From the NCBI RefSeq assembly GCF_026151205.1, contig NC_087084.1, forward strand, positions 5,573,538 through 5,637,537: a DNA stretch of 64,000 bases. The letters run 5' to 3'. This DNA is from Bolinopsis microptera (lineage: Eukaryota > Ctenophora > Tentaculata > Lobata > Bolinopsidae). Positions 1 to 64,000 of this stretch are shown piece by piece. The position numbers and the translations under genes are program-made. The stretch's first letter is position 1, and each line of letters begins with the position of its first letter. The notes under the pieces were generated by a model that was not told where the DNA came from, searched no databases, and saw only the letters and a list, made by a program, of their open reading frames with translations.

Positions 1-72
1 AAGACTCCGAACTTTTTTCGATTAAATAAGATCGACTTATTAGAACACTTAGCCTAGCTGTCTTATTTTCAG

Positions 73-3000
73 ATATTGGCGAGCTCGGTTAAGGTTGTTT
101 CCTCAAATGTCACGGAAACAACTCCCACAGGCAGCCAGTAAGCCAATTATTAATTAACCTAATTAAACTAATAACTTGAATCGGTATATTATTCGTATTA
201 TAACTCCGAAGTAATCTGAGTTTTATATTTGTATGGTTATCTTTTACTAATCATCCAGATAGTGTCAGGTGGTTACCCCTTAAATCTTTCAGGATAGGAG
301 GAACAGCGTCACACGGGGTAACAGCGGAGGTAGTGGTAACAACTACTCCTGGTAGCAAAGCAATGGGATATAATCCTGAGACCGTCGGGGTAAGGAGGAC
401 CTCGACTAAAGGGTGGGTAACACCTCACCTCACCTCACCTCACCTCACCTCACCTCACCTCACCTCACCTCACCTCACCTCACCTCACCTCACCTCACCT
501 CACCTCACCTCACCTCACCTCACCTCACCTCACCTCACCTCACCTCACCTCACCTCACCTCACCTCACCTCACCTCACCTCACCTCACCTCACCTCACCT
601 CACCTCACCTCACCTCACCTCACCTCACCTCACCTCACCTCACCTCACCTCACCTCACCTCACCTCACCTCACCTCACCTCACCTCACCTCACCTCACCT
701 CACCTCACCTCACCTCACCTCACCTCACCTCACCTCACCTCACCTCACCTCACCTCACCTCACCTCACCTCACCTCACCTCACCTCACCTCACCTCACCT
801 CACCTCACCTCACCTCACCTCACCTCACCTCACCTCACCTCACCTCACCTCACCTCACCTCACCTCACCTCACCTCACCTCACCTCACCTCACCTCACCT
901 CACCTCACCTCACCTCACCTCACCTCACCTCACCTCACCTCACCTCACCTCACCTCACCTCACCTCACCTCACCTCACCTCACCTCACCTCACCTCACCT
1001 CGCCTCGCCTCGCCTCACCTCACCTCACCTCACCTCGCCTCGCCTCACCTCACCTCACCTCACCTCACCTCACCTCACCTCACCTCACCTCACCTCACCT
1101 CACCTCACCTCACCTCACCTCACCTCACCTCACCTCACCTCACCTCACCTCACCTCACCTCACCTCACCTCACCTCACCTCACCTCACCTCACCTCACCT
1201 CACCTCACCTCACCTCACCTCACCTCACCTCACCTCACCTCACCTCACCTCACCTCACCTCACCTCACCTCACCTCACCTCACCTCACCTCACCTCACCT
1301 CACCTCACCTCACCTCACCTCACCTCACCTCACCTCACCTCACCTCACCTCACCTCACCTCACCTCACCTCACCTCACCTCACCTCACCTCACCTCACCT
1401 CACCTCACCTCACCTCACCTCACCTCACCTCACCTCACCTCACCTCACCTCACCTCACCTCACCTCACCTCACCTCACCTCACCTCACCTCACCTCACCT
1501 CACCTCACCTCACCTCACCTCACCTCACCTCACCTCACCTCACCTCACCTCACCTCACCTCACCTCACCTCACCTCACCTCACCTCACCTCACCTCACCT
1601 CACCTCACCTCACCTCACCTCACCTCACCTCACCTCACCTCACCTCACCTCACCTCACCTCACCTCACCTCACCTCACCTCACCTCACCTCACCTCACCT
1701 CACCTCACCTCACCTCACCTCACCTCACCTCACCTCACCTCACCTCACCTCACCTCACCTCACCTCACCTCACCTCACCTCACCTCACCTCACCTCACCT
1801 CACCTCACCTCACCTCACCTCACCTCACCTCACCTCACCTCACCTCACCTCACCTCACCTCACCTCACCTCACCTCACCTCACCTCACCTCACCTCACCT
1901 CACCTCACCTCACCTCACCTCACCTCACCTCACCTCACCTCACCTCACCTCACCTCACCTCACCTCACCTCACCTCACCTCACCTCACCTCACCTCACCT
2001 CACCTCACCTCACCTCACCTCACCTCACCTCACCTCACCTCACCTCATCTCACCTCACCTCACCTCACCTCACCTCACCTCACCAATACTATTACTAATA
2101 GCAATGTGTTTGATTTCAGGGCGATGATAGTCGGAGCTGCACCGCGACATTCACTGAGTGGGAGTGCAACAAACAGTGTTCACTCTACCTCTCCCAGAGT
2201 CAGCAGTAAGTAGAATTCGATCGGAGATTTGATCTATCACTGACCGAATAACATCAAAATAGAATGTCACGGATTTTGTTTTACTTCGAGTTCAATACTT
2301 ACAGCAAGCATATTCTCATTGACTCACTCTAAACTTCTCAAATCTTCAATCATACCATGTTTTTACGAAAGCATAATCAAATACCTTAATTCCCAAAAAT
2401 TTGGGCGACCAAAAATTTGTAGGTTTACAACCTACCAGGACGCGCGCCGAGTTGGACTCGTCGACGGTCCTCGTCGACGGTTCCAATATATGGAACAGAT
2501 ATTTTACGAGTATCACCCGTTAACCAAAAATTTGAGCGGGCCTCTCGCCCAAATTTTTTGCAGACCAAATTTTTGCATAAATCTTTTCTGTCTGCTAAAT
2601 TTTTTGCTAACCAAACTTTTGGCATTTGGCCTGTGGCCCTGAAATCTATAGAAAGATGGCTTTTTCTTCATATAATCCAAGTGAAATAATATTTGAAATT
2701 TTAGTTTTCTAATCTGTCATTCATGGCTTGACCAAGTAAAAAGGCTTATATTTTAAATGAATAGAAATAACTGGAATTAGACTTCAAGACCTTTGGTCCG
2801 GGTTTACAGTAGTTCGCTACACACAATTATGTACACCTTTGTTTCCCCCAAAGCTAAGCGTATGTGCCGCTTAGTTTGATAGATCATGATGTAAACCTTC
2901 TAATTTTCTTCCAAACCTTTCGACCATCTGGTGAGGCGTCATAATGATAATTGTATGTGAAAGGGGTATGATAAGATATGCTGAGTGTAAGTAGACTAAA

Positions 3001-4418
3001 CTATCTGATTGAGAGACTAAATATCACTATTTTATATCTATCATTTTGTACTGTGCCATCATCACTGTATTTTTTAGTAGTTACTGGGCAGATCGTAAAT
3101 TTCATAATGTGAAACAACTCAGACTACCACCTACATGCTTAAAATTGAAAGCAAAATGACTGGAATAATAAGGAATAATAATGAACTAAGGCAAATATCT
3201 AACTGAAATTTTAGTTGAAAATCGTTCATTTTTCGAAGAATTTGTGCCCAAATTTTCGGTCGCCCAAATGAGTTCAAATTATCTGCCCAAATTTTTCGGG
3301 CTCAAATAAATTGTGCTCAATATAATGGCACACAAATTTTTGGGAACTAAGGTAAGCTACATTAAAACACATTAAATAACTAAAAACCAGCAAAGAAATA
3401 TTCTTCACTCCTTTATAATATTCTTTACTCTTTTAACTGTGTTTAATCATAATGTCGATTCTAACAGTTCGCTAGAACTTAAAGCCGATTACTCAGTTTC
3501 GTCAGCCACAGTAAACTCGAACCCTAGTCGACTAAACAGCGCCAACGGTAAGGTTTATTCCATGTTATCTGCAAGTGACGTAAATTATAGCGGTGACATT
3601 GTGATTTGACGTGGTTATTGGTTATCAATCAATAATCATTAAATTAAATATAGGAGGTTTTTTAATGATTAACGGTGAAACGTGACATAGCCCGTAGTAC
3701 TAGTATTATATAGGTATACTAGGTTAAGTAATTGTGAGTATGTTGTATGTTGATCAGCGAGTGAGGCATGAATTTAATTTGAGGCCCGCTTAGGGCACTC
3801 TAACCTAAGATCGCCATCCTTAATCAATCAATCAATTAAATTTAACGCAAAATATTAATAGTTGCTCTATTAATTCTGTGACACTGACACTCTGTCATAC
3901 TCATGTCATTCAAAACTGTTAAATGCAGTGTTACATAAACATTGCAGGGTAACATTGTGATGTTAAATAAACTTTTAGTTTAGTGTTTACAATGTTATCA
4001 AAATAAAAACTACCTTTAACTTACTTAGTTGCTGAGTTAACGGATGAAGAAAGAAAGAAGTTGGAAGAAAGGAGGCGTAGTTCTTTAGCTAAACGCGGGT
4101 CCCAGGTATCTTACTATATATAAAGCGACACGATATATAGCTTTAACACGACTTTCCGCAAAAACCGTACAAAACATACTTTTGAAACTTTTTTGAGCGG
4201 TCACGTGATGTGGTAACTCGTGGTTTAATTAGTAACCGCACTAGTAACTTAATTTGTGATAACGTACATTCCTGCAGAGTGTGATAGTGTGTGATGTAAC
4301 TGTGGGAGATGACAAAGTGACGACCAAACAGAGTGAAATAATATTAGAAGAGGAACTGGAAGAGAAGAAGGAAGAAAATAAGAAGAAAAGATATTGTCTT
4401 TGCTGTGTTATATTGTAG
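73..4418 (+). CDS. Unrecognised gene, 3' part, with C-terminal CaaX box
   Basis: Six plus-strand exons join in phase: 73-137, 293-389, 2120-2205, 3468-3547, 4029-4105 and 4278-4418 (TAG). Each internal boundary has AG before and GT after (GTAAGC, GTAAGG, GTAAGT, GTAAGG, GTATCT). The 5' end lies outside the window. The product begins Ser/Thr/Val-rich, then has a short Cys-containing segment (SCTATFTEWECNKQC), a second Ser-rich segment, a charged helix-like stretch (LTDEERKKLEERRR) and a last exon rich in Glu and Lys that ends KKKRYCLCCVIL. That ending is a polybasic stretch plus a CaaX box (CVIL; terminal Leu usually means geranylgeranyl), with an extra Cys that could be palmitoylated, so membrane anchoring is inferred. 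I do not recognise the family. Phase agreement over five introns is the main evidence that it is real. Confidence 0.7.
421..2085. repeat. (CACCT)n pentanucleotide array, about 333 copies
   Basis: Near-perfect CACCT pentamers fill the intron between the exons ending at 389 and starting at 2120. The only variants seen are CGCCT units around 1001-1015 and 1036-1045 and one CATCT at 2046-2050. The complementary strand reads (AGGTG)n, so every unit there spells AG|GTGAG, the consensus 5' splice site, antisense to the host gene. The long open frames across it are an artefact of a 5-bp unit lacking stops. Confidence 0.97.
2382..3354. mobile_element. TIR-bounded non-autonomous element in intron
   Basis: A 22-bp terminal inverted repeat (TACCTTARTTCCCAAAAATT plus TG) is present at 2382-2403 and, inverted, at 3333-3354. 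There is one difference between the ends. The interior repeats AAATTT-containing words (CCAAATTTTT, GCCCAAATTTT) and has no coding potential. A second repeat module (CGCCGAGTTGGACTCGTCGA ... TTTTACGAGTATCACCCGTT, 2440-2525) lies inside it and recurs near 17320 and 18470-18640. It lies wholly inside the 2206-3467 intron of the CaaX gene. The superfamily is not identifiable from the ends alone. Confidence 0.6.
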
Positions 4419-4728
4419 CCAGAAGCTAGGATCACTTTTCAAGGGAAATTAGTGTCCCGTTCTGGACATAGAATGTTTTGCGATTTTTCATAAAATTGTG
4501 ATTATTGCTCATGCTATTTGTTTGCGGTATATAAATATTGTTATAACGTTGTATTTCGATACTGGATATAAGGCTTATTTTGATGGAAAAAGTATGAAGT
4601 TTTTAAAATCGAGTTTGGAGGTGAAGATCGAATTTTCACGACCCCATCTAAAGAAGCCTTATTGTGTTTGTGAAATTCTTAACTTTCTTTTGACATTTTG
4701 GAATTTAGAAAATTGACTACATTGGTGG

Positions 4729-4865
4729 CGATTTAATTTTATGTGTTATGGTTTGTCAAAGTGAAAGTTTTTTAGATGAAAGCGATAGTTTAATCATTAA
4801 TTAAACTATCGCTTTCATCTAAAAAACTTTCACTTTGACAAACCATAACACATAAAATTAAATCG
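4729..4865. repeat. Perfect long hairpin, 66-bp arms, 5-nt loop
   Basis: The arm starting CGATTTAATTTTATGTGTTA at 4729 is repeated exactly in reverse complement, ending at 4865, around a CATTA loop near 4795-4799. There is no mismatch along about 66 bp. It may be a recent template-switch inverted duplication, a small foldback element or a hairpin-RNA source. Nothing in the sequence decides between these. Confidence 0.93.
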
Positions 4866-4879
4866 CATATTTTTTGTTT

Positions 4880-6290
4880 GACCATTGTTAATGATCTGGC
4901 CCGGCGCGCGCTACTTCGTAGCACTTGCCATCGGGCCATAACATTTCGAGAAGAAAGCGGCGCGCGCTACTTCGAAGAAATTTAGACGAGTAACATCCGT
5001 CAACTGACACCTCTAGTCTGGCTTTAATAATTTGCCCAGCCAGTAAGGTTTGCTTAGTGTATTTAAAACGGTCAAAATTTAATCGCGCCCTAGATAAAAT
5101 TATATTTCGAGCGTGCTGCCACTGCCATGAATTGCATGTAGGATTTTCATTTTTCAAATGTTTGTACCAGTGTACCATTGTATTTGGTATTACAGTTTTT
5201 TAAAATGCAATGTATGGTGAGCCTTTTCATAATACCAAATTTGTCATACTTTTTAAAGAATGATTACTCAATTAGTGAGTTCAATTTCGTTTTAGTGCCA
5301 TTTAATTACAAATTAAAACTGATACTCCTCGGCCACTTTGTCATACGTTGTATGACCCGCCGTGCACGAAGTGCGCGGCTCCCCGGCCCTGTATCGTCGA
5401 AGATACTATAATGTATAATAGTGAACAGTGAATCGACCGTGGGGGTCACCACGTGATACAACGGCCACCATAGACGCGCGGCTTTTGGAGCTGTAAAATT
5501 CTCTTAATTTGACAAAATTTGTTGATTTTCGTTTGAATAGTCAATCTTTAGTTCCTAGAATGGGATCATATGGCCATATGCTGTATATTTGTCAAAACCT
5601 TTTGATGACGGGTGATACTCGTAAAACTAAAATTGAAAATATAAATATTTGTTCTAAATACCAGAATAAAACAAATATTCAGAATAAAACAAATATTACC
5701 GTTTAAACTCCATGCACGCACTAAAACCATCATAGTACTAGTAGCGCGATGCGCTACTTGCTACTACATACTAGTACTGGGCCGCGCATCAGATAAATCT
5801 TCTCGCAACCACAGTAGATCGGCGAGATGCACCATTGGGCCTCACCTTAATTGACGATGTCAATTCTTCGCAGCTTGGCGAGGCCCAGTTATACAAGGTT
5901 ATACGAGGTAGCGCATCTCGCCGATCTAGTGAGATGGTTGTATCACGTGGTGACCTTAATTGACGAAGTCAATTCATGGCAGCTCGGCGCGGCACAGTAG
6001 CGCATCTCGCCGATCTAGTCGCTGTGAGAAGCCTTATTAAGTGCGCGGCGCGGCACAGTAACGCATCGCGCTACAAGTGGTGACCCCCACGGTTGCTTCA
6101 CTATAGTGTGAAGTCTTCGCACTTCGACGTGCGCGGCGTGTCATACAACGTATGACAAGTGAGGTGGTTTGTGGTTTCGAGGAGCATAATTGAGTGCGCA
6201 TCACGCTATATAAGGCCTCATCACGCTAATAAGGCCTCATTCACCGAGCTGAATCTAAGACCGTCAACGAGTTCAACTCGGCACGCGTCT
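4880..6290. repeat. Mosaic of short GC-rich interspersed modules
   Basis: Self-similar modules occur in both orientations: GTAGCGCGATGCGCTAC-like palindromes (around 5741, 5998, 6059), CGCATCTCGCCGATCTAG (5926, 6001), TTGACGAWGTCAATTC (5851, 5963), and GACGGGTGATACTCGTAAAA (5607). The same modules recur at 17180-18650 and partly at 2440-2525. The palindromic, GC-rich content in an AT-rich background is typical of MITE or SINE debris. Ends and target duplications were not resolved. Confidence 0.55.
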
Positions 6291-6623
6291 TCGTAGGGGG
6301 GGGGGGGGGGGGGGGCAGGGTAAAAATTGATTACCTAATATGATAACGATCCTCTATTTGTTAAAATATTTTCCACCTATTTGCGCGCCATACAATCTTA
6401 GTGAAAATTAGTTATTAAAATCAGAATGACACAACAAATGAAACCAACTTTCTAAAACACGAAGGAACAGTAATAAATTAATAAGGCATAAAAAAGGTTG
6501 TCTGCAGTTATTGTCGATTGTTCGTGATAATTATTGGGTATCCACTGTGTAGAGGCTTATGTACGAGGGTCAAGGAAAATTCCGGAATTGCTGATCCGGC
6601 AGGCCGCAGGACAGACACGAATC

Positions 6624-8765
6624 TCATTCCGATGTGACTTTCACAAACTTTCCGAGTATTTCCGAATCTCTGATCAACAGATATTCCTGAGGATTTAGCG
6701 TCGTTGTATAAAAGATTTAGTGGCTATATAAGTTTTTTTTAAAATGTCCACATCATGATAGGGATGTAATTCTATGTATAATGTATTATCTACAAATGGA
6801 AACCGGCAATCGATATTCGAAAAGTATAGACATAAAATCTCGTACCTCATCATCGAGATTGAGTTTGGTACCACCGTATTCGGGTAAAAGGACTTTGTCT
6901 CCGACCGCTACCGATACTGGGATAACCTGGACAAGTGATTTTGAGAAGCTATCAATATTTTCGCCTACTCTGTCTTTAGGAACAAAGTTGCAAAAGTTTA
7001 GTAGTACCAAAATTGTAGTTAGAAATTCTGCAAATTAACATGCTTATCCACTTTCAAGGACTTTTGAGGACCACAAGGTAAACAAAACCCCGCTATAAAT
7101 AGATAAAAAAGAGACGGATAGAATGAGATTCACACAGCGATTAGATAATTAGATAAATACTTACATCACCATCAGCGTCCAGAGCACCAGAACCACATGA
7201 CACGACAGTTCCTTCGTTCAGCTTCTTTTGAGAGGATTCTGGCAACATTATTCCTCCTTTTGATTTCTGGAGAAAATTCAGGTTTAATATTTTAATAGGT
7301 TCAAATGGCTCTGTTGTATGAAAACCCAATTCTACAAGAGTGTTTCTATTGACTTGATGGAATGGATTGTATGGAATGTATTGAATTGATTCATGATGCC
7401 TGAACTGCAAGAATGTTGGCACCTGTAATACAGAACAAATAATGGGAGGAAACATTAAGTGTATTTAGTAATACATATTACTTACGGAGGCAGCTACAGC
7501 TCGGGTTACAAGGATTCTGTCAAAAAGGGGGATAAACCGTGCTACTGCGGACTGAAAACAATAGTTTTATTACTGGTATAATACTTTAAAAGAATAGCTA
7601 ACTGTTATTCAGAAGCTACAAACGAAGTAGGGTACGTAAGCTAGATTTTTAGCTTATCATAAAACTCGTTCGTAAGCAATTTTGCACAAAGCTATGTGAA
7701 GCTTTTCCAACCCCCCCCCCCCCCCCCCCCCCCTGGGCTGGCTCTTGTAATATGTGAACGAACTCTAAATATCACAATGATGCAGCTGGGACATTCTTCA
7801 TGGAAATATTTTCAGTGCACGTGCATGTCCGTTGTTCTAATGATAATGTAATGTGATATTACCATCACATGGCAAGTAAAAATAGTCTATTGACATTCCT
7901 TCAATAACACACATTTCTCGTGGTGTTTACAAACAAAAATATCAATAAACTAGGTTCGAAACAGGAATCACAAAAAAGTAACTACATTACAGAATACAGA
8001 TTGTATGTATTCAATACAAAATGTCTAAATCAGTCATCAGATCAAGATCAAGGATTTCAAAGCATATTTTAAACTAACCATTGTAAGAAGAGGTGGAAGC
8101 GTGAACTGGGCTTTAGCTAGAAATCAGTTTAAGTTAGGTAATAAACTGACAAGCAAGTGTCTTAACTGACATTCATAACAGATATATTTGTGCACTAACT
8201 AATAAAAAGCAACAATATTTTTTCTTAGAATGAGGTATTGATAGAAGACGATGGGTCCCGTTGCCAAATGGTGCAGAACCAATATGCTTGTTCCGTGCTT
8301 TCTTCGACTATGTACTTCCGGATAAACTAGTTATGATTAACTTTGTGTATTACAATGACTTTGTGTATTAAGACAAGGAACGAACTAAACTGAACGAAAC
8401 AAAAGATCGATAAACAATATCAGACTAAGGGTAAAAGGTACGTGAGGTTTTGGATAAGCTTGCAGCGTTCGAAACAACAATCAGCAGCGGTAGATTCGAA
8501 CGTACATCAGCTCTTACAAAGAAGAAATGGCTAGAACGTTCTCGTTCAAAATATTCATATTGTTAGCATTTTAAAGCCGCGCGCTTTGTAAACAAACAGG
8601 CGTTTGAATTTAGTAACTTTCAATTATTTTGACAGTAAACTGGATATTTTGGAATGAAATTTTGATTTTATAGGCAAGCAATACTGTTAACAGACCGATT
8701 TGAGTCGGTCTGAACCAAATTAATGAGTAAAAAGTCGATTAAATAACCATTCCACTTGCCATCAT
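6624..8765 (-). CDS. HSPE1: Mitochondrial 10 kDa chaperonin (HSP10/GroES)
   Basis: Five minus-strand exons in phase: 8765-8748 (start), 7551-7486, 7266-7165, 6926-6846 and 6686-6624 (TGA), giving about 109 residues, the usual size. Family hallmarks are IPLFDRILV near the N terminus, KGGIMLPE in the mobile loop region, VGDKVLLPEYGGTK and a C-terminal ILGKF. HSP10 forms the heptameric lid on the HSP60 ring in the mitochondrial matrix and assists ATP-driven folding. The short first exon (MMASGM) is inferred: it has a GTTATT donor, correct phase, and sits where the head-to-head partner of HSP60 should start. An ATG at 8762 is equally possible. The first intron (7552-8747) is 1.2 kb and contains a 22-bp poly-C. 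The last exon is firm because the preceding open frame runs past a good GTACGA donor into non-family sequence. Confidence 0.93.
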
Positions 8766-16707
<7,942 letters not shown>

Positions 16708-17179
16708 ACTAACTGTGAACAGTTTTTGAAACTTACGATTAATATCAGAAATGTTTGACTGAACCACAGTTGCGAGTAGTTTTTGATGCTCGTTTTATGT
16801 TTTTTACTTACTCAACTCTCGTGATCTCCTATATGACCTTAATTTATTGAAATTGTACCCTCATTTAAGACCCGTTCATGTTTTTATTGAAATTTTTATG
16901 TTTTGAATACATAAATGTTTGTTTCACTTCGATCATTTACTGTTCTTTCCTCGCTCCAACTGAAGAGTTCGGTGGCATAAATAATAAACTGGACTGGAGC
17001 CTGATACATACAGTAGCTGGAGAACAAGTGCTGACAATTATAATTATCTTACCTTTGCTTTGTACTTTATTATAGCCGTAATTCCCGCTCACACTAGATC
17101 GCTGATCGCCAAATTAAGAAAGAACTTGTGTCAGGGACTGGCACGCCAATCCCTATGATGTAGATTTATAATTATAATC

Positions 17180-18650
17180 TACCGAGACACTTACTTGATT
17201 GACGATGTCAACCCATCGAGATCGTTGTTCTGCGAAGCATAACATTAGCAACGATCGTACCGTCGATGCGAAGCAAGAATGATAGTCGAAGCGGCGAAGT
17301 CCTCCAACCGAGACACCCGCTGAGTTGGAGTTGGACTCGTCGACGGTCTTGGAACAATATTTGGAACAAATATTTTGTGAGTATGGAGTATCATCCGTTA
17401 GATCTATCAGTATCGGGACACGTCAACTTAGTGCAAAATCAAGCAAGTCATACAATTGTAGCGCGATGCGTTACTGGGCCTCGCCGCGCACTCAATTATG
17501 AATTATGCTTCTCGCAACCACATTGCACATCACACATTTTCGCTATATTAGATCGGAGAAATCAAAAATGCGCTATAACTTAACTAGACTGGGCCTCGCC
17601 GAGCTGCGAAGAATTGACATCGTCAATTAACGTCCAACGTCAGTGTCATGTCGCGAGCGCTGAATCGCTCGTCCAAATTTTAAAAAATTTGTGCAAAAGC
17701 TCTGCGGGTATATTATGAAAGTAATTTGGTTTGGTGTATTACTATTTTTAAAGCTAATTCCTAATCGCACACATCGGCCTCATGACGTATTGATTGTTTA
17801 TTGACAATGTCAATCTTTTTAGAGTGTTGCTCCATGCGAAGCTAAAATGATAGTTTGGCGTTGAAGCGGCAAAATCCTCCAAAAAGTAATTGGTAAACAT
17901 TTTATTATAAAAAATCATTGTCATGCATCATGGGCAAAAAATTATTTTGCGTATAAACCATTTTAGTGTTGCTCATATCATACCTACAGTGCATTTGAAA
18001 ATACGATTACGACGTACCTAAAAGGTTTATTTGTTATTTTAACAAGTATAAACAAAATTATCTGATAACATGAACAGTTATTTTAAATTTTGGATCAGTT
18101 GTAGCGCGATGCACTACTGGGTCGCGCGCGCATTCAATAATGCTTCTCGCAACCACAAATCGGCGAAATGCGAAGGATTGACATCGTGAATCAAATTTTG
18201 GAGCTATGTCACCTTAAAATGACCTAGTAGACTTTTACTTAGGTTTATTATCAATTATTAACGGGTGATACTCGTAAAAGATTTGTTTCAAAGACCATCG
18301 ACGAGGCCAACTCAGCGCGTGTCTTGGTAGGTTTTACCTGAGGACCCCAGGTTTTAACAACAACGAATAGAGATTAGGCGGAATGACAGGCTGAGCGCGG
18401 CCCAGTAAGATAGGTTATACTTATAAACCTACAAGTTTATATTATGTAATTTATCAAAAGGCACGCCGAGTTGGACTCGTCGACAGTCTTTGAATTTTAG
18501 GTTTACAACCTACCAGGACGCGCGCCGAGTTGGACTCGTCGACGGTCCTTCCAACGACGGTTCTTCCAATATATGGAACAGATTTTTTACGAGTATCACC
18601 CGTTAATCTCTGAAACACATATTTTACGATTATCACCCGTTAACCTGAGA
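17180..18650. repeat. Interspersed-repeat mosaic related to 4880-6290
   Basis: Shared modules include GAGTTGGACTCGTCGACGGT (17325, 18465-18485, 18522-18545), GTAGCGCGATGCRYTACTGG (17457, 18101), TTGACGATGTCAA in both orientations (17190, 17610) and TTTTACGAGTATCACCCGTT in both orientations (18260, 18586). Modules overlap and are rearranged rather than tandem. The family is unknown. Confidence 0.55.
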
Positions 18651-20116
18651 AAAGTGGATTCAATTTTTTTCTTTGAGATATTGTACTTACCAAAAAGTGA
18701 AATAGACCGCCCAAGTTTTTCGAATTTTGAATGTTTCCACGAAATGATGGCATGAGTAATTGTGGATGGAAAAAATTTATGTAGACGTTATAAATATTAT
18801 ATGGGTCGATAGCTAGCTTGCGTATGTAGCCTTTTCTTGGAGAGGCGAAGAAAACACTTTTGTTTCTCACATACACTTAGTCCACATGCCTTGCAAACTT
18901 ACAGCACGGTATTTATATTTGTAATGGTCTAAGTTCCTAATACTCGCCAAAGATGGTTCCACTAGTCAACCGTAAGAGAAGAGAAAGCTTAACAACAAAT
19001 TAGATGGCTCCATTTTGTTTCGATTTTATTAGGTCCTAGTATTTATTCCTGTTGTCTTAAAGTTTTAAGAGAACTCTCCTTAAATTATTTTAATGCAGTC
19101 ACTCAGATAAGTTTATACCAGGACACTTCAACAAAGACACATACTCTGCCCACAATAAGGGGCCATAATTGTTTCAATTATGTAACTGTATAGAATTATT
19201 ATTATTATTATAATTCTCTCATACACACATACTTTACCGGGCGGCGCTTAGCCTGTCATTCCGCCGAATCTCTATTATGTTTATGAACATAATAGCCTGG
19301 GGTCCCCTAGCCCTAGGTAAACACAAACTATGATACAATACTAGTACTAAACAACAGACAGATACTTTTGCTATTAGCTCCAACTTTTTACGCTTTGATA
19401 GAGTCGCTGCAAACAACTGTTTCAAACAATTTAACTTGAATAGAGATCTAATTCATCGATTAATGATTGATATAACTATTATGTATTAGCAACCTTCACT
19501 GGGTATTACATGCTCGTATAGTTGGTCACTTATAACAAAAAAAGCCACCTTGCTCGAATATTAAGCTATACGCTATGGAAATTAAAAATATACTACTTCT
19601 TTTAATAAAGGGACTTGGAGTATAAACGACCAAGTTTGCATAAATGTCTATCAGGAGGCAAGGGTGGGTGCGTAAACTTTACTTGTTGTTTTCTTGAAAT
19701 TGTTGTTTTCTTGAAGGGGTTCGGGGCAATGTTACTACACGCCCTCTCGAATATTTTTGAGAAAACTTTACATAAAATTTAGTGCTAGAAACCGCTTTGA
19801 ATTTCAAACTAGATAATGCTGTGGGTGGATCCAGCCAGACCATTTTTAACCTTTTTCCAAGCATTTTAGTGCACCTTGGGTTGCTTTTAAAGATAGACTT
19901 ATTTCTATCACCACGATTAATATATGGTAGTATATAAATAATGCATCCGAAATTAACCTCACAATATTCCCTTAGCTAGGTTCAGTGTCAGACTTCAAGT
20001 TAACAGCTTAAGGGACAAGTTAGATTCCCTTTAGAGCACGTGTTCTTGTGTAACTAAAGTAACCCTGTTGCTATAGTGATACACACACGTGTAAAACAGT
20101 GCTTCATCATTTGACA

Positions 20117-20145
20117 AGCTGGAACCCATCCACAAGTTAATTGAG
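20117..20145 (+). other. Possible upstream exon of first BBS5 copy
   Basis: The 29-bp segment AGCTGGAACCCATCCACAAG + TTAATTGAG, followed by GTATAC, is nearly identical to 31134-31162 upstream of the second BBS5 copy, although the DNA around both is diverged. It ends in GAG|GTA like a donor and would join in frame to the 5' part of the next exon, ahead of the conventional BBS5 Met. It could be a 5' UTR exon or an N-terminal extension. Confidence 0.4.
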
Positions 20146-20529
20146 GTATACTTAATTGAACTAATTAATTAACAAATAGATAAAGCAATACAATCAAACT
20201 CCATACGTCATACCAACTATGGTTAATGTTAATAAAAGGGAATATTTTTACAATCATTTCGAATGCTTTGCTGGGCTTGTCGTTCTTGAAAGACCAATAT
20301 AATGAACTCATTATATAGTTGTTTGAAGAAACTCGTTTCTTCAAACAAATATTTTGAACTGTGACAAGTCATAATTTATAACACTACATAACGTCGCGAT
20401 GCATCGGTTGTGTATTGTGAAATTAATCAAGATGGAGTTGCAAATGTGTACTCCTGTTGAAGTTTTGAATGTGTTAGTGTTCAAATGTAGAAGTACAACT
20501 GTTGAAGTTTTTAATGTGTTAGTGTTCAG

Positions 20530-23500
20530 GGAGGGCTCCTGCCCAATTTGACTGACATGGATACAGCTTTAGAAACTGACAGACTCTGGGAGGATCGAGA
20601 TGTCAGATTTGATGTGCCCTTGAGGTATGTATGATGATATATGTTTTCCTATGACTCTGCATGTTCCTGTATGTTATGGAATGCTCACTAAATTATTGTT
20701 TTCCAATGAAGTTCAGTCTTATCATAGCCTGGTGGACGGTGGTTGCATATCGTATAGTAATTTCTCCCACTTAGTCAGATGAAGATGCGACCCGGTGAAC
20801 GTCTTATTGACCACTTGGATAGTATAGAAGATACAAAAGGAAACAACGGAGAGAGAGGACGACTCATGGTCACCAACTTACGGATTATCTGGCACTCTAA
20901 GACATTACCTCGCATAAACCTATGTATGAACTTATGATGGCTTCAATTCATTATTTTATGGGTCGTTTATAACTTTATTTGATATCAATAACAGTATTTT
21001 AATTGAATCGGTGGTTGTGTTAATAATTATCTTTGAACTGTTTTAAAAAACTTTATACTTTAAATATTTATTTTTTTTTTACTGTAATTTTTACTGTTCA
21101 GCTGTTGGATTTAACTCTGTGATCAACATATCAACACGCTCGGCAGAGTCCAAACTCCGTGGTTCAACAGAAGCACTTTACATACTTACTCGGTGCAACA
21201 ACACCAGATTTGAGTTTATCTTTACTAACTTAGTTCCTGATACTCCTCGACTCTTCACTTCCGTTCTGGCTGTGCAAAGGTGATTTCAATTATAATTTAT
21301 CATGTCTTTATGTGGAATGGAGTGATATTTATATCCAATCTGATTGCAGATCACTTACAAGTTTTAAAACAAGGGCTCACTACTTTTCATCAACCATTGG
21401 GTTATTGATGCAGATGGTTGGATTATATCCTCTGTTGGAAGAGACAAGGACAAATGAAACAGGAAGTTAGGAATGTAGGCAAATTTTCGGCGTCAACGCC
21501 ATCTTCAGGCTCAAATTATTTGTTATATAGTAGTGTTGAAAGTATTAAAACTCATTGGGTTATTATTTCACAACAATGTTTATATAAGGTCAGCTAATTT
21601 AAAATTCAATACCCAGAGCATACGAGACTACTAAGATGTACAGAGATCTAAAGTTGAGAGGAGCTCTGATTGCAAATAAGACATTAAGGCTTCTTCCTTT
21701 GGAAGAAGTCTATGATAAGGTGAGAAATCTGACTGAATATTATATTCTGACTGAATATTATATTCTGTTCAATGATCTCGAAAATTATCAATTTATTAAT
21801 TTGAATTATTATGGTGGTTATGGACTCGTCCACTAACCATTTATTTATATGCTGTTGCAGGTAAATGGAGTGTGGAATTTATCTTCTGATCAAGGAAACT
21901 TGGGAACCTTCTACATCACTAATGTTAGACTAGTTTGGCATGCAGAAATAAATGAGACTTTCAATGTAAGTTGGATTCTTTCAAAATTAAAGTACATTTA
22001 CTTGAGATTTCAATGATTAGGTTGATTTGAGAATTGTACGGAGATGGCATCCAGAAATTCAATGATGATTCCTAATACATCACACGACTTTTATTGCAGG
22101 TCAGTATACCCTACATACAAATGAGAGCTGTTAAAATCAGAGACAGCAAGTTTGGTACAGCTCTTGTAGTCGAGAGTCTGAAAAATGTAAGTTATTTTGA
22201 GTGAATTTAGTTTTTAACTCTTAATTGAACTCATTAATTGGTCATTGAAAAAAAAATTTAGTCAAAACAGTGAAATTTGGGTCGAGGAAAGCTGATTATA
22301 TATGATATATCTGAAACCCATTTATTCCCCAACTTTTGGTCAAATGGGCCAAACGCTACCCGTAACACCACACGTAACTGATATCTGGATATTATCCGGT
22401 TGGAAGAGACAAGGACAAGTGAAACAAGGAAGTTAGGAGTAAGGGCAAATTTTCGGCGTCAACGCCATCTTCAGGCTAAAATTGTTATAAATGTTAGTAT
22501 ATAATAAATGCTTCTATACTAGTTAAAATGCTAAATTAAAATTACACACACTGAATACAGGTTACATCAAATGGTATTATACATTACATTGAAAATAGTG
22601 ATGTACACACGTTTTACACTCTGTCCAAGTACATAATATCTACTGAACAGCAGGGTCGTGTGCTATTTGTTTAAATTTGTCTTTGAATATGTTGTAAAAG
22701 AAATCCCTTAAGCTTCTCGCACTCTTCTTTGTTATTGATACTAGGTTTAAATAAATTAATGTAGTAAGCTTCTGTCACTTTACGTTTAATGGTGCTATAT
22801 AAGTTAATTTCTAAAATATCGAAGGAAATATCTGGTTCTATGTTATCGTGAAACTCTGAATAATGAGCAGCCAACGCATTATCAGGATAGGTTAAAGGCC
22901 TGTTGACTGCTCTTCGATGCTCTGAAAATCTATCGTGTGCTGTTCTACTCGTTTCCCCTATATATAGCTCTTGACATAATTTACACGTAACTTTGTATAT
23001 GACACATTTTGGTTTGCAGTCGTGATTTGTTGTGATGAGTGGACATATGATACAGTTTGGTATGGTGCAGTGTGGTTTGTCGTGTGGTCGTGATGAACAT
23101 AAGATCTCTGAGAGTTTCTTACCTGGTGTGAATATGAATTTGACCGGTAAGTTGTGTGAGAGGGCAAATTGAGTGACTTCTTTGGAAAATGGCTCGTTGA
23201 TGAATGGTAGAGTGCATGTTACGTGGTCGGTATCTTGTATGTTTGATGATGAAGGGTTATGACGTGTTGTAGGTGAGAGAGGGTGAAGTCGTCCTGTTTT
23301 GTTTATACGTCGTGGGTCTTGGTAACCGTTGTTGACCAACAAGTTGTCTACTATCTTCATGGACTCTTCTTTATACTCTGGTGTTGATGAGCAAAAAGCA
23401 GCCGTTTTGTAGAAGTTCTTGATGGTTGCTACTTTAGTTCCCTCATTGTGGTGGCTGTTGGCGTGCAGTGTGATATTCTTTTTCTGCTTCTTTCTGTAGA

Positions 23501-26500
23501 ATTTGTGGTGTAGTGTTCCCTGTTCGTCGATCTTTATCTGGGTGTCGAGGAATGGGGTGAAATCCTGACGGCTTTCCGGATAGTCAATTTCCCATTTGAG
23601 CAACTGGTCTGGGTCCTCGTTTGAGATGGACTCCACTATCCTCAGAGCTTCTTCTTTGGAGCTGGCTAGACTCCCGGCATCATCCACGTATCTCCGGTAG
23701 AATGAGACGTGTAAATCAGTGTAAATCGATCTTCTCTCGAACATATATACTCGTACTATCGCTCCTATTGGTGATGGTTGGCACCCCATGAAGAGACCAA
23801 TTTTCTGGAGGTAGAGTCTTGAGTGATATGTAAAGTATGAGTTGGTGAAGACGAATTCAAGGATCTTGTGGATGTGCGTGAGTGTTAGACCCCAGGTGTC
23901 GAGGTCTTCCCAATGTTCTTCGGTGAGTGTAATGAGGTCTTGAATGCAGCCACTGATGTTGATGTTTGTGTACAGTGCTGTGACGTCAGCTGTGAAGAAT
24001 GAGAGACCTGAGAGTTGTTGATGTGACATGTTTTGAAGCTCTTCTAGGTGAGTGTGTATATTGCTCAGGTGAGATGGAACATGATTAAGCAGAGGAGATA
24101 GAATAGATTTAACAATCCAAGCAAGCTTCTCAGAAGGGGAATTTATACAAGACACAATTGGACGTATTTTACAATTAGAAATAATATCTACATCTGAAAC
24201 TAAGACATTACAATCAAATTTATGAGTTTTCTGTATTAAATAAATAGTCGGTAGTTGGGTATTATGTGATTTAAATAAGTCTACTGTTTTGCTGTCATAA
24301 TTACACATCCTACTTATCTCTGTCCATAACACATTACTCTCAGTCTCTAGTCTCTCAGTAACCCTGTTGATGAGGCGGCTGTAGGAGACTTCTGAGGGGT
24401 TTGCTATTGGTTGGATCCGATTTTGTCGCGTGGTGGTAGGTGCAACGTAGGTGTACGCTTCTTGCGAGGTCATGTCTGACAGATGTTTCTGCGTAATCTG
24501 CTGTTGTACTCCACTGCTCATAATCACAAACTCACCCCCCTTGTCGCTTCTCGAGAAGTGGAGTTCTTCTTTTCTTGCAATCAAGGATTTGAGTCCCTCC
24601 CGTTGTTTTGCTGTTAGGTTAGAGGGTACTTTACTGTGTTCTAATCTGGTGTTAATGATGTAACACAGTTGGCGGAGGTGATGTTCCATGGCGAGGTTGG
24701 TGGTGGGTGGAGCACCAGCAAACGGTCGTTGAAATGGCACGTTTTTCGACTTAATAAATGCGAAGCTGGTCGGGCATGTATCATCTGGGATCTCATCTGA
24801 AAAACAGGTTTTCCAGCGGAGCCGGTAGGCGGTCTGAGCAAGGCTGATCTGCACATCTTTCTTGAGGCGTTCATCTACTCGGGGTGCTAGGGCGAACTTG
24901 GGGCCTAAGCTGAGGACGTTAGTCTCATTCTCGTTGAGGACAACGCCTACCGCAGATACTTTGCTGCTAGGTGGCTCGATGGTAGAGGTGGAGTCGTGTG
25001 ACACATTAGACTGATAGGTGTGGGTGGGAGTACTGAGAGCATTAAACTTATGAATCAATCTCTGTTTAGATGACTCCTTAACATCGTGGTTGTTATCACT
25101 AAACATTTGACATATTTCATAAAACTCTGGTCTCCCAGACAGTCTACATTTTAACAAATAAATGTTTTGTTTACAATTATCGATCTTATAATATAAGTCA
25201 TCAATGCACTGATTCAGTGAGTGGGTATATAATTTATTTACATAATAATTTAAAAAGTTAGGTAGTTTCACAGGAAAAAGAATATTAATGTTAAGATGAA
25301 CTGAGTTCGAAATAAATTTAGGAATTAAATGGCAATGTTTACAATGTTTTAGAAAATTCAGTTTTTGTTCGTAGGATTTTAGGTGTTCACCGAAGGATAT
25401 AAGATCTTTTGCGGAACTGAAGGTTTCCCGGTCGAGGTTAAGAAATATCAAATAACGGAGTAGTTCGCTGTTTATTAGTCTCATGATTGAAATACTGATA
25501 TCTGGATATTATCCGGTTGGAAGAGACAAGGACAAGTGAAACAAGGAAGTTAGGAGTAAGGGCAAATTTTCGGCGTCAACGCCATCTTCAGGCTAAAATT
25601 GTTATAAATGTTAGTATATAATAAATGCTTCTATACTAGTTAAAATGCTAAATTAAAATTACACACACTGAATACAGGTTACATCAAATGGTATTATACA
25701 TTACATTGAAAATAGTGATGTACACACGTTTTACACTCTGTCCAAGTACATAATATCTACTGAACAGCAGGGTCGTGTGCTATTTGTTTAAATTTGTCTT
25801 TGAATATGTTGTAAAAGAAATCCCTTAAGCTTCTCGCACTCTTCTTTGTTATTGATACTAGGTTTAAATAAATTAATGTAGTAAGCTTCTGTCACTTTAC
25901 GTTTAATGGTGCTATATAAGTTAATTTCTAAAATATCGAAGGAAATATCTGGTTCTATGTTATCGTGAAACTCTGAATAATGAGCAGCCAACGCATTATC
26001 AGGATAGGTTAAAGGCCTGTTGACTGCTCTTCGATGCTCTGAAAATCTATCGAGAGTAATGTGTTATGGACAGAGATAAGTAGGATGTGTAATTATGACA
26101 GCAAAACAGTAGACTTATTTAAATCACATAATACCCAACTACCGACTATTTATTTAATACAGAAAACTCATAAATTTGATTGTAATGTCTTAGTTTCAGA
26201 TGTAGATATTATTTCTAATTGTAAAATACGTCCAATTGTGTCTTGTATAAAATCCCCCTTCTGAGAAGCTTGCTTGGATTGTTAAATCTATTCTATCTCC
26301 TCTGCTTAATCATGTTCCATCTCACCTGAGCAATATACACACTCACCTAGAAGAGCTTCAAAACATGTCACATCAACAACTCTCAGGTCTCTCATTCTTC
26401 ACAGCTGACGTCACAGCACTGTACACAAACATCAACATCAGTGGCTGCATTCAAGACCTCATTACACTCACCGAAGAACATTGGGAAGACCTCGACACCT

Positions 26501-29500
26501 GGGGTCTAACACTCACGCACATCCACAAGATCCTTGAATTCGTCTTCACCAACTCATACTTTACATATCACTCAAGACTCTACCTCCAGAAAATTGGTCT
26601 CTTCATGGGGTGCCAACCATCACCAATAGGAGCGATAGTACGAGTATATATGTTCGAGAGAAGATCGATTTACACTGATTTACACGTCTCATTCTACCGG
26701 AGATACGTGGATGATGCCGGGAGTCTAGCCAGCTCCAAAGAAGAAGCTCTGAGGATAGTGGAGTCCATCTCAAACGAGGACCCAGACCAGTTGCTCAAAT
26801 GGGAAATTGACTATCCGGAAAGCCGTCAGGATTTCACCCCATTCCTCGACACCCAGATAAAGATCGACGAACAGGGAACACTACACCACAAATTCTACAG
26901 AAAGAAGCAGAAAAAGAATATCACACTGCACGCCAACAGCCACCACAATGAGGGAACTAAAGTAGCAACCATCAAGAACTTCTACAAAACGGCTGCTTTT
27001 TGCTCATCAACACCAGAGTATAAAGAAGAGTCCATGAAGATAGTAGACAACTTGTTGGTCAACAACGGTTACCAAGACCCACGACGTATAAACAAAACAG
27101 GACGACTTCACCCTCTCTCACCTACAACACGTCATAACCCTTCATCATCAAACATACAAGATACCGACCACGTAACATGCACTCTACCATTCATCAACGA
27201 GCCATTTTCCAAAGAAGTCACTCAATTTGCCCTCTCACACAACTTACCGGTCAAATTCATATTCACACCAGGTAAGAAACTCTCAGAGATCTTATGTTCA
27301 TCACGACCACACGACAAACCACACTGCACCATACCAAACTGTATCATATGTCCACTCATCACAACAAATCACGACTGCAAACCAAAATGTGTCATATACA
27401 AAGTTACGTGTAAATTATGTCAAGAGCTATATATAGGGGAAACGAGTAGAACAGCACACGATAGATTTTCAGAGCATCGAAGAGCAGTCAACAGGCCTTT
27501 AACCTATCCTGATAATGCGTTGGCTGCTCATTATTCAGAGTTTCACGATAACATAGAACCAGATATTTCCTTCGATATTTTAGAAATTAACTTATATAGC
27601 ACCATTAAACGTAAAGTGACAGAAGCTTACTACATTAATTTATTTAAACCTAGTATCAATAACAAAGAAGAGTGCGAGAAGCTTAAGGGATTTCTTTTAC
27701 AACATATTCAAAGACAAATTTAAACAAATAGCACACGACCCTGCTGTTCAGTAGATATTATGTACTTGGACAGAGTGTAAAACGTGTGTACATCACTATT
27801 TTCAATGTAATGTATAATACCATTTGATGTAACCTGTATTCAGTGTGTGTAATTTTAATTTAGCATTTTAACTAGTATAGAAGCATTTATTATATACTAA
27901 CATTTATAACAATTTTAGCCTGAAGATGGCGTTGACGCCGAAAATTTGCCCTTACTCCTAACTTCCTTGTTTCACTTGTCCTTGTCTCTTCCAACCGGAT
28001 AATATCCAGATATCAGTATTTCAATCATGAGACTAATAAACAGCGAACTACTCCGTTATTTGATATTTCTTAACCACACGTAACACCACACGTAACACCA
28101 CACGTAACACCACACGTAACACCACATGTAACACCACACGTAACACCACATGTAACACCACACGTAACACCACACGTAACACCACACGTAACACCACACG
28201 TAACACCACACGTAACACCACGTGTAACACCACATGTAACACCACACGTAACACCACGTGTAACACCACATGTAACACCACACGTAACACCACACGTAAC
28301 ACCACACGTAACACCACACGTAACACCACGTGTAACACCACACGTAACACCACACGTAACACCACACGTAACACCACACGTAACACCACACGTAACACCA
28401 CACGTAACACCACACGTAACACCACACGTAACACCACACGTAACACCACACGTAACACCACACGTAACACCACACGTAACACCACACGTAACACCACACG
28501 TAACACCACACGTAACACCACATGTAACACCACACGTAACACCACACGTAACACCACATGTAACACCACACGTAACACCACATGTAACACTACACGTAAC
28601 ACCACACGTAACACCACACGTAACACCACACGTAACACCACACGTAACACCACACGTAACACCACACGTAACACCACACGTAACACCACACGTAACACCA
28701 CACGTAACACCACGTGTAACACCACACGTAACACCACACGTAACACCACACGTAACACCACACGTAACACCACCGGTAACACCACACGTAACACCACACG
28801 TAACACCACACGTAACAACTAACACCACACGTAACACCACGTGAGTATCTCACCCTCTAATAATCCCAGGCAGGAGGATACGTTTTAGGGTTCAGGATAG
28901 ACCCTGTTGAGAAGTTGAACGAAGTAATGAAAGAGATACACAGTTTGTACAGAGTGTACAGTGCTAACCCTGTTTTTGGAGTTCAGTACCAAATCGAGGA
29001 GCGGGTAAGAAACAGTTAAATTGAACAGGGTTTTCAGGGAAAGGAAATAACTCTGGTAATTAACATTTCCATTTTCATTGGCTTGGCTACTTGTTGGCGC
29101 AGTTGGTTAGTAATATGCTAATCGTTCTGCCCATGGGCACTGAGGTAGTGTTCGATTCACAACAAGTTGGTGATTAGTGTAACAATAATCAAACCATTAC
29201 TCATTTTTATTGATTATTATTATTGTTTTGTTAAGATACTTAACTAATTTATTGATCTTAGTTGGAGCCGATAGATCAGCTGACTATACAATACGAAGAA
29301 GATGATATTGAGATAACTAACGATAACCCGTCTAGTGATGCATTTGTGGTGAGTAGATAACAATAGATAACAGTGACATTTATATCATTTATTACACAAT
29401 GTAAATTGTAAAACACATATTGCACCCATCATAAAGTTATGATTTATGCAAAAAACGCAAAATTTTTCCACCCAGTTTCAGGTTTTACTTAAACGAAAAT

Positions 29501-29709
29501 TGTTGTCTGTACGAAAATTGTTGTCTGAACAACACTGACTTCTGTAATGATTACTCTCTCGTCAACTTAATAATTTGCAGGCCTACTATGCGGATAACAA
29601 CAAAGGGACGGATTCAGAGCCAGTTTTCTGTGAACAGTTAGGACTTGCAATAGAAAGCATTAAAGATGGTTTCACCTTGGAGAGTCTGTGGGAAGTCACT
29701 GGAATTTGA
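20530..29709 (+). CDS. BBS5: BBSome subunit BBS5, copy A
   Basis: Nine coding exons give 346 residues (human 341): ATG 20557 in exon 20530-20624, then 20775-20923, 21102-21279, 21617-21719, 21861-21965, 22100-22186, 28870-29004, 29262-29348 and 29581-29709 (TGA), all in phase. Family signatures include [70 protein letters not shown] and [17 protein letters not shown]5 has two PH-like (DM16/BBL5) domains that bind phosphoinositides and is part of the BBSome coat that sorts membrane proteins in cilia. Intron 6 is expanded to 6.7 kb by a Penelope-like array and a 12-bp satellite; intron 3 holds a solo Penelope remnant. The frame is intact, so nothing shows that it is a pseudogene. A second copy lies 1.7 kb downstream. 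Confidence 0.97.
21424..21545 (-). mobile_element. Solo Penelope-like terminal remnant
   Basis: GTTGGAAGAGACAAGGACAA through GGCGTCAACGCCATCTTCAG (about 21433-21512) matches the 3' end of the Penelope-like copies at 22395-22475 and 25510-25590 with several differences and indels. It sits alone in intron 3 of BBS5 copy A and is older than the identical copies downstream. Confidence 0.75.
22381..25500 (-). mobile_element. Penelope-like retroelement, full-length copy
   Basis: This minus-strand element is inserted in intron 6 of BBS5 copy A, inside a TAACACCACACG repeat: flanking GTAAC on the left and ACCACACG on the right reconstitute the unit. It has an intact ORF at 25484-22671 and a ~290-bp 3' region containing a short GGCG/CGCC hairpin. 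A tandem partial copy starts immediately upstream of its 5' end, at about 25496. Shared segments between the copies look identical at the protein level, implying very recent insertion. Confidence 0.93.
22671..25484 (-). CDS. Penelope-like reverse transcriptase with GIY-YIG endonuclease
   Basis: An uninterrupted 937-residue protein. The RT core includes [12 protein letters not shown] (about residues 495-506, the motif A Asp), [10 protein letters not shown] (about 566-575, motif B position) and [10 protein letters not shown] (YVDD at about 599-602, motif C catalytic Asp pair). A Cys-rich stretch follows (about 806-837, several CxxC pairs). Then comes a GIY-YIG nuclease: VIYKVTCK ... [10 protein letters not shown] at about 828-848, with [11 protein letters not shown] at about 904-914 carrying the expected Glu. 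This order (RT then GIY-YIG) defines canonical endonuclease-positive Penelope-like elements. The GCQPSPIG motif departs from the more usual GSPLSP type. The intact frame suggests it may be active. Confidence 0.95.
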   Translation of the reverse strand: MRLINSELLRYLIFLNLDRETFSSAKDLISFGEHLKSYEQKLNFLKHCKHCHLIPKFISNSVHLNINILFPVKLPNFLNYYVNKLYTHSLNQCIDDLYYKIDNCKQNIYLLKCRLSGRPEFYEICQMFSDNNHDVKESSKQRLIHKFNALSTPTHTYQSNVSHDSTSTIEPPSSKVSAVGVVLNENETNVLSLGPKFALAPRVDERLKKDVQISLAQTAYRLRWKTCFSDEIPDDTCPTSFAFIKSKNVPFQRPFAGAPPTTNLAMEHHLRQLCYIINTRLEHSKVPSNLTAKQREGLKSLIARKEELHFSRSDKGGEFVIMSSGVQQQITQKHLSDMTSQEAYTYVAPTTTRQNRIQPIANPSEVSYSRLINRVTERLETESNVLWTEISRMCNYDSKTVDLFKSHNTQLPTIYLIQKTHKFDCNVLVSDVDIISNCKIRPIVSCINSPSEKLAWIVKSILSPLLNHVPSHLSNIHTHLEELQNMSHQQLSGLSFFTADVTALYTNINISGCIQDLITLTEEHWEDLDTWGLTLTHIHKILEFVFTNSYFTYHSRLYLQKIGLFMGCQPSPIGAIVRVYMFERRSIYTDLHVSFYRRYVDDAGSLASSKEEALRIVESISNEDPDQLLKWEIDYPESRQDFTPFLDTQIKIDEQGTLHHKFYRKKQKKNITLHANSHHNEGTKVATIKNFYKTAAFCSSTPEYKEESMKIVDNLLVNNGYQDPRRINKTGRLHPLSPTTRHNPSSSNIQDTDHVTCTLPFINEPFSKEVTQFALSHNLPVKFIFTPGKKLSEILCSSRPHDKPHCTIPNCIICPLITTNHDCKPKCVIYKVTCKLCQELYIGETSRTAHDRFSEHRRAVNRPLTYPDNALAAHYSEFHDNIEPDISFDILEINLYSTIKRKVTEAYYINLFKPSINNKEECEKLKGFLLQHIQRQI
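25501..26051 (-). mobile_element. Penelope-like partial copy, 3' end only, minus strand
   Basis: The 551 bp repeats the 3' end of the full-length element (22381-22935), including the last ~80 codons. It is in tandem with the full copy and is cut at GAAAATCTATCG, where it joins an oppositely oriented copy (26052). Partial tandem arrangements are typical of Penelope-like insertions. Confidence 0.9.
26052..28070 (+). mobile_element. Penelope-like partial copy, inverted, plus strand
   Basis: Starts inside the RT region at GAGTAATGTGTTATGGACAG and continues through the 3' end to about 28007. It is directly followed (28008-28070) by the 5' start of another plus copy that ends in the TAACACCACACG array. 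The RT start is interrupted near 26264, where the frame breaks at AAATCCCCCTTCTG relative to the full copy. An open frame then runs 26365-27723 (452 residues, same as the C-terminal 452 of the full copy). It is 5'-truncated and so unlikely to be autonomous. Confidence 0.9.
28071..28850. repeat. (TAACACCACACG)n 12-bp satellite, about 64 copies
   Basis: Twelve-bp units, with occasional CATG or CGTG variants, run from the right end of the Penelope array to within ~20 bp of the BBS5-A exon 7 acceptor region. Two further units at 22366-22380 on the other side show that the Penelope element inserted into a pre-existing array. Long open frames here are repeat artefacts. Confidence 0.97.
29090..29166 (+). 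ncRNA. tRNA-like sequence (tRNA-derived SINE head or degenerate tRNA)
   Basis: A 77-nt segment in BBS5-A intron 7 has a perfect 7-bp terminal pairing (CTTGTTG with CAACAAG). It has an A-box-like TGGCGCAGTTGG (29095-29106) and a B-box-like GTGTTCGATTCAC (29148-29160). The anticodon arm is not standard: TGCCC/GGGCA pair around only AT. It is therefore probably a SINE head or pseudo-tRNA rather than a functional tRNA. Confidence 0.45.
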
Positions 29710-31428
29710 ACTTTGCTGATCATACCAAATATTATCTATAGACTATACAGTATACAGTATACGTCATGTAAGTTTAATGTAAGATACTTTATGTAAATAA
29801 TAAACTTGTTTATCATTGTTAAATGCTGGATCATTTTCAATATTTTCACATTAGATTTTTCAGCTTATTTGTTGTCGAACGTTTCAGTTTTTGCTCAGAA
29901 TTTTACATGGAAATTATGATGACGTTTGGCTCCGACATTTTAATTCCAATTACTTGAGGGTTAAAATTTATGTTTATTTTAAATGTGAAAATTCAAAGGT
30001 TATTCTGGCTGAAATGTTGAATGCATTATCAATTATGTTTCAAAAAATAAATGTATTATGTACTCAATTTTATGAAATTCGTTTAATCATTGTGTTTGGT
30101 AATCTGCTTTGCAATTCCTGAAACAGAGAAATTGAAAATGTTTGATAACGCAACAGTTATCTGTACATAATCGTACACAATTAACTTAAAACGTCGCCTA
30201 TTTCAATTCTTATATTTTTAAAATATGTTTAAAGACTTTGACCGCTATCAATGACCAATTGAATTGCAGAAATCTCATAGCTCTCAAAAAACGTACATCA
30301 CATTATCACAACGAAGTTGGCTTATCATACAATACAACTGATACATGATGAAATTTCAGAGGAGTGGTTGTGGATCATAAAGGAATAGTCAAGTCGCCGT
30401 TAAAACAAGAGCTGTTATATATTAGTTGGTGGACTGAAAATGTATCGTCAATACATATATTTCTGTAGTGGTCTCATTTGTTTTCTGCTTGTTATACTTT
30501 TAAATTGCTTTATTTCTGATTTCTCTTTCTGCTTAATACTGTCTCACGTACTGAAATTCTTGAATTTGTTAGTTTGTGCCGTCGTTTTTCAGTTTTCACT
30601 ATCAAGATTTCCAATCCAGTTGTTGGACAATGTAGGTACCCTCCCTGTAAATATACATGGTATCGAATTCCCTGATCTCAATAAAATGCGATTAAATGCT
30701 GTTACTGTACAATGTACATGGCAACAACGTTAGTCGAACAACATAATGTGGACGCTGAGGATGCGAATTGTTATTCGTTATCATTTTAAGTTGTGCAGTG
30801 ATGAGTGACGTGTTGTTGTTAGGGTTGTTATTTTAACATTATAGGGCATATATAATATGGGGCATATATAATACGATTACAAGAACTCAGGATGTTTCAG
30901 ATCATGCTGTTACTTTAAAATAACAATTTGCTTTGTAGTGACGCTGCGTTATTGCATAATATTTCCTAATTTTCTCTTAAATTCTTATCTACACCAGATG
31001 ATCGACCGGACCACTTTTTTGGCGTTTGCTTTTTAATTAGTTTCCTTTAAGTGTTTGCTTAATGCTATGTTTCTAGTTTCAACAATTAACTCACTGGTCC
31101 CTGGTGCACAGCCCTGATTCTCATCAGTTGGAAAGCTGGAACCCATCCACAAAATAATTGAGGTAATCTCACTGGTGAAAAAAAAATAGTAAAGAGCATC
31201 TTTTGAAATACTTGTTTGTCTAGTTGCTATTTTAATCTTAAATATGATTTAATTATGTGACCAACTAATGTCCCATGTATATTCAACAGAAGTAAAAGGA
31301 CCTGTTTTGTTTAAGACGGTTTGTGTCTAGCAGTAAACATCTCATGTTAAATGAAACCTTACCATTGTAAGATTATTCACATTTGGTATTATCACTGCTG
31401 TTAAAATATTAATTATATAGTGACCCAG
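29710..31428. other. Spacer between the two BBS5 genes
   Basis: AATAAA-type signals occur at about 29797 (AATAATAAACTT) downstream of copy A. The rest is AT-rich with no supportable coding exon, apart from the conserved 29-bp segment at 31134-31162 upstream of copy B. Small open frames (29891-30121, 30440-30733) lack splice or family support. Confidence 0.5.
31134..31162 (+). other. Possible upstream exon of second BBS5 copy
   Basis: Counterpart of 20117-20145. AGCTGGAACCCATCCACAAA + ATAATTGAG is followed by GTAATC. Read in frame with the next exon, both copies would encode a similar peptide (KLEPIHK-IIE, then GQLLPNLKE) before the conventional Met. An upstream TGA limits how far the frame could extend. 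Confidence 0.4.
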
Positions 31429-34317
31429 GGACAGCTTCTGCCCAACTTGAAAGAAATGGACTCTTTAGAGACGAATCGATTATGGCAGGACCGCGACATC
31501 AGATTTGACGTGCCCTTGAGGTATTATATATGAAAATAATTTTCTTGAGGTATTTGAACTGTCGTCTGTCTCTTGTCGTAAGGAATTTTAATATATCGTT
31601 ATGATTCCGATTCTAGGAATCATCATCAGCTGGTTAGTGTTTCTCAATTTCCCCCACCCAGTCAGATGAAGATGCGACCCGGTGAACGTCTTATTGACCA
31701 CTTGGATAGTATCGAGGATACAAAAGGAAACAACGGGGAGAAAGGAAGACTCATGGTCACAAACTTGAGGATTATCTGGCATGGAAAGATATTCCCTCAT
31801 ATTAACCTATGTTCGCTTCCTTTTAACTTTTGATAGGATTTTGTCATTGATAATGAAACGAAATGAAAGATCAAAGTTCAAATTCATAAGTGAAGTTGTC
31901 TATTAAACTAGGTCCAACTCCACTGCTAACGTTAAATGTTTTACCAAGCTTAAATACTATATAATACAATTCAGCTCTTGGGTTCAACTCCGTGATAGAA
32001 ATAACGACACGCACAGCCAAATCCAAACTCCGTGGTTCAACAGAAGCACTTTACATACTTACTCGGTGCAACAACACCAGATTTGAGTTTATCTTTACTA
32101 ACTTAGTTCCTGACACTCCTCGACTCTTCACTTCCGTTCTGGCTGTGCAAAGGTGATTTCAATGAAATATTTCATTTGAACTTGATGGAAGATGGAACTA
32201 AGGTGTCTTCGAGTAAGTTGTCTAATACCAGTGCGTGCTTGTTGGTGGAGAAACGTCACGTGACTAATATGGCATTCGAGCATCAATATTTGCAGAGCGT
32301 ACGAGACTACTAAGATGTACAGAGATCTAAAGTTGAGAGGAGCTCTGATTGCAAATAAGACATTAAGGCTTCTTCCTTTGGAAGAAGTGTATGATCAGGT
32401 GAGAATGTTTATTTTATGTATTTAATTTGATATATTTGTTTTTTTCCCTAAGTTGTTGATAAGTAGGATAACTTTTGATAATCATACACTGTTTAATAAC
32501 TTCCGCGTTGTTTTTGTGGAAGCTTCAGTGTACAATCATAATCGATTCCTTCCCTTTCAAAATTGCAATCAGCTTTAAAAATCACTTCAATAAATATTCT
32601 GCCCACAGGTAAATGGAGTGTGGAATTTGTCCGCTGATCAGGGAAACTTGGGTAACTTCTACATCACTAATGTTAGACTAGTATGGCACGCAGAAATCAA
32701 CGAATCTTTCAATGTAGGCATTTTTTTTCGTTCACATTTCCTTTCACGTCCATATTTTGCGGTTTTAATAAATCTGTACACACTTGACAAAGCATCAATT
32801 TGAAAATTGATGAGGAATATCTTGACAAAAGTAACAACTGTTGGTAAAAATTTGTTATATAATTGTTATAATCCATATTCAGGGTCCTAATATTATGACA
32901 ATCCAACTAATATTTATATTACCTTAATTAATTTATTAAACCCTTTGTTCTCCTTACAGGTCAGTATACCCTACATCCAGATGAAGGATGTTAAAATCAG
33001 AGACAGCAAGTTTGGTACAGCCCTTGTTATAGAAAGCCTCAAAAGTGTTAGTCCCTTTCCACCAAATTTGGAATTTTCAACAACAAAAATCTCGTAAATC
33101 ACACCAAATCAATCGAATGATATTTAACCTACATTTTTATTTTATATATATAAATGATTTTACATATATTTTACATATTTTACATATTTTAAATAATTTG
33201 ATTTTGATCCAACAGGCAGGGGGATACGTGTTAGGGTTCAGAGTAGACCCTATTGAGAAACTAAACGTAACATTTAAGGAGGTTCACAGTTTGTTCAGGG
33301 TCTACAGTGCTAACCCTATCTTTGGAGTACAGTTCAAAGTTGAAGATAGGGTCAGTGAGATAAGGCTTACTCTTAGAGTTCAGGAATCAACTAACTGATT
33401 CAATTATTCGTTCACATAAATTATCTAGATAATTAGTGAGTTAATATTGCTGGAATCCTCGGACTTTAGTCCTTTCGTTCATTTAATCTGAATCCCAGAT
33501 AGAGCCTCTAGATGATGTTACAGTACAGTATGAGGAAGATGATATTGAGATAATTACTAAAGATAACCCCTCAAGTGATGCGTTCCTGGTGAGTAGATAC
33601 TAGATTTTAGATATAGGATTGTAGATTGTAGATTGTAAATTGTAGATTGTAGATATTGGATTTTAGATATTGGATTGTAGATTGCAGGCTGTAGATTGTA
33701 GATTGTAGATTGTAGATTGTAGATATTGGATTGTAGATATTGGATTGTAGATTGCAGGCTGTAGATTGTAGATTGTAAATTGTAGATATTGGATTGCGGA
33801 TTGTAGATTGTAGATACTAGATTGTAGATATTGGATTGTAGATTGCAGGCTAGGCTGTAGATTGTAGATTGTAAATTGTAGATTGTAGATTGTAGATATT
33901 GGATTGTAGATATTGGATTGTAGATTGCAGGCTGTAGATTGTAGATTGTAAATTGTAGATATTGGATTGCGGATTGTAGATTTGTAGGCACTAAAATGTA
34001 GGCACTAAAATTTAGGCACTAAAATTTACATGCTCTGAGCTCCATAGTCTTAGTAAATGTAATAAATACTTGAAATAGTATCAGGTATTATAATAGATAA
34101 AGAAATCCTTAAATTGTTGGGTAGATTTAAATTTGCTGTACTCCTAAATTATAATTTCAATTGTTAAAATAATGGTTAAATGTTACAGGCTTACTATGCG
34201 GATAACAACAAAGAGACAGATTCAGAACCAGTTTTCAGTGAAAAGTTAGGACTTGCAATAGAAAGTATTAAAGATGGTTTTACCTTGGAGAGCCTGTGGG
34301 AAATCACTGGAATTTGA
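31429..34317 (+). CDS. BBS5: BBSome subunit BBS5, copy B
   Basis: Exons: 31429-31520 (ATG 31456), 31662-31810, 31975-32152, 32296-32398, 32609-32713, 32960-33046, 33216-33350, 33499-33588, 34189-34317 (TGA). All are in phase, 346 residues, with the same intron positions as copy A, so it is a tandem genomic duplicate rather than a retrocopy. Most exons differ from copy A at many sites, but exon 3 from TCCAAACTCCGTGG onward, all of exon 4 and the first ~50 bp of exon 2 are almost identical. That points to gene conversion. The gene is compact (2.9 kb) because it lacks the Penelope insertion. Intron 8 is mostly a tandem repeat. The product should share BBS5 function. A copy-specific role cannot be read from sequence. 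Confidence 0.97.
33592..33990. repeat. GTAGATTGTAGATATTGGATT tandem repeat in BBS5-B intron 8
   Basis: Irregular units built from TTGTAGATTG, GTAGATATTGGAT and TGCAGGCTG start a few bases after the GTGAGT donor at 33589 and fill 400 bp of the intron. A higher-order period is visible (blocks beginning GCAGGCTG recur at about 33690, 33752, 33844 and 33928). Confidence 0.9.
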
Positions 34318-35366
34318 ACTATGCCGATTTTCTGTGATTTTAAGCGTTTGATTGTTACACTTTTAATGATAACTGCAGGCTTTTAATGATTAAGGTTTTG
34401 TGATTAAGGTTTTATTATGTTGGTTTACCTTGTTTTGGGTCCTGTTTTTATGTTTTTGAAGGTTATATAATTTTCACTCGACCCTCGGTTATTTTTTGAT
34501 ATCTAACTGCAAATGTAACATTAAGCTATTTAAATTGTGTGGTTAAACATCAGTCGCAATTTTTTTCAGATTGTAAATTACATGTTTATATCCCGATTAT
34601 ACTTAATATAACATAAATAGTTCATATTCTAACTTCATAGAGGATTGTTTTCATTCTTCAAATCGATGAGAGTACTTTTTAATCAGATTGTTTGATCGAT
34701 AGGATATTTATCAATCGTTCTTCAAAGTCAATATTCTGCACAGTCCTTATAAGGTCGCATTTTTCCGTGTCTTCCCAGTTCACTTCATATTAGACCATCA
34801 TGTAATTAATCACGAGTTATAAGATGTTCAAACTTAGTTTTGCGAGGGTTACAGTAGCCCAGAATACTGGATCATTTTAGTTGTTTAGAACTTAGAAATT
34901 GCAGATGAATAAATGGTTAAGAGTCTTCGGCAGAGCCAAAGTATCAATTGAGCTCTTCAGGCCTGACAGAATATTGAGAATATAAAATGTACAAGAAATT
35001 ATTCCTCACATAGATACTATTATTATATGTATTACTATTAGTATAATATTACGTTCACTTTACCAATGTAAATGTGTGGTCTTCCACTGCAGTACACCAT
35101 GGATGATATTGAGTTGTTAGGTTACTATACTATAGGTGAGACCAGGGAGGGTTACTAAATGTAATAACACAATAATTAGTGATCCACACACGGTATATTT
35201 TGTAGGAGACACACGGGCCAGTTGTTGAGATGTTATTAAACCTTCCCGTCAAACCCTCATGATGTTACTTTAAACCCTCATGATGTTACTTTAAGATATA
35301 GTTGCCATTATAACGTACATGCTATTCTGAATATCTAATCTCCATGCAACCTAAATGAAGTACATC

Positions 35367-37090
35367 TTAAGGGGGCATACCCCAAAACAGTGGTTTGTGC
35401 CGTCCAGACCAAATGACCTCATAGGCAGTTCAGTGACCTTCTAGCGCACCGTTTCCACACAAAAACAAGAAATGCGGCCGCTTTTTTTTTGTGCATGGCC
35501 GCTCAATTTCCCGATCCGTGATGGCGTATTTTATCATATTCTATACAACCTGGGGACCCCAGTTTTTACTGTTTATAAGTATGCAGATATGGCGAAGTGA
35601 CAGGCCGAGCGCCACCAAGTTAATATAATTCCATATTGAATTTGAAAATCGTGTATATTTTTAAAAACCATATGATTATGCTCATTGTTTATGCAACCTG
35701 ACACCCGACACGGATGTGTGCAAAATAGTATAAGTAACTCAAAATAATAATAGTATGCTATCAATTAGTGCCTAGTGGGATATGTACATGGTGAAATTAA
35801 CAATGTACTTGGTCAGTTCAGCGCCGCGCGCCAACAATTATTTAAGTCGGATTATTCCGCAAAATAACTTTGCGCAGGTAGTCACGTGGGCGATTACAGT
35901 GTGTGCAGGCAGGTACGGTCGCGCTCACGCTCGCAGGTACGGTCGCAAAGCTACCATATACAAAAAAAAACCTCGTTCGCTAACCCTTGTCCTTGACTCT
36001 TTTGTGCCTTCGGCACTTTGAGTCATGGATCGGGAAAAAATTATTTTGAGAATACCCATTTTTGTAATCGAGCATTTCCTGGTTAAGAGTGCAATTTTCG
36101 GAAAAAATTATTTTGTGGTTGAGACACTATAAGTTAATCATTTCTTGCGGTATCGGGTTGAAATTTTGCTCGCCGTTTATTCACATCTATGTCAAGGTGT
36201 GTGTAAAATCTTGATCATATCGTATCTAAAAAGGCTGGTGTGTTATGAATTTTTAAAGTCAAAAATCTAAAATTGTCCTTTTCAGGCTTATTTTAACAAA
36301 AAGTCAGTCAGGGAAGATCGGATTATTTGATGCTTGACATCAAATTGTTCTCTGAATTCTGGCGCAGTTTTTGATGCCCTCAAAAATGTTTTTACTCATT
36401 CACCTTCTGATCTATTGGACCTCAAAGTCAAACAACAAATTTAGGCACATTTTTCGTTTTTAATATTTACTGATTTTTCTAAAATTTTGATAGGAATGTG
36501 CTAGTGACTTTTTGAAGGGTGCAAAATAACCGCAACTAGCACATTTATATATGAGTTATGAACAACAAAACACCCTAAAATGCTTCCCTTTGAAGTTATG
36601 GGAGAAAATGTGATTTTTTGGCTTTGCAGATAAAAAATCACATTTTCTCCCATAACTTCAAAGGGAAGCATTTGAGGAGAACAGAATTCAGAGATCAATT
36701 TGATGTCAAGCATCAAATAATCCGATCTTCTCTGACTGACTTTTTGTTAAAATAAGCCTGAAAAGGACAATTTTAGCTTTTTGACTTTAAAAATTCATAA
36801 CACACCAGCCTTTTTAGATACGATATCAAGATTTTACACACACCTTGACATAGATGTGAATAAACGGCGAGCAAAATTTCAACCCGATACCGCAAGAAAT
36901 GATTAACTTATAGTGTCTCAACCACAAAATAATTTTTTCCGAAAATTGCACTCTTAACCAGGAAATGCTCGATTACAAAAATGGGTATTCTCAAAATATT
37001 TTTTTTGTGTGTGGAAACGGTGCGCTAGAAGGTCACTGAACTGCCTATGAGGTCATTAAGTCTGGACAGATTTGGGGTATGCCCCTTAAT
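35367..37090. mobile_element. Large foldback element
   Basis: The outer arm (35367-35464, TTAAGGGGGCATACCCCAAA ... CACCGTTTCCACAC) is the near-perfect inverted partner of 37005-37090. The inner arm (36036-36595) is the inverted partner of 36612-37004. Centre is near 36604, within GGGAGAAAATGTGATTTTTT. The left arm is interrupted by a separate ~560-bp element at 35465-36035 that is absent from the right arm. A solo relative of the end (GGGGGCATAC ... AAATGACCTCATAGG) occurs at 43655-43705. No coding capacity was seen. Confidence 0.85.
35465..36035. mobile_element. TIR element copy 1, nested in the foldback arm
   Basis: Shares GCGGCCGC, then TTTCCCGATCCGTGATGGCG and an inverted TCATGGATCGGGAAA at its other end, with the inverted copy at 39230-39800. 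Because the opposite foldback arm lacks it, the insertion is precisely delimited and younger than the foldback. It includes a GTGCCTTCGGCAC hairpin and a CGCAAAGTTATTTTGCG-like segment. No protein is encoded. Confidence 0.8.
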
Positions 37091-38724
37091 GTAGGTTGCT
37101 CTGGACGGAGTTGTAAATGAATTGATTTATTATGCTGCTCCTGTGACCTGTTGTGGGGGGGGGGGGGGGGGGGGCACAGTGAGGAACGTGTTCACCACGG
37201 GATTCAGCGTCCTCTGGTTCATTATTTATCTACTTCTTATCTTTTAAGAAAGTTGTCCCGGGAGTATTCTACAGATTTAAATTAATAATTTGTATGTTTA
37301 AGTAATTTGTTTGTTTAAGTAATTTATTTGTTTAAGTAATTTGTTTGTTTAAGTAATTTGTAAGTTCAAGTAATTTGTTTACTTAAGTAATTACTTTGTT
37401 CGAGAAGTAATTTGTTTGTCAAGATATATTTAGTTGGAATGAAGGACCTGCATGTTATCCTACTAAAAGTAATAAGTACCTTACATAATGTACACATAAT
37501 GTACACGCCTCACCAATCACCATTAAAATGTGAGTAATATGATTGAGAGCAGATCTATTCGGAAATGAGAAGTTGGTTACATTTAGACGATGAGTGTGTA
37601 CTGTATATTATGTGTGCGATTTATGTTCGTTTTTGTGGGTCCTGGTCAGTCTTTAGTCCTCTAGTCTAAGACCCAAGGGGAACTATTTCAAAAGGTCAAA
37701 GGTTTCTCTCATTGGAAGTGGTCAAACTAAATCGATAGAGATAAAAACACACGGATAGAGAGTCTCGTGGCTGTTTTATCGAGAGTTTCTTTAATGTATT
37801 TATGTATTTATGTACCTTCTATTATGCAGTTTTGTATTAGCTAAAGTGAGCCACCTTCTACTGCCTACTACTTCCTTCTACCAGCTTGGCTAAAACCTAA
37901 AAGTTCTAGAAGCTCTGAATTCTCGAACTTATCCTGGTATCACGAATAATCTACGGGTCGAGACGATGCTAAACGCTGCTCTGAATCGTCTGAATTATCG
38001 TGCCATCAAGAGGTTTCTACAGGACACGACATTGCTAGACTTTGTCAAACTGAGAAGTGTAGATTGTTCATGAGCTTCTAGAATCCCAAAGTTGGTCTAA
38101 TAACTTGTCGGAGAGCAGCTGCTGCATCATTATGTTATTAGCTCTTGGGCTATTGCTCTGTAAGTTACATATTCAATTTCTTGTCTAGCAAATTTGCGTC
38201 GTGCCTTATCAACTTTGATCCTGTAGATTAGTTTACTTAGTCAGCAGAAATGGGGGCCATTGCCATAGTTAGTTAATATCAATATATCACTTGACAGCAG
38301 GATAGTGCTTCATTATTTGTTTCGAACATTTGATTACTTGAACTTGCTTATTGTTAAATGTTATTACCGTCCGGAGGTAACTTTATTTAAGAACACTATA
38401 TTATTGTTATACTTGGACTACCAAGTTTAATATTTAACACAGACTTGATTGGCCGATTTTAATCCAATGTATGTATTTTCACATTCTTACGTTACTTCAC
38501 CCATATCCACAAAGTTGGCAAACCCACCAGATATCTGGGAGGAAATTTGGGAAGAATGAGGAAATTTTTGGCATCTATGAGAGGAAATTTCTTGGTTAGC
38601 GACTGACAATTGCAGTCCGCAAAGAGCAGTTCAATCATTGGGTATCGAGAGGAAATTTTTCCTCTCTAAATGACTTAAAATTCGTGCCATCTTTAATTTT
38701 AATTTGTCCAATGTTTTGAATCCA

Positions 38725-39075
38725 AAATATTACCGAGTGTCTAATCAACTACTTTGAACCTTCTCTATTGATATCCTATTGGTCTATCATATAATCCAGT
38801 TAAAGATTTTCCGGATGCTGCGCCCCCTGCCCCCTTAAAATATTACTAATAACCAAGTGTCTAATCAACTGTTTTGAACCTTCTGTATTGATATCCTATT
38901 GGTTTAGCATATAATGCAAATGCAGTTAAAAATTTTCAGGGGCTGCGCCCCCTGCCCCCTTAAAATATTACTTATAACCACTTGTGTCTAATCAACTGTT
39001 TTGAACCTTCTGTATTACTATTGATATCCTATTGGTTTAGCATATAATCCAGTTAAAATTTTCCGGGGGCTGCGC
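38725..39075. repeat. Three ~120-bp direct repeats
   Basis: GTCTAATCAACTRYTTTGAA ... ATTGATATCCTATTGGTYTA ... GGGGCTGCGCCCCCTGCCCC is repeated three times with small differences (starting about 38740, 38860 and 38985). The next stretch (39100-39210) has palindromic GCGAGCGAAGCGA words. Confidence 0.85.
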
Positions 39076-39229
39076 CCCCGAGCCCCGGCCGCAGTAGCCT
39101 CGCCCACCCCTTATAAAAATCCTGCACACGCCCCTGTTGGGAAAGTAACTTAGCCGCTGCGAGCGAAGCGATCAGGCCACAGCGAGCGAAGCAAGCGGGC
39201 CACAGAAGGGTCTGAAAATGGGTTTGGGA

Positions 39230-39800
39230 GGAAATTTTTTCCCGATCCATGACTCGTGCCGAAGGCACAAAAGAGTCAAGGACAAGGGTTAGCGATCGAG
39301 GTTTTTTTTTGTATATGGTAGCTTTGCGAGCGAGCGTGCGTGCGTGCGTACGTGCCTGCGAGCACTGTTATCGCCCACGTGACTACCTGCGCAAAGTTAT
39401 TTTGCGTGATAATCTGAATTATATAATTGTTGGCGCGCGGCGCTGAACCAACCAAGTACATTATTAATTTCATCATGTACGTATCCCACTAGGCACTAAT
39501 TGATAGCATATTATTATTATTTTGAGTTAGTATTACTATTTTGCACAGATCCGTGTCAGGTTGCATAAACAATAAACATATGGTTACATAGAAGTATACA
39601 CGATTTTCAAATTCAATATAGAATTATATTAACTGGGCGGCGCTCGGCAGTCGGCATGTCACTTCGCCATATTTGCATGTTTATATAAACAGTAAAGACT
39701 GGGCCGTCCCCAGGTTGTATGGAATATGATAAATACGCCATCACGGATCGGGAAATTGAGCGGCCATCCACAAAAGAAAAGCGGCCGCATTTCTTGTTAA
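39230..39800. mobile_element. TIR element copy 2, inverted relative to copy 1
   Basis: Begins TTTCCCGATCCATGACTCGT and ends ACGGATCGGGAAATTGAGCG followed by GCGGCCGCATTTCTTG. It matches 35465-36035 in reverse complement along its length with scattered differences. It lies just upstream of TPI. Confidence 0.8.
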
Positions 39801-39881
39801 ATATGTGGATATGGGTTACTTCATTACTTTTCGAGGTAACATTTCTTAACCCAAATAATTTATAGTAGCTAGGATCAAATC

Positions 39882-41880
<1,999 letters not shown>

Positions 41881-42467
41881 GACGTTATCTTGATTTTGAG
41901 ATAACGATTTGATGATGCGCGGGACTTTACAAGACTCTTTTTTTCAATTTCTGATTGAAAAACGTTTGATTTTTTTGCAATCGATTTTGAGATTTGGATT
42001 TGCATGGTACAAGAGATTTCATTTCTTACAGAAATCTTTGCTAAACTCTTTGTTCAATATACGTTTTTTTGTCTTGATGGCACATTGTGTTGACTCACCC
42101 CGCAGTTATCTTAGCCGTTTTTATTTGGGTTTTTATAATTTAAAAAGTTGAAATGATATCTAATTCTATTGATTTACCTGATATGAATTTTTTTGTTATT
42201 AATTATGGTTACATGACAAAATTCCTCATCGGTTTTTTACTTTTTGTCATTGAAAGTCTCATTTAGAAGATATAGAATTTGATATATTTTCAAGAATACA
42301 TTTTTCATTCATCACAATAACATGTTATATTTCAAGAGATCTAAAATAATTTATCAATCGTTGATTTAAAATATGATTATAAATATTATATTATTATTGT
42401 CCCAAAATAAATAAAATTTGTTTAATTCTAGAGTATTCTGATTTTCTCCAACATTATATTCTTCTCT
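41881..42467. other. Convergent 3' spacer, TPI and amidohydrolase-like gene
   Basis: AT-rich DNA between the TPI TAG and the minus-strand TAG at 42468. An AATAAATAAA stretch at about 42405-42415 could serve as a TPI polyadenylation signal. No exon was seen. Confidence 0.5.
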
Positions 42468-43585
42468 CTAGTACTTACCCGGATAATACTTCTGTATCCA
42501 TGTTGCCATGGCACTGCCAAGTTTGGGCCCGTAAAACTCAGAATCATCTCTGATCCACTGTGGGAACTCAATCTGAACGCAGTCAATCTCCCCTCCATTC
42601 AGTGAACCCCATTTTCTAGTAATGTAGCCGCCCCGCATGTATTTCCCTTTTATTCCCATCTCTGGACGAGGATACTCGGGAGAGGGTACAACTCTAAACC
42701 CCTCCTCTTGAACCAGTTTTCCTAGACTGTCCTCTCCCCGGACCAGACTATCAAACTCTATTCCACGTGCTGCTGCACGTGCAGCTAATGCGCGCAGTGA
42801 GGACTCTTCCGCAGTGAAGTTATCAGCGTTGAGGCGTGCTGGCTGGATATTGTAACCTATCTCTGTCCAGTTGTCCGTATTATGGGACGACAGGGCCCTG
42901 TAACCATGGATATCAAAATGAACTGCCGGCCCTCCTGCAGCCAAGATGTTGTGCACGCGTTTAATTATCCCATGGAAAGTGTCGTAAGCTCCCTCAGCTA
43001 CAGAGTTATACTGAGCAGCATCATCTTTAAATCTGTTGGGATCCAGTTTGGATCTGTGTAGTCTACTGACCACCAGATGAGGTGTCTTCCCTGTTTTATC
43101 TGATATTGTTTTTCTCATCTGTTTAGCAAGGACGGAAGAAAGTGTGTCCGAGTGAGTTGTAGCTTTACATTTTCCTGTCACGTGTTCACCAGGACAATCG
43201 TGTCTCCAGTCGCACGTGTCCGTTATATTGTCATAGCAACCCTGGGATTGCGTTTTGAGAGGATGAAGTAGGTAAATGTTCGAGTAATCAATAAATTTTC
43301 ATATTGGTGCACCAATATGAAAATTTATTGATTACTCGAACATTTATCTAGGCACCATGGTGCCTTGCCCTGAGCTGGGGAGCCCAATTTATGGAAAAAA
43401 TGCCAAAGTTGACCCACCTGGCGTCTATCTGGTATAGAGTCAAGTTTAATCCAACCATCATGAGAGGCAGTGAGGATAACATTAGTGTCTTGGGAGCCCG
43501 GATAGTAGTCCACCAACTTGAAGTATTTGTCTTGCGAAGTGCAACAAAGAGCAATGACCGGCAGGAGAAGGAGTAACATTTTCAT
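42468..43585 (-). CDS. Secreted N-formylglutamate amidohydrolase-like protein
   Basis: Two exons in phase: 43585-43418 (56 codons) and 43241-42468 (257 codons and TAG), about 313 residues. The N terminus MKMLLLLLPVIALCC is a clear signal peptide, so the protein is probably secreted or lysosomal. The mature part has TASHDGWI early, where the family has a metal-site His-Gly segment, LVVSRLHRSKLDPNR, and VHFDIHGY, the conserved His-containing core. N-formylglutamate amidohydrolases remove formate from N-formyl-L-glutamate in bacterial histidine catabolism; the animal members' substrate is not known to me. The six extra Cys near residues 58-81 suggest disulfides. The intron contains a perfect palindrome. 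The family assignment rests on remembered motifs. Confidence 0.8.
43273..43346. repeat. Perfect 74-bp palindrome, no loop
   Basis: TAAATGTTCGAGTAATCAAT ... TTCATATTGGTG is followed at once by its exact reverse complement, with centre GGTGCACC at about 43309-43310. It lies in the single intron of the amidohydrolase-like gene. Confidence 0.95.
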
Positions 43586-43990
43586 TACACAAAACAAATT
43601 CCAAATCGAATAAATGGTGATAAGAGGTATTGAATTAGATGTTGGACGACCATTTAAGGGGGCATACACCAAAAATGTCCAGCCCAAATGACCTCATAGG
43701 AAGTTAACTGAAATTAACTGTAGGGTCACATTTCACTGATCAGTTATCAAGCACAATAATATGTATACAATATAATAATTATGTGTACAATGGTTAGATT
43801 AACAAGCTTTTGTAAACAATCCACACAATGTAAATGTCTTTACATTCCAATTCCTTTGTATTCCAATTCATCTCATGATGAAGGTGGATTATCGTTATGG
43901 CAGGCCATTGTTAACTGACTAATTAATTAACTAATTATCTGAATAATTAACTAACCAATTATCTGCCAGTTTAGCGTTACCCCACACACC

Positions 43991-46900
43991 ATGACTGATT
44001 CAGACCCCTACTCCCAAGCTCTCCAGTACCTTGAGGAACACCATATAGTGCCCCTGTTTCACAATCTAACTGCTAACATTGTCTACCATCAACCTACTGA
44101 TCCTGTCCAGTATATCATCGAGTAAGTGGTGGTATTTAACACGTGACAGTGATTGTGGGGTTTGATTGGTCTGTATATCATCGAGTAAGTGGTGTTATTT
44201 AACACGTGACAGTGATTCTGGGGTTTGATTGGTCTGTATATCATCGAGTAAGTGGTGTTATTTAACACGTGACAGTGATTCTGGGGTTTGATTGTTCAGT
44301 ATATCATCGAGTAAGTGGTGTTATTTAACACGTGACAGTGATTCTGGGGTTTGATTGTTCAGTATATCATCGAGTAAGTGGTGTTATTTAACACGTGACA
44401 GTGATTCTGGGGTTTGATTGTTCAGTATATCATCGAGTAAGTGGTGGTATTTAACACGTGACAGTGATTCTGGGGTTTGATTGGTCTGTATATCATCGAG
44501 TAAGTGGTGTTATTTAACACGTGACAGTGATTCTGGGGTTTGATTGTTCAGTATATCATCGAGTAAGTGGTGTTATTTAACACGTGACAGTGATTCTGGG
44601 GTTTGATTGGTCTGTATATCATCGAGTAAGTGGTGGTATTTAACACGTGACAGTGATTCTGGGGTTTGATTGTTCAGTATATCATCGAGTAAGTGGTGGT
44701 ATTTAACACGTGACTGTGATTCTGGGGTTTGATTGTTCAGTATATCATCGAGTAAGTGGTGTTATTTAACACGTGACAGTGATTCTGGGGTTTGATTGGT
44801 CTGTATATCATCGAGTAAGTGGTGTTATTTAACACGTGACAGTGATTCTGGGGTTTGATTGTTCAGTATATCATCGAGTAAGTGGTGGTATTTAACACGT
44901 GACTGTGATTCTGGGGTTTGATTGTTCAGTATATCATCGAGTAAGTGGTGGTATTTAACACGTGACAGTGATTCTGGGGTTTGATTGTTCAGTATATCAT
45001 CGAGTAAGTGGTGGTATTTAACACGTGACAGTGATTCTGGGGTTTGATTGTTCAGTATATCATCGAGTAAGTGGTGGTATTTAACACGTGACTGTGATTC
45101 TGGGGTTTGATTGTTCAGTATATCATCGAGTAAGTGGTGTTATTTAACACGTGACAGTGATTCTGGGGTTTGATTGTTCAGTATATCATCGAGTAAGTGG
45201 TGTTATTTAACACGTGACAGTGATTCTGGGGTTTGATTGTTCAGTATATCATCGAGTAAGTGGTGGTATTTAACACGTGACTGTGATTCTGGGGTTTGAT
45301 TGTTCAGTATATCATCGAGTAAGTGGTGGTATTTAACACGTGACAGTGATTCTGGGGTTTGATTGTTCAGTATATCATCGAGTAAGTGGTGGTATTTAAC
45401 ACGTGACAGTGATTCTGGGGTTTGATTGTTCAGTATATCATCGAGTAAGTGGTGGTATTTAACACGTGACAGTGATTCTGGGGTTTGATTGTTCAGTATA
45501 TCATCGAGTAAGTGGTGGTATTTAACACGTGACAGTGATTCTGGGGTTTGATTGTTCAGTATATCATCGAGTAAGTGGTGTTATTTAACACGTGACAGTG
45601 ATTCTGGGGTTTGATTGTTCAGTATATCATCGAGTAAGTGGTGGTATTTAACACGTGACTGTGATTCTGGGGTTTGATTGTTCAGTATATCATCGAGTAA
45701 GTGGTGGTATTTAACACGTGACAGTGATTCTGGGGTTTGATTGTTCAGTATATCATCGAGTAAGTGGTGGTATTTAACACGTGACTGTGATTCTGGGGTT
45801 TGATTGTTCAGTATATCATCGAGTAAGTGGTGGTATTTAACACGTGACAGTGATTCTGGGGTTTGATTGTTCAGTATATCATCGAGTAAGTGGTGGTATT
45901 TAACACGTGACAGTGATTCTGGGGTTTGATTGTTCAGTATATCATCGAGTAAGTGGTGGTATTTAACACGTGACTGTGATTCTGGGGTTTGATTGTTCAG
46001 TATATCATCGAGTAAGTGGTGGTATTTAACACGTGACAGTGATTCTGGGGTTTGATTGTTCAGTATATCATCGAGTAAGTGGTGGTATTTAACACGTGAC
46101 AGTGATTCTGGGGTTTGATTGTTCAGTATATCATCGAGTAAGTGGTGTTATTTAACACGTGACTGTGATTCTGGGGTTTGATTGTTCAGTATATTATCGA
46201 GTAAGTGGTGGTATTTAACACGTGACTGTGATTCTGGGGTTTGATTGTTCAGTATATTATCGAGTAAGTGGTGTTATTTAACACGTGACAGTGATTCTGG
46301 GGTTTGATTGTTCAGTATATTATCGAGTAAGTGGTGTTATTTAACACGTGACAGTGATTCTGGGGTTTGATTGTTCAGTATATCATCGAGTAAGTGGTGG
46401 TATTTAACACGTGACAGTGATTCTGGGGTTTGATTGTTCAGTATATCATCGAGTAAGTGGTGTTATTTAACACGTGACAGTGATTCTGGGGTTTGATTGT
46501 TCAGTATATCATCGAGTAAGTGGTGGTATTTAACACGTGACAGTGATTCTGGGGTTTGATTGTTCAGTATATCATCGAGTAAGTGGTGGTATTTAACACG
46601 TGACAGTGATTCTGGGGTTTGATTGTTCAGTATATCATCGAGTAAGTGGTGGTATTTAACACGTGACAGTGATTCTGGGGTTTGATTGTTCAGTATATCA
46701 TCGAGTAAGTGGTGTTATTTAACACGTGACAGTGATTCTGGGGTTTGATTGTTCAGTATATCATCGAGTAAGTGGTGGTATTTAACACGTGACAGTGATT
46801 CTGGGGTTTGATTGTTCAGTATATCATCGAGTAAGTGGTGGTATTTAACACGTGACAGTGATTCTGGGGTTTGATTGTTCAGTATATCATCGAGTAAGTG

Positions 46901-48518
46901 GTGGTATTTAACACGTGACTGTGATTCTGGGGTTTGATTGTTCAGTATATCATCGAGTAAGTGGTGGTATTTAACACGTGACAGTGATTCTGGGGTTTGA
47001 TTGTTCAGTATATCATCGAGTAAGTGGTGGTATTTAACACGTGACTGTGATTCTGGGGTTTGATTGTTCAGTATATTATCGAGTAAGTGGTGGTATTTAA
47101 CACGTGACAGTGATTCTGGGGTTTGATTGTTCAGTATATCATCGAGTAAGTGGTGGTATTTAACACGTGACTGTGATTCTGGGGTTTGATTGTTCAGTAT
47201 ATCATCGAGTAAGTGGTGGTATTTAACACGTGACTGTGATTCTGGGGTTTGATTGTTCAGTATATCATCGAGTAAGTGGTGGTATTTAACACGTGACAGT
47301 GATTCTGGGGTTTGATTGTTCAGTATATCATCGAGTAAGTGGTGGTATTTAACACGTGACAGTGATTCTGGGGTTTGATTGTTCAGTATATCATCGAGTA
47401 AGTGGTGGTATTTAACACGTGACAGTGATTCTGGGGTTTGATTGTTCAGTATATCATCGAGTAAGTGGTGGTATTTAACACGTGACAGTGATTCTGGGGT
47501 TTGATTGTTCAGTATATCATCGAGTAAGTGGTGTTATTTAACACGTGACAGTGATTCTGGGGTTTGATTGTTCAGTATATCATCGAGTAAGTGGTGGTAT
47601 TTAACACGTGACAGTGATTCTGGGGTTTGATTGTTCAGTATATCATCGAGTAAGTGGTGGTATTTAACACGTGACTGTGATTCTGGGGTTTGATTGTTCA
47701 GTATATCATCGAGTAAGTGGTGGTATTTAACACGTGACAGTGATTCTGGGGTTTGATTGGTCTGTATATCATCGAGTAAGTGGTGGTATTTAACACGTGA
47801 CAGTGATTCTGGGGTTTGATTGTTCAGTATATCATCGAGTAAGTGGTGGTATTTAACACGTGACAGTGATTCTGGGGTTTGATTGGTCTGTAGTGGATGG
47901 TGATTGGTTTATTGTCGTCATGTGTCAACAATATGCCTTACCTCACAAGTATAATCTATATCTGTAGAAGTATAGATAGAGGTTGGGTATATGTTTTTCT
48001 TTTTATCTTTTGAATAGGCCAGGGGTCGAGGAATATTTGTAAAAACTTGCAGGACAAAGAGAAACAATACGAGCCGGATATGTTAGTTCCGGCCGGCGTG
48101 GGATTTCCCCCTGATTCCTGGCCGCAACTAACACATCCCACGCCGGCCGAAATTAACACGTCCTTTGAAGTATACTTTATTTATTGATGCAGTTTATTGA
48201 TAGAATACAGATTGACGTGAAACTAATTATCTTTCATTTAGAAACTCAGAATAAGCAAATCTTTGTGAACTTGGCCTCTGGTGCCACTCTATTTTTATTT
48301 GTACATAGTTAAATGGTACAGAGGTCATCTTAATCTGATAACATCACTCAGTATTGAATCTGTAACTTATCTCCTCATCGATTAACCTTGTACTTTTCAG
48401 TGAGATCGAGAAATTGGTCGACAACGGAGGAATCTTCAAGGGAGACGAAGGAGAAATCCATCCAATTCCAAAAGAAGAAAAAAAGGAAGAGAAAAAAGAT
48501 AAGAAGGAAAAAAAGTGA
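43991..48518 (+). CDS. Small RIIa/DPY-30-like docking-domain protein
   Basis: Two exons, 43991-44121 and 48401-48518 (TGA), join in phase (GA|T) to 82 residues. Residues about 8-53 (ALQYLEEHHIVPLFHNLTAN ... PTDPVQYII-DEIEKL) fit the RIIa/DPY-30 dimerisation-docking fold: helix, loop with YHQPTDP, helix. This fold occurs at the N terminus of adenylate kinase 5-like and EFCAB10-like proteins and in many ciliary proteins. The tail is strongly basic and acidic (KEEKKEEKKDKKEKK). It may dock to AKAP-type or radial-spoke helices, but that is inference. The 4.28 kb intron is almost entirely a 63-bp minisatellite that copies the exon 1/intron boundary. The second exon was chosen by the TTTTCAG acceptor, phase and the continuing helix. 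Confidence 0.8.
44108..47890 (+). repeat. 63-bp minisatellite (~60 copies) carrying a 5' splice site
   Basis: Each unit begins CAGTATATCATCGAGTAAGT, that is the last 14 bases of exon 1 (ending at 44121) plus the donor GTAAGT, and continues GGTGGTATTTAACACGTGAC and AGTGATTCTGGGGTTTGATTGTT. Variants are limited: GGTG/TTAT, CAGT/CTGT, ATC/ATT and GTTCAG/GGTCTG. The first unit is the genuine exon boundary. The array ends at a partial unit near 47890. Each unit also contains a CACGTG E-box. Confidence 0.98.
48078..48163. repeat. Imperfect hairpin with GGCCGGCGTGGGAT arms
   Basis: TGTTAGTTCCGGCCGGCGTG at about 48079 is matched by the inverted ATCCCACGCCGGCCGAAATTAACA at about 48135. The arms are ~25 bp with a few mismatches and ~30 nt between. 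It could be a short foldback element and lies in the intron of the RIIa-like gene. Confidence 0.65.
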
Positions 48519-49563
48519 TTAACTAATTCGGGGTTATTATTTAACAGGGGACTTCCAGAACTTTCTACATTTTATGGGGAGTGAACCAGAAATTCAGAAC
48601 TTTGTACATTTGTAAATATTGTAAGATATATAATATACTGGCTGTCATACTTTTTAGAATTCACATTCTTTGTCGATTATGATGCAAATTGAGCTTCCAT
48701 GTTGTAATTTGCTGGATTTTGGGCCAGCACTTAAAAGCCCATAAGTCACTACAACGGATTAGTGGAAGAAAAATGATTGCCACGTTTGAACAGATTTCGA
48801 ACAAATTGTTGGTTCCCAAAAAATCAGCAATCAGCTGACGGACGGCTCTCTGGCGCTGCCGCCGAATGTTTTTATTATGGTAAAAGTTTTTACGGGCAGA
48901 GCTGTGTTACGCCGCGCGCACGTGTGTGAATTCGTTGCTAACAGCCTGCGCGCTGGCTGCATACACGAAATTAAACGTTGTGAACCCCAACTTAAATTAT
49001 AGGGTATTGACTATTGCTAGATTGAATTAAGCCCTATCATCAATGAAGTTAGTTCCGAACCCATACAATAATGCAGATTAACCAATTAAAACAGCTGAAT
49101 AATCTTCAAAACCATAGATTTAATAAGAAGATCTTGGAATATCAAAAATAAAACCCACTAGGTTTGGATCAGTATTGCACAAGAGTCACGTGACAAGACC
49201 ATGATCAGTATTCTGTAAAAAGGTTATGCGAGGACTGGAGGTGGTCATAATGACTAAATATTAAAATAGCTTCTCATTTTTAAGCTGCAGCTAGCAAATC
49301 GGAAAGGATAAAACCACGAAATCAATGCAAAAGTAATTTAATTTTTAGCAAGAATTTAAAATAGTACGATAAATTGAAGGTTGAACTCTGTATCGGCATA
49401 TTTTCAGTGTCAAAGGTAAAATACAATGATCATCGCTTCTGCAATACAATAGCCCTATTGTTCTATATACATAGCAAATACACAAAACAACGATTACAAG
49501 TTGTTCACAAATAATCAAGTCAAACACGATAATATTGTTCCAGTCGAAGTTCAACTAGATAAA
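48519..49563. other. Convergent spacer between RIIa-like gene and DCTN2
   Basis: AT-rich sequence with no recognised exon, except a GC-richer patch at 48835-48965. It should hold the 3' UTRs of both flanking genes. Confidence 0.5.
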
Positions 49564-52500
49564 TCATTTCTTGCCCCTCTTGGGAGTTGCCTTTGCGGCA
49601 ATCTTATCGATCCTAGCGTTTACGTTCGCACAGTTTTCGGAGATTTGCTTCAGATTTTCAGCGATGTTGTCTTCAACCTGAGATTAATCACGATGAACAG
49701 TTAATCAAAATGAATTGTAAGTCACCAGCAGCTCACATATTGTTATTGAATGATCTTATTTAACGACTTCATTAAACTTCGCCAGCAGTTCACATCTTGT
49801 TATTGAATGATCTTATTTAACAACTTCATTAAACTTCGCTAGCAGCTCACATCTTGTTATTGAATGATCTTATATAACGACTTCATTAAACTTCGCTAGC
49901 AGCTCACATCTTGTTATTGAATGATCTTATTTAACAACTTCATTAAACTTCGCTAGCAGCTCACATCTTGTTATTGAATGATCTTATATAACGACTTCAT
50001 TAAACTTCGCCAGCAGCTCACATCTTGTTATTGAATGATCTTATTTAACGACTTCATTAAACTTCGCTAGCAGCTCACATCTTGTTATTGAATGATCTTA
50101 TTTAACGACTTCATTAAACTTCGCTAGCAGCTCACATCTTGTTATTGAATGATCTTATTTAAGATGACCCCCCTAAATATTATAACAGGATCTCACCTTC
50201 TTAACGAGAGCACCTTGGTTAGCAAGGTTCTTGGTTACATTTGCTTGGGTAGTTTCAAGAGTTGTCAGGTTACTGGCGAATTGGGCAGCTGAGAGGGGAA
50301 TCATGGTATTACATTGTGTAGTGAATTATGAATAATATCATTAATTGCTTATACTTAAATAAGATGAATTAATCATCACAACATTACCATGATAGTATCA
50401 ATTTATAAATCATTTTTGTGGATACTATCATGTTTGCAGTTCGATAATAATTGCAACACCATGTAAAGATTTCAATAGATGAGACTAAGGTCTTTTCCTA
50501 ATTGATAATTCGATTATCATGATTACATGGTAATAGGATGTCACATTTTTAATGAGAATCTGAAAAACAACTGCAACAATCTTCAAGATCATTATATGAC
50601 GTTTACCTTGTTCATGAAGAACTTTGAGAGCTGTCAGTCTATCAACAATGTTTGGAAGAGTCGATATTACTGGCTCTATCTTTCTAACTGTGTCAAACAC
50701 TTCCGAAACCTGAACAAATAATTAGTGAAATTATTTAGTTAATTAACTAGTGGAATTATTTGTGCTCTTCATTAAGGAATGAGACTCAGCTTAATATGCT
50801 AGTTTTATAAAAAACCAGGTTTCTTTGTCAAATCGAGATTCTTATGAAGGTTTGAAGACACATCACAAACTTCTGTAACCATGGTAACACAGCACAGAAT
50901 TCTGTTACCACGGTAACACAGCACAGAGTTCTGTTACCACGGTAACACAGCACAGAGTTCTGTTACCACGGTAACACAGCACAGAGTTCTGTAACCATGG
51001 TAACACAGCACAGAGTTCTGTAACCATGGTAACACAGCACAGAGTTCTGTAACCATGGTAACACAGCACATAGTTCTGTAACCACGGTAACACAGCACAG
51101 AGTTCTGTAACCATGGTAACACAGCACAGATTTCTGCAACCATGGTAACACAGCACAGATTTCTGTAACCATGGTAACACAGCACAGTTATTTACCTTGT
51201 TGTTAGTCTCAGGAATGTCCTTAGCTTTAGACTTAAGGTGATCCATCTTGTGAAGAACAGCCTGCAAGAAAGGTTCAAACATCAATGTTCAGTGTTTAAG
51301 TATTTGATATCAGGTACGACAGAAGTTGCAAATCCAATTTTGAATTTAGAAGGGAAAAAATGCAATAGAGAGTATGTTCCCTGCAAAAAGTAAACAGTTG
51401 GGCGATTTATCTTGATTTTTAACAAATTAGATTTATTGAATTTAGAAGTTTAATTTGAATGATATGTTACAGTCAACTGCTAAAAAATTGGTACCTGAAG
51501 TCTCGTATCAATGTGGGTGTAATCACTTGGCTCAATAAGAGAAAGCTTTGTCTGGATATTGTTAATGGCACCCATTACACTCTTCTCGGAGGAGTCGGCT
51601 GATATCGTACTCTGAATTATGTGAAATATTAATTATCTAATTAATATTATTACTCTGAAATATGTAAACAACATATCTAAACAACTCCTTCAAAAACTTG
51701 ATGTCTGCCACAGGAATCATCTCCGTACGATCATCGGCATGACCTACCCTATTGTCATACGAAATGTGACTCTATACAAACGCTGCGAAGTTGTTCCACT
51801 AAGTGAGCGTGTTGCTCGTGCACGGTGGAGAATGCTCGGTCACATCCTCCGCAGTGATAATAACTCACCTGCCCAGCTTGCCTTACATTTTGCTGTAGAG
51901 AGTCAGAGTTTGATGAGAGGTAGAGTCGGACGACACCAGTCAAACTTGTTAAAAACTATTTTGAACGATTTAAGTGACAGAAACTTTAGACTTGTAAATA
52001 CAGACGATTTATACCATTTAAGACATTTTGCAACAGATAGAAAAGCATGGAGAGAGTTAAGCATGATTTAGTTTATTCTGTGTTATTTTTCTCTTGGTGA
52101 CTTATCAGGTCATCAAGATGTTCTTTATGTTCTATTTTTGATTTGAATAAAGTTATATAATAATGAAATATGTGAATTATGTGCAATATGTGGTTAATTA
52201 ACTCCACTTATCTGACAATGAGCTTCTCTTTAATAAAAGGTTGACAGATTGCGGAGACAGTAGCTAATCTGTATTCTTGTTAATTTTGAGCACATACCAA
52301 GAGTTTGAGATCTTTTCCCATGTTCTTTTCCATATCAGCAATCCTTTTCTCAAGGGACGCCAACTGAAATGATAAACCATGATAAATACACGAAAGAAGC
52401 GGATTATGGATATATAATTTAAAAACTTACGACACATTCATTTTCAGACAAATGCTCTAAAAAAATACACGTTTCTTGATGACGATGTGTATCTTTAAAT

Positions 52501-55208
52501 TCACGTCGCTTGCAAAAATATCCACTTTTTTCATTACTATCAAAACAGAGTAACGATAAAAAACATCCCTTTTTTAATACCACAAACCTTGGCAGCCTCA
52601 GCAAACTTTGCATGGTCCCCCCGGTAGTGCACTTCATAGGTGAGGGAACCCGCGCTGGCACCCTCCTTTGCGGACTTCTCTTTGAAGGTTGATATCTGGG
52701 ATTCCAGTTGCTTTGTGAGGACTGCATGGCCTGGAAGAAGAGGAGTTTGTTGATAGTTTGTCAATAAAAGTGAATCGGGGACTTGAATTTGGTTGGTATG
52801 GGGATCGTTCGCCATTATTTAGATGGGAAACTTGTTCTCACACATTTTTGGATGGTAAAATTTGCCTAAATGGTGAGCCCCGCGATGATCGAGCAAACTT
52901 GGTTCGGTTTCCGACAGTAGGAATATGCATAAATAGATTCCTCGTTTTAGTATTCAAAATATATTACCTGGTTCTTTAAGTTTCAAATTTCCGACCATTT
53001 GCTCAACTTTCATCTCGCTGAGGTTGTTCGATAGTTTCCGTACCTGGAATAACAGCGATTTAACAACAAATTTACGTATTAAGTGAAAACATCGACCAAC
53101 CATAGTGCCGTTTATCTTGTGACAATCTTGTAACATAAACTCGTCTGCAATAAGATTCGACTGAATTCCTGGTAAAACTATAACAAATAAAATACCTCTT
53201 CAGCGAGTTTCACATTGTTGGTGTTCTCCACATCTTCAGTCTTGAGTTTCTCAAGATCCGCCGAGAACTCCGATATCTCCAATTTTAATCTCTGGTACCT
53301 GAAGTTTGTTTTGAATTTTAGGGGTCCGGGACTCGTCGGGGTGGGATTTGTGGGCGCAAAGATGTGGGGCTCTAGGGTGGGAAAATGATCATACTCTAAG
53401 TTCTAACCATATTAATCTGCGTCGACGAGTCTCATGCAAACAAGTCCGGACCCCGACTTTAAAAATAGTTAAGCTGTTCTTAAAGCTACTTTATTCCAAA
53501 ACAGTACATAACACACGACTTGTGCTTTCAACAGTAGATCAATCAGGTGGGATGTAGGGTGCTTCTGAACAGTATCCTAGTTGGGCTAGTTGCATGATCT
53601 ACGGAATCATAAAAAAGCAAGACAATATCCTACATATAATTCAGTATCCTACAATATCCTACAATATCCTACAATATGGCACCTTGGAGTATTCAAAGAC
53701 AGGACAAAACCTGTCATGCTCCAGCTTAACAAATCCTTGATTAGGTCCAGAGTGGAGTACTGCTGTCCGCTCTGGAATCCAAACAAGACCTATGATATAC
53801 AGTTTATCAGGAGCGTACAATGCCAGTTCACCAGACGGATTCTAGGGCTCAAAGACACCGACTAGTGGAATAGACTGAAGGAAATGAAACTTACATCCCT
53901 GCAAAGACGCCGAGAACGCTACACCATCATACATATGTGGAAAGTTCTCCAGGGTATATATCCAAATGACCTAGCTGTACAGTTCAGAGAGAATACCAGA
54001 CTGGGATTTAGAGTAATACTTCTCTCACAAAAAAGCATCAGCTGCACGCTCACCCCCCGACTACTCATTCACAATGAGAGCTGGAAGACTATGGAATGTT
54101 CTCCCTAAAATTAGCAATACTCGAAAGACTCTGGCAATCTTCAAGACATTTCTCGGAAACCTACTAGACACCCTTCCAGACAATTCCCCTACTCCTGGAT
54201 ACAGTGCAGAAACTCTAACTTGATAATCGATTGGTGCAGACCACCAAGGAGGTGGTCCGCAGATTGAGCGATAACCGTGAAAATACCTACTTCTAAACTT
54301 CTCAACAATATCCTACCTCTGAAGGGGAGTCTCGTTGGTTGTACAGGACAATAACTCGTACTGCACCTGTCCTATACCGTAACCACTGGTATGTGTCTTC
54401 ATTACATTGTCCGAGAAATCTGGGTTTATTATTCTTGAGTTATTTTTCGATAAGAAACCCTTTACCTAGAGATTTTTACATTTTGACACTGATCATAACT
54501 AGCTATCCAAATTAGAAATTAGCCTCTCTTAATCTTAAGCTCTCCGTTGTTGAATATAACACTCGTATATAAGAATGCATAAATTTTAAGAATATATAAT
54601 ATCTGATAAATAAGAATGTATATTATATAATTATGCGTAGATAAGAATATATTTTATGTGCATACATAATAAGACTTACCAACGTCCTTAGCGTTGACAG
54701 TTTCCTTGCCAAACTTAGCCTGGGCAGCTGCTAGATCTAGCTGTATCTCCTCGATTACATTACTGTCGTGGCCCGCGTTCTGGGTTATGATTGGTTACTG
54801 GGTTATTACTGTTAAATACTTTAAGACACGACAGTTAATTTGGGCGAGTAATTCATTTTCGCGACACGAAAATTCAGAAAAACGAAATCGGTTGCTTGTG
54901 ACTCAATTCTTCATTGAATCATGTTAATTCTCGAATTTGTGCTGTGAAAATAGTAAGTTATGTATCGGTATTCGGTACGGTAATTTGCTGATTCTCTCAG
55001 ACAAGTTCAAAAATAAAACAGGCATTTTTTGAAATGAAAACTTAACATGTATTATTATAGAAGTTATAGAAATAAAAAGAAGAGAACATTTATAAATGCC
55101 TAAACATTATACAGATCTCACCTGATTATATTCAGGGATAGTAACATCTTTCGTCTCGAAGACCGTCGTGGTTCCCAAGTAAGCTAACTGGTCCTTATTG
55201 GTCGCCAT
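49564..55208 (-). CDS. DCTN2: Dynactin subunit 2 (dynamitin, p50)
   Basis: Twelve exons in phase give 389 residues (human 401): 55208-55122, 54779-54680, 54419-54317, 53298-53196, 53043-52968, 52730-52588, 52363-52298, 51611-51495, 51261-51196, 50709-50607, 50288-50197, 49677-49564 (TGA). Recognisable segments are VFETKDV near the N terminus, VDFSDNV, LTYEVHYRGDHAKFAEAAK, LASLEKRIADMEK, VISTLPNIVDRLTALKVLHEQ (split here) and AAQFASNLTTLE. The last two-thirds is predicted coiled coil. Dynamitin sits in the dynactin shoulder and links the p150 arm to the Arp1 filament for dynein-driven transport. Introns carry LINE fragments (51690-52160, 53590-54250) on the opposite strand and two minisatellites. 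The C terminus is basic (ATPKRGKK), unlike the short human end. Confidence 0.95.
49722..50162. repeat. 57-bp minisatellite in last DCTN2 intron, ~7.7 copies
   Basis: Units of GCYAGCAGCTCACATCTTGT + TATTGAATGATCTTATTTAA + CRACTTCATTAAACTTC fill the intron between the exons at 50197 and 49677. Homology is high and variants are few. The splice sites themselves are outside the unit. Confidence 0.95.
50877..51187. repeat. 29-bp minisatellite next to a DCTN2 donor, ~10.5 copies
   Basis: AGTTCTGTAACCATGGTAAC + ACAGCACAG repeats, with TAACCATGG/TTACCACGG variants. On the gene strand the array starts within about 10 bp of the donor GTAAAT at 51195. Confidence 0.95.
51690..52160 (+). mobile_element. 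LINE reverse-transcriptase 3' fragment
   Basis: The plus-strand frame contains PLSERVARARWRMLGHILRS and ends ... DRKAWRELSMI with a stop at 52071. This is the post-RT C-terminal region typical of many non-LTR elements (RRRWxxxGHxLR). An A-rich, AATAAA-containing 3' tail follows (about 52140-52170). It is truncated at its 5' end in a DCTN2 intron, opposite to the host gene. Confidence 0.8.
53590..54250 (+). mobile_element. Decayed LINE RT C-terminal fragment
   Basis: The frame contains LIRSRVEYCCPLWNPNKTYD, RRILGLKD and LKEMKLTSLQRRRERYTIIH, the connection-region signature of non-LTR retrotransposon polyproteins. It is broken by a stop near 53863 and a frame change after 54000. It sits in DCTN2 intron 3 (53299-54316), opposite to the host gene, and differs from the fragment at 51690, so two LINE lineages are represented. 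Confidence 0.8.
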
Positions 55209-55864
55209 TCTAATGAGAGTTTTATTTTTTAAATGAAAATGTTCTTGTGAATAACGCATGTATTATGATAGCATGTGTACTGTGTAGTGTGTACGATGTA
55301 GAGAAATAGTACTGATTGTACGTAAGTCAGCAGTTTTATGAAAAGTGCACGCACGTTTAAAACGCGCCAATATAGACTCAATGCGCGCTGTCATGATAAG
55401 CAAAATGTCTTGGAGCCGGACAAACTCGTAACATTTTCATCGTGACCGCGTTGGCGAGTAAATATTTTAGAGATTGCTGTAGAGGCAAATAAAGACAGGT
55501 GAAAAGTTTGAAATACAATAAATCATGATTATGAACTTATCAAATGAAAATCGTACAATTTAACAAAGCTAAAAAGGTGATACATCGGGAATTCAAAGAA
55601 TGAAACTCAAATTGCAAAACAGGCAAAAACGTCAGTTATCAAAATGTTCATGAAAATCGTCAAAATGTTTATACAGGATCGAAGAAGGGACAAGATATAC
55701 CTCATTCCATAAACAATCAGAATGGAGTCCAGCTTCAGATTGCAAAGTGCCAATCTTACTTCGTGGCAGCAACCAAACCCAATGAAAACACAGCGTTGGC
55801 CTCATGTTACCTCAACTAGCCAATAAGAACACAGAATGCATCTCACGTGACACCAACCAACCAA
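55209..55864. other. Spacer between PINK1 3' end and DCTN2 5' end
   Basis: 656 bp that should contain the DCTN2 promoter (minus) and the PINK1 3' UTR. A CACGTGA site is present near 55852 and TCACGTGACACC-like sequence at about 55843-55855. No exon was seen. Confidence 0.45.
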
Positions 55865-58800
55865 TCAGGAAACAGCATTTGCTGCACGGGGGATACAAGC
55901 CCCAATCAAATCCTCGGGTGTTACCGTTGAAATGAACTGTTTTCCGACAATTGCGTGGAGTGATTTTACAACAGCTAAAGTCTCTATATCCGTTACAGCG
56001 TGACTATGAGATGTGGAATCAGACAGGGTCATCTTTATGTACTGAGACAATATCTGCAAGGGTAATTATCTAATTAGTAAATTAATTCAATTAAGGTACA
56101 TAATATGTTAAAAGCGGCGAATACTTGCGACGAAAAAGAAGGATTAAAGCAGGGTAAAAAGATAACAGTTCATTTAGGTTGTTAAATGTCATATAATTAA
56201 TGTAACCAAAAGATAAGCTATTTAACGGGCTATACTCAGTTTGTTTTATAAAGACGCCACAACAAGTCTCAACATAGATGGGATGTAATATAAATCACAT
56301 TTCACACACTGACCATACTTCCACCAACAAATTTAAAGACGAGTTGCGATTCAAATTAAAGACCTTTAAAATGGTGAACATTAAAGACGCTGAAGCCTTC
56401 ACCAAAGTTAACCATCTTTATATAACAAACTAATTAGTTAATTAACGAGCTAATAGTTAAACGACCTGAGCAGGAGTATCACAGCCGGGGAAGAAGAGCG
56501 CAGCACCAAGTGAAAGTAGAGTACTGGTAACCGATATTCTTTGATCTGGACTAGACAATGTCATGTCTTGAAGCAGTGAGATACTCTGTTGGAGGAGGAG
56601 TTTGTGAGACAAAACGTTAAGATTACCCTGTTAAATATACTTAAATCAATTATTGTCGTCCGGAGGACGGGTACCCTGCTAGTATGTGTAATGGGTGTAA
56701 TGGTTGGGATTAGGAAAGTGGTGCGAGTTTACTTTATCACATGATAGCGATTTATCGATCACCTCAAAATCAAAATTCTCCGAAACTTCTGAAAACTCAA
56801 AACGGACTCACAGACTTTGGTGGCCCAAAGTCTATTCTCAGGCAGAATTTAAAAAAATTGTTATCACACGTAGTTATTAAATTATAAGTTAACATTTTGT
56901 GAACGGGAGCAGTATTGTATTACCTAAAGTTGTAAAATAATCTGTAAGTAGAGTTTCAAGCGATAGAAACTCCGAAAAAAGACAGAGAACACATTAAACA
57001 GCGCAAAGCAACGTTCCTGTACAAAAATGTACAAAACATGGTGCAGGCATTCTAGCTAATTGCTAGTTCCTATACATTGCCACAATTATTGTACTACTTA
57101 GCATTTTAGATGGATAATTTTATGCTAACAATTTACCGTTATGAATTAAAAAGAAGGTAAGAATTAGGATAACGATTCAGGGTGAGAATCCTAGGTGGAA
57201 ACTGTATTCTTGATATAAACGAAAGTGAAAGTGAAAGTGAAAGTAGAACAAACCTCAACAAGATGAGGCACTGAAGCTAAGTCGACAGGACACTGAGCAA
57301 ATCCCGAGGAGTCTTTCTCAACAAATCCTAACACTTCAAACACTGATAGAAACGTCTTGCCTGAAAAAGGGGGATCTTTTAATATTTGGAGGAAAAATTA
57401 GGATTTTGGTATGATTAAAACGTTTAATTTATTCATTATATTTTTCATCAACTAATCAACCAGTTCATTAATTAACCAATTAATAAGTTAATTACCTAAG
57501 GTATAGAGATCGCTCTTATCATATACACTGCTGAACAGTACAGGTTCATTGAAACTGTTGTGATGGAAACTAATTTCAGGAGACCATGCTACTGGGTTAC
57601 CTGAAATAGTAATTAACTAATTAATTAGCAGTCATTAACGAATCAACTTCGTCTCTGAGTTGGATATTATCACTCGATGTATTTTCACTTTTAATTGTTT
57701 CGTTAATTATTTACCTAAGTTTAAAATCAGTTAAATAGTAATGGTTTACCTGCGATTATTTCGTTTTTATCAGTAGCTATTGCGGGCGAACCATCAGAAT
57801 TATTCAAGTTAACAGCCCAACCAAAATCAATCAGTATCACCTAAATAACAACAAATCAATTAATAAACAAGTACAATGATTTGACTTCAAAATTTAAAAT
57901 ACAAGCTCAGTCAGTGGACAATTTAAATTAGACTTACACTATTCTACACTATATAATATCTAAACGCTGTAAAAAGTGATAAAAAGTTATTTAAAAACAG
58001 CCACCTCCCCCCGAGAACAAACCTGGCCAGAGTGTCGCATCATAAAGTTATCAAGTTTAATATCCCTGTGCACCACATTGTGTTTCTTCATGTGGTGTAG
58101 CATGAACAAGCACTGTATTAGCAGGAGGAGGACGAGGTGGAGCTCTTCTGCTATACGGTCTGGAAAATAAAATCAATTAGTTTGCGAGTAATTAATTAAT
58201 TATCCAAACAGCCAGCTGAACCCCTGACTATACGGTCTGGAAAATAAAAACAATTAGTTTGCCAGTAATTAATTAATTAATTATCCAAACAGCCAGTTGA
58301 ACCCCTGACTAGATATTATCATAAGCTGGGTATCATTGAAGTGAAATAAAACCTACCCTTATCCATGAAGGCTAGTTTCACTTTCTGTTCCACAAATTTA
58401 TTAACAAAGTTCTTCAGACTAAAAGGGTATTCTCTCATCGCTAGGAACGAGGTCCTGCTCGCCATGTCCACATCTACATCCAGCCCAGAGGGTACCAGCA
58501 GGGGCAAATACCTGTCAAGTGGACAATTTGTGAGGTGTTAAATGTGGTAAATTGTGGTAAAATGTGGTAAAATGTGGTAAGTATTTCGCTTTTTTCACCG
58601 GAGTCAAACAGTCCACTCCACTTGAATAACCCCGCCTACAATAATAAGACTATACATGCAACTTGTAGGCTACAGTATTACCTGTCAGGAACCTACTGTA
58701 CGCGATAATTGTCAATACAGGTGTAGCGTAGTAAGTAAGTAGTCAGTACCTGAGCTGTAGTAAGTCTCTGTTGAAAGTGTAAACTTTTACAATATATGGT

Positions 58801-61697
58801 ACAACCAATCTTTACTCTTTAGTAAGTCAATAGTTTGCAAGTTTGTCCGTATGTTCGTCCTGTCAGTGCCTCAATGTCTTGTACTGATGAGTATTGAGAT
58901 CAGTGTACTAAGATAGACTTTATCAGATCAGTAACTTTAAACTGACAAAATAGCCATAGTTACTGACAAAACAATCAGAGTAACTGACAAGGCAACCCTG
59001 TACTGGATCAGCTGTATGCTTGTTTGAATGTTATTTCATATTGTGCTTGTACGGCAGGTCCACCGATTGTCAGTAAGTTTGTCATTGTGAATGTGGGTAT
59101 ATTCATCTTCATAATAATTTATGCTTGTCAGACGTCAGTGTTTTTGCCAGTATGTTATTTAGTCAGTATGTTTGTCAGTATGTTTGTCAGTATGTTTGTC
59201 AGTATGTTTGTCAGTATGTTTGTCAGTATGTTTGTCAGTATGTTTGTCAGTATGTTTGTCAGTGTGTTTGTCAGTATGTTTATCAGTATATTTGTCAGTG
59301 TGTTTGTCAGTGTGTTTGTCAGTATGTTTGTCAGTATGTTTATCAGTATGTTTGTCAGTGTGTTTGTCAGTATGTTTATCAGTATATTTGTCAGTATGTT
59401 TGTCAGTATGTTTATCAATATGTTTGTCAGTATGTTTATCAGTATGTTTGTCAGTATGTTTGTCAGTATGTTTGTCAGTATGTTTGTCAGTGTGTTTGTC
59501 AGTGTGTTTGTCAGTTTGTTTGTCAGTATGTTTGTCAGTTTGTTTGTCAGTATGTTTGTCAGTTTGTTTGTCAGTATGTTTGTCAGTATGTTTGTCAGTA
59601 TGTTTGTCAGTATGTTTGTCAGTAAGTTTGTCAGTTTGTTTGTCAGTGTGTTTGTCAGTATGTTTGTCAGTATGTTTGTCAGTTTGTTTGTCAGTGTGTT
59701 TGTCAGTGTGTTTGTCAGTGTGTTTGTCAGTATGTTTGTCAGTATGTTTGCCAGTGTGTTTGTCAGTATGTTTGTCAGTATATTTGTCAGTATGTTTGTC
59801 AGTATGTTTGTCAGTATGTTTGCCAGTATGTTTGCCAGTATGTTTGTCAGTTTGTTTGTCAGTACACTGACCGTTTGAAAGGGGTGGTAGACGCGTTGTA
59901 AGAGTGTAACATCTGAACAACATTAGGATGATAAGGTAGTGAAACAGGGACAGAGTGTTCAGCGCTAAACTGTTTCTTCAGAAATATAGTTCCACTTTGA
60001 CCGGTATCGTGCTCTGATTGGTTCAGCAGATTTACCTGAGACGATTGGTTTACAGAGCAAGTAAATATTTGTTGTTAAGAGGGGGGTATATTCGTACGGC
60101 CGCTAGGTATAAAAACAAGCAAACAAAATCACCAAAAAGTACATTATTATAATTGTTCAGTAACACTGAAGGCGGGAGCAACAACTTGATAGAATATGAC
60201 AGATCATAATACACAAAGAATGTTAACCTTACTGTCCTTACAACTACGCAAATATGCATGCATGCGAAGAGTGGAAAGTAGATTGTATGAAGTAGTGAAG
60301 TACACTAAAGTAAATAAATTACTGAAGTTCATTATTTGGGTAATTTTTATCACTGACTTCAAGTCTCTAAAACTGAACTAGGAAGGAATGCAATTTTATA
60401 TTAAACAAAACACACTACAATTGTTATGTTTATTTGAACTAGAAATAACATTGAAAAATTAATGAATAAGCGAATAGTTTAATTAAGTTCAAACCATCAT
60501 TTTAAGAACCAGCGGGCCGTAGTGTTGGTGCAGGATCTTAAATACAAGGGAACAACTTCCTTCTCTTTCGTGCACATCTGAAAATTAACAGTTTATTGAC
60601 AGTAATAAATAGCTAATAAATAAATTTTAGCATTTATTACATGCTTCAACATTAACCCAAAAATGGTATATCTAAGCAAATCATGCGAGTCTGATTATCA
60701 AAATATCGAATTCATGCGAGTTTAATTAACCAATTAATTGATTAATCAAAAGTCCAAATAACAGAGTAACTAACTTTGTACGTTGAGGGGGGTGTTAGAA
60801 ACCAGCACATAGTCTTCCCCGTACAACCATTCTCCCTTAGAAACCTCTGAAATAAATACACAACTTTACTTATTCAGTAAACTAACTTTACTTATTTAGT
60901 AAACTAACCACTTTATGAAACTAACCACTTTATAAAACTAACCACTTTATAAAACTAACCACTTTATAAAACTAACCACTTTATAAAACTAACCACTTTA
61001 TAAAACTAACCACTTTATAAAACTAACAACTTTATTACTGCAAAAGCCGCGCAAGGAAGGGATTCATTCTAGTGCAGCAGGCCAATAAACATCAAACTCA
61101 GGGGTAGATACGTTTTATCGATAATTAAAAACCGGCAAACTACCCAAACAGAAGTACTACAAACAGCAAGTGACAGCAAGTGACAATACACGCTCTCAAA
61201 CTATACAGCAAGTGACAATACACGCTCTCAAACAACAGTAACTGAGTGGTAGGAGAGGGTATAACATACACAGCTCAGGTTACACTACATGTGCCCTGAT
61301 AACAGTGGTTACGTAGCAACCGTTGCTATGTGATAACAGTATGAAGTAGTTTGTTATGGGTAGGTAGTTCATTCATTATGGGCCTGCTGTACTTTCCATT
61401 ATTATGCTAAAGCAAACTTTCACGCTGTCTGTTTGCGGTAAAGCGGGCGCAGTAAATCGGGGTTTCACTGTAATTACTAATTAAGTAATTATGTCTAATG
61501 ATAATATCTTATTCACTGTAATTACTAATTATGTCTAATGATAATATCTAAGAACATGCATCTTACCCACCGATAGCTCCAGACTCATCAGGCCAGGGAG
61601 GCGGTACACTTCTTGCTATGTTAACCAGAGCGGCTTTAACAGCGGACACAGTAGCGTGTTGCAGGACCGGGGACAGGTCTGATATAAGGTGATCTAC
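55865..61697 (-). CDS. PINK1: PINK1-like serine/threonine kinase, 3' exons (5' end outside window)
   Basis: Eleven exons join in phase to about 449 residues: 61697-61571, 60846-60775, 60577-60495, 60035-59872, 58511-58357, 58159-58023, 57840-57750, 57600-57496, 57360-57254, 56585-56466, 56053-55865 (TGA). PINK1-like marks are YGEDYVLV at the start of the N lobe, the invariant Lys in PLVLKMM, LPYHPNVVQMLHSY, then LVPSGLDVDVD ... MREYPFSLKNFV. Catalysis motifs are VVHRDIKLDNF (HRD), LIDFGWA (DFG) and WSPEI in place of APE. A PINK1-like helical C-terminal extension follows. PINK1 phosphorylates ubiquitin and Parkin on damaged mitochondria. The Gly-rich loop reads REGSCSLVF, lacking the first Gly of the usual pattern. 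The mitochondrial targeting exons should lie beyond 64000. The donor at 61571 (GTGGGT) was chosen by phase over a stronger GTAAGA four bases on. Confidence 0.9.
58151..58301 (-). repeat. Two-copy ~75-bp duplication spanning a PINK1 acceptor
   Basis: CTATACGGTCTGGAAAATAA ... AACCCCTGACT occurs at 58151-58226 and again at about 58227-58301, with a few differences and a 4-bp ATTA length change. On the gene strand both copies contain TTATTTTCCAG|ACCGTATAG, the acceptor plus the first ~9 exon bases. Only the 58159 one continues into the real exon. Confidence 0.95.
59155..59866. repeat. (TCAGTATGTTTG)n 12-bp repeat in PINK1 intron, ~59 copies
   Basis: Twelve-bp units, with GTGTTTG, ATATTTG and TTTATC variants, end within 10 bp of the donor GTCAGT at 59871 on the gene strand. 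All long open frames in this stretch (both strands) are low-complexity artefacts of a unit length divisible by three. Confidence 0.97.
60890..61032. repeat. 17-bp tandem repeat in PINK1 intron
   Basis: About seven copies of TAAAACTAACCACTTTA lie just upstream (gene strand) of the acceptor at 60847. Related TTACTTATTYAGTAAACTAA words lie between the array and the exon. Confidence 0.9.
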
Positions 61698-64000
61698 CTG
61701 GAGAGGGGGGTGATATTAGGTGATCTACCTGGGGGTGATATTAGGTGATCTACCTGGAGAGGGGGTGATATAAGGTGATCTACCTGAGGAGGGAGTGATA
61801 TTAGGTGATCTACCTGAGGGTGATATTAGGTGATCTACCTGGAGAGGGGGTGATATAAGGTGATCTACCTGAGGAGGGAGTGATATTAGGTGATCTACCT
61901 GGGGGTGATATTAGGTGATCTACCTGGGGGTGATATTAGGTGATCTACCTGGAGAGGGGGTGATATTAGGTGATCTACCTGGGGGTGATATTAGGTGATC
62001 TACCTGGAGAGGGGGTGATATAAGGTGATCTACCTGAGGAGGGAGTGATATTAGGTGATCTACCTGGGGGTGATATTAGGTGATCTACCTGGGGTGATAT
62101 TAGGTGATCTACCTGATGAGGGGGTGATATTAGGTGATCTACCTGAGGAGGGAGTGATATTAGGTGATCTACCTGATGAGGGGGTGATATTAGGTGATCT
62201 ACCTGGAGAGGGGGTGATATAAGGTGATCTACCTGAGGAGGGAGTGATATTAGGTGATCTACCTGGGGGTGATATTAGGTGATCTACCTGGAGAGGGGGT
62301 GATATAAGGTGATCTACCTGAGGAGGGAGTGATATTAGGTGATCTACCTGGGGGTGATATTAGGTGATCTACCTGGGGGTGATATTAGGTGATCTACCTG
62401 GAGAGGGGGTGATATTAGGTGATCTACCTGGGGGTGATATTAGGTGATCTACCTGGAGAGGGGGTGATATAAGGTGATCTACCTGAGGAGGGAGTGATAT
62501 TAGGTGATCTACCTGGGGGTGATATTAGGTGATCTACCTGAGGAGGGGGTGATATTAGGTGATCTACCTGAGGAGGGGGTGATATTAGGTGATCTACCTG
62601 GAGAGGGGGTGATATTAGGTGATCTACCTGGGGGTGATATTAGGTGATCTACCTGGGGGTGATATTAGGTGATCTACCTGGAGAGGGGGTGATATAAGGT
62701 GATCTACCTGAGGAGGGGGTGATATCAGGTGATCTACCTGAGGAGGGGGTGATATTAGGTGATCTACCTGGAGAGGGGGTGATATTAGGTGATCTACCTG
62801 AGGAGGGGGTGATATTAGGTGATCTACCTGGAGAGGGGGTGATATTAGGTGATCTACCTGATGAGGGGGTGATATAAGGTGATCTACCTGGGGAGGGGGT
62901 GATATTAGGTGATCTACCTGGAGAGGGGGTGATATAAGGTGATCTACCTGGGGTGATATTAGGTGATCTACCTGGGGAGGCTAGGGGGTGATATTAGGTG
63001 ATCTACCTGGAGAGGGGGTGATATTAGGCGATCTACCTGGGGTGATATTAGGTGATCTACCTGGAGAGGGGGTGATATTAGGTGATCTACCTGGGGGTGA
63101 TATTAGGTGATCTACCTGAGGAGGGGGTGATATTAGGTGATCTACCTGAGGAGGGGGTGATATAAGGTGATCTACCTGAGGAGGGGGTGATATTAGGTGA
63201 TCTACCTGGGGGTGATATTAGGTGATCTACCTGAGGAGGGGGTGATATTAGGTGATCTACCTGGGGGTGATATTAGGTGATCTACCTGAGGAGGGGGTGA
63301 TATTAGGTGATCTACCTGGGGGTGATATTAGGTGATCTACCTGGGGTGATATTAGGTGATCTACCTGGGGGTGATATTAGGTGATCTACCTGGGGGTGAT
63401 ATTAGGTGATCTACCTGAGGAGGGGGTGATATTAGGTGATCTACCTGGGGGTGATATTAGGTGATCTACCTGGGGGTGATATTAGGTGATCTACCTGGGG
63501 GTGATATTAGGTGATCTACCTGAGGAGGGAGTGATATTAGGTGATCTACCTGAGGAGGGGGTGATATTAGGTGATCTACCTGAGGAGGGGGTGATATTAG
63601 GTGATCTACCTGGGGAGGGAGTGATATTAGGTGATCTACCTGAGGAGGGAGTGATATTAGGTGATCTACCTGAGGAGGGGGTGATATTAGGTGATCTACC
63701 TGGGGGTGATATTAGGTGATCTACCTGAGGAGGGAGTGATATTAGGTGATCTACCTGAGGAGGGGGTGATATTAGGTGATCTACCTGAGGAGGGGGTGAT
63801 ATTAGGTGATCTACCTGGGGGTGATATTAGGTGATCTACCTGGGGGTGATATTAGGTGATCTACCTGGGGTGATATTAGGTGATCTACCTGATGAGGGGG
63901 TGATATTAGGTGATCTACCTGGGGTGATATTAGGTGATCTACCTGGGGTGATATTAGGTGATCTACCTGGGGGTGATATTAGGTGATCTACCTGGAGAGG
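61698..64000 (-). repeat. 25/30-bp minisatellite (~80 copies) carrying a 3' splice site
   Basis: Gene-strand units read CACCTAATATCACCCCCTCC + TCAGGTAGAT (30 bp) or a 25-bp form missing CTCCT. Each has a branch-point-like CTAAT, a C/T tract, AG, and the first exon bases GTAGATCACC. The unit touching 61697 is the genuine acceptor of the most upstream PINK1 exon visible. The array is still running at the window end. Mixed 25-, 30- and 31-bp forms are interspersed as higher-order blocks. Confidence 0.97.

Follow-up and report, generated by a model that had tools for sequence, protein, structure and literature searches.

A PINK1-like gene and the minisatellite beside it

The window—the whole 64,000-nucleotide stretch of Bolinopsis microptera DNA analyzed here, at C13:5573538-5637537—carries on its minus strand ten exons with GT-AG borders that join into a single open frame of 403 aa, the stop codon of which ends at 55865. 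In order of transcription, these are E1 (61571-61697 if the acceptor at 61697 is used, with an alternative start at 61678), E2 (60775-60846), E3 (60495-60577), E4 (59872-60035), E5 (58357-58511), E6 (58023-58159, its acceptor lying within an 81-bp double repeat), E7 (57750-57840), E8 (57496-57600), E9 (57254-57360), and E10 (55865-56053, including the stop codon). When the 403-aa model was searched against the PDB, PINK1 chains ranked first (E 1.1e-9, over residues 116-355), and the best non-PINK1 kinase scored 1.3e-5. By this sequence comparison, no kinase of solved structure is nearer to the product than PINK1, in agreement with the original prediction of a PINK1 gene at this locus. Genome-wide, the model gave 11 matches (10 to its own exons and 1 on another contig); no second PINK1-like copy turned up, nor any paralogue whose 5' end is known. 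Among 4076 candidates in the protein database, no relatives were found at E <= 0.001.

The 5' part of the model is less firmly anchored. Residues 1-154, which include E1, gave no PINK1 match when searched alone, even at E up to 10, so the case for E1 consists of an open frame, a phase that fits E2, and a donor. E1 also has the top codon score among the PINK1 exons (+12.1 bits in frame, 0.33 per codon), though this is a weak measure, as trusted PINK1 exons in their own frame score only about -0.09 to 0.20 bits per codon. As predicted, a candidate exon adjoins the repeats: E1 is open and in frame with the kinase, and if it starts at 61697, its first 18 nt (61680-61697) are a partial repeat unit. 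PINK1 proteins carry N-terminal mitochondrial targeting and membrane segments. A scan of 64060-73000 identified no upstream exon with a PINK1 start codon, and the most hydrophobic open frames in that region (among the best 14) lack a Met codon. An ankyrin-repeat gene lies upstream on the same strand and ends at ~64235, with ~120 bp from its stop codon to the array.

The array itself occupies 61680-64000 on the minus strand and continues past the window. Tandem Repeats Finder calls it within the window at 61680-63997 (periods 30, 55, and 85), and contig sequence beyond the window answers where it ends, at ~64117, i.e., 117 bp past the window edge. Split on the minus strand, it comprises 87 units, mostly of 24, 25, or 30 nt, each running from AG|GTAGAT through a pyrimidine tract to CAG. 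The unit sequence is GTAGATCACCTAATATCACCCCC[TCTCC]AG, with the bracketed part absent from the short form. On the strand of the PINK1-like kinase gene, 85 of the 87 units read CAG|GTAGAT, and the array that was originally read as a ~80-fold amplified 3' splice site is present. Its description as a 30-bp repeat fits 49 of the 87 units but not the remaining 38, which are mostly of 25 nt (n = 27) or 24 nt (n = 7), with single units of 18, 29, 31, and 35 nt. The junction elements vary little: GTAGAT is retained in all 87 units, CAG precedes GT in 85 (CAA in the other 2), 86 have a yUnAy branch-like motif, and pyrimidines make up 99% of the tract. By eye, the most variable of the first 18 bases of the unit (array 61680-64117) is position 12, which coincides with the free base of yUnAy and, in the VDHLIS frame, with the third base of the Leu codon. 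Allowing <=3 mismatches, the unit pattern matched the whole genome (264.65 Mb, 232 contigs) 86 times. All of these matches fall inside this one array, which rules out a dispersed repeat family.

Splice-site scores, reading frames, and predicted pairing

The matrices used to score splice sites draw on four gene models, which together contributed 22 donors and 22 acceptors: PINK1-like, ankyrin, RIIa-like, and TPI-like (the last named by inspection of its protein). These 44 sites are our own choices from gene models, without transcript support; they exclude the array acceptors and include the E1 donor and the first donor of a 63-bp array described below. On this scale, 61697 scores 11.45 as an acceptor vs. 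2.73 for the alternative at 61678, which favors 61697, the acceptor named in the original prediction. Of the 33011 AGs that a 281-kb sample contains beyond the array, counting both strands, 25 score at least as high as 61697 and 42 reach the unit median, as compared with 4917 that reach the score of 61678.

Scored as acceptors, the 85 units reach a median of 10.75 and so exceed 18 of the 22 modelled acceptors (leave-one-out); scored as donors, they reach 8.50, above 21 of the 22 modelled donors. The donor score of the unit is matched by 147 of 34089 GTs outside the array (both strands, 281 kb) and the dual score by only 3 of 2192 AGGT sites (281 kb, outside the array), while none of the 94 strands of 47 other arrays reach the dual score. 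Dinucleotide shuffles tell a similar story: the unit's own dual score was reached in 2/5000 shuffles of the 30-mer and in 28/5000 of the lower-scoring 25-mer, the acceptor score alone in 18/5000 and 207/5000, and the donor score alone in 47/5000 and 90/5000, respectively. Since the junction outscores most modelled sites of both kinds, and its dual score is rare elsewhere, we describe it as a dual-specific AG|GT site rather than purely as an acceptor. The notion of a "minimal acceptor" therefore holds for the branch-like motif, pyrimidine tract, and CAG, but not for the restriction to acceptor use, the junction being as donor-like as it is acceptor-like. By predicted score, each unit also has the arrangement of a recursive site—an acceptor directly abutting a regenerated donor—and the adjective "weak" that had been attached to it is not supported by the donor comparison.

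Reading frames bear on what competition among these sites would do to the protein. Use of 61697 requires entry in phase 0, and with this entry 68 of the 85 acceptor choices shift the frame and 16 stay in frame but reach a stop, leaving 61697 alone open. Because only 1 of 85 choices stays open, competing acceptors would, as judged from these frames, truncate the protein and not add residues to it. Acceptor competition had been expected to add repeat-derived residues or cause frameshifts, of which the frameshifts are in line with these frames and the added residues are not supported.

The repeats are further predicted to pair with one another. The unit core AGGUAGAUCACCU is a near palindrome, and the folding z-score over 16 windows, each of 150 nt, averages -2.40 (range -1.0 to -3.9; 60 shuffles each). 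A hairpin inside a single unit was ruled out, as the predicted pairing lies between units; it involves the last unit too. Mean unpaired probability is 0.18 at 80 AGGUAGAU sites vs. 0.59 across all bases, and five modelled donors outside the array have unpaired probabilities of 0.31 to 0.64. Two segments folded separately gave z-scores of -0.02 (at the E1 edge) and -3.60 (the other). Masking of internal AG|GU sites by pairing is thus possible on the folding model.

Readings of the array

We hypothesize, with about an even chance of being right, that the array is a locus-private, exon-boundary ("mirage"-type) minisatellite upstream of E1, made up of tandem dual-specific splice sites and spliced out at 61697. 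The array would then sit in the intron immediately upstream of E1 of the PINK1-like gene, with the AG|GT of each unit preceded by a branch-like motif, a pyrimidine tract, and CAG and followed by a usable donor. We infer that this intron most likely ends at 61697 and that the array would be removed either at once or stepwise. As joining any two of the AG|GT sites would restore the same junction, repeat number should be nearly neutral for the final mRNA when removal is complete, and this near-neutrality would leave the array free to expand. Partial removal, or use of an upstream acceptor, would instead bring in a premature stop, and pairing between units, by burying AG|GU sites, might lower the use of internal copies.

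Support for this explanation comes from several directions (i.e., the unit scores, the shuffles, the comparisons with other arrays and background sites, the retention of CAG|GTAGAT in 85/87 units, the phase of E1, the single open choice among 85, the predicted pairing, a second array in the window, and the existence of known systems of this kind). Counted against it are the lack of a start-codon exon in 64060-73000 and a PINK1 alignment that begins only at residue 116, as well as the negative search with residues 1-154, the weak codon score, the model-based nature of the 44 sites, the small share of trusted splice sites in repeats (2/44), the z-score of -0.02 at the E1 edge, and the involvement of the last unit in the pairing.

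The leading alternative, which we judge unlikely though worth weighing, is an ordinary intronic minisatellite whose likeness to splice sites is fortuitous, such that E1 starts at 61678 or is no exon and the repeats are inert in splicing. Tandem repeats are abundant here (53 arrays over 47924 of the 281463 bp sampled), trusted splice sites lie mostly outside them, and strands of other arrays hardly ever reach single-site thresholds (0/94 for acceptors, 1/94 for donors), all of which would suit an accident of composition. Yet such an accident must contend with a dual score that only 2/5000 shuffles of the 30-mer attain and with a site at 61697 that scores far above 61678.

An improbable reading casts the repeats as a donor array, in which a coding exon from an ATG near 64181 would enter the distal array, exit at CAG|GTAGAT, and join 61678. 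CAG|GTAGAT does outscore 21/22 modelled donors and is nearly equal to CAG|GTAGAA, a modelled donor of the TPI-like gene; by reading, the frame opened by this ATG has no acidic residue at its start and, if exited at 64076, would continue in phase from 61678. The cost is reliance on the weak acceptor at 61678 (2.73), and the candidate exon lacks the long hydrophobic segment expected of PINK1. Its score of -0.06 bits per codon lies inside the trusted-exon range and so decides nothing.

A similarly doubtful reading takes the array, behind the ankyrin gene, for outron or intercistronic sequence, its units serving as alternative acceptors for a trans-spliced leader. The short distance (just ~120 bp) from the ankyrin gene's stop to the array and the commonness of spliced leaders in ctenophores, with one on 56% of Hormiphora Iso-Seq reads (excerpts of PMC8527503), would fit. 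Past the array, however, the PINK1 frame has, by reading, no Met codon before E3, where it falls inside the kinase, and the terminal 20 nt of the Hormiphora leader have no match in the window at <=3 mismatches and are not clearly enriched in the genome (376 matches vs. 321 for the reversed control).

Returning to tandem dual-specific sites spliced out at 61697, their use would make the locus a natural test of spliceosomal choice among 85 near-identical dual sites. The array would then also be a large and very regular example of an exon-boundary minisatellite, a class from which new introns have been proposed to arise, and changes in repeat number might alter the gene's output. A bolder version holds that minisatellites here preferentially amplify splice junctions, and that the dual array is a self-healing intron, masked internally, whose repeat number tunes PINK1 output. 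We regard it as a long shot; were it true, introns could grow harmlessly and repeat number would tune PINK1 output via premature stops.

Known systems and other arrays

The kind of structure proposed here has been described before. In excerpts of PMC3087553, the amphioxus "mirages" of Adh3 and globin genes are tandem repeats over exon-intron borders that affect both borders, with AG/GT signals in many, not all, units. In the BflGb6 haplotypes a unit of 150-160 bp is present 3 and 6 times, Adh3 units measure 10-72 bp, and RT-PCR suggests normal splicing (PMC3087553). The PINK1 array, by comparison, consists of 87 short units known here from genome sequence alone, and its likeness to border-spanning mirages holds only if 61697 is the acceptor. 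Human UBC, as excerpted in PMC10809524, has tandem dual-specific AGGT sites that are usable as 5' or 3' splice sites and were shown to be spliced, in coding units of 228 nt that keep the frame. AG|GT in tandem units is common to UBC and to 85/87 units of the PINK1 array, whereas the units here are of 24, 25, or 30 nt and break the frame (68/85 choices shift it and 16/85 reach a stop), with dual use predicted from the letters of the repeat.

Two further precedents differ in other ways. Going by its title (cited in PMC2915984), a 1995 paper concerns a minisatellite with multiple donor sites, i.e., one that multiplies donors, while the PINK1 array multiplies dual AG|GT sites beside an acceptor. 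In the Rogers model, introns are gained through tandem duplication of AGGT segments; excerpts of PMC4974935 and PMC3629103 present it as an old model with small cases, among them a fission-yeast case with 24-nt units, for which the proto splice site differs (AGGT vs. AGGC) between these two sources. As in that model, repeats could supply both intron ends here, although the PINK1 array is seen in one genome. With the kind already known from mirages and UBC, what appears unusual on sequence grounds is the number and regularity of the sites—85 near-identical dual sites by one exon.

A second array in the window copies an exon end. On the plus strand, the first exon (43991-44121) of an RIIa/Tex55-like gene (Pfam Tex55 match, E 5.2e-10) ends in CAGTATATCATCGA|GTAAGT, and a 63-bp array of 60 copies (44104-47892) repeats the exon end plus donor in every copy. 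The mirrored donor array claimed for the RIIa-like gene is accordingly found, and according to the gene model it spans the exon-intron border. All 60 donors are present, with a full open frame from 1/60 donor choices. On a smaller scale, in the PINK1-like gene, the 81-bp double repeat at 58151-58311 holds the acceptor of E6 twice, the equal-scoring copy at 58236 lying 77 bp upstream. A 12-bp array (GTCAGTATGTTT) at 59162-59864 starts 8 bp past the donor of E4.

Such placements are not the rule. Only 2/44 trusted splice sites fall inside tandem repeats, which cover 32% of the stretch concerned, and arrays as a class thus avoid splice sites. Nor does the 281-kb sample bear out splice sites as a general feature of arrays (0/94 strands at the acceptor threshold), and at 1/94 strands it shows no enrichment of donor arrays. 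Genome-wide, three copies of AGGTAAGT at 43-73 nt spacing gave 1405 overlapping matches vs. 1 for the reversed word, as compared with 467 vs. 27 for a dinucleotide-matched control word and its reverse. The excess of AGGTAAGT by total matches is ~threefold over this one matched word, and the counts are of overlapping matches, not of arrays, of which a single one gives many. Outside repeats (220 kb), AGGTAAGT occurs 4 times vs. 9 for the matched word. Donor-bearing arrays may, then, be commoner genome-wide than expected. Five arrays within the initial 3.1 Mb of a single contig had suggested a large AGGTAAGT excess, which was set aside as not typical of the genome-wide count. Together with the second array in the window, the hint of numerous donor-bearing arrays makes an excess amplification of splice junctions testable by cDNA.

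Several other repeats were noted in passing. A CACCT pentamer array at 421-2084 (~333 copies, 99% matching) reads AGGTG throughout on the minus strand. By eye, a 57-bp array (49727-50162) and a 29-bp array (50858-51187), the latter beginning near a donor, seemingly lie in introns of a minus-strand coiled-coil-like gene, and three 84-bp tandem repeats at L020 resemble coding zinc-finger repeats. Beyond the window, two closely similar long open frames stand in tandem (at contig positions equivalent to window coordinates 72853-74561 and 78618-80271) and look arrestin-like by eye.
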